From the NCBI RefSeq assembly GCF_900113005.1, contig NZ_FONW01000001.1, positions 248,001 through 312,000 of the forward strand: a stretch of DNA of 64,000 nt. Reading direction: 5' to 3'. The translations under genes were made by a program, and so were the position numbers. The notes below the pieces were generated by a model. That model was not told the origin of the DNA. It worked only from the letters and a program-made list of their open reading frames with translations, and made no database searches. The DNA is from Sunxiuqinia elliptica. GTDB lineage: Bacteria > Bacteroidota > Bacteroidia > Bacteroidales > Prolixibacteraceae. Each line of letters starts with the position of its first letter. The stretch's first letter is position 1. Of the stretch, positions 1-64,000 are shown piece after piece.

Positions 1-1
1 C

Positions 2-340
2 ACGATTGGTCACCTTGATATCATCAAGAAATTTAGAGTTTATCCCGAAAATGACCAGTCACAACTCATTGAAGACACCTTGAAAGTCATTAAACAAAAC
101 GGACTGGTTGTTGAACTCAACACCGGAGGACTCGATCGACCATGTGCTGAACTCACGCCTAGCCCGGAGATTGTTGAGCAATGTTACTTTCACCATATAC
201 CGATGACTATTTCGTCCGACGCCCACAGTACAGCCCAATTGGCACGCCACTACGAAACAGCCCTCAACCTGATGAAAAAAATTGGTTTTGAAGAGATTGT
301 TACTTTTGAAAACCGAACCCGTAAAATGACTCACATCTAA
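2..340 (+). CDS. PHP-family histidinol phosphatase, C-terminal part (truncated by window edge)
   Basis: The reading frame is open from base 2, so the gene starts outside the window and only the last 112 codons are seen. The protein is expected to dephosphorylate L-histidinol phosphate in histidine biosynthesis, as PHP-superfamily HisK/HisJ enzymes do. Visible family marks are a GHLD segment at the window start (a metal-binding His in PHP proteins), a VVELNTGG segment, and a SSDAH segment near the end whose Asp and His are classic PHP metal ligands. It ends at a TAA 109 bases before dxs, which has its own promoter. The substrate is assigned by family resemblance only; another PHP phosphoesterase is possible. 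Confidence 0.8.
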   Translation, partial: TIGHLDIIKKFRVYPENDQSQLIEDTLKVIKQNGLVVELNTGGLDRPCAELTPSPEIVEQCYFHHIPMTISSDAHSTAQLARHYETALNLMKKIGFEEIVTFENRTRKMTHI

Positions 341-424
341 ACCAAAATAATCCAAATGCTTAATAACAACTTAAGCCTCTAAGCGCAATAACTATTTATT
401 GAAGGCAATAAGTCACAGAAGTTG

Positions 425-432
425 TATATTTG
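425..432 (+). promoter_or_regulatory. Promoter -7 box for dxs
   Basis: TATATTTG matches the Bacteroidota -7 consensus TAnnTTTG exactly and lies 17 bases before the dxs ATG. A possible -33 TTG is at 399-401, but the 23-base spacer is a little longer than usual. Confidence 0.55.
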
Positions 433-449
433 AGCCCTAATTTTTTTTC

Positions 450-2354
450 ATGGACGAATCTGTGGGAAGCATATTGAAAAGCATTAACAGTCCGGCGGAC
501 TTAAGACAGTTACCTACTGAGCAACTGACAGCATTGTGTGATGAACTACGACAGTTTATCATTGATGAGGTATCCTCCAATCCTGGTCACCTGGGTGCCA
601 GCTTGGGAGTAGTTGAGTTAACCGTAGCCTTGCACTATGTGTACAATACTCCTTACGATCAATTAATCTGGGATGTTGGGCACCAGGCTTACGGGCACAA
701 AATTTTGACTGGAAGAAGAGATCAATTCCACACCAACCGGAAATATGAAGGAATTAGTGGTTTTCCAAAACCTTCGGAAAGCGAATACGATGCCTTTGGT
801 GTTGGACATGCCAGCACCTCGATTTCGGCTGCACTGGGCATGGCTCTGGCAACATCGATAAAGAAAGAAGATGATCGAAAAGTTGTAGCAGTTATAGGTG
901 ATGGCTCCATGACCGGTGGAATGGCCTTTGAAGGATTAAACAATGCAGCTTCCAGCAACTCCGATGTGTTAATCATCCTGAATGACAACAACATGGCCAT
1001 CGACCCAAACGTTGGAGGTGTAAGTAACTACCTGCTAAATATTTCCAAGTCAAAGCCTTACAATAAACTCAAAAATGAAGTTTGGGAAGCTTTGGGCAAA
1101 CTCAATGGTTTTGGGCCTAAAGCGCGTCGTTTGGTTCAAAAGACTGAAGGAGCATTAAAATCGTACCTGCTTAAAGAATCGAATCTATTCGAGAGCTTGG
1201 GAATTCGCTATTTCGGACCGATTGATGGTCACGATGTCGAATATTTATCCAAAGTTTTACGAGACTTGAGAAATATTAAAGGGCCAAAGCTTCTTCATAT
1301 TATCACCAAGAAAGGAAAAGGCTTTAAAGTGGCCGAATTGAACCAAACGGTTTACCACGCCCCTGGAAAGTTTGATAAGAATACCGGTGAAATTATTGGT
1401 TGCGAGTGCGACTTAAATAAACCGCCTAAGTTTCAAAATGTATTTGGCAACACCATTGTTGAGCTTGCTGAGCAAAACCCCAAAATTGTAGGGGTTACCC
1501 CTGCCATGCCTACTGGAAGTTCGCTCAATATTATGATGGAAAAAATGCCGGATCGAGCTTTTGATGTAGGCATTGCAGAACCACATGCAGTAACTTTTTC
1601 TGCAGGCATGGCCATTCAAGGCTTGGTTCCTTATTGCAACATCTACTCGACGTTCATGCAACGGGCTTACGATCAAATCATTCATGATGTCGCCATTCAA
1701 AAACTAAACGTCATATTCTGTCTCGACCGCGGAGGCTTGGTTGGCGCCGATGGAGCCACTCACCATGGCGTTTTCGATCTGGCTTATATGCGCAACATCC
1801 CAAACATGATTGTATCAGCCCCGATGGATGAAATCGAACTGCGCAACCTCATGTTTACAGCACAACAAGATAACATGGGACCTTTCTCTATTCGCTACCC
1901 ACGAGGCTGTGGCTGCAAGGTCGAATGGCGACAGCCATTTGAACAAATACCTATTGGCAAAGGACGACAAATTAGCGAAGGAAAAGACCTAGCCATCCTG
2001 ACCATCGGCACTACCGGAATTCATGCCACAAGAGCCGTAAAATCGCTTGCAAACAAAGAAATCACAGCAGCCCATTACGACATGCGATTTGTCAAGCCAC
2101 TAGACGAGGAACTGCTTCACGAAATCTTCCAAAAATTCGATCGGGTTATTACGGTTGAAGATGGCGTCATTCAAGGCGGATTTGGATCAGCTGTTCTTGA
2201 GTTCATGGCTACACACGGCTGCAAATCCAAGCTAGTTCGTTTGGGGGTTCCCGATCGGTTTATTGAGCACGGCACACCCGAAGAGCTCCAACGAGATTGT
2301 GGATTTGATCAGAAAGGAATCTATCAGGCAGCTCTTGAAATCCTTCAGGGATAG
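450..2354 (+). CDS. dxs: 1-deoxy-D-xylulose-5-phosphate synthase
   Basis: This cytoplasmic thiamine-diphosphate enzyme condenses pyruvate and glyceraldehyde 3-phosphate to DXP, the entry step of the MEP isoprenoid pathway; DXP also feeds thiamine and pyridoxal synthesis. At 634 aa it has the normal family length. The N-terminal domain has [10 protein letters not shown] (about residues 75-84) and the Mg/ThDP motif GDG (150-152) followed by NDNN (178-181). The middle domain has the catalytic Glu in a GIAEPHAV segment, and the transketolase C-terminal domain is complete. The ATG at 450 follows the promoter box at 425-432. A sensor kinase gene follows after 73 bases and could be co-transcribed. 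Confidence 0.97.
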
Positions 2355-2427
2355 TTGTAAATTCACCAAGTAATCATACTTTTTAACCTGATGATTCGTT
2401 TAGCATGCAGAACTAATCTCAATAATC

Positions 2428-3585
2428 TTGGAACTCTATTTTAAAAAACGACGTTGGAAGTTTCTGCTATTATTAGCAGCCATCCTGATAGGAGCTGGCT
2501 CCCTTTTGTATACCAATTGGCTCGTCAGGCAAATGTCAGTTCAGGAAAGAAAGAGTGTCGAGCTGTGGGCTGAAGCAATGAAACGCATCGCCGACACTGA
2601 AAACACCTCCAATCAAGACCTTACTTTTCTGCAGACGATTATCGAAAACAACACATCAATTCCAATCATCTGGACCTCTGCAAGTGGAGAGGTTATGGGG
2701 GATCGAAACATTGCATACAACGAGAAAAAAAGAGACATTGCTTTACGGAACGAGCTGGAGAAGATGAAGGAGCAGAAAACTCCCATCGCCCTAATTATTT
2801 CTGAAGATATTACCCAATACCTTTATTACCGCGACTCGAAACTACTCCAGAACCTGCGCTATTTTCCAATTGCCCAGTTTGGCGTTATCATGCTATTTAT
2901 CGTAGTTTCCTATTTGGCATTCAGCTCCTCCCGAAAAGCCGAACAAAACCAGGTTTGGGTTGGAATGTCCAAAGAAACAGCCCACCAACTGGGGACTCCA
3001 ATTTCCTCCCTGATGGCGTGGGTCGAACTTCTAAAAATGAAAGACATTGATTCAAACACAGTTTCTGAAATTGAAAAGGATGTATCCAGGCTGGAAAAAA
3101 TTACCGAACGCTTTTCCAAAATTGGCTCAGCCCCTGAGCTACTAAATGACGATTTAAAGAAAGTACTAAAATCCTCGATTAGTTATCTCGAAAACCGCTC
3201 CTCGAAAAAGGTAAAATTCATTCTGGACCTGGATGAAAACACTAACTACTACGTTCCACACAACGCTGCACTTTTTAGTTGGGTCATCGAAAACCTTTGT
3301 AAGAACGCAATTGATGCCATCGAATCAGATGGAGTGATTCTGCTCCAGCTATCGCAAAAAAATAAACACCTGATTCTCGACATCTCCGACAATGGCAAGG
3401 GAATTCCTAAATCGCAATTCAAAACCATCTTCGAACCCGGATACACCACCAAAAAACGAGGTTGGGGACTGGGACTCTCTCTTGTAAAACGAATTATCGA
3501 AAATTACCATCGTGGAAAAATCTTCATTAAACACTCTGAATTGGGGAAAGGAACGACCTTCCGGATAACCCTCCAAACCGCTTGA
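2428..3585 (+). CDS. Membrane sensor histidine kinase (orphan)
   Basis: This is an inner-membrane two-component sensor kinase. A transmembrane helix at about residues 11-28 and another at about 147-165 flank a roughly 115-residue periplasmic sensing segment with no recognisable domain. There is no clear HAMP. The H-box has ETAHQLGTP with phospho-acceptor His186; the ATPase domain has the N-box ENLCKNAIDAI (around 288-298), DNGKG (321-325) and GWGLGL (345-350). The start is a TTG at 2428: an in-frame TAG lies at 2401, no ATG precedes the first membrane helix, and the helix must be included. No response regulator is adjacent, so partner and stimulus are unknown. It lies 73 bases after dxs. Confidence 0.9.
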   Translation: MELYFKKRRWKFLLLLAAILIGAGSLLYTNWLVRQMSVQERKSVELWAEAMKRIADTENTSNQDLTFLQTIIENNTSIPIIWTSASGEVMGDRNIAYNEKKRDIALRNELEKMKEQKTPIALIISEDITQYLYYRDSKLLQNLRYFPIAQFGVIMLFIVVSYLAFSSSRKAEQNQVWVGMSKETAHQLGTPISSLMAWVELLKMKDIDSNTVSEIEKDVSRLEKITERFSKIGSAPELLNDDLKKVLKSSISYLENRSSKKVKFILDLDENTNYYVPHNAALFSWVIENLCKNAIDAIESDGVILLQLSQKNKHLILDISDNGKGIPKSQFKTIFEPGYTTKKRGWGLGLSLVKRIIENYHRGKIFIKHSELGKGTTFRITLQTA

Positions 3586-3695
3586 TTTTTCAACATTTTA
3601 GCTCAGCTTAATAGCTTGAAGCAAAGAAATTTGGATAAAAGGGGCGAATCATTGTTAAAAAAATCAGATAATTTTCTTGGTTTGTTTATTTTTTA

Positions 3696-3703
3696 TACTT
3701 TTG
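3696..3703 (+). promoter_or_regulatory. Promoter -7 box for the DUF177-rpmF unit
   Basis: TACTTTTG fits TAnnTTTG and is placed 19 bases before the ATG of the DUF177 gene. The upstream sequence is T-rich with TTG and TTTG at 3677-3684, closer than the usual -33 position. Confidence 0.5.
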
Positions 3704-3722
3704 CAACACTTTTTTCTGGGCA

Positions 3723-4265
3723 ATGGCAAATTTGAAAGCATACAACATTGCACTCAAAGGACTTGGGGTCGGGAAGCATGAGTTTGACTATGAGGTAGGA
3801 CAAACGTTCTTTGAGTATTTCGACGGAGGAATCGCCGAAAACGGGCATGTTGATGTCAAGCTGGAGCTTGAAAAACAAAGTGCGTTACTGGTTCTTAATT
3901 TTCATGTAAAAGGAACTGTACAAATACAATGCGACCGCTGTTTAGACCTGTTTGACCAACCGGTTGAAAATGAAAACACGGTTTTTGTAAAGTATGGTGA
4001 GGAGAAGTTTGAGGAAGGTGATGATGTCATTTGGATCACTCCAAATGAAACTCATTTAAATGTAGCCAAGCTCATTTATGACTTCATCCTTTTAGCAATT
4101 CCGATTAAACATGTTCATCCGGAAGATGAAGCTGGCAACAGCCAATGCAACCCCGAGATGTTGGAACGATTGAATCAATTTACAGCACATGAACCATCCG
4201 AAGAGGAAACGCCGGAAACGGATTCCAGATGGGATGAATTGAAAAAATTATTAGATAACAAATAA
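3723..4265 (+). CDS. yceD: DUF177/YceD family protein (23S rRNA accumulation factor)
   Basis: This 180-aa protein belongs to the DUF177 (YceD) family, whose bacterial and plant members promote accumulation of 23S rRNA and are nearly always encoded beside rpmF. The conserved core motif QCDRCLD is visible around residue 76, followed by an acidic stretch and a Glu-rich C-terminal tail. Its stop lies 12 bases before the rpmF ATG, so the two are translated from one mRNA that starts at the box at 3696-3703. Function is assigned by family and gene order; no catalytic activity is known for the family. Confidence 0.88.
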   Translation: MANLKAYNIALKGLGVGKHEFDYEVGQTFFEYFDGGIAENGHVDVKLELEKQSALLVLNFHVKGTVQIQCDRCLDLFDQPVENENTVFVKYGEEKFEEGDDVIWITPNETHLNVAKLIYDFILLAIPIKHVHPEDEAGNSQCNPEMLERLNQFTAHEPSEEETPETDSRWDELKKLLDNK

Positions 4266-4277
4266 AGACTTTTTAAA

Positions 4278-4463
4278 ATGGCACATCCAAAACACAAAAC
4301 ATCAAAATCCAGAAGGGATAAGAGAAGAACACACTATAAAGCAACGCCAACAACATTGGCAACGTGTTCAAATTGTGGAGCTACTGTAAAATACCACACT
4401 GTTTGTTCAGAATGTGGATACTACAGAGGTAAGCTTGCAATCGAAAAAGACGTAACAGTTTAA
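4278..4463 (+). CDS. rpmF: 50S ribosomal protein L32
   Basis: L32 is a small protein of the large ribosomal subunit. The 61-aa product begins MAHPKHKTSKSRRDKRRTHY, the family's basic N-terminus, and carries the zinc-ribbon cysteines in the pattern CSNCG and CSECG, so this is the zinc-binding form. It follows the DUF177 gene by 12 bases and is closed by a strong terminator at 4477-4508. fabH comes next; plsX, which often sits between rpmF and fabH in other phyla, is absent here. Confidence 0.97.
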   Translation: MAHPKHKTSKSRRDKRRTHYKATPTTLATCSNCGATVKYHTVCSECGYYRGKLAIEKDVTV

Positions 4464-4476
4464 TCCTCTATTATAC

Positions 4477-4508
4477 GATCAGAAGACAAGCTCTTCTGAT
4501 CTTTTTTT
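4477..4508 (+). terminator. Rho-independent terminator after rpmF
   Basis: A perfect 9-bp stem (4477-4485 with 4493-4501), a 7-base loop and a run of seven T follow the rpmF stop by 13 bases. Confidence 0.85.
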
Positions 4509-4711
4509 GCCCTTTCGCCAAACTTTTCGACCGTTTTAATTGATTGTTTTAAAACGACTTACAGGGGATTCTTTTGTCCTTTTTTCTTTGCCATTAGATT
4601 TTTTCACCCTATCTTTCGCGATTATTTTTTAATTAGTTTTTGTTACTCCATTACAACTGCCTTTCATTCAGTTAATGAAAGCGCTATTTGATTGATCTAA
4701 AGTTTACATTT

Positions 4712-5713
4712 ATGCGAGAGATTCGTGCTGCAATCACAGGCATTGGAGCCTACTTACCTGAGTACCGGCTTACCAATGAAGAAATAAGCACTATGGTTGA
4801 TACCACCGATGAATGGATCATGCAACGCATCGGAATTAAGGAAAGACGTATCCTGAAAGAAAAAGGCAAAGCCACATCAGATATGGGTGTTGAAGCAGTG
4901 AAAGAGCTGCTCGAAAAAACCAATACCCACCCCGATGAGATTGACTTGCTCATCTGTGCAACGATCACACCCGATCGTCCATTTCCAGCTACAGCAAATA
5001 TTATTAGCCGAAAAGCGCGTTTAACCAACGCATGGAGTTTCGACATCAGTGCTGCTTGCTCTGGTTTCGTATTTGCACTAACCACAGGGGCTCAGTTCAT
5101 TCAAAGTGGTCAGTACAAAAAAGTCGTTATCGTTGGTGCCGACATGATGTCAGCAATAACAGACTACACTGATCGTACAACTTGTCCGCTTTTTGGAGAT
5201 GGTGCTTCGGCAGTGCTGTTGGAACCAACAACAGAAGATGTCGGTGTTATTGACCACCTCAATCATACCGACGGAAAAGGACGCCACTACCTCCGCATGA
5301 AGGCAGGAGGCTCTAAGCTTCCGGCATCTGTTGAAACGGTTGAAAAAAGAATGCACTACGTACACCAAGACGGACAGACCGTTTTTAAGTACGCCGTTTC
5401 GCGTATGGCTGATGTTGCTGTCGACATTATGAACAAGAATGACATTACGCCGGAAAATCTAGCTTGGCTGGTACCTCATCAGGCTAACATGCGTATTATT
5501 GATGCGGTTGCCCGCCGAATGAAAATAAGCCCGGATCAGGTGATGATCAACATCCAGAAGTACGGAAATACGACAGCGGCCACCATTCCGCTATGCCTTT
5601 ATGATTACGAAAAACAGCTGAAGAAGGGGGACAATATTATTCTGGCAGCTTTTGGAGCCGGATTCACTTGGGGCTCAATTTACCTCAAGTGGGCCTACGA
5701 CACCGATAAATAA
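4712..5713 (+). CDS. fabH: 3-oxoacyl-ACP synthase III (KAS III)
   Basis: FabH condenses acetyl-CoA (or another acyl-CoA primer) with malonyl-ACP to start fatty acid synthesis. With the start at ATG 4712 the protein has 333 aa and the usual N-terminus [12 protein letters not shown]; a longer frame from TTG 4688 adds eight residues that are not family-like. The catalytic triad is visible: Cys116 in SAACSGF, His256 in PHQAN and Asn286 in YGNTTAA. The gene lies after the rpmF terminator and before a MaoC-type dehydratase gene, 30 bases away, which suggests a small lipid-related unit. In Bacteroidota FabH may prefer branched primers; that is inference. Confidence 0.95.
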
Positions 5714-5743
5714 CTATTTACCAAATATTAAAGACACATTCTC

Positions 5744-6211
5744 ATGAGCAGACTGTTAATTCAAAGCCACCAGGAATTTGAGCAATACCTGGGCAAAAAG
5801 TTAGGCTCTTCAGAGTACCATACGGTTACTCAGGAACAAATTAATCAATTTGCCGATGCTACCATCGACCATCAGTGGATTCACACTGATCCGGAACGAG
5901 CAAAAGCCGAAGGAGCTTTTGGAAGCACCATCGCTCATGGCTACCTAACCCTTTCTTTGCTGCCATACATGTGGGAGCAAGTGATTGAGGTTACGAATTA
6001 CAAAATGTTGGTTAACTACGGTATTGATCAATTAAAATTTGGAGCCCCCGTATTAGTTAACAGCCGAATTCGCACACATGTATGGTTGGAAGAATGTACC
6101 AACCTTCGCGGAATTAGCCGGGTAAAACTTAAAGTTAAGATGGAAATTGAAGGAAATAAGAAACCAGCTTTCGATGGTTTCATCACCTTCCTTTATCATT
6201 TCAACAACTAG
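5744..6211 (+). CDS. MaoC family hot-dog dehydratase
   Basis: This 155-aa protein has the MaoC/NodN hot-dog fold, typical of (R)-specific enoyl-CoA or enoyl-ACP hydratases. The catalytic signature appears as FADATIDHQWIHTDPERA (about residues 44-61), with the Asp/His pair, followed by GSTIAHGYLTLSLLP. It lies 30 bases after fabH and is closed by a terminator at 6241-6284, so both probably form one transcript for fatty-acyl metabolism. Substrate chain length and carrier (CoA or ACP) cannot be read from the sequence. Confidence 0.88.
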   Translation: MSRLLIQSHQEFEQYLGKKLGSSEYHTVTQEQINQFADATIDHQWIHTDPERAKAEGAFGSTIAHGYLTLSLLPYMWEQVIEVTNYKMLVNYGIDQLKFGAPVLVNSRIRTHVWLEECTNLRGISRVKLKVKMEIEGNKKPAFDGFITFLYHFNN

Positions 6212-6240
6212 TTGAAATTTCATCTGAACCGAACAGAATA

Positions 6241-6284
6241 AAACCCGAATCCTTGCGTTAGACACGATAAGGACTCGGGTTTTT
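6241..6284 (+). terminator. Rho-independent terminator after the MaoC-type gene
   Basis: The stem 6241-6254 pairs with 6269-6282 (14 positions, one A/C mismatch) around a 14-base loop and ends in T residues. It starts 30 bases after the stop codon. Confidence 0.75.
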
Positions 6285-6398
6285 CAGTACCAACGGGAGC
6301 GGCCGGCAACAGCCAGCACAGTTGAAGTAAAAGTTATTTTCACCCATGGTTCAAGACACGATCCCCAAGGAATAATGAGTTTAACCAGTTTCTTTTAG

Positions 6399-6406
6399 TA
6401 TATTTG
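6399..6406 (+). promoter_or_regulatory. Promoter -7 box for the bactofilin/ATP-synthase unit
   Basis: TATATTTG is an exact TAnnTTTG match. It overlaps the TTG that opens the longest bactofilin frame and abuts the ATG at 6407, so transcription would start after both of these codons; this points to ATG 6431 as the real start. Confidence 0.55.
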
Positions 6407-6430
6407 ATGCTCCTCAAAAAATCGAAAAGC

Positions 6431-6814
6431 ATGGCAAAGACGAATAATGAGATTGATTCCCAAGGAATTAACTTAGTAGGTAAAGGCACGCAGATTACCG
6501 GTGATATTAACTCTGACGGAGATATCAGAATTGACGGTGAACTAACGGGAAACCTCAATTGTTCAGGAAGAGTCGTGATTGGAATTACAGGGAAAGTGAC
6601 TGGTGAGGTTAGCTGCAAAAACTCTGAGATTTCTGGCTATCAAAAGGGGAAACTTCAGATTGAACAGCATTTAAGTCTGAAAGCTTCATGCAAAGTGTAT
6701 GGAGAAATCAGCACGGGTAAATTAAGCATTGAACCTGGAGCAGTATTTTCGGGCTCGTGTGCGATGGGTGAACAAGCAAACCATGATAAACCCAAAGAAC
6801 TTAAAAAAACCTAG
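6431..6814 (+). CDS. Bactofilin (polymer-forming cytoskeletal protein)
   Basis: Bactofilins polymerise without nucleotide into filaments that organise envelope and cell-shape proteins. The 127-aa product shows the characteristic right-handed beta-helix pattern of regularly spaced Gly, Ile and Val, for example GDINSDGDIRIDGELTGNL, with a charged C-terminal tail. ATG 6431 was chosen because the promoter box at 6399-6406 excludes the upstream TTG 6404 and ATG 6407. Its 3' end overlaps the AtpZ gene by 32 bases in another frame, which implies translational coupling. The order bactofilin, AtpZ, small membrane protein, atpB is common in Bacteroidota. Confidence 0.9.
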   Translation: MAKTNNEIDSQGINLVGKGTQITGDINSDGDIRIDGELTGNLNCSGRVVIGITGKVTGEVSCKNSEISGYQKGKLQIEQHLSLKASCKVYGEISTGKLSIEPGAVFSGSCAMGEQANHDKPKELKKT

Positions 6815-7007
6815 AAAAAAGTTCGATCATTTTATTCGCTACTCCAGCCTAGCATTTGAAATGGTTGCAATTATGGCTTTGGGCGTTTTTGCCGGCTATA
6901 AAATCGACCATTGGCTAGACCTATCTTTTCCTGCGTTCACGTTTGGGCTAATGATCCTATCGGTCATCGGCGCCATATATCATGCAATTAAAAATTTTTT
7001 GAAATGA
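6783..7007 (+). CDS. atpZ: AtpZ/AtpI family ATP synthase accessory protein
   Basis: This 74-aa membrane protein has a basic N-terminus and two helices (about residues 21-38 and 45-66), the layout of AtpZ. AtpZ-type proteins help assemble the Fo c-ring or form a small Mg/Ca uptake assembly with AtpI; which applies here is unknown. ATG 6783 is preferred over an upstream in-frame TTG at 6729 that lies deep inside the bactofilin gene. It overlaps bactofilin by 32 bases and the next gene by 4 bases (ATGA), so translation is coupled along the unit. Confidence 0.8.
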   Translation: MINPKNLKKPRKKFDHFIRYSSLAFEMVAIMALGVFAGYKIDHWLDLSFPAFTFGLMILSVIGAIYHAIKNFLK

Positions 7008-7390
7008 ATGCATTAATGAAGCGGTTCTTAATCCGCTCTACATTGCTCGCAATTGTCTTTTTCCTAATTGGTTGGGTTATCTCCCCACAAGTTGCTCCTC
7101 AATACCAACTGGATATTTTTCCTTTTATCCTGATTTTTTTCTTTTTAGCAACAAACCTTGTGCACGCTTATTTGTTAAGAATTGCCGGAAAAGACATTGC
7201 AAAGTTCTCAACTCGATACATGGCAACAAGCATGCTAAAAATGCTCTTTTACCTGCTCGTTGCTGTTGCATACATGATGATTGGCCAAGAACAGCTCAAA
7301 CTGTTCCTGATTAATTATTTAATCATGTACGCCGGGTTTACAATTTTAGAAGTCGCTGAAATCAGCCGTGTCGTTAAAATGAAGAATTAG
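7004..7390 (+). CDS. Small four-helix membrane protein, AtpI-like
   Basis: This 128-aa product has four predicted membrane helices (about residues 9-27, 38-58, 75-93 and 101-118) and no soluble domain. The position between atpZ and atpB, with a 4-base ATGA overlap with atpZ, is that of the ATP synthase protein I (AtpI) of other operons. Sequence resemblance to AtpI is weak, so the assignment rests mainly on gene order and topology. A role in Fo assembly is inference. Confidence 0.65.
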   Translation: MNALMKRFLIRSTLLAIVFFLIGWVISPQVAPQYQLDIFPFILIFFFLATNLVHAYLLRIAGKDIAKFSTRYMATSMLKMLFYLLVAVAYMMIGQEQLKLFLINYLIMYAGFTILEVAEISRVVKMKN

Positions 7391-7465
7391 CTTGAAGCGA
7401 TTGATTTTTTTAGTAATTTGGGAAGAACTTTTTTTAAAGTGACTATTCAGAATGATATTAACTTT

Positions 7466-8572
7466 ATGAAAGCACAAAAAAGCCAACAATTCGCCGCTTT
7501 TATTTTATTTTTTCTTTTGACTTTTAGCCTCGCCTCCGGAACTGTTTTCGCCGACGACAAAGCCAATGACCATCAAAATACCGTACCCACCGAAAAGACA
7601 TTTGATCCGGGAGAATTCGTTATGCATCACGTTTCCGATGCTTTTGAATGGCACATTGCAACATTTGGAGAGACGCATGTAAGTATCCCTCTTCCAATTA
7701 TTTTACACAGCGAAAATAGTGGATGGCATTGCTTTTGGTCCTCCAAATTCCATCATGGAGAGTCAACCTACAAGAATTTTCGGATTGCCCACCATGGTGA
7801 AAATGCCGGAAAAATAGAAGAAGTCAATGAACAGGGTGAAGTCATCGGACTACCGATTGACCTTTCAATTACCAAAGCTGTAGCAGGTGCGATGTTTAGC
7901 GTCGTTCTCCTGCTTTGGATTTTCCTATCGGTGGCCAAACGTTCGCAGCAAAATCCAGATCAAGCGCCACGCGGTATTCAGAATTTGGTTGAACCCATCA
8001 TCCTGTTTATCCGTGACGAGGTTGCAAAACCAGCCATCGGAGAGCATAAGTATGAAAAGTTCATGCCGTTCCTGTTGACCCTCTTTTTCTTTATTTTAAT
8101 CAACAACTTCATGGGGCTAATCCCCATTTTCCCGTTTGGGGCCAACGTAACAGGAAATATTGCTGTAACCATGGTTTTAGCTCTTTTTACTTTTTCAGTT
8201 ACAAACCTGAAAGCAAATAAGCATTATTGGAAAGAAATCTATAACCCTGACGTTCCATGGTGGCTCAAATTTCCAATTCCTTTGATGCCCATCGTTGAAC
8301 TATCAGGTGTAATCACCAAACCATTTGTATTGATGGTTCGTCTTTTTGCCAACATGATGGCCGGACACATGATTGTGACCGTGTTTATTAGCCTGATTTT
8401 CATATTTGCCCAACTAATGGGGCCAGTTGCCGGATTTGCAATTAGCCCTGTATCTATGGCATTTTCGGTATTCATCTTGCTTTTAGACATTTTGGTCTCA
8501 TTTATTCAGGCTTATGTTTTTACCTTGTTGTCAGCTCTTTATTTTGGCATGGCAAATTCAGAACATCACTAG
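7466..8572 (+). CDS. atpB: F1Fo ATP synthase subunit a
   Basis: Subunit a is the Fo stator protein that forms the two proton half-channels beside the c-ring. With start ATG 7466 the protein has 368 aa and begins with a signal-like segment (residues 1-29, ending GTVFA) followed by a His-rich extracytoplasmic region of about 100 residues, typical of Bacteroidota AtpB. An earlier in-frame TTG at 7418 would spoil the signal peptide. The membrane part contains the essential Arg, about residue 292, in MVRLFANMMAGH. It begins the structural ATP synthase genes; atpE follows after 25 bases. Confidence 0.93.
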   Translation: MKAQKSQQFAAFILFFLLTFSLASGTVFADDKANDHQNTVPTEKTFDPGEFVMHHVSDAFEWHIATFGETHVSIPLPIILHSENSGWHCFWSSKFHHGESTYKNFRIAHHGENAGKIEEVNEQGEVIGLPIDLSITKAVAGAMFSVVLLLWIFLSVAKRSQQNPDQAPRGIQNLVEPIILFIRDEVAKPAIGEHKYEKFMPFLLTLFFFILINNFMGLIPIFPFGANVTGNIAVTMVLALFTFSVTNLKANKHYWKEIYNPDVPWWLKFPIPLMPIVELSGVITKPFVLMVRLFANMMAGHMIVTVFISLIFIFAQLMGPVAGFAISPVSMAFSVFILLLDILVSFIQAYVFTLLSALYFGMANSEHH

Positions 8573-8579
8573 TTTTTAA

Positions 8580-8861
<282 letters not shown>

Positions 8862-8886
8862 AGGAAATTCAATTACCTGTCGTCCG

Positions 8887-8905
8887 CTCCCGGGATTGCC
8901 GGGAG
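8887..8905 (+). repeat. GC-rich hairpin in the atpE-atpF gap
   Basis: A perfect 7-bp inverted repeat (8887-8893 with 8899-8905) with a 5-base loop lies 25 bases after the atpE stop and 32 bases before the chosen atpF start. It has no T run, so it is not a standard terminator. It may protect the atpE 3' end or mark an RNA processing site. Confidence 0.6.
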
Positions 8906-8937
8906 GCTGGATGACAAAATTTTTAAAAACAAGCATT

Positions 8938-9432
8938 ATGGGATTTGTTACTCCGGATTACGGAACCTTGTTTTGGATGGTTATTGTTTTCGGAATCGTA
9001 TTAGTCATTCTGAAAAAATTTGCGTGGAAACCAATCCTGAAGGCATTAAAAGACCGGGAAAACTCGATTGCCAATGCTCTCTCATCGGCTGATAAAGCAC
9101 GCCAAGAGGTAAAAGGACTCAAAGCCGACCACGAAAGGATCATTGCAGAGGCTCGCCGTGAAAAAGAAGACATGCTGAAAGAGGCGAACGCAATCAAAGA
9201 AAAACTGCTTATAGAGGCCAAAGGTCGAGCAGAAGTTGAAGGACAGAAGATTATTGAATCGGCACGTCAGCAAATTGAAACAGAGAAAAAAGCAGCCATT
9301 GCAGAGATGAAAAAGCAAGTGGCCGAGCTATCTGTTTTAGTCGCTGAAAAAGTCATTCAAAAAGAACTGAAAGACAAGAATGCCCAAGAAACCATGGTCG
9401 AAGACCTTCTGAAAGATATAAAACTGAAGTAA
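8938..9432 (+). CDS. atpF: F1Fo ATP synthase subunit b
   Basis: Subunit b is the peripheral stalk that holds F1 against the rotor. The 164-aa protein starts MGFVTPDYGTLFWM, as Bacteroidota homologues do, has one N-terminal membrane helix (about 8-27) and then a long charged coiled coil rich in Ala, Lys and Glu to the end. Upstream in-frame starts exist (TTG 8896, inside the hairpin loop, and ATG 8911), but they add residues not seen in the family; ATG 8911 cannot be fully excluded. Its stop is only 4 bases before atpH. Confidence 0.92.
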   Translation: MGFVTPDYGTLFWMVIVFGIVLVILKKFAWKPILKALKDRENSIANALSSADKARQEVKGLKADHERIIAEARREKEDMLKEANAIKEKLLIEAKGRAEVEGQKIIESARQQIETEKKAAIAEMKKQVAELSVLVAEKVIQKELKDKNAQETMVEDLLKDIKLK

Positions 9433-9436
9433 TCCT

Positions 9437-9988
9437 ATGGATCAAAGTAAAATAAACGTTCGCTACGCCAAAGCCTTTTTTAGTCTGGCCAAAGAAAAGC
9501 AGTTGCTTGACGGGCTAAAAAAAGATGTGGACCTGGTTCTTCAGCTAACCAAAGACAGCAAAGAGTTTCAACTCTTGCTCGAAAGTCCGGTGGTTAAAAC
9601 AGCGCAAAAGAAAAAGCTGATAAGCCAGATTTTTCAGAATCAGTTAAGCGAACTGACCATCCAATTTTTAATACTGATTACACAAAACAAGCGTGAGGCA
9701 TATATCCCTGGAATTTGCCGTAATTTCATTGACCTGTATCGCAAAGACCAAGGCATAAGAACAGCAACAATTACCAGTGCTATGCCTCTGCAAAAAGATA
9801 TTCTTACCCAAATTCAGCAAAAGCTCGCAAGTGAGCTCAATGCTAAAATTGAACTCAGCGAACGGGTAAACAGTGACCTAATCGGTGGTTTTGTTCTTCG
9901 CGTAGACGACCGCCAGGTAGATGCCAGCGTATCAACCCAGCTGCGCAAGGTCAAAGAGAAACTTTTACAAACTGAAAACAATAAGTAA
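9437..9988 (+). CDS. atpH: F1Fo ATP synthase subunit delta
   Basis: The delta subunit (183 aa) connects the peripheral stalk to the top of the F1 alpha subunits. The N-terminal helical bundle begins with the family pattern VRYAKAFFSLAKEK and the C-terminal half has a LIGGFVLRVDDRQVDASV segment, the usual delta/OSCP signature. It begins 4 bases after atpF and ends 12 bases before atpA, consistent with one operon. Confidence 0.95.
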   Translation: MDQSKINVRYAKAFFSLAKEKQLLDGLKKDVDLVLQLTKDSKEFQLLLESPVVKTAQKKKLISQIFQNQLSELTIQFLILITQNKREAYIPGICRNFIDLYRKDQGIRTATITSAMPLQKDILTQIQQKLASELNAKIELSERVNSDLIGGFVLRVDDRQVDASVSTQLRKVKEKLLQTENNK

Positions 9989-10000
9989 AAAAGATAAACA

Positions 10001-11578
10001 ATGGCTGATATTAAACCCGCTGAAGTATCCGCGATTCTAAAACAACAACTTGAAGGCTTTAAGTCGGAGACCGAACTGGAAGAAGTTGGAACAGTACTCC
10101 AAGTAGGCGATGGTATTGCCCGCATCTACGGGCTTTCGAATGTCGAAGCAAACGAAATGATTGAGTTTGCAGACGGCATGAAGGGAATTGTTTTGAACCT
10201 TGAAGAAGACAATGTTGGAGCAGTACTTCTAGGCCCTTCCGAAAACATTAAGGAAGGAGACACAGTCAAACGGCTGCAACGCATTGCCTCAATTGATGTT
10301 GGCGAAGGTTTGCTCGGACGTGTTGTTAACACGATTGGCGAACCCATTGATGGAAAAGGAGCTATTCAGGGTGAAAAATTTGAAATGCCCTTGGAACGAA
10401 AAGCTCCCGGAGTTATTTACCGCCAGCCTGTAAACCAGCCATTACAAACGGGGCTTAAAGCCATCGATGCCATGATCCCGATTGGTCGTGGACAGCGTGA
10501 GCTGATTATCGGTGACCGCCAAACAGGAAAAACAGCTGTTGCCATTGACACCATTATCAACCAGCGCGAAAATTTTGAAGCAGGCAATCCGGTCTACTGT
10601 ATTTATGTTGCTATTGGTCAAAAAGGATCAACGGTAGCTAACATTGCTTCTACATTAGAAAAACATGGCGCCATGGACTATACGGTTATTGTATCAGCTA
10701 CAGCTGCTTATCCAGCAGCATTACAGTACTACGCACCATACGCCGGAGCCTCTATTGGTGAATACTTCCGGGATACCGGACGCGATGCTCTGATCATCTA
10801 TGATGACTTGTCTAAGCAAGCCGTATCCTACCGTGAAGTATCCTTGCTGCTTCGTCGTCCACCAGGTCGTGAAGCTTACCCTGGGGATGTATTCTATTTG
10901 CACAGCCGCTTATTGGAGCGTGCCGCTAAGATCATCGCTTCTGATGAAATTGCAGCACAAATGAACGATTTGCCCGAGTGCTTAAAAGATAAAGTAAAAG
11001 GAGGCGGTTCGCTAACAGCACTCCCGATTATTGAAACGCAGGCCAGTGACGTTTCAGCCTACATTCCGACCAACGTTATTTCAATTACCGATGGTCAGAT
11101 TTTCCTGGAATCAAACTTGTTTAACTCAGGAGTTCGGCCAGCAATTAACGTTGGTATTTCCGTATCGCGTGTAGGAGGTAATGCCCAAGTAAAAGCGATG
11201 AAAAAAATTGCAGGTACCTTGAAACTCGACCAGGCCCAGTTCCGTGAGCTGGAAGCATTCTCGAAGTTTGGGTCCGATTTGGATGCTGCAACCATGCGCG
11301 TACTTGATAAAGGACGCAAGAACGTTGAAATCCTGAAACAAGGGCAATATGCACCAGTAAAAGTTGAGCACCAGATTGCAATCATCTACTGCGGAACAAA
11401 AGAACTGTTGCGCGAAGTACCTGTAGAGAAAGTTAAAGATTTTGAGAAAGATTTCATTGAATTGCTGGAGCTACAGCATCGTCCAACGCTGGATCAACTG
11501 CGCAAAGGAATTTTGAACGACAAAATTTCCGGTGTATTGGAAACTGTTGCCAAAGAAGTAGCAGAGCGCTTTAAATAA
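10001..11578 (+). CDS. atpA: F1 ATP synthase subunit alpha
   Basis: Alpha subunits alternate with beta in the F1 hexamer and bind nucleotide without catalysis. The 525-aa protein is full length, with the P-loop GDRQTGKT at residues 171-178 and the alpha/beta signature [14 protein letters not shown] near residue 380. It follows atpH by 12 bases and precedes atpG by 55 bases. The catalytic partner atpD is not in this window, so the complex depends on a second locus. Confidence 0.98.
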
Positions 11579-11633
11579 GCACTGAAATCTGAAATGCTGC
11601 CCCGTCAGCATTGTCATTCAATTACATTGAAAA

Positions 11634-12518
11634 ATGACTAGTTTAAAAGAAATACGAACCCGAATCTCATCGGTAAAAACCACAAGACAGGTTACCAGTG
11701 CCATGAAAATGGTCTCGGCAGCTAAGCTAAAAAAAGCCCAGGACTCGATCCTGCAGATTCGCCCTTACGCGGATAAGCTGCACGAAATACTAACAACACT
11801 TAGTGCCAGCCTTGAGAATAGTGAAGATTCGGCATTTACAGAACAACGGTCTCCTGAAAAAGTCCTGATTGTCCTAATCAGTTCAAACCGGGGATTGTGT
11901 GGAGCTTTTAACTCAAGCATTGCAAAAACAGCCTACGAGCTGGCTATTAACAAATACAATCGTCAACTGAAGGAAGGGAATTTGGAGTTTCTGGTCATTG
12001 GAAAGCAAGGAGAAAAATACCTGAAATCGCGCAAAATGCCGATTGCTGGCGAGGCCAACGACTTATTTGACAAACTAAGCTTTGAGGAGAGTTCAGTTAT
12101 CGCCTCTTCGCTGATGCAAGATTTCATTGTTAAAAAATACGACCGGATTGAACTCGTATACAACCAATTTAAAAATGCAGCGGTTCAGCTTTGTTCTGCT
12201 GAGCAGTTTTTACCAGTTGAAGTTAACGATGAAATTGATGAGCTACATCATTCCAGTTACCACTTCATTTATGAACCATCCAAAGAGGAAATTGTGAAAG
12301 AATTAATTCCTCGCTCCTTGAGAATTCAGTTTTACAAAGCTCTGCTTGACTCAAACGCAGCAGAACACGGCGCTCGAATGACGGCCATGCACAAGGCAAC
12401 CGACAATGCAACCGACTTGATTAAAGAGTTAACGCTAACCTTCAATAAAGCTCGTCAAGCTGCCATTACCAACGAAATTTTGGAGGTTACCAATGGAGCT
12501 GAGGCTTTGAATGGCTAA
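11634..12518 (+). CDS. atpG: F1 ATP synthase subunit gamma
   Basis: Gamma is the central rotor shaft. The 294-aa protein has the two long terminal helices that form the coiled coil: the N-terminal EIRTRISSVKTTRQVTSAMK segment and the C-terminal AARMTAMHKATDNA-type segment near residue 245 (here written HGARMTAMHKATDNATDLI). It is the last gene of this ATP synthase cluster; the expected atpD and atpC do not follow. A bidirectional hairpin lies 62 bases downstream, before the converging sdhB. Confidence 0.96.
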   Translation: MTSLKEIRTRISSVKTTRQVTSAMKMVSAAKLKKAQDSILQIRPYADKLHEILTTLSASLENSEDSAFTEQRSPEKVLIVLISSNRGLCGAFNSSIAKTAYELAINKYNRQLKEGNLEFLVIGKQGEKYLKSRKMPIAGEANDLFDKLSFEESSVIASSLMQDFIVKKYDRIELVYNQFKNAAVQLCSAEQFLPVEVNDEIDELHHSSYHFIYEPSKEEIVKELIPRSLRIQFYKALLDSNAAEHGARMTAMHKATDNATDLIKELTLTFNKARQAAITNEILEVTNGAEALNG

Positions 12519-12579
12519 TCTCCCAAAAAGCTTTAAAATCGCTTAAAACGACTATTTCAGATAGATCCAAAAAAAGAGA

Positions 12580-12607
12580 AAGGGCTCAACAAAAATGTTG
12601 AGCCCTT
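12580..12607. terminator. Bidirectional terminator between atpG and sdhB
   Basis: A perfect 11-bp stem (12580-12590 with 12597-12607) has a 6-base loop. The minus-strand side is followed by a strong T-rich run (the A-rich bases 12569-12579), so it fits best as the end of the sdhCAB transcript; the plus side has only a short T/C run. Confidence 0.8.
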
Positions 12608-12628
12608 CTTCGTATCTCAGTTTATTTC

Positions 12629-13384
12629 TTAGTCTGAAAAACGAGCTTTCAAGAACTCACGATTCAATCGAGAGATATTTGAAATAGAAATGTTCTTAGG
12701 ACATTCTACTTCGCAAGCTCCGGTATTTGTACAACCTCCAAAGCCTAACTCGTCCATTTTAGCAACCATTGCCTTTGCACGGCGCTTAGCTTCTACTTTA
12801 CCTTGTGGTAACAAAGCCAGCTGGCTAACCTTAGCCGATACAAACAACATAGCTGATGAGTTTTTACAAGCTGCAACACACGCACCACAACCAATACAAG
12901 AAGCAGCATCCATTGCTTCGTCAGCAGCTACTTTTGCAATTGGAATAGCGTTAGCATCAGGAATACCTCCCGTATTAACTGAAACATATCCACCTGCTGC
13001 GATGATTGTATCAAAAGCGGTACGATCAACGATCAAGTCTTTGATAATTGGGAAAGCAGCAGCACGCCATGGTTCAATGGTTACTGTCTCGCCATCTTTA
13101 AACTTACGCATGTGCAACTGGCAAGTGGTAATATCTTCGTCTGGTCCGTGTGGACGGCCGTTAATGTATAGCGAACACATTCCGCAGATTCCTTCACGAC
13201 AGTCGTGATCGAAAGCAATTGGCTCCTTGTTTTCGCTAATTAACTGCTCATTCAAAATATCCATCATCTCCAGAAACGAGCTATCAGTAGAGATGTTGCT
13301 AACTTGATAGGTTTCGAACCGGCCTTTCTCTTTGGGACCGTTCTGACGCCAAACCTTAAGCGTGAGATTTATTGTTTTTTCCAT
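12629..13384 (-). CDS. sdhB: Succinate dehydrogenase/fumarate reductase iron-sulfur subunit
   Basis: This subunit passes electrons between the flavoprotein and the membrane quinone site. The 251-aa protein has the plant-ferredoxin [2Fe-2S] cysteines in CREGICGMC with a later TTC, the [4Fe-4S] motif [11 protein letters not shown] and the [3Fe-4S] motif [11 protein letters not shown]. It is the last gene of the C-A-B operon, 23 bases after sdhA, and ends just before the hairpin at 12580-12607. Sequence alone does not tell whether succinate oxidation or fumarate reduction dominates; frdB would be an equally fair name. Confidence 0.95.
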
Positions 13385-13407
13385 GATTGATCTCCTTTTA
13401 AAAGCCG

Positions 13408-15345
13408 TTATTTATAATTACGTTGAAGCATTTCTACATACTCGTATACCAAATCTTCCTTGTCCATCTTAGGTTCTTTTTCAGTACCTTGATACTCCCA
13501 ACAAGAAACATAGGCAAATTTATCATCCTGACGTAAAGCTTCTCCTTCGCCGGTTTGGTACTCTTCACGGAAGTGACCACCGCAAGATTCTTCACGGTTC
13601 AACGCATCATGCGCCATCAATTCACCAATTTCAATGAAATCGGCCAAACGGCTGGCTTTCTCCAATTCAATGTTCATTCCTTCTTTGTTTCCAGGAATGC
13701 GAACATTCGTCCAGAACTCTTTCTTAACCTTAGCGATTTTTTCGATGGCTCCCTGCAAACCTTCTTTGTTACGGGCCATTCCAACGAAATCCCACATCAC
13801 CAATCCAAGTTCTTTATGAATGCTATCAACTGAACGATTTCCTTTGATGCTCAACAATTTTTCGAAGCGATCTTTCACTGATTTCTCAGCTTCAACAAAT
13901 TCTTTCTCTTCAGTTGTCATTCTTGGTGTACGAATATCGTCAGCCAAGTAGTTCTGAATGGTATAAGGCAATACGAAATAACCATCAGCCAATCCCTGCA
14001 TCAAAGCTGATGCTCCCAAACGGTTAGCACCGTGATCAGAGAAGTTAGCTTCACCAGCAGCAAACAATCCAGGAATGTTCGTTTGCAATTCATAATCAAC
14101 CCAAAGTCCACCCATAGTATAGTGGATCGCTGGATAAATCATCATTGGTGTTTCGTATGGATTTTCGTCAACGATTTTTTCGTACATCTGGAACAAGTTA
14201 CCGTAACGAGCTTCAATAGCATCGCGTCCTAAACGGTCGATTGCCGATTTGAAATCCAGGTAAACCGCCAATCCGGTACCAACACCAAAACCTGCATCGC
14301 AACGTTCTTTGGCAGCACGTGAAGCAACGTCACGAGGTACCAAGTTTCCGAATGCTGGGTAACGACGCTCCAAGTAGTAGTCACGATCGTCTTCTGCAAT
14401 TTGTGTTGGCTTCAATTTTCCAGCGCGAATTGCTTCAGCATCTTCTTTCTTTTTAGGAACCCAGATACGTCCATCGTTACGCAACGACTCAGACATCAAG
14501 GTCAATTTACTTTGGAATTCACCGTGAACAGGAATACATGTTGGGTGAATTTGAGCCATACATGGGTTGGCAAACAAAGCACCTTTGTGGTATGCTTTAA
14601 CAGCAGCCGAACCATTTGATCCCATCGCATTTGTTGATAGGAAGAAGGTGTTTCCGTAGCCTCCGGTTGCCAATACAACAGCATGTCCAAAGTGGCGTTG
14701 TAGTTCGCCGGTTACCAAATCGCGGGTAATAATACCACGAGCTTTTCCATCGACAACAACAATTTCAACCAACTCGTTACGCGTGTACATGGTTACGCTA
14801 CCTTTGTTCACCTGACGCATCAAAGCTTGGTAAGCTCCCAACAACAACTGCTGTCCGGTTTGGCCTTTAGCGTAGAATGTACGGCTAACCTGAGCACCAC
14901 CGAAAGAACGGTTGTCCAACAAGCCACCATATTCGCGTGCAAAAGGAACACCTTGAGCAACACATTGGTCGATGATGCTGTTACTCACCTCTGCCAAACG
15001 GTAAACGTTTGCTTCGCGAGCACGGTAGTCACCACCTTTAATTGTATCGTAGAACAAACGGTAAACCGAGTCACCGTCGTTTGGATAGTTTTTCGCAGCA
15101 TTGATTCCTCCTTGAGCAGCAATCGAGTGTGCACGACGAGGAGAATCCTGGATGGTAAAGTTCTTTACATTGAAACCCATTTCACCAAGCGAAGCAGCAG
15201 CTGACGCTCCAGCCAAACCTGTTCCTACAATGATGACATCCAGTTTACGTTTATTTGAAGGGTTCACCAATTTTTGGTGATTCTTATAATTTGTCCACTT
15301 CTGGGCCAATGGCCCTTCAGGAATTTTTGAATTTATTACGCTCAT
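13408..15345 (-). CDS. sdhA: Succinate dehydrogenase/fumarate reductase flavoprotein subunit
   Basis: This is the catalytic subunit that interconverts succinate and fumarate. With ATG 15345 the protein has 645 aa and starts [12 protein letters not shown], the Bacteroidota form; an in-frame TTG at 15363 would add six unlikely residues next to the sdhC stop. It has the FAD-binding [10 protein letters not shown] segment, and [13 protein letters not shown], whose His is the site of covalent FAD attachment in the family. Later segments HPTCIP and [20 protein letters not shown] are typical. It lies between sdhC (18 bases) and sdhB (23 bases). Confidence 0.96.
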
Positions 15346-15363
15346 AATTTCGTGTCTTTTCAA

Positions 15364-16047
15364 TTAAAACTTAATCTGGAAATACAATGGGATAACTGAA
15401 AATCCAATAGCAATAATGATTGCAAATACAGCTCCTACTACCTTTAATCTTTTCAGCCAAATTTGATTGGCAAATCCAATGGTTTGGAAAGCTGACCAAA
15501 ACCCATGTACTAAGTGCATTCCTAACAAAATAGCACCAACAACATAAGCAATACTGTAAAGCAGGCTCTCTTTAAACAAAGTCGCTACCAAAGCGTAAGT
15601 GTTTTCCATTTCTTCGCCGCCAACCGTTACATGTTGCAACAGCGGGTCGCCTGTTACCTTAATTTTCCAAAAGAACTGAATGATGTGCATTACCAGGAAT
15701 ACAAAAATCAATGCTCCCAAAATCAGCATGTTGCGTGAAGCCCAAGAACTTGATTGCGAGTTGTTCAGTTGTTTGTACCCAATTGGACGCGCTTTCATGT
15801 TTTGTAAACTAACAACCAACGACCAAATAATGTGAACCAAAAAGCCTAATGCCAAAACTGGTTCCATAATTTTGATAGCCGGATTAGTAGCCATAAAATG
15901 TGCCCCTTGGTTGAAAAGGTCACCACTATCATCGAAAATCAATAACAAGTTGATGGTCAGGTGAACCATAATAAACATCATCAGGAAAAGTCCTGTGACG
16001 CTCATTAAGAACTTTCTTCCAATAGAGGTAGTCAGAAAATTGCTCAT
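15364..16047 (-). CDS. sdhC: Succinate dehydrogenase/fumarate reductase cytochrome b subunit
   Basis: This 227-aa inner-membrane protein has five predicted helices and matches the b558-type single-anchor family, which binds two haems and the quinone. Helix-borne histidines, candidates for haem ligands, are visible in MVHLTINLL, FLVHIIWSL, VMHIIQFF and GMHLVHGFW. There is no separate sdhD, as expected for the three-subunit Bacteroidota complex. It is the first gene of sdhCAB and is preceded by a well-formed promoter at 16093-16123. Confidence 0.94.
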   Translation of the reverse strand: MSNFLTTSIGRKFLMSVTGLFLMMFIMVHLTINLLLIFDDSGDLFNQGAHFMATNPAIKIMEPVLALGFLVHIIWSLVVSLQNMKARPIGYKQLNNSQSSSWASRNMLILGALIFVFLVMHIIQFFWKIKVTGDPLLQHVTVGGEEMENTYALVATLFKESLLYSIAYVVGAILLGMHLVHGFWSAFQTIGFANQIWLKRLKVVGAVFAIIIAIGFSVIPLYFQIKF

Positions 16048-16092
16048 AGGATTATCGTTTTATTTAAAAATTAATGAATCTGTTAAAGTCCA

Positions 16093-16123
16093 CAAAAGTA
16101 GAGTTAAGTGGAGTCATCAGCAA
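16093..16123 (-). promoter_or_regulatory. Promoter of sdhCAB
   Basis: On the minus strand a -7 box TACTTTTG (16093-16100) is preceded by a -33 TTG (16121-16123) with a 20-base spacer, the textbook Bacteroidota arrangement. Transcription should start about 40 bases before the sdhC ATG. Confidence 0.75.
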
Positions 16124-16357
16124 TAAAAGCATCATCAAAAATAGTTAATTTAAAACGTTTCTAAGAAAAAACAAGCAACTATAATAACAAGAGACTATTA
16201 ACCACCGAATTACATAATAACTTGCTGTGAACTTTAAGTTAACGGAAAACCGAATTATGGGGTAATGTCAATGTCCAAGAGCTCAGTTTAAAACAAAAAC
16301 CAAAAGGTGATCCTCGTAGCGCTTCTTAGGTTCCTCTTTATAGCGCTCAATTTCGTT

Positions 16358-16387
16358 TTTGATTCCTAAGGCTTTTTCCTATTTTTG
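16358..16387 (+). promoter_or_regulatory. Promoter of the tRNA-Arg gene
   Basis: The -7 box TATTTTTG (16380-16387) fits TAnnTTTG, with TTTG at 16358-16361 and an 18-base spacer as the -33 element. The mature tRNA begins 36 bases downstream. Confidence 0.6.
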
Positions 16388-16422
16388 CAAAGCTTTTACA
16401 AAAGGCTATCCTTTAAAAGCAT

Positions 16423-16494
16423 GGTCCCGTAGTTCAACGGATAGAATAGCAGTTTCCTAAACTGTAGATATGGGTTCGATTCCCGTCGGGACTA
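16423..16494 (+). tRNA. tRNA-Arg, anticodon CCU (reads AGG)
   Basis: The 72 bases fold into a full cloverleaf: acceptor stem 16423-16429 with 16487-16493, D stem 16432-16435 with 16444-16447, anticodon stem 16449-16453 with 16461-16465, and T stem 16470-16474 with 16482-16486 closing a TTCGATT loop. The anticodon loop TTCCTAA puts CCU at 16456-16458. The discriminator is A16494, and the terminal CCA is not encoded, as is common in Bacteroidota. It is a single-gene transcript with its own promoter and a terminator that begins right after it. Confidence 0.95.
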
Positions 16495-16495
16495 C

Positions 16496-16529
16496 AAAGC
16501 CCTGTCGTAAATTCACGGCAGGGCTTTTT
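16496..16529 (+). terminator. Terminator of the tRNA-Arg transcript
   Basis: The stem 16496-16508 pairs with 16515-16527 (13 positions, one G-U) around a 6-base loop and runs into T residues, directly after the tRNA 3' end. Confidence 0.85.
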
Positions 16530-16551
16530 GATTTAATAGATGTCAACAAAG

Positions 16552-16590
16552 AAGACCGCTTCAGGAAGCATCTCCTAAAGCGGTCTTTTA
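16552..16590. terminator. Second hairpin, probable terminator for the protease gene
   Basis: A 10-bp perfect stem (16552-16561 with 16578-16587) encloses an AGGA/TCCT extension. It lies 36 bases beyond the stop of the minus-strand protease; T-rich flanks occur on both sides, so it may act in both directions. Confidence 0.65.
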
Positions 16591-16625
16591 TAATATTAGA
16601 TAACCTTTGGCCCGACTGGCACAAG

Positions 16626-18374
16626 TCAGGCATCAAACAGGCCTTCCCAGGCCAACGGCACCAATTCGGCAGCTGCCGGCAGGGCTTGAATATTCATTGA
16701 AATAATCTTTCCCTTGGTAAACACCGAACCAAAAGCTTGCGGATTATGCAAGATTTCTTTGGCTTTATCGATGCCTTTATCCTCGCGAATGGCCGACTTG
16801 ATTGCACCTTTCTGGTAATAATAACGGGTCACAATTTCATCGGTCAACATTTCTTTAACTTCTTCTTTGAAAGACTCAAGATCTTTATCCAGTTCGTGTC
16901 CAATTTTCACTTTGAGCGCTTCAAACTCGCCTTCAGCAACATCATAGTAACGTTCCTCCTTTGCTGTTTCAAGCAGTTTCTTAAACATCTCTTCGGTTTC
17001 CGATTGGTAGGAGAACTTACGCTCTTTCACAAAAGTCTTAAAATCATTGAAAATAGCATCGGTGATTTCGAACTCTTCTGGTGCCGCAATTGACTCATGC
17101 TCATTCGCAAATTTGGTCGCATAATCGAAAAACATAAAATCACGCACCAGGTTAATGCTTAAGCTACTCAATCGGTCAAGGTCAATTTTTTGGTCAGGTA
17201 CAATTCCACCACCATCGTAAACTTTGCGCCCTTTCTTGGTTGTAAACTCAGTAATTAACGAATCTGGAATTGTTCCCACACTGCCATCTTCATTCCGATG
17301 AGAGTAATCCAACGCTTGAATACAGCGTCCGCTTGGAATGTAATATTTGGCGGTTGTTACCTTCAACTTCGTATTGTAGCTCAAATCACGAGTTGTTTGA
17401 ACCAACCCTTTCCCAAAAGTGCGGGTTCCAATAATAACTGCCCGATCTAAGTCTTGCAGAGCTCCGGCAACAATCTCCGAAGCCGACGCCGATCCCCGAT
17501 TCACCAATACAGCCATCGGCATAACGGTATCAATTGGGTTTTCGGTAGCTTTATACGTCTTATCCCATTGTTTAACCTTTCCTTTGGTACTTACAACTTC
17601 TGAGCCCTTAGGGACAAACAGGTTAACGATTTTCACCGACTCCATCAACAAACCTCCAGGGTTCGACCGCAAATCAAGCACTAAAGACTTCGCTCCCTTT
17701 TGCTCTTTTAACTCAACAAATGCCTTTTTAACCTCATCACCACAATCCTTGGTGAAATTAGACAAGCGAATATATCCGGTTTCATTATCCAGCATACCAT
17801 AATAAGGCACCGCATCAATCTGAATTTTTTCACGAAGAATATCAATCTCCAGGTTCTTCTTTTTCCCCGGACGCTCTACCTTTACGCGCACCACCTTATT
17901 TGCAGGACCTTTTAGCAAGTTACTTACATCCTCGGTCGACAACTTCTCCGTCGATTTACCGGCCACTTCGCGCAAAATATCTCCGGCTTTTAATCCTGCC
18001 TTTTGAGCAGGGAAACCTTCATAAGGCTCAGCAATAACGACTTCATCGCCATGCTTACTAATCAGCGCTCCAACTCCGGCATACTCACCAGTCGTCATAA
18101 ACCGAAAATCCTCCATATCCGATTCCGGGATGTAGTTGGTATAAGGATCCAAGGATTCCAACATCTTATCAATGCTAGTTTTTACCAAATCTGTCGGATT
18201 TATTTCATCCACATAGAATAAATTCAATTCCCTCACCAACGTATAATAGATGTCCAGGTTTTTATCAACCAGAAACAGTTTCTCGTCACGGTTAAAGCTA
18301 CTCAACACCAAGGCAAAAACCACCAGCACAGCAGCTATTGAAATTCCTGTTTTAATTTTTCTGTTTCGTTTCAT
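16626..18374 (-). CDS. S41 family C-terminal processing protease (CtpA/Prc type)
   Basis: This exported serine protease cleaves proteins near their C-terminus. It has an N-terminal membrane anchor or signal (about residues 9-27), a PDZ domain (about 95-165, with GVGALISKHGDEV), and the S41 catalytic domain with the nucleophile Ser in GSASASEIVAG near residue 300 and the Lys in GTRTFGKGLV about 25 residues later. The helical C-terminal region reaches 582 aa. ATG 18374 is chosen over TTG 18380. The final 20 or so residues are Ala/Pro/Leu-rich and encoded by GC-rich inverted repeats, unlike the rest. A second S41 protease lies at 61875-63509. Confidence 0.93.
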   Translation of the reverse strand: MKRNRKIKTGISIAAVLVVFALVLSSFNRDEKLFLVDKNLDIYYTLVRELNLFYVDEINPTDLVKTSIDKMLESLDPYTNYIPESDMEDFRFMTTGEYAGVGALISKHGDEVVIAEPYEGFPAQKAGLKAGDILREVAGKSTEKLSTEDVSNLLKGPANKVVRVKVERPGKKKNLEIDILREKIQIDAVPYYGMLDNETGYIRLSNFTKDCGDEVKKAFVELKEQKGAKSLVLDLRSNPGGLLMESVKIVNLFVPKGSEVVSTKGKVKQWDKTYKATENPIDTVMPMAVLVNRGSASASEIVAGALQDLDRAVIIGTRTFGKGLVQTTRDLSYNTKLKVTTAKYYIPSGRCIQALDYSHRNEDGSVGTIPDSLITEFTTKKGRKVYDGGGIVPDQKIDLDRLSSLSINLVRDFMFFDYATKFANEHESIAAPEEFEITDAIFNDFKTFVKERKFSYQSETEEMFKKLLETAKEERYYDVAEGEFEALKVKIGHELDKDLESFKEEVKEMLTDEIVTRYYYQKGAIKSAIREDKGIDKAKEILHNPQAFGSVFTKGKIISMNIQALPAAAELVPLAWEGLFDA

Positions 18375-18400
18375 TGGCAATGTTTTTTATTGACAAACCA

Positions 18401-18408
18401 CAAAAATA
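18401..18408 (-). promoter_or_regulatory. Promoter -7 box for the CtpA-type protease
   Basis: TATTTTTG on the minus strand fits TAnnTTTG and is 27 bases before the chosen ATG. No -33 TTG is found at the expected distance. Confidence 0.4.
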
Positions 18409-18663
18409 ATAAAGCTTTGCTTAAAAGCTGTTGTCATTTTCAAGTAATTAGTTAAATAATCTTAACTGGCATTACAGTCCAAAAGTTGATTTTTAGATTT
18501 ACATGGTCAAAAAAAATGCAATGCTCAAGTTTTCACCGAATACTCAAGAAGCTGATACTACTAAAACTCAATTAAGTTCTGATCAAGCATAACCGAAAAT
18601 CCGAGATCTTCTTGCATATCCCAAAAACTTCATTTACTTGCAATTCCAAACTAAAAACAGTGC

Positions 18664-19107
18664 ATGTATTTAATTAGTTCGTGTTTGGTCGGTATTAATT
18701 GCCGTTACAATGGAGGCAGTACTTGTCATCCAAAACTTGAGGAATTATTAAAAAAGGGAGTAGCAATTGCTGTTTGCCCAGAAATATTGGGCGATCTTCC
18801 CATTCCCCGAGACCCATGCGAGATTCAGGCAAACAAAGGGCAACTCTCGGTTTGCACCAAAAACGGATGCGACTACACCAAAGCATTTCGCCAAGGAGCA
18901 CAAAAAACTTTAGACATATGCCAAACGACCGGAGTTACTCAAGCAATTCTTCAATCAAGAAGTCCATCCTGTGGCTCGGGACAAATTTATGATGGTTCGT
19001 TCACTGGCAAACTGATTGATGGAAACGGACTAACAGCAGAGCTCCTTCAGAATAACGGAGTCAGCGTCTACACGGAAACCGAATGGCTCAAGCAATTTGA
19101 AGACTAA
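18664..19107 (+). CDS. DUF523 family protein
   Basis: This 147-aa protein belongs to DUF523, a widespread family of unproven function with conserved cysteines. The family signature is clear: SSCLVGINCRYNGG at the start, then AVCPEILGDLPIPRDPCEI and a SRSPSCGSGQIYDG segment. The cysteines (in SSC, NCR, VCPE and SCG) suggest metal or cofactor binding, which is inference. It starts with ATG 18664, 39 bases before the glycosylase gene, so the two could be transcribed together. No signal peptide is seen, so it should be cytoplasmic. Confidence 0.85.
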   Translation: MYLISSCLVGINCRYNGGSTCHPKLEELLKKGVAIAVCPEILGDLPIPRDPCEIQANKGQLSVCTKNGCDYTKAFRQGAQKTLDICQTTGVTQAILQSRSPSCGSGQIYDGSFTGKLIDGNGLTAELLQNNGVSVYTETEWLKQFED

Positions 19108-19146
19108 CCACCGGAACAAGCAATCCAACGAAAAAACTTTTTTACC

Positions 19147-19674
19147 ATGAACGCTACGCCCAAACGATTAACCGCTGACTTTTTCAGACGAGATACGCTA
19201 AAAGTTGCCCGGGAACTTCTTGGCAAAACCCTCGTTCGGGCTTTTAATAATGGAGAACTTCGCTACTATCGAATTACTGAGACTGAGGCTTATTGTGGGC
19301 AGGAAGACTTAGCTTGCCACGCCAGCAAGGGGCGCACCAAACGAACTGAAATCATGTTTCATCCCGGAGGATTGGTTTATGTGTACCTCATTTATGGACA
19401 GTACTGGCTGCTCAATTTTGTTACCGAAGACAAAGATCAAGCTTCCGCCGTTCTTATCCGAGGACTGGAAGGTTTTAATGGCCCCGGACGTCTGGGACGT
19501 GAATTACAACTGGACCAAACCTTTTATGGCGAAGATTTAACTCATTCCCCACGACTTTGGCTTGAAGATGCTCCCATTCCAAAACAACTACAAACCACTC
19601 CCCGAGTTGGAATTGACTACGCCGGCGAACCCTGGACCAGCCATCCTTGGCGGTTTTGCTTAATCAACCAATAA
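19147..19674 (+). CDS. 3-methyladenine DNA glycosylase (AAG/MPG family)
   Basis: This enzyme flips out and removes alkylated purines such as 3-methyladenine in base excision repair. The 175-aa product shows the AAG-family landmarks: LARELLGKTLVR-like segment (here VARELLGKTLVR), the catalytic Glu in ITETEAYCG, the Tyr/His-containing FHPGGLVYVYLIYG and a GPGRLGREL segment. The length is slightly short for the family, with a compact C-terminus. It is 39 bases after the DUF523 gene. A second alkylation-repair protein of a different fold is encoded at 32135-32845. Confidence 0.92.
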   Translation: MNATPKRLTADFFRRDTLKVARELLGKTLVRAFNNGELRYYRITETEAYCGQEDLACHASKGRTKRTEIMFHPGGLVYVYLIYGQYWLLNFVTEDKDQASAVLIRGLEGFNGPGRLGRELQLDQTFYGEDLTHSPRLWLEDAPIPKQLQTTPRVGIDYAGEPWTSHPWRFCLINQ

Positions 19675-19803
19675 GCTCACCCCAAAAATCAATACCAATA
19701 GGCCAGACAAATCTCTCCATTGAACAGAAGATCCATCCATCCGCTACTATTCATTAAATATTGGAAATCTTAGTGTTAATTTTGTTTTTGGTGTCATTTT
19801 CTG

Positions 19804-19834
19804 TTTGGTTTTTCAGAAAAAAGAAATACTTTTG
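19804..19834 (+). promoter_or_regulatory. Promoter of the rplM-rpsI transcript
   Basis: A -33 TTTG (19804-19807) and a -7 box TACTTTTG (19827-19834) are separated by 19 bases, a near-perfect Bacteroidota promoter. It leaves an unusually long leader before rplM. Confidence 0.75.
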
Positions 19835-19840
19835 CAGTCC

Positions 19841-19997
19841 CGATTATTGTCCGTACTTGCAGTTCTTATAAATAATTGATAATGTTGACGGTAGAAAGTT
19901 TATCAACATGCCCGATGTTAATAAGCCAGAAGCCGACCAACCAATTGAAATGTAAGTTTTTGCAACTTTTAGTGTTAATTTAAAAAATTAAAGGCAA
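19841..19997 (+). promoter_or_regulatory. Long 5' leader of rplM, possible autoregulatory RNA
   Basis: About 157 bases separate the expected transcription start from the rplM GTG. The leader holds a 7-bp perfect stem (19882-19888 with 19903-19909, 14-base loop) and a short open frame from ATG 19882 of about 33 codons. Ribosomal leaders of this kind often bind the encoded protein; no known L13 leader consensus could be checked here. Confidence 0.4.
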
Positions 19998-20456
19998 GTG
20001 GATACTTTATCTTACAAGACCGTCTCGGCCAATAGTGCCACGGCAAATAAGGAATGGGTTGTTGTTGATGCAACAGATATGGTACTGGGTCGTTTAGCCA
20101 GTGCAGTTGCTAAGATGCTGAGAGGAAAACACAAACCCAACTTTACACCTCACGCTGACTGTGGGGACAATGTAATTGTAATCAATGCAGAAAAAGTGCG
20201 ATTGACAGGTAAAAAAATGACTGACAAAATTTACCTGCGTCACACAGGCTACCCAGGTGGACAGCGTTCACAAACACCTGCTGATGTTTTAGCCAAGTAC
20301 CCAGAACGTATTGTAGAGTCTGCTGTTCGCGGCATGCTTCCTAAAAATCGTTTGGGCCGTAAGGTTTATGGAAACATGAAAGTGTATGTTGGTGCTGAGC
20401 ACAAACAAGAAGCTCAAAACCCAAAAGTAATTGATTTAAACAAGATTAAATTATAA
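19998..20456 (+). CDS. rplM: 50S ribosomal protein L13
   Basis: L13 is an early assembly protein of the large subunit. The 152-aa product begins with GTG 19998 and reads MDTLSYKTVSANSAT, matching Bacteroidota L13; no ATG is available upstream in a sensible position. Core motifs VVDATDMVLGRLAS and KMLRGKHKPNFTPH are present. rpsI begins 2 bases after its stop, so the two are coupled. Expression is driven from the promoter at 19804-19834 with a long leader. Confidence 0.97.
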   Translation: MDTLSYKTVSANSATANKEWVVVDATDMVLGRLASAVAKMLRGKHKPNFTPHADCGDNVIVINAEKVRLTGKKMTDKIYLRHTGYPGGQRSQTPADVLAKYPERIVESAVRGMLPKNRLGRKVYGNMKVYVGAEHKQEAQNPKVIDLNKIKL

Positions 20457-20458
20457 CA

Positions 20459-20845
20459 ATGGAAGTAGTAAATACCCTAGGACGTAGAAAATCTGCTGTG
20501 GCTCGCGTATACATCAGCGAGGGTAAAGGAAATGTTACCATCAACAAAAGGGATTTAAAAGAATATTTCCCAAATGGAACACTACAGTATATTGTTATGC
20601 AACCATTAAACCTGCTTGGTGTAGCTGATCAATATGATGTAAAAGTAAATCTTGATGGTGGTGGTATTAAAGGTCAGGCTGAAGCGTTGCGTTTAGCCAT
20701 TTCAAGAGCTTTAATCGAAATTGATGCTGAATCAAGACCAGTACTGAAACAAGCCGGCTTCCTGACACGTGACCCACGCGAAGTGGAACGTAAGAAACCA
20801 GGTCAACCAAAAGCACGGAAACGTTTCCAGTTCTCAAAACGTTAA
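20459..20845 (+). CDS. rpsI: 30S ribosomal protein S9
   Basis: S9 (128 aa) sits in the head of the small subunit, and its C-terminal tail reaches the P-site tRNA. It starts MEVVNTLGRRKSAVARVYI and ends in the highly basic RKRFQFSKR tail with the conserved terminal KR. It follows rplM by 2 bases. rpsB follows after 114 bases, with a possible leader hairpin between. Confidence 0.97.
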   Translation: MEVVNTLGRRKSAVARVYISEGKGNVTINKRDLKEYFPNGTLQYIVMQPLNLLGVADQYDVKVNLDGGGIKGQAEALRLAISRALIEIDAESRPVLKQAGFLTRDPREVERKKPGQPKARKRFQFSKR

Positions 20846-20881
20846 TCGATATTTTCAATCTAAATATGACTGTGGATCTGA

Positions 20882-20926
20882 AACCATTGAGACTCCCAGC
20901 TTTAGGCCAGGGGCTACTCAAAGGTT
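20882..20926 (+). promoter_or_regulatory. Candidate rpsB leader hairpin
   Basis: Bases 20882-20890 pair with 20918-20926 (nine positions, one mismatch) around a G/C-rich core, 33 bases before the rpsB ATG. S2 leaders with autoregulation are known in other bacteria; that this is one is inference. Confidence 0.3.
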
Positions 20927-20959
20927 GCTTTTCAACAAATTATTTAAAAAAGTAAAAAG

Positions 20960-21766
20960 ATGCCAAGAACAAATTTTCAAGAATTATTGGATGCAGGTGT
21001 ACACTTTGGTCACCTGAAAAGAAAGTGGAATCCAAACATGGCTCCATACATTTTCATGGAGAAAAACGGAATTCACATCATCGATCTTCAAAAAACAGTT
21101 GTGAAAATCGATGAGGCTGCTGCCGCCTTGAAACAAATCGCCAAATCGGGTCGCAAAATTCTATTCGTAGCAACAAAGAAACAAGCTAAAGACATTGTTG
21201 CTGACAACGTAGGTAATGTAAACATGCCTTACGTAGTAGAGCGTTGGCCAGGTGGTATGCTAACAAACTTCCCAACAATCCGCAAAGCGGTCAAAAAAAT
21301 GATCTCCATCGATAAAATGATGAAAGACAATAGTTGGGATAACTTGTCAAAACGCGAAAAGTTGCAAATTACCCGTCAACGTGCAAAACTGGAAAAAGTA
21401 CTCGGTAGTATTGCTGACCTGACTCGGCTTCCAGCAGCACTATTTGTTGTTGACGTATTGAAAGAAAAAATCGCTGTACGCGAAGCTCAAAAACTGGGTA
21501 TTCCTGTTTTTGCAATGGTAGATACAAACTCTGATCCAGAAGGTCTTGATTTTGTTATTCCAGCTAACGACGACGCTTCTCAATCAATCCGTTTGATTAC
21601 TCGCATCATGTGCGATGCAATCGGCGAAGGCTTGAACGAACGCAAAGTTGAACGCGAAAAAGAAGGTGACGACGAAAAACCTAAAAAAGCGAAAAGCAAA
21701 AAATCAGCTGCAAAAGCAGAAACTGAAAAGGTTGACGTTGAAAACGACACCAAAGAAAAAGAATAA
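20960..21766 (+). CDS. rpsB: 30S ribosomal protein S2
   Basis: S2 (268 aa) binds late to the small subunit and is needed with S1 for mRNA binding. The start MPRTNFQELLDAGVHFGHLK is typical for Bacteroidota, and the motifs RWPGGMLTNF and VDTNSDPEGLDF are present. It carries a long Lys/Glu-rich C-terminal extension (about residues 228-268), which is variable in the family. tsf follows after 34 bases, as in most bacteria. Confidence 0.97.
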   Translation: MPRTNFQELLDAGVHFGHLKRKWNPNMAPYIFMEKNGIHIIDLQKTVVKIDEAAAALKQIAKSGRKILFVATKKQAKDIVADNVGNVNMPYVVERWPGGMLTNFPTIRKAVKKMISIDKMMKDNSWDNLSKREKLQITRQRAKLEKVLGSIADLTRLPAALFVVDVLKEKIAVREAQKLGIPVFAMVDTNSDPEGLDFVIPANDDASQSIRLITRIMCDAIGEGLNERKVEREKEGDDEKPKKAKSKKSAAKAETEKVDVENDTKEKE

Positions 21767-21800
21767 TTGCTCTTTTAACATATAAAAAACACAAACAATT

Positions 21801-22628
21801 ATGGCAATCTCTGCTGCAGATGTAATGAAGTTGCGTAAAGCAACAGGTGCCGGCATGATGGACTGTAAAAATGCCCTTGCCGACGCAAATGGTGACTTTG
21901 ATGCCGCGGTTCAAATTATCCGCGAAAAAGGTAAACTAGTAGCAAACAAGCGTTCTGACCGCGAAGCCTCTGAAGGTGTTGCCCTTGCCGGTGTAAGTGA
22001 AGACAATCAATTTGGAGCAATTGTAGTTCTTAACTGCGAAACTGACTTCGTAGCTAAAAACGAAGATTTCGTTAAAACAACTCAAAAATTCCTGGATGCT
22101 GCACTTGCCAACAAGCCAGCTGATTTGGAAGCTTTGAAAGCAATTGAAGTTGAAGGACGTACCATTGAGTCTCATGTAACTGAACAAACTGGTGTTATCG
22201 GTGAAAAAATCGAATTGTCATTCTATGGCAAAATTGAAGCCGGTGCTGTTGTTCCTTACATCCACCCAGGAAATAAACTAGCTACTTTAGTTGGTTTCAA
22301 CAAAGGTGGAGTTGACACGCAGGTGATGAAAGATGTTGCTATGCAAGTAGCTGCAATGAGCCCTGTAGCTGTTGATAAAGACAATGTTGCTCCTGAAGTC
22401 GTAGAGAAAGAGTTGGAAATTGCTAAGGAAAAATTCCGTCAGGAAGGAAAACCAGAAGCAATGCTTGACAAAATTGCTCAAGGTTCATTGAATAAATTCT
22501 TCAAAGAAAATACGTTGTTGAACCAAGCTTTTGTTAAAGACAACAAACAAACAGTGAAAGAATATTTAGTATCAGCTGACAAAGATCTTAGCGTTACTGA
22601 ATTCATTCGCTTTGCACTTTCTGAATAA
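21801..22628 (+). CDS. tsf: Translation elongation factor Ts
   Basis: EF-Ts releases GDP from EF-Tu. The 275-aa protein has the N-terminal UBA-like domain with AADVMKLRKATGAGMMDCK, the TDFVAKN motif (about residue 78) that inserts into EF-Tu, and the C-terminal dimerisation region. It follows rpsB by 34 bases and is closed by a strong palindromic terminator at 22647-22678. Confidence 0.97.
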   Translation: MAISAADVMKLRKATGAGMMDCKNALADANGDFDAAVQIIREKGKLVANKRSDREASEGVALAGVSEDNQFGAIVVLNCETDFVAKNEDFVKTTQKFLDAALANKPADLEALKAIEVEGRTIESHVTEQTGVIGEKIELSFYGKIEAGAVVPYIHPGNKLATLVGFNKGGVDTQVMKDVAMQVAAMSPVAVDKDNVAPEVVEKELEIAKEKFRQEGKPEAMLDKIAQGSLNKFFKENTLLNQAFVKDNKQTVKEYLVSADKDLSVTEFIRFALSE

Positions 22629-22646
22629 GCTATATACAGCATAAAT

Positions 22647-22678
22647 AAAAAGGAGTTTCCAGCTGGAAACTCCTTTTT
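22647..22678. terminator. Palindromic bidirectional terminator after tsf
   Basis: A perfect inverted repeat (22647-22660 with 22665-22678, 4-base AGCT loop) is flanked by A and T runs. It serves tsf on the plus strand and the DUF2807 genes on the minus strand. Confidence 0.88.
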
Positions 22679-22696
22679 TTGTGTCAAAATCAATAT

Positions 22697-23416
22697 CTAA
22701 TACCTGTAAACATCTCCACCACTTGACTCGTTAATATCTTTCCTTTTTGGGTCACCTTTATACCGAATATCCCCACCACTGCTCGCAGAGGCTCTCAATT
22801 CTTCTGTGGCATGAACTTCAGCATCAGCTCCGCTGGAAACACTCACCTTACAATATTTAGCGACAAAATCATCGCAAGAAATATCGGCACCACTGGAGGA
22901 GGATGCTTCAAAACGATCTGTTCTCCCTGAGATCTCAGCGTCAGAGCCACTGCTTGTATCAAGCCATACAGCCTTAGCTGTTACATCGTCTAGTTCAACA
23001 TCAGCTCCAGCGCTTACGGCAATCTTTAGTTCATCGAGTTTAAACGCATTTTCCGATTCAACATCAGCACCTGCTGAAACATCTAAGCGAGTCAGATCAT
23101 CAAACGTGACATAACAAGAACGCTCCTTATTCCACATCCAGTTTCGGTTCTTTTTCATGTAAATGTGCAAAATTCCATTCCGCACCTCGGTAATGATATC
23201 ATCAATAAGATCTGGATCAGCTTTCACAACCACTTCTTCGGCGTTTCCTTGAGTCAGGTATAAGTCGATACCACTACTAACAGAGATTCCATGAAACGCT
23301 GCCGTATTACGCTGCTGGGTATTTCTTTTCTCACTATAGCCATGCCCGGGCATTAAGAAAAACAGGCCTACCAGAAAAGCCATTGCTAAGTACAAATGTT
23401 TTTTACTTGTGTTCAT
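22697..23416 (-). CDS. DUF2807 (GIN-domain) exported protein, copy 1
   Basis: This 239-aa exported protein has a signal peptide (about residues 1-28) and a DUF2807 domain, which folds as a right-handed beta-helix. The short repeated signature SSGxD or SAGADxE recurs about every 18-20 residues from residue 45 to the C-terminal SSGGDVYRY. Function is unproven; related proteins were once called putative autotransporter adhesins. It is the second gene of a tandem pair with the paralogue upstream (35-base gap), and transcription ends at the hairpin at 22647-22678. Unlike its partner it has no lipobox Cys. Confidence 0.85.
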   Translation of the reverse strand: MNTSKKHLYLAMAFLVGLFFLMPGHGYSEKRNTQQRNTAAFHGISVSSGIDLYLTQGNAEEVVVKADPDLIDDIITEVRNGILHIYMKKNRNWMWNKERSCYVTFDDLTRLDVSAGADVESENAFKLDELKIAVSAGADVELDDVTAKAVWLDTSSGSDAEISGRTDRFEASSSSGADISCDDFVAKYCKVSVSSGADAEVHATEELRASASSGGDIRYKGDPKRKDINESSGGDVYRY

Positions 23417-23450
23417 CGCTCTCTACTATTTTAATCTATTAATATTTCTT

Positions 23451-24170
23451 CTATCTCTTTAAAACATTCCCGCCTGAAGATGTGCTAATTTCTACTGTTT
23501 TCGGATTTCCTGAGTAGAAAACATTTCCTCCACTCGATGCTTCTCCCTCAAACTTCCTAGTCGCCTTAATATGAATATTAGCCCCACTGGAAGCATCAGC
23601 AAAACAGGCATCAGCAGTAAGCTCTCCCGCTTTTAGAATTGCTCCGGAGGAAGCCTTCAAGTTCACTGATTGCGCCTTTCCAGCTAACTTCATATTAGCT
23701 CCTGAAGACACTTTCCCTTCCAAATGATCCAGATTTATTTTCAGATCCTGGCTGCTTCCTGAACTCGATTTTGTCTCCAGATTTTTCAGCTGCAGCATGC
23801 CATCAGAAGAAACACTTGCACCAGCATTCGTATGCAAAGCATCAATATCTTTAAACTCTACAATAATTGACATTTTAGTCGCATTCTTAATTCGTTGATC
23901 CGTGTACAAGCGAAGTTCATCTCCTCGAACTTCACTTTGGATAACATCATGCAAGTTTTCATCGGCTTCAACAATCACTTGATTTCTATCTGTTTGTTTT
24001 AAGATAACCTTTAAGCCGGTAGACACTTTTAATTGTTCAAAATCGCCAACATCTCGATAAGAAGTTGTTACATTCCCATTTCCTTTAATCGATGGACCAA
24101 GAAACATACAGGCTGAAAAAGCCACGATAAAGGTCAAAAAAGATAGGGTTAGGATAATTGTTTTTTTCAT
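23451..24170 (-). CDS. DUF2807 (GIN-domain) lipoprotein, copy 2
   Basis: This 239-aa paralogue of the neighbouring gene is equal in length. Its signal peptide has a lipobox-like IVAFSACMF around Cys21, so it is probably a lipoprotein, in contrast to copy 1. The domain begins with GNGNVTTSYRDVGDFEQLKV and shows the same spaced SSGAN or SSGGN repeats up to SSGGNVLKR at the end. The pair likely arose by tandem duplication followed by change of anchoring; the role, possibly at the cell surface, is unknown. No promoter box could be placed with confidence. Confidence 0.85.
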   Translation of the reverse strand: MKKTIILTLSFLTFIVAFSACMFLGPSIKGNGNVTTSYRDVGDFEQLKVSTGLKVILKQTDRNQVIVEADENLHDVIQSEVRGDELRLYTDQRIKNATKMSIIVEFKDIDALHTNAGASVSSDGMLQLKNLETKSSSGSSQDLKINLDHLEGKVSSGANMKLAGKAQSVNLKASSGAILKAGELTADACFADASSGANIHIKATRKFEGEASSGGNVFYSGNPKTVEISTSSGGNVLKR

Positions 24171-24442
24171 TCTCTAAGTATTGTTTGCAGGTTATAAATA
24201 GCACATCTTCTGCATTCTTCTTTTATCCAGGAAAGGGTAAGAAGTAAGACCAATGCAAAATCATTTCAAAAACCTGTTCATCTAATGGACGAACAAATTT
24301 GTTTTTCGTTACACAAGATAAAAATGACTCAGGGGAATATCCTTGAATTTTCGTTAAACACCCGGAAATAATCGGTGAAAACGTTCGATAGAAGTAATCA
24401 TCTAGAAATAAAGCGAATAAAAAAACTCGAAGCACCCGACGA

Positions 24443-25210
24443 TTATTGAGCGATAAACTCACCAATAATCATCAGTCCATCCAATGTCAAATTCTCTTCA
24501 ACATGATTGATGCGCGAAGACTCTTTGTTAAAGATTCCTGACAAACCTCCTGTTGCAATCACATTGAGCTTCTCGCCCAGCTCTTTTTCCGTCTGTTCAA
24601 TCATTCGGTCAACCAGCCCCGTATAACCAATCATAACTCCAGATTGAATAGCATGAACCGTATTACGGCCTAAAACAGACGGCGGAACAGACAGCTGCAC
24701 ATGAGGAAGTTGTGCGGTGTTCCCCGCCAAAGAATTTACAGCAGTTCCTAATCCTGGGGCAATAGCAACCCCCAAAATTTCTCCAGTACCCGACAAGGTC
24801 AGAAATGTAAGTGCCGTTCCAAAATCAACCACCATACAGGGCTTTTCAAATTTAGTAAACGCCGCAGTTGCATTTGCCACCAAGTCTGTACCGATTTGGT
24901 ATGGATTTAAAATACGAATCGGGAGCCGGTGATAAATACCGGGTTCAATCACCAACACTTTCAACTTAAGAAGTCCCTCAAAAAGCTCTTGAAAATCATC
25001 ATTCAACGAAGGCACAACGCTACTTAACACTGCTCGCTGAATTGCTCCAATCTCCACTTGGGCATTCCCAAACAAAGAGCGAAAAATCACTTCATACTCG
25101 TCAGCGGTTTTTCGTGCGTCAGTCCTTATCCTCCAGATGTGTTTCCAACGATCTTGAGCTTTAAGCCCCAGAACAATGTTGGTATTGCCGATATCAATAG
25201 CTAATTGCAT
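24443..25210 (-). CDS. coaX: Type III pantothenate kinase
   Basis: CoaX phosphorylates pantothenate, the first step of coenzyme A synthesis, and is not feedback-inhibited by CoA. The 255-aa protein has the ASKHA-fold motifs: DIGNTNIVLG at the N-terminus (phosphate 1), a VVDFGTALTF segment (phosphate 2), and GLGTAVNSLAGNTAQLP around residue 150, which covers the pantothenate pocket. An ATG GGL segment near residue 215 is the adenosine site. Its 3' end is 272 bases from the DUF2807 genes; a small overlapping frame there is not convincing. Confidence 0.94.
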   Translation of the reverse strand: MQLAIDIGNTNIVLGLKAQDRWKHIWRIRTDARKTADEYEVIFRSLFGNAQVEIGAIQRAVLSSVVPSLNDDFQELFEGLLKLKVLVIEPGIYHRLPIRILNPYQIGTDLVANATAAFTKFEKPCMVVDFGTALTFLTLSGTGEILGVAIAPGLGTAVNSLAGNTAQLPHVQLSVPPSVLGRNTVHAIQSGVMIGYTGLVDRMIEQTEKELGEKLNVIATGGLSGIFNKESSRINHVEENLTLDGLMIIGEFIAQ

Positions 25211-25411
25211 AACATAGAATATTGAAACAAATAAACTAAAAATCCTTCAAAACAACAGGAACAAAAAGAAAGACTAAGCTTCATTTTTTATACTTTTATT
25301 GCCAAATAAGAGGCTACAACGGAATTGTGTCTATTTTTTTACTAATTTTAACAAAGCTAAACGTGCTACTCCCAGACCAAAAGCATGATTAACCTATATT
25401 ATTCTTGAGTT

Positions 25412-25918
25412 ATGCAAAATAACAAAGGGCCACTAATTTTTGTAGTAGAAGACAACCCCGTTTACAGCAAGCTAGTCGTTAGCTACCTGAAGACCAATAA
25501 ATTCCTTAACGTAGAAGCATTTTCAACCGGCGAAGAAGCCATCAAAGCGATGGAACGCCAACCCCGGATTGTCATTCAGGACTACCTTCTAGATGGAATG
25601 AATGGAATCGAGGTCTTAAAAAGAACCAAGAAAATAGCTCCCGAGGCGCAGTTTATCTTTCTGTCCGGACAAGACAGCATTGATATCGCCATTAATACCA
25701 TGAAGTATGGAGCTTACGATTATATCGTTAAAGACCAGATGGCGTTGAAAAAGCTTGTTAACAAGATGACCAAAATCCTATCCATCACACAACTGGAAAA
25801 GAGCAATAAGCGCTACCGAACTGGCGTGATCCTGTTTTTTATCTTTTTGTCACTGTTTATTGTTGTCATCATTGCCATGGCGATCATGTATCCTGAAACA
25901 TTTGGCCTAAGCTTTTAA
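25412..25918 (+). CDS. Stand-alone response regulator receiver with C-terminal membrane helix
   Basis: This 168-aa protein consists of a CheY-like receiver domain (about residues 7-125) followed by a short basic linker and one strong transmembrane helix (about 138-160). The phosphorylation site is intact: acidic pair Glu13/Asp14, acceptor Asp57 in IQDYLLDGMNG, Ser85 and Lys107. There is no DNA-binding or enzymatic output domain. A receiver fixed to the inner membrane at its own C-terminus is unusual; it could sequester phosphate, localise a partner, or act on a membrane protein. No histidine kinase is adjacent; the nearest in the window is the orphan kinase at 2428-3585, and a link is only a guess. 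Confidence 0.85.
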   Translation: MQNNKGPLIFVVEDNPVYSKLVVSYLKTNKFLNVEAFSTGEEAIKAMERQPRIVIQDYLLDGMNGIEVLKRTKKIAPEAQFIFLSGQDSIDIAINTMKYGAYDYIVKDQMALKKLVNKMTKILSITQLEKSNKRYRTGVILFFIFLSLFIVVIIAMAIMYPETFGLSF

Positions 25919-26062
25919 ACGACTCACTCTAAACACGGTACTGCATTTCTGACGAATACCTGCTATTCTTCAGTTGTGGCTAAATGCACACAACCATTCC
26001 TCAAATAAGCCTACCACAAACAATGCTGTAAAAAATAAACATGCTTGATAGCCTAGATTTTA

Positions 26063-26070
26063 TATTTTTG
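26063..26070 (+). promoter_or_regulatory. Promoter -7 box abutting the GIY-YIG gene
   Basis: TATTTTTG fits TAnnTTTG and ends only 4 bases before the ATG at 26075, so a transcript from it would be leaderless or nearly so. Confidence 0.45.
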
Positions 26071-26074
26071 CAGC

Positions 26075-26320
26075 ATGAACTATTATTCATACGTTTTATA
26101 CAACCAGGAGCATCATCGCTTTTACTACGGGTTCTGCATGGACCTGAAAAAGGCGGTGCAAGCTCACAACCAAGGAAAAGTTGAGCTAACAGCAAACTAT
26201 TCCAACTGGGTTATTCTCTATGACGAAGGGTTTCATAGTAAGCAGGAAGCCATTCGTCGGAGTCGGTTCTATCGTAGTGTTGCCGGACAACGCTATCTGA
26301 AAAACATTCTGAATTATTAG
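26075..26320 (+). CDS. GIY-YIG superfamily protein, catalytic residues degenerate
   Basis: This 81-aa protein has the fold of the small UvrC/URI-type GIY-YIG proteins: YSYVLYN and YYGF replace the GIY and YIG strands, followed by DLKKAVQAHNQGK. In active relatives an Arg lies in the DLxxRLxxH helix and a Glu in the AxxxE helix; here the first is Ala or Lys and the second Ser (EAIRRSRFYRS), so nuclease activity is doubtful. The start cannot be moved downstream because the first strand begins at residue 4. Such small proteins are frequent in Bacteroidota and often of unknown role. Confidence 0.75.
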   Translation: MNYYSYVLYNQEHHRFYYGFCMDLKKAVQAHNQGKVELTANYSNWVILYDEGFHSKQEAIRRSRFYRSVAGQRYLKNILNY

Positions 26321-26383
26321 ATTTTAACACCAATTCGTTAATAACCTGTTACACAAAGCACAATAAGCACTCGTGCTTTTTCG

Positions 26384-26391
26384 TATTTTTG
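26384..26391 (+). promoter_or_regulatory. Promoter -7 box for the SPOR lipoprotein gene
   Basis: TATTTTTG fits TAnnTTTG and lies 27 bases before ATG 26419. It covers the upstream in-frame start of the longer frame at 26389 and so supports the later start. Confidence 0.45.
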
Positions 26392-26418
26392 AAAGTTAAA
26401 CATGTAAATCAACAAGTC

Positions 26419-26928
26419 ATGAAGAAAATAATGATGGCGGTTTTAGCCTTGGGACTTTTAAGCTCAAGCTGTAAGGTATTTCAAAAAGTTAAAAAGGAGG
26501 ATAAACCTGCAACTGAAACCGTGCAGGATGATACTCAAACCAAAGTGTTTTCTGTTCCATCAACTCAAACTGAAGTAAGAGAAGCTCCAAGCTCTGATCG
26601 CATGTATGAGCAGGCTGAGAAAACAGAAAAGCCCGTTCGTATTCAATCGGAGACATTCACTTTTGCTCAAAAAGAAGATCAGGCAAAAAATGAGAATAAC
26701 AGCTATTTTGTCATCATCGGAAGTTTTAGCAGCAATGCGAACGCCAATCGCTACAAGCAAGAGTTGATTCCTCAAGGATTCAATCCAATTGTACTACACA
26801 GCGAAACTGGCTACTACCGCGTGTGTGTTAATTCATTTACTGATGAGTTTGAAGCTCGCAAACGAGTTTACCAAATCAGAAATGATTTCCCTCAATATGC
26901 CGACACTTGGTTGTTGATCAAGAAATAA
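26419..26928 (+). CDS. SPOR-domain lipoprotein
   Basis: With ATG 26419 the protein has 169 aa and a clear lipoprotein signal (LGLLSSSC). A polar, Thr/Glu-rich linker follows, and a C-terminal SPOR domain spans about residues 96-169, starting SYFVIIGSFSSNANANRYKQ. SPOR domains bind glycan strands lacking stem peptides at division sites, so a role in the division septum or peptidoglycan remodelling is likely. The upstream frame from 26389 adds ten residues before the signal and lies on the promoter box. A long hairpin terminator follows at 26968-27021. Confidence 0.88.
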   Translation: MKKIMMAVLALGLLSSSCKVFQKVKKEDKPATETVQDDTQTKVFSVPSTQTEVREAPSSDRMYEQAEKTEKPVRIQSETFTFAQKEDQAKNENNSYFVIIGSFSSNANANRYKQELIPQGFNPIVLHSETGYYRVCVNSFTDEFEARKRVYQIRNDFPQYADTWLLIKK

Positions 26929-26967
26929 GCTAAATACTTGTATTAGCTGAAAGAGAAGAAAAAACTT

Positions 26968-27021
26968 AGGGTTAATAAGTACCTGTTCCATTCTAAGGAC
27001 AGCACTTATTAACCCTTTTTA
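26968..27021 (+). terminator. Terminator after the SPOR lipoprotein gene
   Basis: A perfect 13-bp stem (26968-26980 with 27004-27016), with further inner pairing, is followed by five T. The converging aminotransferase gene ends 50 bases further on. Confidence 0.82.
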
Positions 27022-27070
27022 TTTTTGTAACGAGTCGACAGACTCTTGCTATTTTCTTTTCAATACTCGC

Positions 27071-28228
27071 CTACAGCGCAGTTGTTGAAGGCACTTGTAA
27101 TAAACGCTCGGCAGCTTGCTCTAGCGTGCTGTTTTCCTTAGCAAAACAAATACGCACATACCTCGACTTACCTTTTTCGTGGTAAAAGGCCGAGGCCGGC
27201 ATCGTTGCTATTCCAAAATCACGTGCTAAACGCTCCGAGAATTCAACATCTGTCTCATCCGAGATATTTGAATAATCCAACAGCTGGAAATAACCGCCCT
27301 GAGCAGGAATAACCTGATACAAGCTTCCGTCCAGCAAGCGATTAAAATAATTCCGTTTGCCCTGATATAACTCTGAGGTATCTTCAAACGACATGTTTTT
27401 GGGGAGAAAATCGGCCAAAGCATATTGCAATGGCGTATTCACGTTGTAAATCTGAATTTGCTGCATTTTCCGAAATTCGCGCATCAGCTTCTCGGGTGCG
27501 ACACAGTATGAAATCCCCCAACCATTAACGTTGTACAACGGTCCAAAAGAGGATACAATAAAGCTTCGCTCGATCAACTTCTCGAAACGCGAAACACTCT
27601 GATGAATCTGATTGTCAAAAATGATCGATTCGAAAATTTCATCACTCAACACGATGATGTTTGTTCCATTAGTCAACCGCTGAAGCTGCAACAAATCATT
27701 CTCAGAAAGCACTGAGCCTGTTGGGTTGTGTGGAGAATTCAGAATAATCATTTTGGTTTTCGAAGTCACCATTTTCCGCAGTTCCTCCCAGTCAATCTTA
27801 AAAGCCGGAGCTTTCAACCTGACATAAACCGGGCGTCCACCATTCAATACAATTGAAGGAGCAAACGACTCAAAAGCGGGCTCGAAAATGATGACCTCAT
27901 CATCATCTTTTACCACAGAACTAATGGCTGTATGAATCGCCTGAATCGTTCCTGCAGTAACTGTTACTTCAGTTTTGGGATTAAATTCGTGACCATAATG
28001 CATTTTTATCATGTCACTAATCCCTTTCCTTAACGGATAAATACCTTCAAGAGGAGCATAATTGTTGTAACCTTCATTGAAGTATTTTACAGCCAAATCA
28101 AGCAACTCCTGAGGACATTTAAAATCGGTTTTCCCGATGGCCATATCCAACGCACCTGTTTCCTCGATCAACTGACAGATTGAAGAAAATGAACTAGAAG
28201 TTGTATTTGGCAATTTAGACTGTACCAT
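27071..28228 (-). CDS. Fold-type I aminotransferase homologue lacking the PLP lysine
   Basis: This 385-aa protein aligns along its whole length with class I/II aminotransferases of the methionine aminotransferase (YbdL) type: YAPLEGIYPLRKGI, NSPHNPTG (Asn168), LSDEIFE (Asp196) and the substrate Arg in SRYVRICF near the C-terminus. The internal aldimine lysine is missing: the usual SFGKTFxxTGWKIGY reads SFGPLYNVNGWGISY, with Pro230 in place of Lys and Gly238 in place of the phosphate-binding Lys or Arg; the Tyr after SDE is Phe. The codon at 27539-27541 is CCG and the frame is otherwise intact, so this looks like a maintained non-canonical protein or a young decay. It stands alone, with a -7 box at 28248-28255. 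Confidence 0.85.
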   Translation of the reverse strand: MVQSKLPNTTSSSFSSICQLIEETGALDMAIGKTDFKCPQELLDLAVKYFNEGYNNYAPLEGIYPLRKGISDMIKMHYGHEFNPKTEVTVTAGTIQAIHTAISSVVKDDDEVIIFEPAFESFAPSIVLNGGRPVYVRLKAPAFKIDWEELRKMVTSKTKMIILNSPHNPTGSVLSENDLLQLQRLTNGTNIIVLSDEIFESIIFDNQIHQSVSRFEKLIERSFIVSSFGPLYNVNGWGISYCVAPEKLMREFRKMQQIQIYNVNTPLQYALADFLPKNMSFEDTSELYQGKRNYFNRLLDGSLYQVIPAQGGYFQLLDYSNISDETDVEFSERLARDFGIATMPASAFYHEKGKSRYVRICFAKENSTLEQAAERLLQVPSTTAL

Positions 28229-28247
28229 ATCACAAAAAGTAAGTTCG

Positions 28248-28255
28248 CAAAAATA
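28248..28255 (-). promoter_or_regulatory. Promoter -7 box for the aminotransferase homologue
   Basis: TATTTTTG on the minus strand, 19 bases before the ATG at 28228, fits TAnnTTTG. No clear -33 TTG is seen. Confidence 0.4.
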
Positions 28256-28318
28256 ATAAAAGTGCCGTTAGTCCACCGATAATAAAATCAAAATTAAAGA
28301 ATTATTCTTCATGAGTCG

Positions 28319-29044
28319 TTATCCGAGCACTTCTTTTAAAACAGCTAACGACTTTAACTCCTCAACAAAATCGAGGTGGGTTCGGTAATAATTAAGTAGT
28401 TGAGTGAGCAAAGCAGCTCGCTGGCGGTTATCCAGCTTCAACTGTTCAACTTTGCTAATATCAAATTGAAAAAGCTTTTTAAAATTTGAGGTCGTTTCAA
28501 CATCCATGTAATGGTTGTGTAGCGGCTCAGCACCCGAGAAATTGGCTGTTTCCAAATCGAAGAACATGGCCCCCCCATTGGTTGGCAACTGCGGGAAAAT
28601 GCCTAAAAACCGGGTTAAATGAAACAGAAAAGCCAAGTGGAAGTTTGCAATTCCATCTTGCTTCATGTCCAACAGCGCAATAGCGTGGTAAAGAAAGTCG
28701 AACAATTCCTCGTTTGCCTCTTCCTCCTTCAAGCATTTCAGCAGCACCTCGGACAGGAAAATGGCTTGAGAACTCTTGGTAATCTCAAACGGAATATGCT
28801 CAAAAGGCATGCACAAACGAGCATCTTTAATTCGCTGCAGATCCTTTCCTGGCCGATAATAAACCTCCAAGTCCAACAAAAACAACGGCTGAAAAAGACT
28901 CTTCTTAAAGGTCGGCCTTTTTTTCCGTATGCCTTGAACCAAGTAGGATTGATGGCCAAACTTCTCAGTATAAAAACGAGCAATAATACTTGTTTCTGAA
29001 TAATTGATATGATGAAGATAAATGCCCCTGGTTTTCTCTTGCAC
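28319..29044 (-). CDS. recO: DNA repair protein RecO
   Basis: RecO anneals SSB-coated strands and loads RecA with RecR in gap repair. The 241-aa protein has the N-terminal OB fold (KTRGIYLHHINYSETSIIARFY) and a helical C-terminal part of family length; the zinc-finger cysteines of some RecO proteins are not evident. The start is a GTG at 29044, which gives the normal two residues before KTRG. It is the last gene of the rdgB-porZ-recO unit, 16 bases after porZ. Confidence 0.9.
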   Translation of the reverse strand: MQEKTRGIYLHHINYSETSIIARFYTEKFGHQSYLVQGIRKKRPTFKKSLFQPLFLLDLEVYYRPGKDLQRIKDARLCMPFEHIPFEITKSSQAIFLSEVLLKCLKEEEANEELFDFLYHAIALLDMKQDGIANFHLAFLFHLTRFLGIFPQLPTNGGAMFFDLETANFSGAEPLHNHYMDVETTSNFKKLFQFDISKVEQLKLDNRQRAALLTQLLNYYRTHLDFVEELKSLAVLKEVLG

Positions 29045-29060
29045 GGCTCGCTAAACTTGA

Positions 29061-31388
29061 TTAATGGATAAAAAGAATTTTAGTTGAAAATGTCTTTTCG
29101 CCGGATTTATCATTTCCAAGTACGAGGTAAACCCCGGTACTCACACGCTTTCCATTCAGGTTTTTACCATCCCAAACAGCCTGCCCTCCCAAAGAGGTTG
29201 TTTCATGCACCAGGTTCCCACTAATATCCGTTATTTTCACATCGGTATCAGCAATCAGTCCTGTAATCACAATATCGCCTTCATAGGTTTCCCGCACTGG
29301 GTTTGGAAAAGCATATACATCTGCATATTCCTGTCCTCCCTGTGTAGCCTCCCCCCGATACGAAATAATTCCTTCGGGAGTGCCAAAAAAAACTTCCCCT
29401 GTTTTATCATTCACGGCAATACTCTGAATGGAGTTGGAAAGTAATGGACTATTGGAAACGTTAAAGTTTTTCAACTCATTTTGCCCATCTTCCGACACCA
29501 AAAACACGCCAGAACTTTTAGTTCCCAGCCATTTCCGGTTACCACCATCTACAGCAATGGCAGTTACGGTTTCGGTTTCGAGCAACGGATGGTAAACACC
29601 ATCATTCAAATCTAAACCGGGTTGAGTGGCATAAAAAGAAGCGCCATCCCAAACATCTTCCGGGTTGAAATAAACAGCAACTCCCTCAGAAGTTCCAACC
29701 CAAATCGCACCTTCCTGATCAAGCGCAATCGAATACACGTCATTCATCCGGTTAAAGTCTTCCTGTTCACCATTATTGAAATAGGAAATTAACTTCAGGT
29801 GCTTACCGTCGGAACCATCTCCTTTGCGAACATACAAATCACGTCCACGAGGAAGGATGATCCACTGATCATCATTCGGAGTAATTACAATTTCGCCAAC
29901 ATCGACTCCCTCAACATCTTCAAGGGTAAAGGACTCCCAACTTCCTGCTGCAGTATAAACCGACAAGGGCCTTCCGACCAAGGAATTGGTCACCCACAAG
30001 TTATTTTCTGAATCGAAAGCCATGCCGCCAATGCGAACAAAATTTGGACTATTATCATCGGGCAATGCCGACTGAAGACTGCTGTTAAACTGATTAAAAC
30101 GTTCTTCAAACGCCCCTTCGCGAAGCTCAACAACTCCTCCGCCCCAAGAGCCCAGGAAAACATGATTCGGATCGGTTGGATCAACAACTACATTCACAAT
30201 GTCGTGCAAATCATTCAATTCCGAAATATTAGTCCGACTAAAACTGGACCATTCTCCATTTCGAAATAGCTTTGCCTCCGGCGTATTAAAAACATTGTTC
30301 CAAATATCTGTTCGCCCTCCGGAAGTTACCCAAAGGTCATCGTCATGAGCTAGCATGGAGAACACCCGGTTATCAGATGGCCCAACGGGAATTAGCTTGT
30401 CAAAGTTGCCCCCCTGCTTTCTCACCAAGCCCGTTTTTGCATCAGCCAGCCAAAGTGTTCCATCTGCCGAACAAGCAGCATCGCTGAAATCCGGATTATG
30501 AATTGTCTCTCCTGCTGTTGTGTATCCGTTTACTTCAGTCTCCAACGCTCCCGAAGCATCATAAACATGCAGTTTTCCATTCATGGCAACAAGCAATCGG
30601 TCATGACAAGCCCGAACTTCCTGAATCTTATCCAATCCAGGAAAAATCCGTTCCCAAACATTTCCATTTTGCTGGTAGAGTTCTTGTTGCCCCGAACTTT
30701 CATCGGAATAACAAGCAATCACAGCACCATTGAAAAACTCAAGACTAGCAAATGTTTGATTTGAATTTGGAACAGCATCAACGTGCACCCAGGCTTCAAA
30801 ATCCTGTAGGTTGGGAGAATCTTGATCAGCCCGATAGATGCCGTTTTCAGTAGCCGCATACAGATAGTTTCCATCAAAAGTCATGTCCATCACCCGAAGC
30901 GATGTACCGTTCTCTCCAATATAGTAAGTGTCTTTAATCTCCCGTTTTTCCAGGTTGACGGCAACAATTCCAAAGCCACATGATAGATAGGCCGTTTGCC
31001 CAACAACCAAAACGGAGTAGATCTTTTTATCGCCTTGAATCTGTTTCCGCTTAATCGCAGAAATATTGAAAACCTCCTGTTCAAAAATCAAATCCAGATT
31101 ACTATTTTCATAAGCCAGCACAACCACTTCAGCAGCCTCACCATAAGCCATCTGAACCGGGCGAACATCAGACAAACCATTGATCTGATTGAACTTCTGC
31201 AAGCTATTATCGGCTAAATCATAAGTGAACAAACCTCCTGTTGTTATACAGTAAACCTTGTTATTTGCTTCAATAGTCTGCAAAGCAGAAGTGTAAGACA
31301 AATGATCACGCCACTCACCAACACCTATTTGAGCTTGCACTCCAAAGGATAAGCAAACGAGACAGAGTAAAAGGTAAAATTGTTTCAT
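29061..31388 (-). CDS. porZ: Type IX secretion system protein PorZ
   Basis: PorZ is a surface component of the type IX secretion system that takes part in attaching anionic LPS to secreted cargo. The 775-aa protein has a signal peptide (MKQFYLLLCLVCLSFGVQAQ) and the family start IGVGEWRDHLSYTSALQTIE. Two beta-propeller regions follow, with repeated segments of the LWVTNS or IWVGTSEGV type, and a C-terminal T9SS-like sorting domain (PNPVRETYEGDI to the end). ATG 31388 replaces a longer frame from 31439 that lies in the intergenic gap. It is located between rdgB and recO. Confidence 0.9.
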   Translation of the reverse strand: MKQFYLLLCLVCLSFGVQAQIGVGEWRDHLSYTSALQTIEANNKVYCITTGGLFTYDLADNSLQKFNQINGLSDVRPVQMAYGEAAEVVVLAYENSNLDLIFEQEVFNISAIKRKQIQGDKKIYSVLVVGQTAYLSCGFGIVAVNLEKREIKDTYYIGENGTSLRVMDMTFDGNYLYAATENGIYRADQDSPNLQDFEAWVHVDAVPNSNQTFASLEFFNGAVIACYSDESSGQQELYQQNGNVWERIFPGLDKIQEVRACHDRLLVAMNGKLHVYDASGALETEVNGYTTAGETIHNPDFSDAACSADGTLWLADAKTGLVRKQGGNFDKLIPVGPSDNRVFSMLAHDDDLWVTSGGRTDIWNNVFNTPEAKLFRNGEWSSFSRTNISELNDLHDIVNVVVDPTDPNHVFLGSWGGGVVELREGAFEERFNQFNSSLQSALPDDNSPNFVRIGGMAFDSENNLWVTNSLVGRPLSVYTAAGSWESFTLEDVEGVDVGEIVITPNDDQWIILPRGRDLYVRKGDGSDGKHLKLISYFNNGEQEDFNRMNDVYSIALDQEGAIWVGTSEGVAVYFNPEDVWDGASFYATQPGLDLNDGVYHPLLETETVTAIAVDGGNRKWLGTKSSGVFLVSEDGQNELKNFNVSNSPLLSNSIQSIAVNDKTGEVFFGTPEGIISYRGEATQGGQEYADVYAFPNPVRETYEGDIVITGLIADTDVKITDISGNLVHETTSLGGQAVWDGKNLNGKRVSTGVYLVLGNDKSGEKTFSTKILFIH

Positions 31389-31446
31389 CCGTTTAGTTTT
31401 GTTTATTTTTTCATGGTCAGCCCAACGGGGCAACTCCATGTACTTT

Positions 31447-32028
31447 TCATCTATTCAGAGACTTCAGATAGTCAACCAGCTTGCGAACCGCACGCCCACG
31501 ATGGCTGATCTCATTTTTCTGGTTAGCGTCCATCTCAGCAAATGACTGGCTGAATCCTTCAGGCTGGAAAATCGGATCATAACCGAAACCATCCACTCCG
31601 CGACCTTCATTCAAAATCGCCCCTTCTACCCGTCCTTCAAACTGAGTTTCAAGCCCATCAATCACCAACGAGATTACGGTTCTAAAACGAGCATTCCGCA
31701 ATTTTATTTCTTTCATTTTATCCAGCACCTTCGCCATATTGTCACCAGCGTCGCGCGCAGGACCAGCATATCTCGCCGAGTAAACACCAGGCTCACCATT
31801 TAATGCATCAATTTCTAAACCAGTATCATCTGCAAAACAATTGTAACCGTACTTATTGTAGATGAAAAAAGCCTTCTCCGATGCATTTCCTTCCAAGGTT
31901 TCCTGGTTTTCAGGAACCTCCTCCTCGCATTGAATATCCTGTAAACTTAAAAGATGAATTTCATCTCCTAAAATTTGTTGTAACTCTCTTAATTTATGTT
32001 GATTGTTGGTTGCAAATACAAGTTTCAT
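31447..32028 (-). CDS. rdgB: XTP/dITP pyrophosphatase (RdgB/HAM1)
   Basis: This housecleaning enzyme hydrolyses dITP, XTP and similar non-canonical purine nucleotides to monophosphates. The 193-aa protein starts MKLVFATNNQHKLRELQQIL, with SxxNxxK-type substrate contacts, contains FADDTGLEIDALNGEPGVYSAR, whose Asp residues bind Mg, and ends with the GFGYDPIFQPEG and SHRGRAVRKL motifs. It is probably first in a transcript with porZ and recO, starting at the box at 32114-32121. Confidence 0.96.
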   Translation of the reverse strand: MKLVFATNNQHKLRELQQILGDEIHLLSLQDIQCEEEVPENQETLEGNASEKAFFIYNKYGYNCFADDTGLEIDALNGEPGVYSARYAGPARDAGDNMAKVLDKMKEIKLRNARFRTVISLVIDGLETQFEGRVEGAILNEGRGVDGFGYDPIFQPEGFSQSFAEMDANQKNEISHRGRAVRKLVDYLKSLNR

Positions 32029-32113
32029 AGTTCACTGTTTCCATTTGATTTCAGAAATAGTCTAATTAGGGAATTCATCTTCTCCGGCTATTTCTTATTA
32101 CCTTTAAAGCATT

Positions 32114-32121
32114 CAAATTTA
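32114..32121 (-). promoter_or_regulatory. Promoter -7 box for rdgB-porZ-recO
   Basis: TAAATTTG on the minus strand fits TAnnTTTG, 85 bases before the rdgB ATG. A minus-strand TTG at 32140-32142 gives an 18-base spacer; it would overlap the start of the divergent AlkD-like gene. Confidence 0.45.
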
Positions 32122-32134
32122 CAAAAACCTATTG

Positions 32135-32845
32135 ATGACCAACACAGAAATCATAACGATGCTTATTGAAGAGCTTAAAAAGGTGTCAACGCCTGAACGC
32201 CAAGAACAAGCACAAGCTAATTTTCCATCACGCCTCCATATTCTTGGAGTGCGGGCACCAGACCTGAAAGCTATTGTTAAAACATGGAGCAACATTTTAT
32301 ATGATTTTAGCCCCCAGCAATGGATTCAATTGTGTTTGGAATTGAGCCATCATACTATTTTTGAATGCCAGACATTGGCTTTCGAACTACTGTGGAAGAA
32401 TAAAAAGGCCTTAAAAGCTTTAACTGAAGAACAAATCATTGCCCTTGGAAATACCTTGGACAACTGGGTGTCGACCGATACTTACTCGACGATGATTGCC
32501 GGCTGGCATTGGCGCGAAGACACCTTATCCGACAAGCAAATCAAGACTTGGCTTGCAAGCCCGGACCGATGGCTAAGGCGGACGGCAGTAGTGTGTACCG
32601 TTCCGCTAAATTTGCGCGCCAAAGGAGGAACTGGCGACACCGAACGCACATTAATGGTATGCGAACAGGTCATTGATGACCGGGATGATATGGTAATTAA
32701 AGCTCTTTCGTGGGCATTAAGAGTACTTTCAAGATCAGACAGGCTGGCCGTTGAGCAATTCATGGAAAAGCACTGGGAACGTCTTCACGGGCGCGTTCGC
32801 CGCGAAGTAACCACCAAACTGACGACTGGCCGAAAGAATGGCTAA
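32135..32845 (+). CDS. DNA alkylation repair protein (AlkD-like HEAT-repeat family)
   Basis: This 236-aa helical-repeat protein belongs to the PF08713-type DNA alkylation repair family, whose AlkC and AlkD members excise 3-methyl and 7-methyl purines without base flipping. Typical features are LGVRAPDLKAIVKTW near residue 32, the DNWVSTDTYS segment near residue 110 (the region of the catalytic Asp in AlkD), and repeating tryptophan-containing helices such as SPDRWLRRTAVV. ATG 32135 is preferred over the adjoining TTG 32132. Its substrate range cannot be told from sequence. It is divergent from rdgB. Confidence 0.85.
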   Translation: MTNTEIITMLIEELKKVSTPERQEQAQANFPSRLHILGVRAPDLKAIVKTWSNILYDFSPQQWIQLCLELSHHTIFECQTLAFELLWKNKKALKALTEEQIIALGNTLDNWVSTDTYSTMIAGWHWREDTLSDKQIKTWLASPDRWLRRTAVVCTVPLNLRAKGGTGDTERTLMVCEQVIDDRDDMVIKALSWALRVLSRSDRLAVEQFMEKHWERLHGRVRREVTTKLTTGRKNG

Positions 32846-32884
32846 TGCTGATTCAACCAGTTTCAGGCAAAAGAAAGACGCCTT

Positions 32885-33571
32885 TTACTCAGCAGCCACC
32901 AACTGACGATCCTCACGAACCAGCCCATCTTCCAGACGAACCAAACGGGAACCATAGTGTGCAAATTTCTCGTTGTGTGTCACCTGGATAATGGTCATTC
33001 CCTGCTCATTCAATTCCCGAAGGACTTCCATAATCATCTCCCCTTGCGACGAGTGTAAATTTCCAGTCGGCTCATCGGCCAGTAACAAACGTGGCTTTCC
33101 TACGATGGCACGAGCAATACCCACCAACTGTTGTTGTCCCCCTGAAAGCTGGGCAGGAAATAAGTCCTTCTTGGCAACCATGTTAAACCGATCCAACAAA
33201 TCGGCTACCATGGCTTTCCGTTCTTTCCCTTTCACTCCTTTGTAAATCAATGGAGTTTCAATATTCTCATAAACCGTCATTTCCTCGATTAAATGATAGG
33301 CCTGAAAAATGAACCCCATGAAATTACGATGGTATTCCACCTTTTTCTTCTCTTTGAGCTCATTCACAGGCGCATCATAAAAAAACAAACTCCCGGCTGA
33401 TGGGGCATCCAGCAAGCCAATAATATTCAGAAGGGTGGATTTACCGGAACCACTAGGTCCCATAATACTAACAAACTCTCCTTCTTCAACTTGCAGGTTA
33501 ATCCCTTTCAGCACAAATGTCCGTTGAAACTTTGAATCGAAGTAACGGTCAATATCATTTAGTCGAATCAT
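32885..33571 (-). CDS. ABC transporter ATP-binding protein (LolD/MacB type), no permease nearby
   Basis: This 228-aa ATPase has the Walker A GPSGSGKST, a Q-loop, the signature LSGGQQQ, Walker B LLLADEPTG and the H-loop His in QVTHNEKFA. Overall sequence, including the FIFQAYHLIEEMTVYENI segment, matches the LolD/MacB/FtsE subgroup, which works with FtsX-like permeases in lipoprotein release or efflux. No permease gene is adjacent on either side, so it must pair with a protein encoded elsewhere. It begins with ATG at 33571; no promoter box is convincing. Confidence 0.9.
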   Translation of the reverse strand: MIRLNDIDRYFDSKFQRTFVLKGINLQVEEGEFVSIMGPSGSGKSTLLNIIGLLDAPSAGSLFFYDAPVNELKEKKKVEYHRNFMGFIFQAYHLIEEMTVYENIETPLIYKGVKGKERKAMVADLLDRFNMVAKKDLFPAQLSGGQQQLVGIARAIVGKPRLLLADEPTGNLHSSQGEMIMEVLRELNEQGMTIIQVTHNEKFAHYGSRLVRLEDGLVREDRQLVAAE

Positions 33572-33727
33572 ATTCTTTGTTTTTCACAATTGGTTCAGAA
33601 AACGTACCACAATGATACCTATATGAATTACAAACAGTTAACAAAATACAGTTCAGGAAAACTGTCAAATAAATTAACAAGTTCTGTCAATTTTTTTGAC
33701 AATTCACGGCATCTTTATTCCAATGAG

Positions 33728-33761
33728 ATGAAAAAAAGGGAACCACATGCATGGTTCCCTT
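33728..33761 (-). terminator. Terminator of the cytochrome/oxidoreductase unit
   Basis: On the minus strand a 10-bp perfect stem (33736-33745 with 33752-33761) is followed by a run of T (the A run at 33731-33737). It lies 20 bases past the stop of the oxidoreductase gene. Confidence 0.8.
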
Positions 33762-33780
33762 GGAGTTATTTCTTAAAGTC

Positions 33781-35130
33781 TTATTCAGCCGCTTCGCCCG
33801 GCACAGGAACTTTGGCATTCGGCACAATACCAACATCGCCCATAATGTACGTATCCGGTCCAAGTTTCACGTCTGAGTTCATCAATTCTTCATAAGTCAC
33901 TTCCTTGCCCGTGTAAGCTGAGGTACGTCCCATAATTGCACACAGGTTGGTAATGGCTGTTTGCTCGGCTTCATTCACCGAAATATTCTGACGTATGCAG
34001 GTAACCAGATCAATGTGCTCCTGTACGTAAGGACTGATCTTCACATTGCGCTCCGGCTGCCCGTTCTCATCCAGCGGATAAGGATACTTGTACAACTCTG
34101 CTCCGGTGGCATCCCAAATCGTATTCTTACAATTGGACGAGCCTTTTGTGCCCATCACAAACTCCGACACATTGTTGACACATCCGTTGATCTGACGGCA
34201 CATGCTATGCGTATGCATCTTATCATCGTAAGTAAAGTCGACACTGAAGTTATCAAACTGATCGCCTGTTACCCGGCGCTGGCGAGAACCAAAAGCAACA
34301 GCTTTGGTCGGGTGTTTGCCCGAGAACCAGTTAATCACATCAATATTGTGAATGTGCTGTTCCACAATGTGATCGCCCGACAACCACAACCAGTTCACCC
34401 AGTCGCGGATCATGTACTCCATTTCGCTCCAGTCGGCATTCGGGTTGCGATGCCACAGTTTCGACTGGTTCCAGTAGCAGTTGGCACTTACAATCTCACC
34501 AATGGCTCCATTGGCCACCTGCTTGTACACTTCAATGTAGTCGCGCTGGTGACGGCGCTGCGTTCCGGTTACAATTTTCAGGTCCAGCGATTCGGCTTTC
34601 TTAGCAGTAGCCATCACCGAGCGGATACCAACCGGGTCTACAGCCACCGGTTTTTCCATGAATACATGCTTACGGGCCTGTACGGCTGCCTCGAAATGCT
34701 GAGGACGGAAGTGAGGCGGTGTAGCCAGAATCACCAGGTCAACGCCCGAGTCAATCACTTTTTCAAAAGCATCAAAGCCCAGGAAAATATTTTCGTCAGG
34801 CACTTCATGATTGGCTTGGTCTTTCAGTTTCTTGCGGCAGTCATCAATCCGGTCCTGGAATACATCGCCCAGCGCATGGATCACCAGGTTAGGACCAGCA
34901 TTCAAAAAGTCGAGCGCTGCTCCCGAGCCACGGCCGCCACAGCCGATCACACCCGCTTTTATTGGTTTTCCATCCGGAGCCTGGTCCAGTAGTGGTGGCA
35001 GGTTCAGTTCCACGGCCTTTTGTTTTTCGGCACAGGAAACCAGCGCATTTGCGCCAATGACGCCAACAGCTCCGACTGCTGCGGCACTGGTTAAAAATCT
35101 TCGTCTTGAATAGTTCGATTTGTCTGTCAT
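33781..35130 (-). CDS. Tat-exported Gfo/Idh/MocA family oxidoreductase
   Basis: This 449-aa NAD(P)-dependent oxidoreductase has a twin-arginine signal (SRRRFLTSAAAVG) that also ends in a lipobox-like LVSC, so it may be a Tat lipoprotein on the outer face of the inner membrane. The Rossmann domain starts AGVIGCGGRGSG (about residues 58-69), the family's EKP motif is FMEKPVAV, and a C-terminal alpha/beta domain follows. Exported members are thought to carry tightly bound nicotinamide cofactor. It follows the tetraheme-SUMF1 gene by 15 bases in one transcript. Its GC content is visibly higher than that of its neighbours. The substrate, perhaps a sugar or polyol, is unknown. Confidence 0.9.
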   Translation of the reverse strand: MTDKSNYSRRRFLTSAAAVGAVGVIGANALVSCAEKQKAVELNLPPLLDQAPDGKPIKAGVIGCGGRGSGAALDFLNAGPNLVIHALGDVFQDRIDDCRKKLKDQANHEVPDENIFLGFDAFEKVIDSGVDLVILATPPHFRPQHFEAAVQARKHVFMEKPVAVDPVGIRSVMATAKKAESLDLKIVTGTQRRHQRDYIEVYKQVANGAIGEIVSANCYWNQSKLWHRNPNADWSEMEYMIRDWVNWLWLSGDHIVEQHIHNIDVINWFSGKHPTKAVAFGSRQRRVTGDQFDNFSVDFTYDDKMHTHSMCRQINGCVNNVSEFVMGTKGSSNCKNTIWDATGAELYKYPYPLDENGQPERNVKISPYVQEHIDLVTCIRQNISVNEAEQTAITNLCAIMGRTSAYTGKEVTYEELMNSDVKLGPDTYIMGDVGIVPNAKVPVPGEAAE

Positions 35131-35145
35131 GATATCTAGATTTAG

Positions 35146-36678
35146 TTATTGATTACCGGTTTTTTCATCAAATTCACACACAACACGGAAGCCAACCATA
35201 TTGGCATCAGAATACCACCAAATACTCTTTGGCATTTGTGGGTCAGTCTTCATCCAAGCTTCTGTTTTGGTATAATCACGAGTGGCTGAGCGAACGTCAG
35301 CAGCAGAACTCTTAAACGAACCACCACGAACAACATGTTCTGTTCCTGTTGCCGGCCCTTTGGGATCTTTTACACCATCGGTTAGCTTAGCGTAAGCGTC
35401 CGGAGCATACCAATCCTGACAGAATTCAGCCACGTTGCCGAGCATATTTTTCAGTCCAAAAGGATTCGACCGAACGGCAGATGGCAATTGTGTTTTCATC
35501 ATGCTATTGGCCTCATAAATAATGAACGAATTGATATTGGTTGTATCTGCTCCAAACAGTTTATTCCATAGTTTATCTTGAGAGAAATCTTTCGGGTTAC
35601 CTTCAAAAAAGTATGGCGATTGCGTTCCTGCACGACAAGCATACTCCCACTCAGCTTCTGTCGGCAAGCGGTAAGTTTTTCCGGTAACTTGCGACAACCA
35701 TTCGCAATAGGTCAAAGCGGCTTTATGACGCATGGTAATCGCTGGCCGGTTCCCCATTCCCCAGTTCTGATCGGGCTGTCCATACGGAGGTGTTGGCCCC
35801 GTAATGGCATCTACCTCGCCATCCATTCGGGTTCCTTCGGTATCAGTACTTCGGCCTTCAGCCCCGGTTTGCCCGTAAAATGCTAAGAACTCATTCCAGG
35901 TCACCTCAACTTCAGCCATAAAGAATGGGCTGATTTCAACTTGTTTCTGGGGTCCTTCATCCTCGTTCCGATAAGGCTCATTCTCCGGACTTCCCATTGC
36001 AAATGATCCTCCAGGAATGGCCACCATTTTAAATGATACTGGCGTATTGGGGATTTTCTCTGTAAATGTTTCGTGCTTGCTAACTGCTGTCGCTTCCTGG
36101 TAAATCTCACGATTTTCCTGCATGTCTTTTCCAAAGCCAACATTGCTTTCATGCGTCGCATTTGGATCAAAGTGCCCAACGTGCAAGTGACAGTTAATAC
36201 AGCTCAACTCCTCCTCATTCTGAGAATAATACAAGTGAGCATCCTGCCCCTCAGCAGATAAGGTCAGCGGGAATAAGTTAGCATGGCATTGCACACACGA
36301 AGCTTTGTAAGTAAAATGTTGCGCCTGTTCCACCGTTGACTTAGCTTCCCAGTTGAAACTCTCATGATCTTTGAACAAATAGCCATAAATGTCTTTTGCT
36401 CCCAGGCGGGCTTTCTCAACCAGATAACCTTCTCCTTTGGGAGGCAAGTGACAGTCGACACAACCGACCTGAATCCCACTTTTATTATCATAATGGGTTG
36501 ATAATTTCCAAGACTCGGTTACATGTGGATGCACGTGACATGATTCACAGAACTCGTTGGTCGACGTATACTCCACCGATCGGTTAAAGCCAATCAGGAC
36601 CAAAAGCCCCAATGCAAATCCAATAAATAGTACAAGAAGAATCTTTTTTTGAAAGAATTTTCGTAGCCTTCCAGCCAT
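35146..36678 (-). CDS. Membrane-anchored tetraheme cytochrome c fused to a SUMF1/FGE-like domain
   Basis: This 510-aa protein joins two parts seldom found together. The N-terminal half has an uncleaved anchor helix (about residues 13-30) and four CXXCH haem sites at 44-48 (CESCH), 73-77 (CVDCH), 128-132 (CVQCH) and 160-164 (CINCH), like NapC/NrfH quinol-oxidising cytochromes. From about residue 216 (FKMVAIPGGSFAMGS) to the end it has a formylglycine-generating-enzyme fold, with RLPTEAEWEYACRAG (337-351), LGNVAEFCQDWY (413-424), VVRGGSF (449-455) and GFRVVCEF (496-503). The catalytic cysteines expected just after RGGSF are absent, so sulfatase activation is unlikely. It is followed after 15 bases by the exported oxidoreductase gene, suggesting a shared periplasmic redox role. 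Confidence 0.88.
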   Translation of the reverse strand: MAGRLRKFFQKKILLVLFIGFALGLLVLIGFNRSVEYTSTNEFCESCHVHPHVTESWKLSTHYDNKSGIQVGCVDCHLPPKGEGYLVEKARLGAKDIYGYLFKDHESFNWEAKSTVEQAQHFTYKASCVQCHANLFPLTLSAEGQDAHLYYSQNEEELSCINCHLHVGHFDPNATHESNVGFGKDMQENREIYQEATAVSKHETFTEKIPNTPVSFKMVAIPGGSFAMGSPENEPYRNEDEGPQKQVEISPFFMAEVEVTWNEFLAFYGQTGAEGRSTDTEGTRMDGEVDAITGPTPPYGQPDQNWGMGNRPAITMRHKAALTYCEWLSQVTGKTYRLPTEAEWEYACRAGTQSPYFFEGNPKDFSQDKLWNKLFGADTTNINSFIIYEANSMMKTQLPSAVRSNPFGLKNMLGNVAEFCQDWYAPDAYAKLTDGVKDPKGPATGTEHVVRGGSFKSSAADVRSATRDYTKTEAWMKTDPQMPKSIWWYSDANMVGFRVVCEFDEKTGNQ

Positions 36679-37093
36679 GACGTTTAGCGTTTTAGTTAGT
36701 TTAAATTAGAGCAGTTGCCTACAAATTTAATAAAAACAAGCACTCAAAATACTTTTTAACTCTAGTAAAAAAGAATAAAGGTTGCCGGGCAGCAACCTTT
36801 TTCAAGGGAAAAATCAAAATGGGAAAAGGAAATTGAAAATGAAACGGTTAACAAAGGACTAGCAAAAGTTTAAATTAACAGAGCCATTTTCGTACAAACT
36901 CACAAGTGTTTCTATGAAATAAGCAAGTAAAAGACTAACTTATATGGTGTTAAAAATACACGAAAAGAAACAGCCCGAGCTTATGCTTGATTTACGAAAG
37001 CATTAAGCGATCATTAACGATCATCCGAAATAAGATCTGAATTATTAGCATAACTTTAACACAACCTGACGACAATTGGTCCAGTATTTAATC
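36679..37093. other. Long AT-rich non-coding gap with an orphan hairpin
   Basis: No credible frame is present in these 415 bases between divergent genes. The one clear structure is the hairpin at 36777-36802. A minus-strand TAAATTTG box at 36722-36729 could serve the tetraheme gene (44 bases before its ATG), but a -33 TTG at the right distance is lacking. Confidence 0.55.
36777..36802. terminator. Orphan terminator-like hairpin
   Basis: A perfect 9-bp stem (36777-36785 with 36792-36800), a 6-base GC-rich loop and T runs on both strands. No annotated gene on either strand ends here, which hints at a short untranslated transcript. Confidence 0.6.
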
Positions 37094-37789
37094 ATGTCAC
37101 AACTAATTACATACCTTCAAGCTTTTGCCGAACTTTTCTATCCTCGGATTTGTCTGGTTTGCAATGAGAAACTGATTGCAACAGAGAAGCACTTATGTCT
37201 GACCTGCCTGCTGCACTTGCCACGTACCAACTATCATGAGCAAGCCGAAAACAAGCTTGAGGAGCTCTTTTACGGACGTGTTCAGATTCATCGGGCAAGT
37301 GCTTATTTTGAATTCAAAAAAGGAAGTTCCTACCAAAAAGTGCTCCATCATCTAAAGTACAGGGGACAAAAAGATTTAGGGGAGTTTATGGGAAATCGAT
37401 TTGCTGAAGAAATCAAACAAGCCGACTGGATTCGGAAGGCAGACCTGCTTTGTCCGGTTCCGCTTCATCCTAAGAAGGAGCGCAAACGAGGCTACAACCA
37501 AAGCTTTCACATTGCAAAAGGGATGGCTCAATCGCTACAAATACCGATCTCCCGGCAAGATTTAATTCGGAAGAAATTCTCTTCAACACAAACCCGAAAA
37601 GCACGTTACGAGCGGTGGGAAAATGTAAGTGAGATCTTTGAACTCAAAAACCCAGCAGTTTTTGAAGGAAAGCATGTTATTCTTATTGACGATGTCGTGA
37701 CTACTGGCTCGACACTAGAAGCATGTGCACAAACCATTTTAAACAAATGCCAGTGCCAAATAAGTGTTTTGACACTGGCAATTGCCTAG
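37094..37789 (+). CDS. comF: ComF family phosphoribosyltransferase-like protein
   Basis: ComF-type proteins have a zinc ribbon and a phosphoribosyltransferase domain and are linked to DNA uptake and amidophosphoribosyl chemistry. The 231-aa protein has N-terminal cysteines in CLVCNE and CLTCLL, then LCPVPLHPKKERKRGYNQS, which is highly typical, and the PRPP motif VILIDDVVTTGSTL near the end. ATG 37094 is used in place of an upstream TTG at 37076. It stands alone; its actual role in Bacteroidota is unproven. Confidence 0.9.
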   Translation: MSQLITYLQAFAELFYPRICLVCNEKLIATEKHLCLTCLLHLPRTNYHEQAENKLEELFYGRVQIHRASAYFEFKKGSSYQKVLHHLKYRGQKDLGEFMGNRFAEEIKQADWIRKADLLCPVPLHPKKERKRGYNQSFHIAKGMAQSLQIPISRQDLIRKKFSSTQTRKARYERWENVSEIFELKNPAVFEGKHVILIDDVVTTGSTLEACAQTILNKCQCQISVLTLAIA

Positions 37790-37802
37790 GCCAAGTAGCG
37801 AT

Positions 37803-38666
37803 TTATTTATCAGCGACTTCGCCTTGATAAATTGTGGAGCCCCGACTTAAGCCATAGGCTGCAAAAAAGCCCAACGCGCCATCACTAATATTCCCCTTTA
37901 AGTTAGCCGACGGGCCGCTAAACAAAGGAATTTTCTCGTTCGTTTCAAGCTTTGCACCATTTATAAATGTGTAGTACTCCTCTGTAATTGCGGCCATTTC
38001 AAGTGTGATTGTATCTCCTTTCTCGACCAATTCTCCTTTTTCTTCATCAAAATATTGGACGATTGGACCATTGATCGCACTACCATTAAAAAAGCGATCT
38101 TCAATGACCCAATAATTATGGAGTGAATCGGTATAAAGCTCGCCATTCTTATAAACTTTAAACAAGTAGTAATCTTCGACATCCGGATTGTCTTGGCCAA
38201 AGACACCAACTTCCCAGCCATCCCAATCAGAATTATAAACGACTGCTACCCCCTCAACTTCGGAGTAAGGCTTCATTTCTGTTTTTGCCCAGTAGGTTTC
38301 CATTTGTCCATCCTCATTGGCATCTACATTGCTAATATCAAGTCGGTATTGTCTGCCAACAACTCCATGGTAAGTTGCAGGGGTCAAATAAACTCCGGGG
38401 CGTTGCTCATTTTCGGTCAAAAGAATGGCTTCTTCTCCATCATCAAGCATCACCTGAGCATTCGAGATCATTGAAGGAGCTTGATTACTGAAATAAGCAG
38501 CTGAACGGCTCAATGTAATTTCATGTACCTTGGTTTCATTGGTTAGCTCGCCAAAAACGATCAAACGAGCTTCTCCGGCTTCCTCCAGATCAATATCCAC
38601 CCGTTCGGTACAAGACGCCAAGCCCCCAATCAACACAAACAAAATATATAAATAACTGTATTTCAT
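37803..38666 (-). CDS. DUF4249 lipoprotein, partner of the TonB receptor
   Basis: This 287-aa protein has a lipoprotein signal with GGLASC (Cys19) and the DUF4249 start CTERVDIDLEEAGEARLIVFGEL. DUF4249 genes in Bacteroidota typically lie directly after a TonB-dependent receptor gene, as here (6-base gap), so the product is likely a surface or periplasmic accessory of that receptor, comparable in position to SusD although unrelated. The middle region has beta-rich, Ig-like spacing. The ligand is unknown. Confidence 0.85.
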   Translation of the reverse strand: MKYSYLYILFVLIGGLASCTERVDIDLEEAGEARLIVFGELTNETKVHEITLSRSAAYFSNQAPSMISNAQVMLDDGEEAILLTENEQRPGVYLTPATYHGVVGRQYRLDISNVDANEDGQMETYWAKTEMKPYSEVEGVAVVYNSDWDGWEVGVFGQDNPDVEDYYLFKVYKNGELYTDSLHNYWVIEDRFFNGSAINGPIVQYFDEEKGELVEKGDTITLEMAAITEEYYTFINGAKLETNEKIPLFSGPSANLKGNISDGALGFFAAYGLSRGSTIYQGEVADK

Positions 38667-38672
38667 GACTAA

Positions 38673-41027
38673 TTAGAATTTAAAGTTGTAGGTTACTGCC
38701 GGAATGATTGGAAACAGGTAAGTTTTCTCAGCGTAGGTCTCCGTTGGTTTTTCACTATCCTGAATAAAACTCATGGCCCAGGTATTCTTCCTGTTGTAAG
38801 CGTTGTAAATAGAGAACACCCATTCACCACTCCAAGGCCGGTTTTTCCGGTTTCTCGATTTCAGAGCCAATGATAAATCCAAACGATGATAATCGTCGTA
38901 ACGCGATCCATTGCGTTCAGAATAATATGGAATTACGGTCCCATTTACCTCGTAACGCTGAATTGGTAAGGTTACCGGCTGACCTGTTGAATAAACCCAG
39001 TTGGCAGACAACGATACCCGTTCGCTTAATTGATAGTTCAGCACCGTGCTGATGTCATGCGTTTTATCGAAAGGAGCAACATAGGTTTTCCCATCGTTGA
39101 TCCCCGGGATAGTTCGTTCAGCCCGCGACAGGGTGTAGCCCACCCATCCGGTCAAATCTCCTTCTGTCTTTTTCAAAAGAAACTCAAGCCCATAAGCTTT
39201 GGAATCGCCCACCCTCAGTTCTCCTTCCAGGTATTTGTTGAGCAATAAATCAGCATGATCAGCAAAATCAATTGTATGCTGCATATCCTTATAATAGCCC
39301 TCTACAGACAGCTGGTACCGATCGTTTTGAAAGTTGTGAAACACGCCCAAAGCAAGCTGATCGGCAACTTGTGGTTTCACATTGGGACTAGATGGAAACC
39401 AAATATCAAGCGGACTACCAGCTGTAGTATTGGTTGCTTGCTGAATGGTTTGACGTGAACGATTGTAATTAAACTTCAAAGACCAGTTGGGGGCAATCAT
39501 GTAGTTGACTCCCAAGCGAGGTTCCAGTCCCCAATAGTTTTGATACACCTCACCCGAAGCATAAAGTGTAGAATCCACCACCTGGTAGTTCTCATCATAG
39601 TCGTACACTGTTCCTTCGCCGATACTTTGGAAAAGTGAAACACGCAAACCATACTTCAGCACCAGCTTATCTCCAATTTTGTGTTGATGAGAAAGGTAAG
39701 CAGCATGCTCCAAGGCATAGTTCTTATCAACGATATACTCATTGAAAATGGATTGCTCTCCAGTTCCTTTGGCTGCCCCGGGATTAAACGTATGGTAGAA
39801 GCTTTGAGCTCCAAATTTTAAAACATGCTCAGGCGTAATGTAGAGGCCAAAATCGGCCTTCACCCCAATATCTTCCAAGTCGGATTCCCATAAAAATGAA
39901 TCTGGCTCATCCTCTGCAGTTCCCAACTCATAGTCGTAGCGGCTCCACACGGTTGTCAGGTTCATAAACAGTTTTTGGCTGAAAATATGATTCCAGCGTG
40001 CCGTAAAAGTCCGGTTTCCAAACCCCATCCTGAAATAGGGGCTTTTCATCACATCCCGTCCCAAGTAACTACTGATGTACAAGCGGTTGTTATCATTGAA
40101 CCGATGGGTTAACTTCAGGCTGGCATCATAAAAGTAAAGCCGGCTATCCCGAACATTCTCATCCGAAGAAAGTGGCAGGAAAAGGTCCATGTAAGTTCTT
40201 CGTCCTGAAAGCAGCATGGTAGTTTTATCCTTTTTCAAAGGACCTTCCAAGGTCAACCGACTCGAAATTGTTCCGATACCTCCAGCTCCAGTAAACTCTT
40301 TTGAGTTCCCATCTTTCATTCTCACATCAAGCAAGGAAGATAAGCGCCCCCCGTATTGAGCCGGAACATCTCCCTTGTAAAGCTTCAGATCTTTGATGGC
40401 ATCGTTATTGAAAACGGAAAAGAAGCCCATCAGGTGCGAGGCATTGTACACAGTGGCTTCATCCAGCAAAATTAGGTTCTGGTCAGGACTTCCGCCACGC
40501 ACACTAAACCCTGAGCCTCCTTCTGCAGTTGAATGCACGCCCGGCAATAACTGAATCGCTTTGATCACGTCAACCTCACCCATCAATGCCGGAATAGACT
40601 TAATGGTTTTGGTTTGCAATTTCTCCACCCCCATTTCAACTTGGGTGATGTTCTGGTTTTTTCGTTCACCCCTCACCTGAATCTCGTCCAGTTCCTCTGA
40701 TCCGGGTGCAAGCTCAATTTCAATCCGAAAGTCTTCTGTAAGTTCAACCGTTTGCGAATAATCGTCGTAACCGATGTAACTACACAGCAGCGTGTAGGCT
40801 CCGGGAGCAACGGCAATTGAATAAAACCCGTAACTGTTGCTGATAGTGCCGACACCAAGTTCTTTGATCATCACGGAAGCACCAATGAGGCTTTCTCCAG
40901 TTTCGGCATCCAAAATGTGTCCGCTGATAATCTTTCGTTCCGACTTTTCATCTTCATCAGTAAAGGCATAAAGTAGATTTGCTGTAACAAGAAATACAGC
41001 AAAAAGGAAAAGTAGTTTTCTAAACAT
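38673..41027 (-). CDS. TonB-dependent outer-membrane receptor with N-terminal CarboxypepD_reg-like domain
   Basis: This 784-aa receptor has a signal peptide (about residues 1-21) and a carboxypeptidase-regulatory-like domain (about 34-115, starting ISGHILDAETGESLIGASV). A plug domain follows (LLPGVHSTAEGGSGFSVRGG with the LILLDEATVYN segment), then a 22-stranded barrel ending in NFKF, with a terminal Phe as is usual for BamA substrates. It imports an unidentified ligand using TonB energy. It heads a unit with the DUF4249 lipoprotein gene. No regulatory pair (sigma/anti-sigma) is next to it. Confidence 0.92.
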   Translation of the reverse strand: MFRKLLFLFAVFLVTANLLYAFTDEDEKSERKIISGHILDAETGESLIGASVMIKELGVGTISNSYGFYSIAVAPGAYTLLCSYIGYDDYSQTVELTEDFRIEIELAPGSEELDEIQVRGERKNQNITQVEMGVEKLQTKTIKSIPALMGEVDVIKAIQLLPGVHSTAEGGSGFSVRGGSPDQNLILLDEATVYNASHLMGFFSVFNNDAIKDLKLYKGDVPAQYGGRLSSLLDVRMKDGNSKEFTGAGGIGTISSRLTLEGPLKKDKTTMLLSGRRTYMDLFLPLSSDENVRDSRLYFYDASLKLTHRFNDNNRLYISSYLGRDVMKSPYFRMGFGNRTFTARWNHIFSQKLFMNLTTVWSRYDYELGTAEDEPDSFLWESDLEDIGVKADFGLYITPEHVLKFGAQSFYHTFNPGAAKGTGEQSIFNEYIVDKNYALEHAAYLSHQHKIGDKLVLKYGLRVSLFQSIGEGTVYDYDENYQVVDSTLYASGEVYQNYWGLEPRLGVNYMIAPNWSLKFNYNRSRQTIQQATNTTAGSPLDIWFPSSPNVKPQVADQLALGVFHNFQNDRYQLSVEGYYKDMQHTIDFADHADLLLNKYLEGELRVGDSKAYGLEFLLKKTEGDLTGWVGYTLSRAERTIPGINDGKTYVAPFDKTHDISTVLNYQLSERVSLSANWVYSTGQPVTLPIQRYEVNGTVIPYYSERNGSRYDDYHRLDLSLALKSRNRKNRPWSGEWVFSIYNAYNRKNTWAMSFIQDSEKPTETYAEKTYLFPIIPAVTYNFKF

Positions 41028-41177
41028 TGTTTAACTGATTTTCAAAGTAATTTTTGTTTTCTGTTTCTGACTTTCCCTATAAGACAAGCTTTACCTTTAA
41101 ACGTTGCAGTTTTTTGATAAAAAAAGAATTACAAAACGCAAACAACTGATCGACAACAAAGAATCAAGATAAAAATA

Positions 41178-41789
41178 TTATTTTCCTAATCGGTAATACA
41201 GGCTGGTACTAATTACGTTATTGTACTGGTCGTCCCACCAATACCAGTAGATGTCGCCTGGTAAATCACGAATTGGGAGGAACGAATAGGCGATTCGAAG
41301 CTCCACTTTCAAGCGATCGTTGATTTGCCAACGCGATCCCAACAAAGCCTGAAAATCGAAATTATTAAATGGGCGTTCATCTTCCTCCGGGAAAGGCCCA
41401 TGATTTTCCCACTCCCCACTGTGCATCAAGTATCCTACTGATGCTCCGGCAATGAAAGAGATCGACTCACTGGTTCTGATGCCCAAGTATACAGGCACAT
41501 CCATATAGCCTAAACGCATGATGTATTTTTCCTGGTCCTGCGTTTCCCGATCTGGATTCTTCCGACTACCTTTTTGGTTGTACTTAATTTCGGCTCCGGC
41601 ATAAAAACGCATGGACAGATCGGTTTGAACATAACCTCCAAACGATACCCCGGGCTTGTGATAGCCGGTGGTAAAGTCACCATCAACCTGCGAAGCATTT
41701 AAACCTCCAACCAAGCCCCCTTCAAAACGTTGGGCCTGAACATTGAAGAACAGCCACGACAAAATTCCTAAAAGTAAAATTCGTTTCAC
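41178..41789 (-). CDS. Small outer-membrane beta-barrel protein (PorT-like fold)
   Basis: This 203-aa protein has a signal peptide ending NVQAQ (about residue 19), then FEGGLVGGLNASQVDGDF, the usual start of the OMP_b-brl_2 family in Bacteroidota, which includes PorT, and alternating aromatic/polar beta strands up to the final SLYYRLGK. Such proteins form eight-stranded barrels. It is one base from the stop of the upstream sirtuin gene and is probably transcribed with it. Specific PorT function in type IX secretion is not supported by motif evidence. Confidence 0.75.
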   Translation of the reverse strand: MKRILLLGILSWLFFNVQAQRFEGGLVGGLNASQVDGDFTTGYHKPGVSFGGYVQTDLSMRFYAGAEIKYNQKGSRKNPDRETQDQEKYIMRLGYMDVPVYLGIRTSESISFIAGASVGYLMHSGEWENHGPFPEEDERPFNNFDFQALLGSRWQINDRLKVELRIAYSFLPIRDLPGDIYWYWWDDQYNNVISTSLYYRLGK

Positions 41790-41790
41790 A

Positions 41791-42480
41791 CTATATCAGT
41801 TGTTTAAGTTTATCCTTAAGCTGAGCAACTCCTTCACCCGCCTTTTCTTCAATAAAGGTAACCCCTTTCATGTAAACCGGTGGACGTTCGGGATCGACAA
41901 CAAAAACCGGGACGTCTTCCCGAATGTAATGCAGCAATCCTGCTGCCGGATAAACATTTAGTGATGTTCCAACAACGACTAAAATATCGGCCTGTTCAAC
42001 CAGTGGAACCGCCTCGTCCATTGCAGGAACCATTTCGCCAAACCAAACGATGTGCGGCCGCAGTTGGTAGCCTTTTTCACACAGGTCTCCAAACTTAAGC
42101 TCCCAACCATCCAAGTCATAAATCAAATTAGGGTAACGTGTACTTCGCACTTTCTTGAGTTCACCGTGCAGGTGAAGCACCTTGGAAGCTCCTGCCCGCT
42201 CATGCAAGTCATCAACATTTTGGGTGATAATCTGTACATCAAAATCTTGTTCCAGCTCAACCAGCCCTTTATGTCCTTTATTGGGCTCACTTTCATACAG
42301 CTGTTTTCTCCGGTCATTGTAAAATTTCATAACTAACTCGGGATTTCGCTCCCATGCTTCCGGCGTGGCTACCTCGGTCACGTCATATTCTTCCCATAAA
42401 CCACCCATGTCGCGGAAAGTACGGATTCCGCTTTCCTGACTCATTCCGGCTCCCGTCAGAACAACCAATTTCTTTTTCAT
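41791..42480 (-). CDS. Sirtuin-type NAD-dependent protein deacylase, without zinc cysteines
   Basis: This 229-aa sirtuin has LTGAGMSQESGIRTFRD, TQNVDDLHERAG and the catalytic His in LHLHGEL. The Tyr-x-x-Arg pair in KFYNDRRK is the mark of class III sirtuins that remove succinyl and other acidic acyl groups. The four zinc cysteines normally found after the catalytic His are missing; only one Cys is present in that stretch, before RPHIVWFGE. ATG 42480 gives the normal start MKKKLVVLTGAG; a longer frame from 42534 is rejected. The beta-barrel gene follows directly. Confidence 0.88.
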   Translation of the reverse strand: MKKKLVVLTGAGMSQESGIRTFRDMGGLWEEYDVTEVATPEAWERNPELVMKFYNDRRKQLYESEPNKGHKGLVELEQDFDVQIITQNVDDLHERAGASKVLHLHGELKKVRSTRYPNLIYDLDGWELKFGDLCEKGYQLRPHIVWFGEMVPAMDEAVPLVEQADILVVVGTSLNVYPAAGLLHYIREDVPVFVVDPERPPVYMKGVTFIEEKAGEGVAQLKDKLKQLI

Positions 42481-42809
42481 TTGCCTATAACTGTTTATTT
42501 CACTGATGACTTCCAGATCGAAATTGCACCACAACCTCCTCCTTCACCATAAAATCGATCATCCTCTGTTCATCATTTCTGAGTTTGCTTTAAAGATAGC
42601 TTATTCAACAGGAAAAAGGAAAGCCCAGCCCCATGGGTTTTTGGCTCCATCTTTCCAGTTCCGGGCTCCTTAGAATTCCATACGTTTTGCCCCTGCACGC
42701 TGCAAACACGCTTTCGAAGTTTTTCGAGACAAACAGCTTTAGCATTCCACATCGAATACTTATTAACACATCAAACCTAAATGGGGCAATTTTTCCTACT
42801 TTTGTGCCT
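42481..42809. other. Non-coding gap between divergent sirtuin and dnaG genes
   Basis: A frame in phase with dnaG is open from 42633, but it lies upstream of the promoter box at 42797-42804 and does not look like primase. Nothing else is supported. Confidence 0.55.
42797..42804 (+). promoter_or_regulatory. Promoter -7 box abutting dnaG
   Basis: TACTTTTG fits TAnnTTTG and ends 5 bases before the dnaG ATG at 42810, so the mRNA would begin at or very near the start codon. Confidence 0.5.
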
Positions 42810-44756
42810 ATGATTGACCAAGCAACAATTGATCGAATTATGGATGCAGCCGAGATCTCAGATGTGGTCTCGGAGTTTGTAACGCTTAAGCGAAGAGGAG
42901 TTAACATGCTTGGTTTATGCCCGTTTCATAACGAAAAGACTCCCTCGTTTATCGTTTCACCAGCAAAAGGTATTTTCAAGTGTTTTGGCTGTGGAAAAGG
43001 TGGTAACTCCGTCAATTTCATCATGGAGCATGAATCCTTGTCGTATCCCGAGGCATTGAAATGGCTTGCCAAGAAATACCATATCGATGTACAGGAATCT
43101 GAGGAGACCGAAGCACAAAAGCAGTTGAAGGATGAACGCGAGAGTATGATGATTGCATCAGCTTTTGCTCAAAAATATTTTACCCGATACCTGTGGGAAG
43201 AGAATGAAGGCCGCACCATCGGCCTCAGCTACATTCGGGAACGCGAACTGCGCGACAACATCGTTAAAAAGTTTGAACTTGGCTACTGTCCTGATGGGAA
43301 AGATACCTTTACGCAAGCGGCGCAACTGCAAGGCTACCAAATGGAATTTTTGGAGAAGACAGGGCTAACCATTAAGCGCGACGACTGGGTACGCGACCGC
43401 TTTGCAGGTAGGGTGATTTTCCCTATTCACAATGTGGCCGGACGAGTCATTGCGTTTGGGGGACGAACGCTCAAGAAAGACAAAAACACGGCAAAATACC
43501 TTAACTCCCCCGAGTCGGATATTTACCACAAAAGCCGGGTACTTTATGGAATCTTTCAAGCCAAACGGGAAATAACCCGCCAGGATAAATGCTACTTGGT
43601 CGAAGGTTATACCGATGTGATTGCTTTTCATCAAGCCGGGATTGAGAATGTGGTAGCCTCATCGGGAACGGCACTAACACCGGACCAGATCAGGTTGATC
43701 AAGCGATTTTCGCCCAATATCACGATCATTTACGATGGGGATGAAGCTGGAATCAAAGCTTCGTTGAGGGGAATTGACTTGGTACTGGAAGAAGGCATGA
43801 ACGTAAAAGTGCTGCTCCTTCCGCAAGGAGAAGACCCTGATTCGTTTTCGCGGTCGATGAGTTCAACGCAACTTCAGGAATATATCGAGGCCAATCAAAC
43901 GGACTTTATCCGATTTAAGACCAAACTCCTGCTTGAAAATTCAGAAAATGATCCGGTTAGTAAAGCCCGTTTAATCAGCAATATTGTCCGCTCCATTTCG
44001 GTTGTCCCAGATGCCATTACGCGCTCCATGTATATCAAAGAATGCAGTAGTTTGATGGATGTTGGGGAAGATATTCTTTACACAGAAATCAGGAAACTGA
44101 TGCAGAAGGAATCAGACGATCTTCGCCGTAAAGAGTACCGGGATCAAACAGCCCGAAAGCTGGCTCCTCAGCCTGTACAGGAACAGAAGGTAATAAAAAA
44201 CCTTTGCGAAATTGAAGAGCGGGAGATTCTGCGCATTCTGCTAAAATATTTTCACACCGAAGTTTTTGAAGAGGAAGGTGAAACGCCGGAAGAAACCATC
44301 TCCATCTCGGTTGGTCGTTTTGTGATTGAAGAGATTGAAAACGACGGTCTTTACTCCGACAATGAGCTGATTAACAAATTTGTGGATTTATTCAGAGAAA
44401 ACCTGGATAATCCCCAATTTAAACCAAGCCAGTTTTTCATCAACCATTCTGATCAGCAACTTTGCCAACTGGCCAGTGACCTGATGTCGGAGAAATATGT
44501 GGAAAGCAAACGCTGGAAAAAGGGAGGAGCCTTTGTTGAAAGTGAAGATGAAGTTTTGGATCTCCTTGTTCCTAAAATTGTCCAGGAGTACAAACTCCGT
44601 AAAGTAAAAAATATGCTTTCTGACCTGGAGAAAGGGATTCAGCTTGCTTCCGACGATATGGAGAAAGTTCTGAGCCTTCAAAATCAATACATTAATCTAA
44701 AAAAAGTTGAAAAGCATTTGTCGATTCAACTCGGCAACCGCACCATTACCAGATAA
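42810..44756 (+). CDS. dnaG: DNA primase
   Basis: DnaG makes RNA primers at the replication fork. With ATG 42810 the protein has 648 aa and starts MIDQATIDRIMDAAEISDVV, as Bacteroidota primases do; the 59 extra codons of the longer frame precede the promoter. The zinc-binding domain uses Cys37, His40, Cys58 and Cys61 (CPFH and CFGCG). The RNA polymerase core has VAGRVIAFGGR, and the TOPRIM fold shows LVEGYTDVIA and IIYDGDEAG. The C-terminal part is the helicase-binding region. A pyridoxamine-oxidase-fold gene follows after 12 bases. Confidence 0.96.
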   Translation: MIDQATIDRIMDAAEISDVVSEFVTLKRRGVNMLGLCPFHNEKTPSFIVSPAKGIFKCFGCGKGGNSVNFIMEHESLSYPEALKWLAKKYHIDVQESEETEAQKQLKDERESMMIASAFAQKYFTRYLWEENEGRTIGLSYIRERELRDNIVKKFELGYCPDGKDTFTQAAQLQGYQMEFLEKTGLTIKRDDWVRDRFAGRVIFPIHNVAGRVIAFGGRTLKKDKNTAKYLNSPESDIYHKSRVLYGIFQAKREITRQDKCYLVEGYTDVIAFHQAGIENVVASSGTALTPDQIRLIKRFSPNITIIYDGDEAGIKASLRGIDLVLEEGMNVKVLLLPQGEDPDSFSRSMSSTQLQEYIEANQTDFIRFKTKLLLENSENDPVSKARLISNIVRSISVVPDAITRSMYIKECSSLMDVGEDILYTEIRKLMQKESDDLRRKEYRDQTARKLAPQPVQEQKVIKNLCEIEEREILRILLKYFHTEVFEEEGETPEETISISVGRFVIEEIENDGLYSDNELINKFVDLFRENLDNPQFKPSQFFINHSDQQLCQLASDLMSEKYVESKRWKKGGAFVESEDEVLDLLVPKIVQEYKLRKVKNMLSDLEKGIQLASDDMEKVLSLQNQYINLKKVEKHLSIQLGNRTITR

Positions 44757-44768
44757 AATCCCCAGACC

Positions 44769-45260
44769 ATGAGAACCTTATTTATTGAAGATCGTGAAGA
44801 GATCAATGAAGTCATCAGGGCCTGTAAAACGTGCTTTGTAGGCATGTCTCTTAATGATGCCCCATACGTACTTCCGATGAACTTCGCCCTCGAAGGCGAT
44901 ACTATCATCCTTCATTCAGCTCAGGAAGGACGCATGTGGGAGACCATGAAGCAGAACCCTCAAGTGTGTATCAATTGGACCTTGGGCGAAGAACTAGCTT
45001 GGCAGGATGTCCGTGTTGGCTGCAGCTATCGTGTCAAATCAAAATCGGCTGTTGTTGAAGGCTCCATTGAGTTTATTGATGATTACGATGAAAAATACCG
45101 CCTATTAGGGAAGATCATGGGACAATACAGCGACCGTGAGTTTAAGTTTGGGAAACCTGCTGTTGTCAACGTTGGTCTTATGAAAGTCCACATCAATAAA
45201 ATCACAGGGAAGATTTTCGGAGCCAAAGCAGTAACTCCATGGAATCAAAACAAGGAATAA
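44769..45260 (+). CDS. Pyridoxamine 5'-phosphate oxidase-fold flavoprotein (NimA-like)
   Basis: This 163-aa protein belongs to the FMN-binding split-barrel family related to Nim nitroimidazole reductases and other PPOX-fold proteins: VLPMNFALEGDTIILHSAQEGRMWE (about 37-61) is the flavin-binding region. Its physiological substrate is not known, and no antibiotic-resistance role should be read into it. It begins 12 bases after dnaG and is probably read through from it. An epimerase gene follows after 66 bases. Confidence 0.8.
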   Translation: MRTLFIEDREEINEVIRACKTCFVGMSLNDAPYVLPMNFALEGDTIILHSAQEGRMWETMKQNPQVCINWTLGEELAWQDVRVGCSYRVKSKSAVVEGSIEFIDDYDEKYRLLGKIMGQYSDREFKFGKPAVVNVGLMKVHINKITGKIFGAKAVTPWNQNKE

Positions 45261-45326
45261 GTAAAGCCATTGTCTGACTGATTTGTTCTTGCTATTTTTA
45301 CCGACTGACAATTCATTTTTGACACT

Positions 45327-46364
45327 ATGATTTTTGTAACCGGAGGAACAGGCTTAGTTGGCTCTCACCTATTATACGACTTACTCAGTGCAGGAAAGAG
45401 CGTTCGCGTATTGAAACGCCCCTCCAGCAACCTGAAAGGCGTCAAGAAAGTTTTTGCGTATTACACCGACAAGGCAGATGAATTGTTCGATCAAATAGAG
45501 TGGGTTGAAGGTGATATTCTGGACTACCACAGCCTGGAGGAGTTACTGGTTGGTGCCACGGAAGTTTTTCACTGTGCTGCCATCGTTTCTTTTCATCCCA
45601 ATGATCGGGACAGCATGCTCAATAATAACGTGAAAGGCACAGCCAACCTGATCAACGCCGCCTTGCACAATCAAGTTAAAAAGTTCTGTCACGTCAGTTC
45701 CATTGCTGCCCTTGGGAAAACTCAGGATGGGACTGAGATTAACGAAGAAACCTACTGGATTCCATCCAAACAAAAATCAGGTTACAGTTTGAGTAAATTC
45801 TTCTCTGAAATGGAAGTCTGGAGAGGAATTGAAGAAGGCTTGGAAGCCGTTATTGTCAACCCATCAATCATTCTAGGACCTGGGAATTGGGACATTGGAA
45901 GCCCAAAACTATTTCAGGCCATCTGGAAAGGGCTCAAATATTACACGAAAGGAGAAACCGGCTTTGTTGATGTTCGGGATGTAGCCACAGCCATGATTCA
46001 TTTGATGACTAATCGCAACTTCGAACAAACGAAGAATCAGCGCTTCATTCTCAACGCCGGGAATATGAGCTATCAAGATTTCTTTTTTAAGATCGCTGAT
46101 TCGCTTCAAAAGCCCCGCCCCCGAACTTTTGCATCTGATCTGATTTTACAACTAGCTTGGCGAGCTGCGCGACTAGCTAGTTTCTTCTCCGGGAAACGCC
46201 CTCAGATCACTCGAGAAGCTGTTTCCGGATCCAACCGAATTCATCGTTACAACGGATCCAAAATTCAACAAACCATTGATTTTCAATACCGCGATTTAAA
46301 TCAAACAATTGCTGACATCGCTCTTCTTTTCCAGGAAGACATTCGCAAAATAACACCTCATTAA
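45327..46364 (+). CDS. NAD-dependent epimerase/dehydratase (extended SDR)
   Basis: This 345-aa extended short-chain dehydrogenase has the N-terminal nucleotide motif TGGTGLVGS (about residues 5-13), HCAAIVSF, the catalytic Ser in HVSSIAALG and the YSLSK pair with Tyr and Lys. The overall pattern resembles dihydroflavonol-reductase or 3-beta-HSD-like family members common in Bacteroidota, but the substrate cannot be assigned. It may be co-transcribed with the upstream PPOX-fold gene or have its own promoter (a T-rich box at about 45291-45300 is one base off consensus). Confidence 0.85.
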   Translation: MIFVTGGTGLVGSHLLYDLLSAGKSVRVLKRPSSNLKGVKKVFAYYTDKADELFDQIEWVEGDILDYHSLEELLVGATEVFHCAAIVSFHPNDRDSMLNNNVKGTANLINAALHNQVKKFCHVSSIAALGKTQDGTEINEETYWIPSKQKSGYSLSKFFSEMEVWRGIEEGLEAVIVNPSIILGPGNWDIGSPKLFQAIWKGLKYYTKGETGFVDVRDVATAMIHLMTNRNFEQTKNQRFILNAGNMSYQDFFFKIADSLQKPRPRTFASDLILQLAWRAARLASFFSGKRPQITREAVSGSNRIHRYNGSKIQQTIDFQYRDLNQTIADIALLFQEDIRKITPH

Positions 46365-46450
46365 CCAATAGTCAAAAGAAAAAAGATTGAGGTAAATATC
46401 AAATAATCAATTCCTTGAAAGGAGATCCCAATAGTCTTTAAAACGATTAA

Positions 46451-46482
46451 AAACAAAAAAACGGAAGCTCGAAAGCTCCCGT
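46451..46482 (-). terminator. Terminator of the ROK kinase gene
   Basis: On the minus strand the stem 46459-46468 with 46473-46482 (10 positions, one mismatch, 4-base loop) is followed by a T run (the A run at 46454-46460). It begins 26 bases after the ROK stop. Confidence 0.8.
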
Positions 46483-46507
46483 TATTCTATCGTGAATTGA
46501 TTGATTT

Positions 46508-47485
46508 TTATTTATCCACTTCTTTCCAAACCAAAGCACTTGCTCCAACAATAGCAGCATCTCCTTGCTTCAATTTAGAAGGTAAAATCTGAATCTTATC
46601 CTTAAAGATAGGAAGCAAGTATTTTTCCATACCCGCTTTTGTTGGCTTGAAGATATAATCGCCAGCAGCAGTTGGACCACCAAACAAGAAGACAGCCTCT
46701 GGGCTCAGGTGGTGAACAGTGTCAGCCAAAGCTTGACCTAACCAATGTCCTGTTTTTTCAAATACTTCCAAAGCCACTTTATCGCCTTTCTCGGCAGCAT
46801 CAAAAATCATTTTAGAGTCCAGCTCTTTGTATGATTTGTCAGCCAACAAGCTATTAACAGCATTGTCACGTACCAGAATTTCAAAGGCTGTCCGCTTCAT
46901 TCCAGGAGCCGAACAATAGGCTTCCAAGTGACCCTTTGTTCCGCAACCACACATGCGACCTTCAGGAATCAAAACAGTATGTCCACATTCTCCGGCAAAA
47001 CCATCGGCTCCGTATACCAAGTCGCCATTAACAACGATACCGCTGCCAACACCAGTTCCTAAAGTAAACATCACAAAGTTTTTCATGCCTTTTGCACCAC
47101 CATAGATCATTTCACCAATAGCAGCTGCATTGGCATCATTTGTCAAAGCCAAAGCGTCCAATTCAGGAAAGCTCTTTTTCAACAATTCTACCAAAGGGAC
47201 AACTCCTTGGAATGACAGGTTTGGAGCATACTCAATGGTTCCATTGTAATAGTTTCCATTAGGAGCACCAATTCCAATACCCAAAATTTCGATGTCACTG
47301 TTAACCAATTTCACTGACTTAATCAGTTCTTTGATGGCAACAGTCAGTTCTTCAATATAGCGATCTAAATTACCATGAGAAGGAGTAGGGATTGAATCCT
47401 TTACCATCACGTTTCCTTCTCCGTCAACAACACCTATCGCTGTATTGGTGCCGCCGATATCAACACCTATTGCTACTTTTTTCAT
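46508..47485 (-). CDS. ROK-family sugar kinase (glucokinase-like)
   Basis: ROK kinases phosphorylate hexoses such as glucose with ATP. The 325-aa protein starts with the phosphate motif AIGVDIGGTNTAIGVVD, has the catalytic Asp in LTNDANAAAIGE, and the TLGTGVGSGIV segment. The ROK zinc motif reads CGHTVLIPEGRMCGCGTKGH, with His in place of the third Cys. It lies 149 bases downstream of a sugar importer gene on the same strand with no terminator between, which points to an uptake-plus-phosphorylation unit. Glucose is the likeliest substrate by inference. Confidence 0.9.
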   Translation of the reverse strand: MKKVAIGVDIGGTNTAIGVVDGEGNVMVKDSIPTPSHGNLDRYIEELTVAIKELIKSVKLVNSDIEILGIGIGAPNGNYYNGTIEYAPNLSFQGVVPLVELLKKSFPELDALALTNDANAAAIGEMIYGGAKGMKNFVMFTLGTGVGSGIVVNGDLVYGADGFAGECGHTVLIPEGRMCGCGTKGHLEAYCSAPGMKRTAFEILVRDNAVNSLLADKSYKELDSKMIFDAAEKGDKVALEVFEKTGHWLGQALADTVHHLSPEAVFLFGGPTAAGDYIFKPTKAGMEKYLLPIFKDKIQILPSKLKQGDAAIVGASALVWKEVDK

Positions 47486-47634
47486 TTGTTCTATATTTTA
47501 AGTTTTCGAGTATTCCGAAACTCGCATCCTTCATTCTACATCCACCTTTTCTTCGGCTGTTCATATTCTAAATGTCGAATTCGAGTTTAGCTTACTCCTT
47601 GATTTTAGTTCTTCTATCTAAAGGCTACTCCAGC

Positions 47635-48918
47635 TTAGTCTACTGGAATATCTTGATTTACGTTCTTGCTACCAACAAGGGCATAGTACAACAGGTAAGC
47701 CAATCCCAAGAATGGAACCCAGTAAGATACCATGTAACCCGTGCTATCAGCAATAGCATTCTGAACCAATGGCAAGATTCCACCACCGACAACCATGGTC
47801 ATGAAAATACCAGAAGCAGAAGCTGTGAATCTTCCTAATCCTTCAACTGCAAGGTTGAAAATACCTCCCCACATTACCGAAGTACAAAGTCCAATCAAAA
47901 CAAGGAACATCGCATTAATAGGTACATTGGCGAATCCAAAAGCAATACCTTCGGCTGAACTTTGGAAAACCGGAATTGAAACAGTCGTTGCAATCGGTAG
48001 AACAATTGCCAAAAGAGCCAAAATCATACCAAGTCCCGAAGCAATAATCAACATGGATTTACTTGAAACCTTTCCGCCGATAGATGCACCAATAAAGCGG
48101 CCAACCAACATCAAAAGCCAGTATGTTGCAACAACAGTTCCTGCAGTTGCTGCATCCAAACCACCGGCATTCGCATCTGCTAAAAAGAAGAACATCGTTC
48201 CTGGAACACCAACTTCGACTCCAACATAAATACCAATAGCAATGGCTCCCAAGACAAAGTGACGGAATGACCAAGCACTATGTTTTGATTTTTCAACAAC
48301 CTTATCTTTATCCACAATGTGTGGTTCTGGAATAGTAACGAAGTACAGTACCAAACCAACTAAAGCAAAAATTCCCATTGCTGTAAACATCACTGGGTTG
48401 ACATCCTTAATGGCTGTGTTTTTTGTAACCTCGCCGACTAACATACCAACCAACAACGGAACTGAAGTTCCCATGAAAGAGTTGAAAGTAGCACCAACTT
48501 GAATCAATTGGTTACCTTTTTTACCACCGCCACCAAGTGTATTCAACATTGGGTTTACAACAACATTTAACATACACATTGAGAAACCAGCAACAAAGGC
48601 TCCCAACAGATATACAAAAAAGCTTTCCGCTACACCTGAAAGGTATTGAATTCCCACGCCTACAAAACCAATTAGGATTGCTAGCAAAGCAGTTTTTTTG
48701 TAGCCTACTTTTTCGAGTAACTTCCCTGCTGGGATTCCCATAAAAGCGTAAGCTAAAAAGTTGGCAAAGTTTCCTAACATGCCTAAAAAGTTCGAGGCTT
48801 GAAACTGGGATTTTACAACAACTCCCATAGGTGCTGCCAAATTTGTTACGAAAGAGATCATACCAAATAGTAAGATCATCATAAAAATCGGCAGTGCGTA
48901 ATTCTTGTGCTGATTCAT
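47635..48918 (-). CDS. MFS sugar importer, FHS (fucose/glucose/galactose) type
   Basis: This 427-aa proton symporter has 12 predicted membrane helices. The FHS-family look is seen in the helix-1 region with GMISFVTNLAAPMGVVVK, the loop motif GIPAGKLLEKVGYKKT after helix 2 and the QVGATFNSFMG segment of helix 5. It should import a monosaccharide into the cytoplasm, where the adjacent ROK kinase could trap it. Its gene precedes the kinase gene in the same direction. The promoter was not located; a long upstream gap holds repeats that could be operators. Confidence 0.88.
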   Translation of the reverse strand: MNQHKNYALPIFMMILLFGMISFVTNLAAPMGVVVKSQFQASNFLGMLGNFANFLAYAFMGIPAGKLLEKVGYKKTALLAILIGFVGVGIQYLSGVAESFFVYLLGAFVAGFSMCMLNVVVNPMLNTLGGGGKKGNQLIQVGATFNSFMGTSVPLLVGMLVGEVTKNTAIKDVNPVMFTAMGIFALVGLVLYFVTIPEPHIVDKDKVVEKSKHSAWSFRHFVLGAIAIGIYVGVEVGVPGTMFFFLADANAGGLDAATAGTVVATYWLLMLVGRFIGASIGGKVSSKSMLIIASGLGMILALLAIVLPIATTVSIPVFQSSAEGIAFGFANVPINAMFLVLIGLCTSVMWGGIFNLAVEGLGRFTASASGIFMTMVVGGGILPLVQNAIADSTGYMVSYWVPFLGLAYLLYYALVGSKNVNQDIPVD

Positions 48919-49468
48919 AATAGATTGATTATTAATTCCTATAAAGTTTATTTGTTCTAAAAGTCTTACCCTGTAATGCGATTGTTATCTTTAGATTAAT
49001 AATGGCATTTTAGTAATGAGTCCGAAAATACCAAAATGATTTTAATCTGCTCTTATAATTGTTCTAAATAAGGCAAATTGTTCGTAAAATATTGCTTTGA
49101 CTACTAAGCTAAAAAGAAATTTGCCGCTTTCTTTTACCTCATTTTTTGTAAAGAAGGAAGTTTTTTAAATACCTGGTAACGATCCCAAAATAGTTAGAAG
49201 AGAAAAGAACAGCTAAGAAAAAGCCTAAAAACCATAGTGAATTAATACACAAAGAATAAGGAAAGAAAAGATTAACGATCTAAATGAAAAGTTGTATTGC
49301 AAATCTGCCAGTATCGATTTAACAATGAGCTTTATTTCAATAGAAATTATTTCCCTACTTATCAAAGCGATAAAAACAAGAATTGCGATTATCAACTCCT
49401 CTTTAACAGATTAGGAAAAGCAGAACAAAGTCAAGCACTAAGCAGCAGTATTAAATACCAAGTGAATT
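48919..49468. other. 550-base AT-rich gap upstream of the sugar importer
   Basis: No credible gene is present; a 65-codon plus-strand frame at 49297-49494 runs into the next gene antisense and lacks family features. An imperfect inverted repeat lies at 49006-49015 with 49029-49038, and the octamer TTGTTCTA occurs near 48952 and 49059, as it does before the ROK gene near 47487. Confidence 0.5.
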
Positions 49469-50416
49469 TTAGTTTTCAGCATCCGGATCAGTAGGAAGTT
49501 CAAAGTCTAGCTGGGAATCATGATCACCAACTCCGGCAGGGTTCGTAACGTCTTGATATGGTGACACAATGCGTCGCCCTCCAAACTCAAACCGCTCATT
49601 CATAATATTTAAGATCTCATTAGCCGAAGACTCTACAGGCTTATTGGACACGTGAATAACCGAAAAGCCTCCTTTTTTGAAAATGAAAGAAGCATTACGT
49701 ATTTCATTTCGGACTCTCTTCTCATCAATATAAGCTTCGCTGTTATGATTCGGCATACTTTTCAAGCGCTTAACGCGGTGAGCAATCAAATGTTGAGTTC
49801 CAATATGCAAACCAAAAACCCGCTTAGGATCTACCTCAAACAGCTCACTTGGAGGCTTTATACCATTGACCAAAGGAACATTGGCAACTTTCCACCCATA
49901 CATGGCCAGATAAACACTCAAGGGCGTTTTTCCTGAACGCGACACGCCACACAAAATAATTTCAGCTTTATGCAAACGTTCCGGACTCATCCCATCATCA
50001 TGATTCAAGGTAAACTCAATGGCCTCAATACGATCAAAATAGCGTTGATTAATTTCTCGGAACAAACCCGGAGATTTCAAGGAAGGAATTCCAAGTGTTC
50101 GATCCAGGTAATCAGCCAGCTTTCCCATGAAATCAATCTCCTCAACCCCTTCTTCTGCAGCCATCCGCATCAATGCCTTCCGAAGATCCGAATTGACCAT
50201 GGTGTGGGTGATTAACGCTCCTTCCTTTTTTGCTTTTCGAACTACCTCCCGGATCTTTTTCTCGTCCGATACATTAGGCACAATAACCACAGGTACATCA
50301 TTATTTGGATACTGAATAAGTAAGGACTGCACCATATTGTTTCCAGCAAGCCCTTTTCCACCGGAAATTACATAAATCGGTCTTGTTTTTTCCTTTTTTG
50401 CTGATGTTGTTCCCAT
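49469..50416 (-). CDS. PpsR-like kinase/pyrophosphorylase (DUF299)
   Basis: PpsR-family proteins regulate PEP synthase or pyruvate, phosphate dikinase by ADP-dependent phosphorylation and Pi-dependent dephosphorylation. The 315-aa protein has the family's IEFTLNHDDG segment, the P-loop GVSRSGKTPLS, and a C-terminal ASFIFKKGGF and SSANEILNIM. ATG 50416 (MGTTSAKKEKTRPIYVISGG) is used; a longer frame from 50545 adds 43 hydrophobic, Cys-rich residues not found in this cytoplasmic family. It is divergent from katG. The target enzyme is not encoded nearby. Confidence 0.88.
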   Translation of the reverse strand: MGTTSAKKEKTRPIYVISGGKGLAGNNMVQSLLIQYPNNDVPVVIVPNVSDEKKIREVVRKAKKEGALITHTMVNSDLRKALMRMAAEEGVEEIDFMGKLADYLDRTLGIPSLKSPGLFREINQRYFDRIEAIEFTLNHDDGMSPERLHKAEIILCGVSRSGKTPLSVYLAMYGWKVANVPLVNGIKPPSELFEVDPKRVFGLHIGTQHLIAHRVKRLKSMPNHNSEAYIDEKRVRNEIRNASFIFKKGGFSVIHVSNKPVESSANEILNIMNERFEFGGRRIVSPYQDVTNPAGVGDHDSQLDFELPTDPDAEN

Positions 50417-50564
50417 AACAAACGATTTGCTTCTACTACTAACAACAATTACTGATGAAAATAGATTGCTCAGACACAACAAGTCCCTGAGCAAGACTTC
50501 CTTCAAAAGAAACACGATAGCCCAACAAACAAAACATAACAACAAATCTCATCTATCTATATAT

Positions 50565-50572
50565 CAAAACTA
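50565..50572 (-). promoter_or_regulatory. Promoter -7 box for the PpsR-like gene
   Basis: TAGTTTTG on the minus strand fits TAnnTTTG. It would give a leader of about 140 bases to ATG 50416; no -33 TTG is clear. Confidence 0.35.
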
Positions 50573-50631
50573 TCGATGAAAATTATAGAAGAATTTATTG
50601 TAACTTGAGATACCTCGAAAATAAAATTTAG

Positions 50632-52872
<2,241 letters not shown>

Positions 52873-52899
52873 ATCAAAACACAAATTTGAATCATAAAA

Positions 52900-52926
52900 A
52901 AGGGTGGTCAGTAATTGGCCACCCTT
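52900..52926. terminator. Bidirectional terminator between katG and ilvE
   Basis: The stem 52900-52910 pairs with 52916-52926 (11 positions, one G-U, 5-base loop). The minus strand has a T run right after it (A run at 52896-52901), so it fits ilvE best and may also stop katG. Confidence 0.72.
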
Positions 52927-52944
52927 ACTATTTCATTGTATTTT

Positions 52945-53958
52945 TTAGTCAACTACTTCAACCCAACCATGTTGATCGGGTTCATCGCCATTTTGAATTG
53001 CGCGAAGCTTGTCATAAAGCTTCACACTCCACTTACCAGGCTCAGTTCCATACAGGTATTCTTTTTCGTTATCAGCGTCATAAATGCGCTTAATTGGAGA
53101 AATAACAGCCGCAGTACCGCAAGCTCCAACCTCCTCAAAGGTTGCCAGCTCTTCTACTGCAACTTTTCTACGTTCAACTTTCAATCCCAGATCCTGTGCA
53201 ATCTGAATCAAGCTCATGTTAGTTATTGAAGGTAAAATCGACTCCGACTCCGGCGTGATATACGTATCGTCTTTAATACCAAAGAAGTTCGCAGGACCGC
53301 ATTCATCGATATATTTCTTTTCGCGAGCATCAAGATAAAGGACGGCCGAGTAACCTTCTGCTTTGGCTTTTTTACCTGCAGTAAGACTTGCCGCGTAGTT
53401 TCCTCCAACTTTATACTTTCCTGTTCCTTGTGGTGCCGCCCGGTCAAAATGACGCATAATAACCAAGTCGGTTGGCTTAAACCCTTCAGGGAAGTATGGC
53501 CCTACTGGCATAACAAAAACAATAAACAAATACTCGTCAGCAGGTTTAACCCCAATTTCGGCTCCGGTACCAATTAGTAAGGGACGAATGTACAAAGAAG
53601 CTCCTGAGCCATAAGGAGGAACAAACTCAATATTTTTCTGAACCGCCAGTTTTACGGCTTCCTGAAACAATTCTGTTGGGACACGCTCCATCAAAATTCC
53701 ATCACTTGAACTTTGCATGCGTTTCGCATTTTCATCCATGCGAAAAACACGAACTTTCCCATCTTTGCCCATGAAAGCTTTCAACCCTTCAAATGCTTCT
53801 TGCCCGTAATGAAGTGAAGTTGCAGCCATGTGCAGATTAAGATATTCAGAATCACTCAATTCCAGCTCACCCCATTTCCCATCTTTAAAGGTGCACCGAA
53901 CATTATAATTAGTTTTGCTATAGCCAAAACCAATCTTTTTCCAATCTTGATTTTCCAT
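52945..53958 (-). CDS. ilvE: Branched-chain amino acid aminotransferase
   Basis: This fold-type IV PLP enzyme makes leucine, isoleucine and valine from their keto acids with glutamate. The 337-aa protein is of the long eukaryote-like BCAT subtype: TSLHYGQEAFEGLKAF near residue 50, the PLP lysine in GKYKVGGNYAASL near residue 183, and YLDAREKKYIDECGPANFF, which contains a CGxx element instead of the CXXC of mammalian forms. It starts with ATG 53958, stands alone, and ends at the hairpin 52900-52926. Confidence 0.94.
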   Translation of the reverse strand: MENQDWKKIGFGYSKTNYNVRCTFKDGKWGELELSDSEYLNLHMAATSLHYGQEAFEGLKAFMGKDGKVRVFRMDENAKRMQSSSDGILMERVPTELFQEAVKLAVQKNIEFVPPYGSGASLYIRPLLIGTGAEIGVKPADEYLFIVFVMPVGPYFPEGFKPTDLVIMRHFDRAAPQGTGKYKVGGNYAASLTAGKKAKAEGYSAVLYLDAREKKYIDECGPANFFGIKDDTYITPESESILPSITNMSLIQIAQDLGLKVERRKVAVEELATFEEVGACGTAAVISPIKRIYDADNEKEYLYGTEPGKWSVKLYDKLRAIQNGDEPDQHGWVEVVD

Positions 53959-54153
53959 AATTTTATTGTTTGCCTACCAGTACTTTTTTTAGGAATTTAA
54001 AAATAGCGAAAAAAAGGCCAACAGAACATGCAAATTGTCCTATTTCTGGCATTTCTTGGATGTTATAGAAACATACTCAAAAACAGGCAATTATCAATCA
54101 GAAATTACAAGTCAACACGCAGTATTAATTAGAAATTTCAGTTGTAAGAAGAC

Positions 54154-54957
54154 TTACGAATTAACAGAAAGGCGTAAAAAGTACCCATTATGCTTTCGAA
54201 TGTTAAGCACCCGGTCTTCATCAAAAAGCAAATATTGCCCTTTAATCCCCGTTAATGTTCCTTCAATATCAGCCAATTTATCGAAACCAATGCTCTTGAT
54301 TTTTTTAGGGAAAACCTCCACCGGATACCTTAATTCAAGCACCTCATTTTCATCAGAAAAATACTGTTGTAGTTCTGCAGGCATTAAATCACGCGCCTTA
54401 ACTTTCTCTTCTTCCAGCTTAATCGCGTCATCCACTTTGTTTTGCAGCATAGCTCGCCAATTGGTTTTATCGGTGAAATGATTTTTCAGCAACACCTCAA
54501 TCACTCCGGCAATATGCCGATTAGGCGTTTTTGCCAGCTTAATGGCCCGGCTTGCTCCTTGATCTATCCAACGAGTTGGAATTTGATGATGACGAGTTAC
54601 GCCTACTTTCAACTCACTGGACACTGCCAGATAAACGTAATGATCAATCAAATCATGTTTCTCCGCCCACTCCGGATCACGAGCCACCCCAAACTGCGCT
54701 TTGGATAACTCCGGGCGCATAACAGTTTCGCTGGCCTCTGGCACGATCTGAAAACACGAGTAACAAAACCCTTGACTGAAGGATGTTTTGGTCCGTTTTC
54801 CGCAGGAAATACAGTTGATCTGTCCATCAAAATGAAAATGAATTTGCTTTCCCAGCAGAGCGTTCATATCCACTACTTGATCTCCAATTGGCAAAGAATA
54901 ACGAATTGGCTCATCCAATTCAGTTCTCATCTTAAGTATATTTCCTTCGTAATTCAT
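54154..54957 (-). CDS. DUF2797 family protein with zinc-finger-like cysteines
   Basis: This 267-aa protein belongs to DUF2797, a family of unknown function found in Bacteroidota and actinomycetes. It has paired cysteines CISCGKRT and CYSCF (about residues 45-65), likely a zinc site, then a GIY-YIG-like core with HYVYLAVSSELKVGVTRHHQIPTRWIDQGA, which resembles the first strands of that fold. ATG 54957 is chosen over the TTG at 54972, which would overlap the upstream stop. It follows the HAD gene by 11 bases. No function is proposed. Confidence 0.78.
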   Translation of the reverse strand: MNYEGNILKMRTELDEPIRYSLPIGDQVVDMNALLGKQIHFHFDGQINCISCGKRTKTSFSQGFCYSCFQIVPEASETVMRPELSKAQFGVARDPEWAEKHDLIDHYVYLAVSSELKVGVTRHHQIPTRWIDQGASRAIKLAKTPNRHIAGVIEVLLKNHFTDKTNWRAMLQNKVDDAIKLEEEKVKARDLMPAELQQYFSDENEVLELRYPVEVFPKKIKSIGFDKLADIEGTLTGIKGQYLLFDEDRVLNIRKHNGYFLRLSVNS

Positions 54958-54968
54958 CGGGGTTGAGT

Positions 54969-55679
54969 TCAAATTTTCACACCATTAAATAAAGTCAGAA
55001 CATCATGTATTTCCTTTAGTTCATAAAAGCGATCGCTTTTAATTTCTTCCGGATCCATTTGCTCAAGAATCCAAGTCGTATAATACGGAACATGGGCCGC
55101 AGTTCCTCCCAGGTTAATGACCGGAAGAACATCTGATTTCAAGGAATTTCCAATCATCATAAACTGGCTGGCATCAATATCCAAGTGCCGGAGTAAATCT
55201 TCGTAGTTTTCCTCTTTTTTATGGGTCATCACTTCAATATGATGAAAATATTTTAATAGGCCTGACTTCTTCAGCTTTCGTTCCTGATCCAGCAAATCGC
55301 CTTTTGTGGCTAAAACCAAACGATAGTCAGGAGCCAGTGTTTCCAGCACATCGCGAATACCATCAAGTAAAACGACATCTTTATTGAGCATTTCTTTCCC
55401 CAAGGCAACAATGGCCTCGATCTGCTCCGGGCGAACCTGTTTATCAGAGATCAACAAAGCTGTTTCCACCAAAGACAAAATGAATGCTTTGATGCCGTAT
55501 CCGTAGATTTCCATGTTTTGAACTTCCACCTTGTAAAGTTCTGCCATGATTGCGTCAGCCGGCTGATACTCTTTTAAGATCTCGCAAAACTTTCGCTCAG
55601 CCTCGCGAAAATAGTTTTCGTTTTCCCATAAAGTGTCGTCTGCATCAAAGGCAATAATCTGTATATCTTTTAAGCTCAT
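54969..55679 (-). CDS. HAD-superfamily hydrolase
   Basis: This 236-aa phosphatase-fold protein has the nucleophile motif IIAFDADDTLWEN (about residues 8-20), motif II VLATKGD, the Lys in the MTHKKEENY region and motif III MIGNSLKSDV, with the late acidic residue replaced by an Asn-Ser pair in the usual GDS position. The cap is of the C1 type. The substrate is unknown; relatives include phosphoglycolate- and nucleotide-phosphatase-like enzymes. It is 11 bases upstream of the DUF2797 gene and 71 bases downstream of the transporter gene. Confidence 0.85.
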   Translation of the reverse strand: MSLKDIQIIAFDADDTLWENENYFREAERKFCEILKEYQPADAIMAELYKVEVQNMEIYGYGIKAFILSLVETALLISDKQVRPEQIEAIVALGKEMLNKDVVLLDGIRDVLETLAPDYRLVLATKGDLLDQERKLKKSGLLKYFHHIEVMTHKKEENYEDLLRHLDIDASQFMMIGNSLKSDVLPVINLGGTAAHVPYYTTWILEQMDPEEIKSDRFYELKEIHDVLTLFNGVKI

Positions 55680-55750
55680 CCTTTGTTTGTTTTGAAGTTA
55701 AAAACTATTAATCCTGACAAGGACATTGCCCGATGAGCTCACCATCTTAT

Positions 55751-57334
55751 TTAGATCAAGCTCAATACCTGAACGGCAACAATCAATAACACCATTGCAA
55801 TTGGGTAAACTGTTGCATAGGCAACCGAAGGTGCATCCGTATCCGTCATTCCGTCAATTGCTGCCAAGCCCGGCGTACTGGTCATACTTCCGGTTAGCGT
55901 TCCTAATAAGGTAAGAACATTCATTTTCAAGAAATACCGGGCTACAATAGCTGTCAAAAGCATGGGCACCAAGGTAATCACAATTCCATAAAGGAATAGT
56001 TCAATTCCATACTGTTGAAAGGTATCCACCAGGCTCGATCCGGCGCTGGTTCCGACAGCAGCCAGAAAAAACAACAATCCAAATTGACGAAGCAATTGGT
56101 TAGCAGCCCCTGTCATGGTCCACATTACCGGCCCCGTTTTTCCTGTACGCCCTAACACTAAAGCAGTCAACAAAATACCACCTGTCAATCCTAAACTAAA
56201 CGAGAAAGAACCGAAATTCAGACTTAACTTTCCAACCAAAATACCCAAGATAATTCCCGTAGCAATCGGTAAGAAGTCAGTATCTGAAAGTCGTCGGTCA
56301 TCATCTCCAAAGATACGAACCACTTGCTCCATATTCTCCCGGTTACAGGCCACAATTAACTTATCGCCAAACTGCAATTTAGAAGAAGGACTTGGGGATA
56401 AATCAATTCCCGAACGGCGAATCCGAGTTACCGTCGTATTATAAGTGTTCAGCATGTTCAGCTGTCCAAGTGTCTTTCCGACAACCTCTTTGTTGGTAAC
56501 CAACAAGGAACGAACATCATATTGTGTACTCAATGGAATTTCCGTTGCCGTTTCAGAGCCAATCAACAAGCGCACCCGATCTAAAGCCGCTGAGGTTCCA
56601 ACTGCTTTTATGATATCTCCTTTCTTTAAAACAGTATCCGAAACAGGGGTAATGGCCGCATCGCCATGCATCACGCGCGACACAACCGCTTTTGTCATGT
56701 AACGAATCCGAAGCTCGCCAATGGTCTTCCCGAATACATTCTCATTTTCAACACGGAAATTACGCTTCCTGATCTCAGGAAAGCCACCTGACACTTCATG
56801 CCGATATTGATCCTCGGCCTGCTTAATATTCACACGTAAAATCCGAGGTAAAAAGCTGACAAATAAAATCACTCCAATCACACCAAAAGGGTAGCCAATA
56901 CCATAACCAATAGAGGCTAAAGGTGATCCGGTTGTATCAATAGCGGCGGCTAAACCCGGCGTACTGGTTAGTGAACCGGTTAGCAAACCAATGCAAAGGC
57001 TTCGATCAATACCTCCAAAATAGTAAACCCCAAAAGTGATGAGGCTTGAGCTAACAATCAATAAGGTTGCCAAAATAGCCAATTGCCTTCCATTCTTTTT
57101 GAACGAACTGAAAAAACCCGGTCCTGCCTGAATCCCAATAGTGAAGATAAAAAGCACCAACCCGAGGTATTGAAAGTCCTTTGGTACAATAACACCAAAG
57201 TGCCCAAAAACCAAAGCAACAAAAATAACAGCCGAAACGTCAAGCGATATCCCCTTGATCTTGATTCGGCCAATTATAAAACCAATTAAAATGATTAAAA
57301 AAAGTGCAAAATAGCTATTCCCTAACAATTCCAT
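55751..57334 (-). CDS. YidE/YbjL-type (AspT family) membrane transporter with two TrkA-C domains
   Basis: This 527-aa inner-membrane protein has two sets of five or six helices related to each other, the AspT/YidE/YbjL duplication, seen in the repeated GSxTSTPGLAA motif (GSLTSTPGLAAA early, GSMTSTPGLAA late). They flank a cytoplasmic region with two RCK/TrkA-C domains (about residues 190-360, with GKTIGELRIR and GKTLGQLNM). AspT itself exchanges aspartate and alanine; the substrate here is unknown. ATG 57334 (MELLGNSYF) is preferred to GTG 57340. Confidence 0.88.
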   Translation of the reverse strand: MELLGNSYFALFLIILIGFIIGRIKIKGISLDVSAVIFVALVFGHFGVIVPKDFQYLGLVLFIFTIGIQAGPGFFSSFKKNGRQLAILATLLIVSSSLITFGVYYFGGIDRSLCIGLLTGSLTSTPGLAAAIDTTGSPLASIGYGIGYPFGVIGVILFVSFLPRILRVNIKQAEDQYRHEVSGGFPEIRKRNFRVENENVFGKTIGELRIRYMTKAVVSRVMHGDAAITPVSDTVLKKGDIIKAVGTSAALDRVRLLIGSETATEIPLSTQYDVRSLLVTNKEVVGKTLGQLNMLNTYNTTVTRIRRSGIDLSPSPSSKLQFGDKLIVACNRENMEQVVRIFGDDDRRLSDTDFLPIATGIILGILVGKLSLNFGSFSFSLGLTGGILLTALVLGRTGKTGPVMWTMTGAANQLLRQFGLLFFLAAVGTSAGSSLVDTFQQYGIELFLYGIVITLVPMLLTAIVARYFLKMNVLTLLGTLTGSMTSTPGLAAIDGMTDTDAPSVAYATVYPIAMVLLIVAVQVLSLI

Positions 57335-57353
57335 GTTCACATTTTTATGTCTG

Positions 57354-57361
57354 CAAAAGTA
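57354..57361 (-). promoter_or_regulatory. Promoter -7 box for the YidE/YbjL-type transporter
   Basis: TACTTTTG on the minus strand fits TAnnTTTG and is 19 bases before ATG 57334. A -33 TTG at the standard distance is not clear. Confidence 0.5.
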
Positions 57362-57412
57362 TAAACTTTATGCTGCAAAACATACAAATAGCTCCCGAAT
57401 TAGGTCCTTACA

Positions 57413-58123
57413 TTAATCATTTAACAGAAAAGAAAAGTCATCGCCAACTTGCAGTTCGTAAGGTGTTTTGCCTTTCAAAAAGATACGTGTTGTGCGATCT
57501 CCAATCAGGCTAAGTGCTCCACCTTCGAGCTTGAACATCGTTCCTTCACGCAAACCAACAACATAAGTTCCCGGGTTAATTTCTAAAAACTCAGAAATTC
57601 GCTGTTCACGCGTTTCACCTCCATGTCCTTCGGGGTTAGCATCCAAATAGTGTGGGTTAATCTGAAAAGGTACCAAGTTCAAGGTATTGAATCCCTTTGG
57701 ATCGATAATGGGCATATCATTGGTTGTACGAAGCGTTGGACAAGCGACGTTTGAGCCGGCACTCCATCCCATGTAAGGAGTTCCTGCTTTTACCTTTTTA
57801 CGAATTGGTTCCATCAAATCCTGATCGTGCAACATTCTCACCAATTGCCAGGTATTTCCACCTCCCACAACAATTGCTTCAGCTTCTGCCACAGCTTTCA
57901 CCGGGTCATCAAAACGATGAATACCGACCACTTTATGTCCGATCTCCTGCAAACTATCGTTCACTTTTTGCTCATATTCGTCAAACGAAAAAGTAACCGC
58001 AGCAAAAGGAATAAATAGCGCATTTACCGGCTTCTCACCCAAAAAATTCAGAATTTCCTTTTTAGGGTAACCAAGGTAAGCCTCTCCGGGCATTGTTGAA
58101 TTGCTAAGAAGTAATAGTCTCAT
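57413..58123 (-). CDS. pepE: Dipeptidase E (alpha-aspartyl dipeptidase)
   Basis: PepE, a serine peptidase of family S51, hydrolyses dipeptides with N-terminal aspartate. The 236-aa protein starts MRLLLLSNSTMPGEAYLGYP and has AIVVGGGNTWQL and the nucleophile Ser in GWSAGSNVACPTL near residue 120; the catalytic His lies in the IDPKGF to NPHYLD region. ATG 58123 is used instead of the frame opening at 58171, which adds 16 residues before the conserved start. It is cytoplasmic and located upstream of the transporter gene, 78 bases away in the same direction. Confidence 0.93.
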   Translation of the reverse strand: MRLLLLSNSTMPGEAYLGYPKKEILNFLGEKPVNALFIPFAAVTFSFDEYEQKVNDSLQEIGHKVVGIHRFDDPVKAVAEAEAIVVGGGNTWQLVRMLHDQDLMEPIRKKVKAGTPYMGWSAGSNVACPTLRTTNDMPIIDPKGFNTLNLVPFQINPHYLDANPEGHGGETREQRISEFLEINPGTYVVGLREGTMFKLEGGALSLIGDRTTRIFLKGKTPYELQVGDDFSFLLND

Positions 58124-58305
58124 TTGTTGTATATTCTTAAGTATTAAATTACGAATCAGGAAATGCTCCAATCGCGTTGTCTTAAAAAGATCAAGTACCA
58201 GTCATCATTTTAAAAAAACAAACACCGGATAAAATTGGACGTCTTTCCGGGGACTAAGATAACCAATGCCCTTTATTTTTAACAAGAAATTTGTCACCCT
58301 GCTGA

Positions 58306-59106
58306 TTAAAAAGAAAACAGCGCAATGCCCACCGAAAATGGATAAAGCTCGGGCCCTTTCTCATCAACAAACAACGGCTGCAGATCATAGCTGGCATACA
58401 CATTGATAAATCGATACCCCAAGCGAACCATACCCGACAAGCGGAAATCATGCATATAAAAATCATCCGGCGTTTTCAACTTCTCCTTTTTGTTGTTCTC
58501 CCGGTATTTGACTTTCGTATGTGTACTCATTCGCTTGGCAGCCACAACCCCAATGGCCAGATAAGCCCTATTCCCATAATGCTTAACGGGAACTTGAAAT
58601 TCAACTAGCAGGGGAATCGTCAAGTAAGCAGAAGATAACTTTGATTTTTGCTTTGAATCATAAAACTGCTCGATGGGCTCAATTCGATTGCCCACTTTTT
58701 CAATGCTAGTCTTTTTATCCAGAAAGTAAGTTTGAAGTTGTAAGCCCAAGCCAGAAACCAAGCCAATGGTATTGCGGGTGCGTTGCAGTCCTTTTGAGAA
58801 CTGAATTAAGTTTAAATCCAACACCGTAGACCGAAGTAAATTAACATCCAAAAAGCCATGCTCCTCCTCGGGATACATGGAGTAATCTTCATTGGTAAAA
58901 CCATTCAAGCCTAAATGAATTCCCGACCAATGACCAGAAAATTCATCATCCCAATAGTTAAAACCATCAGTAACAACTCCGTGAGGTTGGATAATATTTA
59001 ATTGCCCTGCGGCCCCCGGGCGGCTCACCTTTAACGAGTCGGTTTTCTGCGCATGCAATTGAAAACTACACAGCAATCCCAGCAATATGGTGTAAAACTG
59101 TTTCAT
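58306..59106 (-). CDS. Outer-membrane beta-barrel protein, paralogue A
   Basis: This 266-aa protein has a signal peptide (MKQFYTILLGLLCSFQLHAQ) and a C-terminal beta-barrel domain: GHWSGIHLGLNGFTNEDYSMYPEE near residue 57, TIPLLVEFQVPV and a final VGIALFSF, with a terminal Phe as in BamA substrates. It shares the WxGxxLGxNGFxxxDYS pattern and the FxxDEKGPELYPFxxGI end with the neighbouring paralogue at 59208-60122, which points to tandem duplication. The function is unknown. It has its own -7 box at 59123-59130 after the paralogue's terminator. Confidence 0.82.
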   Translation of the reverse strand: MKQFYTILLGLLCSFQLHAQKTDSLKVSRPGAAGQLNIIQPHGVVTDGFNYWDDEFSGHWSGIHLGLNGFTNEDYSMYPEEEHGFLDVNLLRSTVLDLNLIQFSKGLQRTRNTIGLVSGLGLQLQTYFLDKKTSIEKVGNRIEPIEQFYDSKQKSKLSSAYLTIPLLVEFQVPVKHYGNRAYLAIGVVAAKRMSTHTKVKYRENNKKEKLKTPDDFYMHDFRLSGMVRLGYRFINVYASYDLQPLFVDEKGPELYPFSVGIALFSF

Positions 59107-59122
59107 GACTTAAATCTAATAA

Positions 59123-59130
59123 CAAAGTTA
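59123..59130 (-). promoter_or_regulatory. Promoter -7 box for paralogue A
   Basis: TAACTTTG on the minus strand fits TAnnTTTG, 16 bases before the ATG at 59106 and just after the terminator of the upstream gene. Confidence 0.45.
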
Positions 59131-59143
59131 AGCATGAAAATTT

Positions 59144-59172
59144 AAAAAAGAAGCCTGCTCATTGGCAGGCTT
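59144..59172 (-). terminator. Terminator of paralogue B
   Basis: The stem 59151-59158 with 59165-59172 (8 bp perfect, 6-base loop) is followed on the minus strand by a T run (A run at 59144-59149), 35 bases after the stop of the upstream gene. Confidence 0.78.
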
Positions 59173-59207
59173 TACAGTTTTCTGAATACTGGGTCTTAAA
59201 ATGTGTC

Positions 59208-60122
59208 TTAAAAATTGAGCAAACTAATGCCAATAGTGAAGGGATACAGCTCGGGGCCTTTATCATCTTTAAAGAATGTAGACAGGCCATAGCTTGCAAA
59301 CAAGCTGATATCTTTCAAGCCAATACGCCCCACAACCGAATATTTGAACGGATTAATTGCAAAGCTTCCGTGGTCTTTACTTTTACTGCTATTGGCTTTG
59401 ATCTTCGTGTGCGATCCAATGTTTAAAGCACCTACAACACCGCCAGATACAAATACTTCGTTACTACCCCCATTAACCGGAATTTGAAACTCCAATAACA
59501 AAGGAACGGTCAGGTATGAGGCTGTTAACTTAGACTTATCAAATCCTTCTTTTTCAATGGGGACAGGAACAATAATTCCGTCTTGCTTTTCAATCGTCAA
59601 TGGATTATCGAACCGATAGTTATTGATTGACCATCCCATTCCTGTTACCAAACCAATTCGATCGGGGCTTAAAGCAATATTATACTCCAGAAAGTTAAAG
59701 TTCACCTCAATGGATTTTGCCTGATTCAGATCCATAAAGTCTCCTTCGGTATAAGCACTATAATCGGTATTGAAAAAACCATTTACGCCAAGCTCAAAAC
59801 CAGCCCAGTGCCCATTAAAGTTTTTACGTCTCCAGCTGTCTCCCCAATCTTTATCATCATCATCGAAAAAACGATCCCGTTGCATGTTGATATTTGTTTT
59901 TCCTCCCTCTTCTACAATCTCTACACTCCGCTTTCCTACTCGAATATGAGTTGTATCTGTCCCGTAATTATCTTCAATGTGAATCCGGTTATTCAGAAGC
60001 GCAACTTCGGTGCGCTCACTTCCTTCTTTTACCTCTACTAGTTTGCCTACTTTGGTTGTTTCCTGTGCGTAAACAACACTCACAAACAAAGCGAATAATA
60101 TTGTTAACACTCTTGTTTTCAT
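59208..60122 (-). CDS. Outer-membrane beta-barrel protein, paralogue B
   Basis: This 304-aa protein has a signal peptide (about residues 1-19, ending VVYAQ), a polar N-terminal region of about 80 residues and a barrel domain starting GHWAGFELGVNGFFNTDYSAY; it ends in FTIGISLLNF. It is similar to paralogue A over the barrel, but has a longer Asp-rich N-terminal stretch (DRFFDDDDKDWGD). It lies downstream of the sigma/anti-sigma pair in the same direction and has a promoter box at 60160-60167 and a terminator at 59144-59172. The function is unknown. Confidence 0.82.
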   Translation of the reverse strand: MKTRVLTILFALFVSVVYAQETTKVGKLVEVKEGSERTEVALLNNRIHIEDNYGTDTTHIRVGKRSVEIVEEGGKTNINMQRDRFFDDDDKDWGDSWRRKNFNGHWAGFELGVNGFFNTDYSAYTEGDFMDLNQAKSIEVNFNFLEYNIALSPDRIGLVTGMGWSINNYRFDNPLTIEKQDGIIVPVPIEKEGFDKSKLTASYLTVPLLLEFQIPVNGGSNEVFVSGGVVGALNIGSHTKIKANSSKSKDHGSFAINPFKYSVVGRIGLKDISLFASYGLSTFFKDDKGPELYPFTIGISLLNF

Positions 60123-60159
60123 ACCGCTAATTTTTATTAAGTCGTTAGATAACTGACAC

Positions 60160-60167
60160 CAAATTTA
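60160..60167 (-). promoter_or_regulatory. Promoter -7 box for paralogue B
   Basis: TAAATTTG on the minus strand fits TAnnTTTG and lies 37 bases before the ATG. The nearest TTG upstream is about 25 bases away, longer than ideal. Confidence 0.4.
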
Positions 60168-60260
60168 CATGAAAGTGTGCTCGTATTTTGGCCAAATTAT
60201 TTGTTCTCTCAAATTGTTATTCGAATGTAGGACGGATAGCCTATTAGGAAAGTTACAGGC

Positions 60261-61304
60261 CTAATCTCCTTTTTTAAACGGAATTGAAAAAGCAAGCAAG
60301 CGGGTATTCAATCGAACTGCAGTCACATTCCCCTTGTCATTCGTTTTATAGTCTACCCGATCCTGACTTACCGTAGCAACAGCATCAAGTCCGGCGCTTA
60401 ATACATTCGAAAATGTAAAGGGTTGCTCTTTGCTTTTATGAAGCACTTTCTCGGCCAAATACTCAGGTATCGTCAGGTATTCTTCACCGCTTGGAGCGAT
60501 ATATTCTTCCATGCCATGCAAGGCCAATGCCTCTGCTTCTATTCCACTTTTTACCGACGCCTCTAACAAGGCCAAAGGCTCTGGTGCCTGCTCACGAATA
60601 GGATCCAACTGCACTGATTCAATTTGATCAGCAACAACGAGCTGCGACTGTTTGGCCTTCAATGGCTCAACAGTTTGTTCAAGTTGTTTCTGTTGCACTG
60701 TTTGCGGTTCATTTTCCACAGGTTTCTCTGTTGCAGCTACAATATCAGGAGCTGAAACACGTGGCTCATCTACCAACTGATTATCAGCCATAGGAATTAC
60801 AACGGGTTCATCAAAAGAGCTTTGCCACACAGTCCATACGCCAAACAACAAAACAAGCACTGCCGCCACCCAGCTACTATATTTCCATAGCATTCGCGTC
60901 GGCGTTTGCTTATATAGGTGCTTTTTGCCATCAAAAACAATGGCTTTATCTGGCACCAAACGAGCTTTCAGGAATAAATCAAATTCCTCTTCTTTTTGAG
61001 GATCCTCGCTTAGTTCATCCAGAAAAAGCCTGGAGTCTTCTTGATTTAAATCCTCCTCGATAAAAGCAACCGCCTGATAATCGAATTGTGAGGTTCCTGT
61101 CAATTCATTCTTCAACAAGCCTTCCTTCCCGCTATAAGCAATCTTCTCCGCTGGTAGCTCAATCGCTGACACCGCCTTCAGTTCATCGTGCAAATCCGGA
61201 TTATTCTTCAGAAAATCCAAAAAATCATCAATCTGATTATCCGGCAAATTGCCATCCAGATAATCCAGAAAGTAAATTTCATAATTTGACCGATGAATAT
61301 TCAT
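60261..61304 (-). CDS. Anti-sigma-factor-like single-pass membrane protein with duplicated N-terminal unit
   Basis: This 347-aa protein follows an ECF sigma gene by 46 bases and has the topology of an anti-sigma factor: a cytoplasmic N-terminal part (1-140), one membrane helix (about 141-161) and a periplasmic tail rich in Glu, Gln and Pro. The cytoplasmic part holds two related units, one from YEIYFLDYLDGNLPDNQ to EKIAYSGKEGLLK (about 8-65) and one from YQAVAFIEEDLNQED to KAIVFDGKKHLYK (about 76-132). The HCC zinc motif of ZAS anti-sigma factors is absent. Inhibition of the adjacent sigma factor is inferred from position and topology. Confidence 0.75.
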   Translation of the reverse strand: MNIHRSNYEIYFLDYLDGNLPDNQIDDFLDFLKNNPDLHDELKAVSAIELPAEKIAYSGKEGLLKNELTGTSQFDYQAVAFIEEDLNQEDSRLFLDELSEDPQKEEEFDLFLKARLVPDKAIVFDGKKHLYKQTPTRMLWKYSSWVAAVLVLLFGVWTVWQSSFDEPVVIPMADNQLVDEPRVSAPDIVAATEKPVENEPQTVQQKQLEQTVEPLKAKQSQLVVADQIESVQLDPIREQAPEPLALLEASVKSGIEAEALALHGMEEYIAPSGEEYLTIPEYLAEKVLHKSKEQPFTFSNVLSAGLDAVATVSQDRVDYKTNDKGNVTAVRLNTRLLAFSIPFKKGD

Positions 61305-61350
61305 GCCTATCTTCCTTTATCCTTTACCATTCTAAAACCGGACTAATCCG

Positions 61351-61836
61351 TTACACCAACACATCGATTTTACCGATGTAGTTCTTCAAAAACACTCGGG
61401 CCCGGTAGATGTACACCTTCACCTGGGCTTCAGAGAGCGCTGTTATTTCACTAATCTCTTTGTAGGAATACCCTTCATAATCGCGCAGCAACAACACCGA
61501 ACGCTGATCGTCCGGCAACAATTGAACAGCTTTATTCAAAACCTCTCCAACGTCGGAATATTGCCTCTCATGACCTTCTTCCTGCAAAGGGATTTCATCG
61601 TATGACTGCTGTCGCTGATCTTTTCGAATCATATCGATTGCCCGGTGGTAAGCCGTGGTAAACAGGTACGATTTTACTTTGGCGGCATCAACCGAACGTA
61701 GACGCGCCCATAGTTTTTCGAAACTGTCCTGAACAATATCACGGGCCTTTTCTTCATCCCGGATTGTCTTCAGCACAAATCGAAAAATGCCATCAGCATA
61801 TAGATTTACAGCTTGATTGTAATCCTCAACAGTCAT
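61351..61836 (-). CDS. ECF-type RNA polymerase sigma factor
   Basis: This 161-aa sigma-70 family protein has region 2 (about residues 8-75: AVNLYADGIFRFVLKTIRDE, then ARDIVQDSFEKLW, which contacts the -10 DNA and core polymerase) and region 4 (about 105-155: LLPDDQRSVLLLRDYEGYSYKEI, with the helix-turn-helix ISEITALSEAQVKVYIYRAR). It is followed by a putative membrane anti-sigma gene and two outer-membrane protein genes, so the set likely responds to an envelope signal. No autoregulatory promoter could be recognised in the short gap before it. Confidence 0.93.
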   Translation of the reverse strand: MTVEDYNQAVNLYADGIFRFVLKTIRDEEKARDIVQDSFEKLWARLRSVDAAKVKSYLFTTAYHRAIDMIRKDQRQQSYDEIPLQEEGHERQYSDVGEVLNKAVQLLPDDQRSVLLLRDYEGYSYKEISEITALSEAQVKVYIYRARVFLKNYIGKIDVLV

Positions 61837-61874
61837 TCTTTATAGATCCTTGCTAATGTATGACGAGCAACGAT

Positions 61875-63509
61875 CTATTTTGTTACAGCAATTAACTGGC
61901 TAAACTGTTTTTTTGAATTTGACAGGCGAATCGCCTCTTTTAGGGTTTCATCGATCTCCCTGATAATCGGGAAGAATCCTTCTTCACCAATCATGTTTCG
62001 GGCAATGTAAGCTTTTACTTGAGTTTCAATTATCTTACCACTGGTAGCTAAGCCTTTGGCATCTTCTTTGACCCCTTTTTTGTTGGCATAAGCTACAAAT
62101 TGTCTCAAAATATCTTGCTGATGCAGGTAATCTGCCAGCTCGTTGGCTGTTCCAAACCCACTCAACTGATCCCGGTTCTCATCAGTATATTCAAATGCAA
62201 AATGATAGACTAAAGCCTTCTGGGTGATTTTTGAATAGTAAGCAGAATAACCGGCCGTATCGGCAGGGACAAAGTAATCTGGCATAATTCCACCACCACC
62301 ATAAACGATTCGGCCATGGGCTGTTTCATACTTCAGTGAATCTGCAAACTGGATGCTATCTGCCACCTGGAACTCGCCATGCTCTGCACGGTCAATGATA
62401 TCGTGATAGTAACTCATATTACCATCAACATACGATTTCTGAATGCTTCTTCCACTCGGCGTATAATAACGTGCAACCGTCAGACGCAAAGCTGACCCAT
62501 CATTAAACGGAATTTGTTCCTGAACCAGTCCTTTTCCAAATGAACGACGACCAACCACAATACCTCGATCATTATCCTGAATTGCACCAGCAAAAATCTC
62601 ACTGGCCGAAGCTGAATATTCGTCAATTAGCACAATGACATCCTTATCTAAAGCAATCCCACTTTTCGTGGCAGAGTAAGTCTTACGAGGCTGCGAATTT
62701 CCTTCGGTATACACAATCAAATTGCCTTCTGGTAAAAATTCATTCACCATGCTGACGACAGCCATCAGGTAGCCCCCCGGATTTCCTCTTAAATCAACAA
62801 TGAACTTTTCGGCTCCGGCTTTATTCAGCTTCGAAATTGCATTGATAAACTCATCGTAGGTTTTCTCTGCAAATCGATTGACTTTTACAAAACCCGTTGT
62901 TTCATCAATCATATAACTAACATCGATACTATAAATAGGAATATCACCACGCGTAATTTCATAAAGAATCAGGTCGGCAATTCCTTTTCGCTTAATACCA
63001 ACTTTAACGATCGTGCCTTTTTCGCCGCGCAGAATGGAAAGGACATCTTCATTCTCCACATCAACTCCTGCAATGACTGAGTCATTTACGGTTACAATGC
63101 GGTCTCCAGGCAAAATTCCTAGTTTATAAGAAGGGCCTCCGGAAACGACGTCCACAACCTGAACGGTATCGTTATGAATAGAAAACTGCACGCCTATACC
63201 ACCAAAATTTCCTTGCATCTCTTCATGCACCTCCTGCATGTCTCGCGCAGGAATGTACGCCGTGTGCGGATCGAGATTCTTCAAAAGCTCAGGAATGGTC
63301 TTTTCTACCAACTCATCCGTCTCAACAGAATCAACATAGGCATGATTAATCAAATCGACAATCGCACTTAATTTGTTGACTTTGGGTGGTGAAAAATTCT
63401 GTCCAGCAGGTGTCTGAATCCGACTCAGGCTATTTCCCAACACAATGCCAACAATTACTGAAACAGCAATTAGAATTGGCAGGTATATGGCTATCTGTTT
63501 TCTGTTCAT
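61875..63509 (-). CDS. S41 family C-terminal processing protease, second copy
   Basis: This 544-aa exported protease has an N-terminal membrane segment (about residues 7-25), a PDZ domain (about 90-165, with GNFGGIGVQFSIHNDTVQV), and the S41 domain with the Ser in YSASASEIFAG and the Lys in GRRSFGKGLVQEQ, the Ser-Lys dyad of CtpA-type enzymes. It differs from the copy at 16626-18374 in its C-terminal region and is about 40 residues shorter. It lies 10 bases after the dCMP deaminase gene, an arrangement common in Bacteroidota. The substrate proteins are unknown. Confidence 0.92.
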   Translation of the reverse strand: MNRKQIAIYLPILIAVSVIVGIVLGNSLSRIQTPAGQNFSPPKVNKLSAIVDLINHAYVDSVETDELVEKTIPELLKNLDPHTAYIPARDMQEVHEEMQGNFGGIGVQFSIHNDTVQVVDVVSGGPSYKLGILPGDRIVTVNDSVIAGVDVENEDVLSILRGEKGTIVKVGIKRKGIADLILYEITRGDIPIYSIDVSYMIDETTGFVKVNRFAEKTYDEFINAISKLNKAGAEKFIVDLRGNPGGYLMAVVSMVNEFLPEGNLIVYTEGNSQPRKTYSATKSGIALDKDVIVLIDEYSASASEIFAGAIQDNDRGIVVGRRSFGKGLVQEQIPFNDGSALRLTVARYYTPSGRSIQKSYVDGNMSYYHDIIDRAEHGEFQVADSIQFADSLKYETAHGRIVYGGGGIMPDYFVPADTAGYSAYYSKITQKALVYHFAFEYTDENRDQLSGFGTANELADYLHQQDILRQFVAYANKKGVKEDAKGLATSGKIIETQVKAYIARNMIGEEGFFPIIREIDETLKEAIRLSNSKKQFSQLIAVTK

Positions 63510-63519
63510 CGCTTTTTAC

Positions 63520-63945
63520 TTATTCATCTGTTTCTACCTGAACAATCTCGATATTGGCTCGTTTCAACAAACTAATTCCGTCTTCGAGCCGGTAGTTGTC
63601 CGTAAAGACCACGCGTTTAATTCCTGCCTGAATAATAAGCTTTGCACACTCCAAACAAGGCGAAGAAGTAACGTACAAAGTAGCACCATCGCTGCTGTTG
63701 TTCGATTTTGCTACCTTCGTAATCGCGTTGGCTTCTGCATGAAGAACATAAGGCTTGGTTTTATTGTTTTCGTCCTCGCAAATATTCTCAAAGCCCGATG
63801 GTGTTCCATTATACCCATCAGAGATAATCATCTTGTCTTTTACCAAGATAGCTCCCACCTGACGCCGTTTACAATAAGAATTCTGAGCCCAAATATTAGC
63901 CATTTTCAGGTAACGCTGATCAAGTAAATATTGCTTCTTTTCCAT
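63520..63945 (-). CDS. dCMP deaminase family protein (ComEB-type)
   Basis: This 141-aa zinc hydrolase of the cytidine/deoxycytidylate deaminase superfamily probably converts dCMP to dUMP for thymidylate synthesis. It shows the zinc and catalytic motifs HAEANAI (His and the proton-shuttling Glu) and PCLECAK (two Cys ligands), and an N-terminal SYCKRRQVGAILVKDKMII with another possible Cys site typical of dCMP deaminases. It begins at ATG 63945 and is followed 10 bases later by the S41 protease gene. Confidence 0.92.
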   Translation of the reverse strand: MEKKQYLLDQRYLKMANIWAQNSYCKRRQVGAILVKDKMIISDGYNGTPSGFENICEDENNKTKPYVLHAEANAITKVAKSNNSSDGATLYVTSSPCLECAKLIIQAGIKRVVFTDNYRLEDGISLLKRANIEIVQVETDE

Positions 63946-63968
63946 CTTAAAGTCGTGATTTAATTGTT

Positions 63969-63976
63969 CAAAAGTA
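63969..63976 (-). promoter_or_regulatory. Promoter -7 box for the dCMP deaminase/protease unit
   Basis: TACTTTTG on the minus strand fits TAnnTTTG, 23 bases before the ATG at 63945. The -33 region falls at the window edge and shows no TTG. Confidence 0.45.
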
Positions 63977-64000
63977 ATAAATCATCAGTCTTGAAGTACC

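Follow-up and report, generated by a model that had tools for sequence, protein, structure and literature searches.

Cytochromes of the NapC/NrfH type normally take electrons from quinol, and enzymes of the Gfo/Idh superfamily can be redox-neutral, as GFOR is overall. To our knowledge it is an open question how a dehydrogenase that is exported together with its NAD(P) disposes of electrons once outside the cytoplasm. For NrfH (PF03264; structure 2J7A), the residues cited as conserved include Lys82 and Asp89 (PMC4683180), and Met49 and Asp89 are reported to be essential for menaquinol oxidation (PMC10654088). PvdO, which acts in pyoverdine formation (structure 5hha), is a periplasmic protein that was inactive and without detectable cofactor when purified; its need for an electron transport system is described as open, as are its cofactor and its electron partner (PMC6206403). 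On the dehydrogenase side, BT2158 of Bacteroides is described as a periplasmic glycoside 3-dehydrogenase, and no cytochrome partner is mentioned for Gfo/Idh enzymes of this type in the accessible part of its report (PMC11300592). The locus described here lies in a 64,000-nucleotide stretch of the Sunxiuqinia elliptica genome (contig NZ_FONW01000001.1), the whole of which is called the window below; it places proteins resembling all three in a two-gene unit on the minus strand.

The first gene of the unit (35146..36678, minus strand) is a single reading frame, with an ATG start and no internal stops, for a 510-residue protein that fuses a tetrahaem NapC/NrfH-type cytochrome to an FGE-fold domain. 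One membrane anchor helix (residues 13-38; 36565..36642, minus strand), predicted by AlphaFold2 and aligning with the N-terminal region of NrfH, leads into the tetrahaem domain (residues 38-173; 36160..36567, minus strand), with CXXCH at residues 44-48, 73-77, 128-132 and 160-164. The FGE-fold domain (residues 217-502; 35173..36030, minus strand), defined by Pfam, by motifs and by alignment to solved FGEs, follows and is without the catalytic cysteine pair. Both Pfam families score above their cut-offs, Cytochrom_NNT (PF03264, NapC/NirT) on residues 11-173 (E 1e-32, 113.7 bits against 24.1) and FGE-sulfatase (PF03781) on residues 217-470 (E 4.5e-41, 141.6 bits against 23.3). Thus the architecture that an earlier note had read from the letters alone, a NapC/NrfH-like tetrahaem cytochrome with one helix continuing in frame into an FGE domain, holds, and both Pfam domains are found in all 46 aligned members of the fusion family (E up to 0.001). 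A frameshift or an assembly join, which that note had named as fatal to its reading, can be discarded, since full-length homologues occur in many independent assemblies and both halves, with the four haem sites, are kept in 72 distinct homologues. The AlphaFold2 model, made with 46 homologues, has a mean pLDDT of 78.6 and a pTM of 0.62; most of the FGE fold is confident, the linker at 166-189 is of low confidence and the insertion at 273-305 of very low confidence.

Full-length fusion homologues are numerous, as judged from searches of 100 relatives and of a genome collection, and the closest, at 86 and 83% identity, are from Sunxiuqinia (family Prolixibacteraceae). Selection for at least three CXXCH plus the FGE motif gave 91 ORFs, all of which have four CXXCH; the 72 that are distinct came from targeted searches centred on the family of the window protein and are an uneven sample. 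Aligned with NrfH, the fusion pairs H50 with Met49, H62 with His61, K89 with Lys82 and D96 with Asp89, so that its likeness to NrfH takes in the single anchor helix, the four CXXCH, the Lys/Asp pair and His61. D96 is invariant in all 72 distinct fusions, as are the histidines H50, H62, H148 and H169, and K89 is kept in 71. The invariance of these histidines makes four extra ones available for four haems, and they may be the distal ligands. The clearest departure from NrfH, apart from the C-terminal FGE domain, is at haem 1, which reads CxxCHxH and not CxxCHxM in 72 of 72; judged by sequence, the fusion is a variant and not a standard NrfH, and its quinol chemistry may differ, given that a histidine stands where NrfH has an essential methionine. 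Unlike those at NrfH/NapC loci, moreover, the neighbours of the fusion in the window are, by eye, not NrfA or NapA. The Sunxiuqinia genome has a separate NrfH-like protein that retains CxxCHxM. On contig 11 (L165:562-2115) it also encodes a multihaem protein of 517 residues, part of which matches the NapC type, next to a protein that by eye resembles a b-type cytochrome; this may be another quinone-linked cytochrome of the organism.

The second half of the fusion has the fold of SUMF1/FGE (best E to a solved FGE 1.9e-33) and neither of its catalytic cysteines. In the alignment to solved FGEs, the positions of the pair hold a gap or a residue other than cysteine, and in the window protein there is no cysteine between RGGSF and C501. 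Formylglycine generation, which the earlier note had thought unlikely, is rejected on these grounds. Its term "cysteine-less" for the domain was inexact: C325, C348, C420 and C501 are present in the window protein, and among the 72 fusion homologues cysteine is found at 325 in 71, at 420 in 67 and at 501 in 70, where C325, C420 and C501 may be structural. The subfamily motifs PTPPYG and DPQxPKSxWWxxD vary little or not at all among the fusions, and DPQ.P.S.WW is invariant across 23 aligned rows, 16 of which are haem-free relatives. No metal or flavin site was found in the FGE domain, either in the sequence or in the predicted model. The top Foldseek match of the fusion model is PvdO (5hha; E 8.2e-18, TM 0.78 over the target length and 0.41 over the query length), with the solved FGEs ranking after it; matches by sequence and by fold also include PorK and the Treponema variable protein. 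PvdO is also the best NCBIfam match (NF051459), at 103.2 bits against a cut-off of 500. The other scores likewise fall below their cut-offs (EgtB, 58.2 against 360 bits; GldK, 98.7 against 350; GldJ, 42.7 against 458.2), so membership of the EgtB, GldJ or GldK type is rejected. Nine cyanophage records, for example Microcystis phage KF356199.1 (47311-48075), contain stretches with about 33% identity to the FGE half.

The second gene of the unit (33781..35130, minus strand) starts 15 nt after the fusion gene and encodes a 449-residue dehydrogenase of the Gfo/Idh/MocA family, with PF01408 and a C-terminal Gfo/Idh domain in Pfam, an RRRF Tat signal and a lipobox-like Cys33. An intrinsic-terminator-like hairpin (33736..33761, minus strand) closes the unit; its stem of 11 pairs is the longest among the six terminator-like sites in 33500-37200, where shuffled sequences give a mean of 3.8. 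The same arrangement recurs across the family. In 69 of the 71 distinct fusion loci that have a following ORF (the 72nd, L008, has its fusion at a contig edge and was left out), the next ORF is on the same strand and bears a Tat-type RR.F signal, at a gap of -35 to 217 nt that is mostly under 100 nt. This count rests on strand and RR.F, with blast clusters covering the window and loci L031-L092. The 35 of these 69 partners that were scanned with Pfam all have PF01408 and PF22725, which makes them Gfo/Idh/MocA proteins; Arg9, Arg10, Phe12 and Cys33 are invariant in all 35, and Tat export of the partner is predicted from these sequences. As for the two exceptions, L088 shows no Gfo/Idh reading frame in the 378 nt before its contig ends, and L090 has a different next gene and a gene of the Gfo/Idh cluster three ORFs upstream. 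The Sunxiuqinia genome contains 32 Gfo/Idh matches in 5.1 Mb, from which we estimate that a chance adjacency of fusion and Gfo/Idh would be of the order of 1 in 100. Of 60 Prolixibacteraceae genomes, 43 have fusion and partner and 17 have neither (G050 was placed with the 17 because it is not listed among the positives), counts that are not independent, since the two genes form one operon that is inherited together. Constant pairing of the fusion with a Gfo/Idh dehydrogenase is well supported.

The identity of the partner was examined by phylogeny and by structure. In a midpoint-rooted tree that included 22 of the 48 tetrahaem-partner rows, the Gfo/Idh proteins that accompany an FGE protein lie on one side, with support of 94/98, just under the star mark of the tool; these loci also contain nine Gfo/Idh genes of other kinds, which fall outside that side. 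Five rows labelled "other" lie within it; L127, L129 and L050 are true partners mislabelled by the label rule, and L128 and L090 are near an FGE gene without following it. The predicted fold of the window partner, of the kind known from NAD-dependent inositol and sugar dehydrogenases, matches inositol dehydrogenases first and, lower down, periplasmic glucose-fructose oxidoreductase and aldose-aldose oxidoreductase; superfamily and fold are thus common to it and to Zymomonas GFOR, the Caulobacter aldose-aldose oxidoreductase and BT2158 of Bacteroides. Against the BT_2158 glycoside 3-dehydrogenase family (NF058561), it reaches 34.4 bits where the cut-off is 750, and it is far below the cut-offs of all the curated sugar-dehydrogenase families in NCBIfam.

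Many genomes carry two copies of the fusion. The second copy of the Sunxiuqinia genome is 62% identical to the first and is adjoined by a Gfo/Idh gene of its own. In L073, L074, L075, L091, L092 and other loci, the second paralogue and its Gfo/Idh gene precede a glycosyltransferase-like gene and a gene for a large membrane protein, and several second-paralogue loci adjoin a protein of 830-860 residues in which LamG-like and regulator-like parts are seen by eye. Elsewhere, Tat-exported TIM barrels of the xylose-isomerase-like kind occur as neighbours in some loci, along with ThuA-like proteins and GMC-type oxidoreductases recognised by eye; proteins that had no family search were named from sequence in this way. 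We take these isomerase-like, ThuA-like and GMC-type neighbours to be such as occur in 3-keto-sugar pathways.

A survey of 395 Bacteroidota genomes, in which only three candidates per genome were scored, found 35 with a match to the fusion model (E up to 1e-60); 3 of these, the Sunxiuqinia genome included, have the full tetrahaem fusion and 32 have the FGE part alone. A Melioribacteraceae record, labelled Ignavibacteriota yet counted within Bacteroidota in this survey, also has the fusion. So does a record of Parabacteroides distasonis, a gut species (NZ_OY725790.1; 54% identity over 97%). At that locus (L133:8959-12888), fusion, Gfo/Idh and a Tat TIM barrel make a three-gene unit, with LuxR-type regulators and a TonB receptor downstream; the record is circular, 278 kb long and typed as a plasmid. 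In a tree of FGE domains, all 60 tetrahaem rows lie on one side with support of 100/100.

Eighteen haem-free loci were read, a subset of the 32 FGE-only matches in Bacteroidota, and in 14 the FGE gene precedes a Gfo/Idh gene of the same blast cluster, in one case with a short opposite-strand ORF between the two; in the remaining 4 (L113, L115, L119 and L128) no Gfo/Idh gene follows. Outside Bacteroidota, a search of 145 genomes of a phylum taken to be Verrucomicrobiota gave 13 matches to the FGE subfamily model (E up to 1e-60). Haem motifs were read in all 13, and a single CXXCH precedes the FGE domain in 2 and none does in 11; 10 were fetched with flanks, and neighbours were read in seven of these, L151 included. 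One of the two one-haem members, L151, has its CXXCH in a PSCyt1 domain (E 1.3e-17) and a Pfam-confirmed Gfo/Idh gene directly downstream, the product of which is distant enough to be missed by blast with another FGE-partner Gfo/Idh. The other, L159, has its CXXCH in a cytochrome-like stretch without a Pfam match and adjoins an ApbE gene. No Gfo/Idh gene was seen beside L159 or beside the five haem-free members read with flanks, and the pairing outside Bacteroidota is thin. Nine of the 11 haem-free members (L140-L148), from genomes of 2.7-3.3 Mb, are lipoprotein-like, 400-401 residues long, nearly identical at their starts and without a haem motif. In the FGE tree, L151 and L159 fall outside the tetrahaem clade and do not group with one another, but L159 is a long branch, and the two one-haem members may still share one origin. 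Taken together, the tetrahaem and one-haem members indicate that haem-bearing stretches of two kinds have been joined to one FGE subfamily.

The explanation that we favour, and to which we give about an even chance, is that the two proteins work as one redox unit, periplasmic and tethered to the membrane, with the FGE domain as the link between the Gfo/Idh sugar dehydrogenase and the haems and quinone. The dehydrogenase would be exported folded through Tat, presumably with NAD(P) bound, would be anchored to a membrane through a lipid attached to Cys33 and would oxidise a sugar-like substrate; its reduced cofactor would have to be re-oxidised in place, since it could not exchange with the cytoplasmic NAD pool. 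The FGE domain of the fusion would dock on the dehydrogenase and link it to the four haems. Electrons would then be exchanged with the quinone pool by the NrfH-like domain, through its K89/D96 contact. Of such a unit, the sequences show which domains are present, that the two genes are constantly paired, that the partner bears export signals, and that the NrfH-like Lys/Asp pair and four extra invariant histidines are there. Because the dehydrogenase is the constant partner, we infer that a path from sugar to quinone is no less likely than one from quinol to the FGE domain; the earlier note had electrons from quinol delivered directly to a catalytic FGE site, which is possible as one of the two directions.

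Several observations favour a redox unit, namely the constant pairing and joint presence of the two genes, the haem-free FGE proteins paired with Gfo/Idh, the one-sided tree of the partners, the one-haem members, the retained Lys/Asp pair, the fold matches of the partner and the neighbours of 3-keto-sugar type. The weak point is how a hydride, which carries two electrons, would pass them to haems that take one each: the FGE domain has no recognisable redox cofactor site, flavin or metal, and it is chemically awkward for NADH to reduce haem without a flavin. Attachment of flavin by ApbE (FAD:protein FMN transferase) was considered as a route for this step. ApbE genes are present in six haem-free or one-haem FGE loci (L113, L116, L118, L120, L158 and L159), two genes downstream of the FGE gene in L113, L118 and L120 and on the opposite strand in L116. 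None was found in the tetrahaem loci examined, many of which have short flanks, and the one ApbE match of the Sunxiuqinia genome is on another contig. A scan of five loci for the usual ApbE target motif gave no match. With no flavinylated partner identified in these five loci and no ApbE gene in the tetrahaem loci examined, this route is rejected. Counting further against the redox unit are the histidine at haem 1, the 4 of 18 haem-free loci without Gfo/Idh, the sparse pairing outside Bacteroidota, the low scores of the partner against curated sugar dehydrogenases and the redox-neutrality of which Gfo/Idh enzymes are capable.

In the main rival, the FGE domain would be the catalyst, a cofactor-poor oxidoreductase like PvdO. 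It would oxidise or reduce what the Gfo/Idh enzyme produces, such as a 3-keto-sugar, and exchange electrons directly with the fused haems, which amounts to the idea of the earlier note with a substrate added. We consider this unlikely, though it is the rival to be taken most seriously, and the two that follow rank below it. PvdO is the closest solved fold and the best NCBIfam match, and was itself inactive and without detectable cofactor when purified, its need for an electron transport system being described as open (PMC6206403); moreover, the motifs DPQxPKSxWWxxD and PTPPYG could line a pocket. The fusion scores far under the PvdO cut-off, however, at 103.2 bits against 500, and PvdO has no fused haems and belongs to a different operon. 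Nor can a pocket be read from the model, where the PTPPYG insertion (273-305) is of very low confidence and no metal ligand set is seen.

A purely structural role for the FGE domain, as in GldK/PorK and Treponema TvpA, seems improbable to us. The domain would in that case only bind or scaffold, placing the Gfo/Idh lipoprotein by the cytochrome or binding glycans, with a Gfo/Idh enzyme that is redox-neutral and a cytochrome that serves another partner. The appearance of PorK and the Treponema variable protein among the matches fits such a role, and so does the existence of redox-neutral Gfo/Idh enzymes such as GFOR; moreover, since haem-free FGE proteins keep the same kind of Gfo/Idh partner, haems are not needed for the pairing. 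What scaffolding leaves unexplained is why haem stretches of two kinds should have been joined to one FGE subfamily, and why tetrahaem fusion and dehydrogenase should agree over 60 genomes. Flow in reverse, in which electrons from quinol would travel by way of the haems and the FGE domain and hold the cofactor of the Gfo/Idh enzyme in its reduced state for periplasmic keto-sugar reduction, is very improbable: NapC/NrfH-type proteins are normally fed by quinol and the Lys/Asp pair is kept, but reduction of NAD by electrons at the potential of NapC haems would be uphill and the haem-1 methionine is replaced by histidine in 72 of 72.

Each part of the coupled unit favoured here is of a known kind; what is new is the combination, the change at haem 1 and the constant Gfo/Idh partner. 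The last two had escaped the earlier note, as had the haem-free FGE-Gfo/Idh pairs. The earlier note did not recognise the design as a described system, and this stands to the extent that searches of open-licence PubMed Central texts for the cytochrome-FGE fusion architecture or its host group gave no paper on the fusion; it does not stand for databases, where the architecture is already present, the one annotated fusion record examined being named only "SUMF1/EgtB/PvdO family nonheme iron enzyme". A broader claim, which we put forward tentatively and hold to be doubtful at present, is that periplasmic NAD-dependent sugar dehydrogenases have a respiratory outlet not yet described, in which the FGE-fold domain has become an electron adaptor of Gfo/Idh enzymes. 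The haem modules joined to this adaptor would be of the tetrahaem NapC type in Bacteroidota and one-haem cytochrome stretches in two genomes outside.

A natural fusion of FGE and cytochrome in a constant operon with a dehydrogenase makes both the question of electron disposal and that of PvdO testable with two purified proteins. If the adaptor role is true, cofactor-free PvdO-like FGE proteins may in general be electron-transfer-coupled enzymes. A relative of the operon is found in the Parabacteroides distasonis record, and the findings as a whole suggest that, in some bacteria, periplasmic NAD-dependent sugar oxidation may be wired into the respiratory chain.
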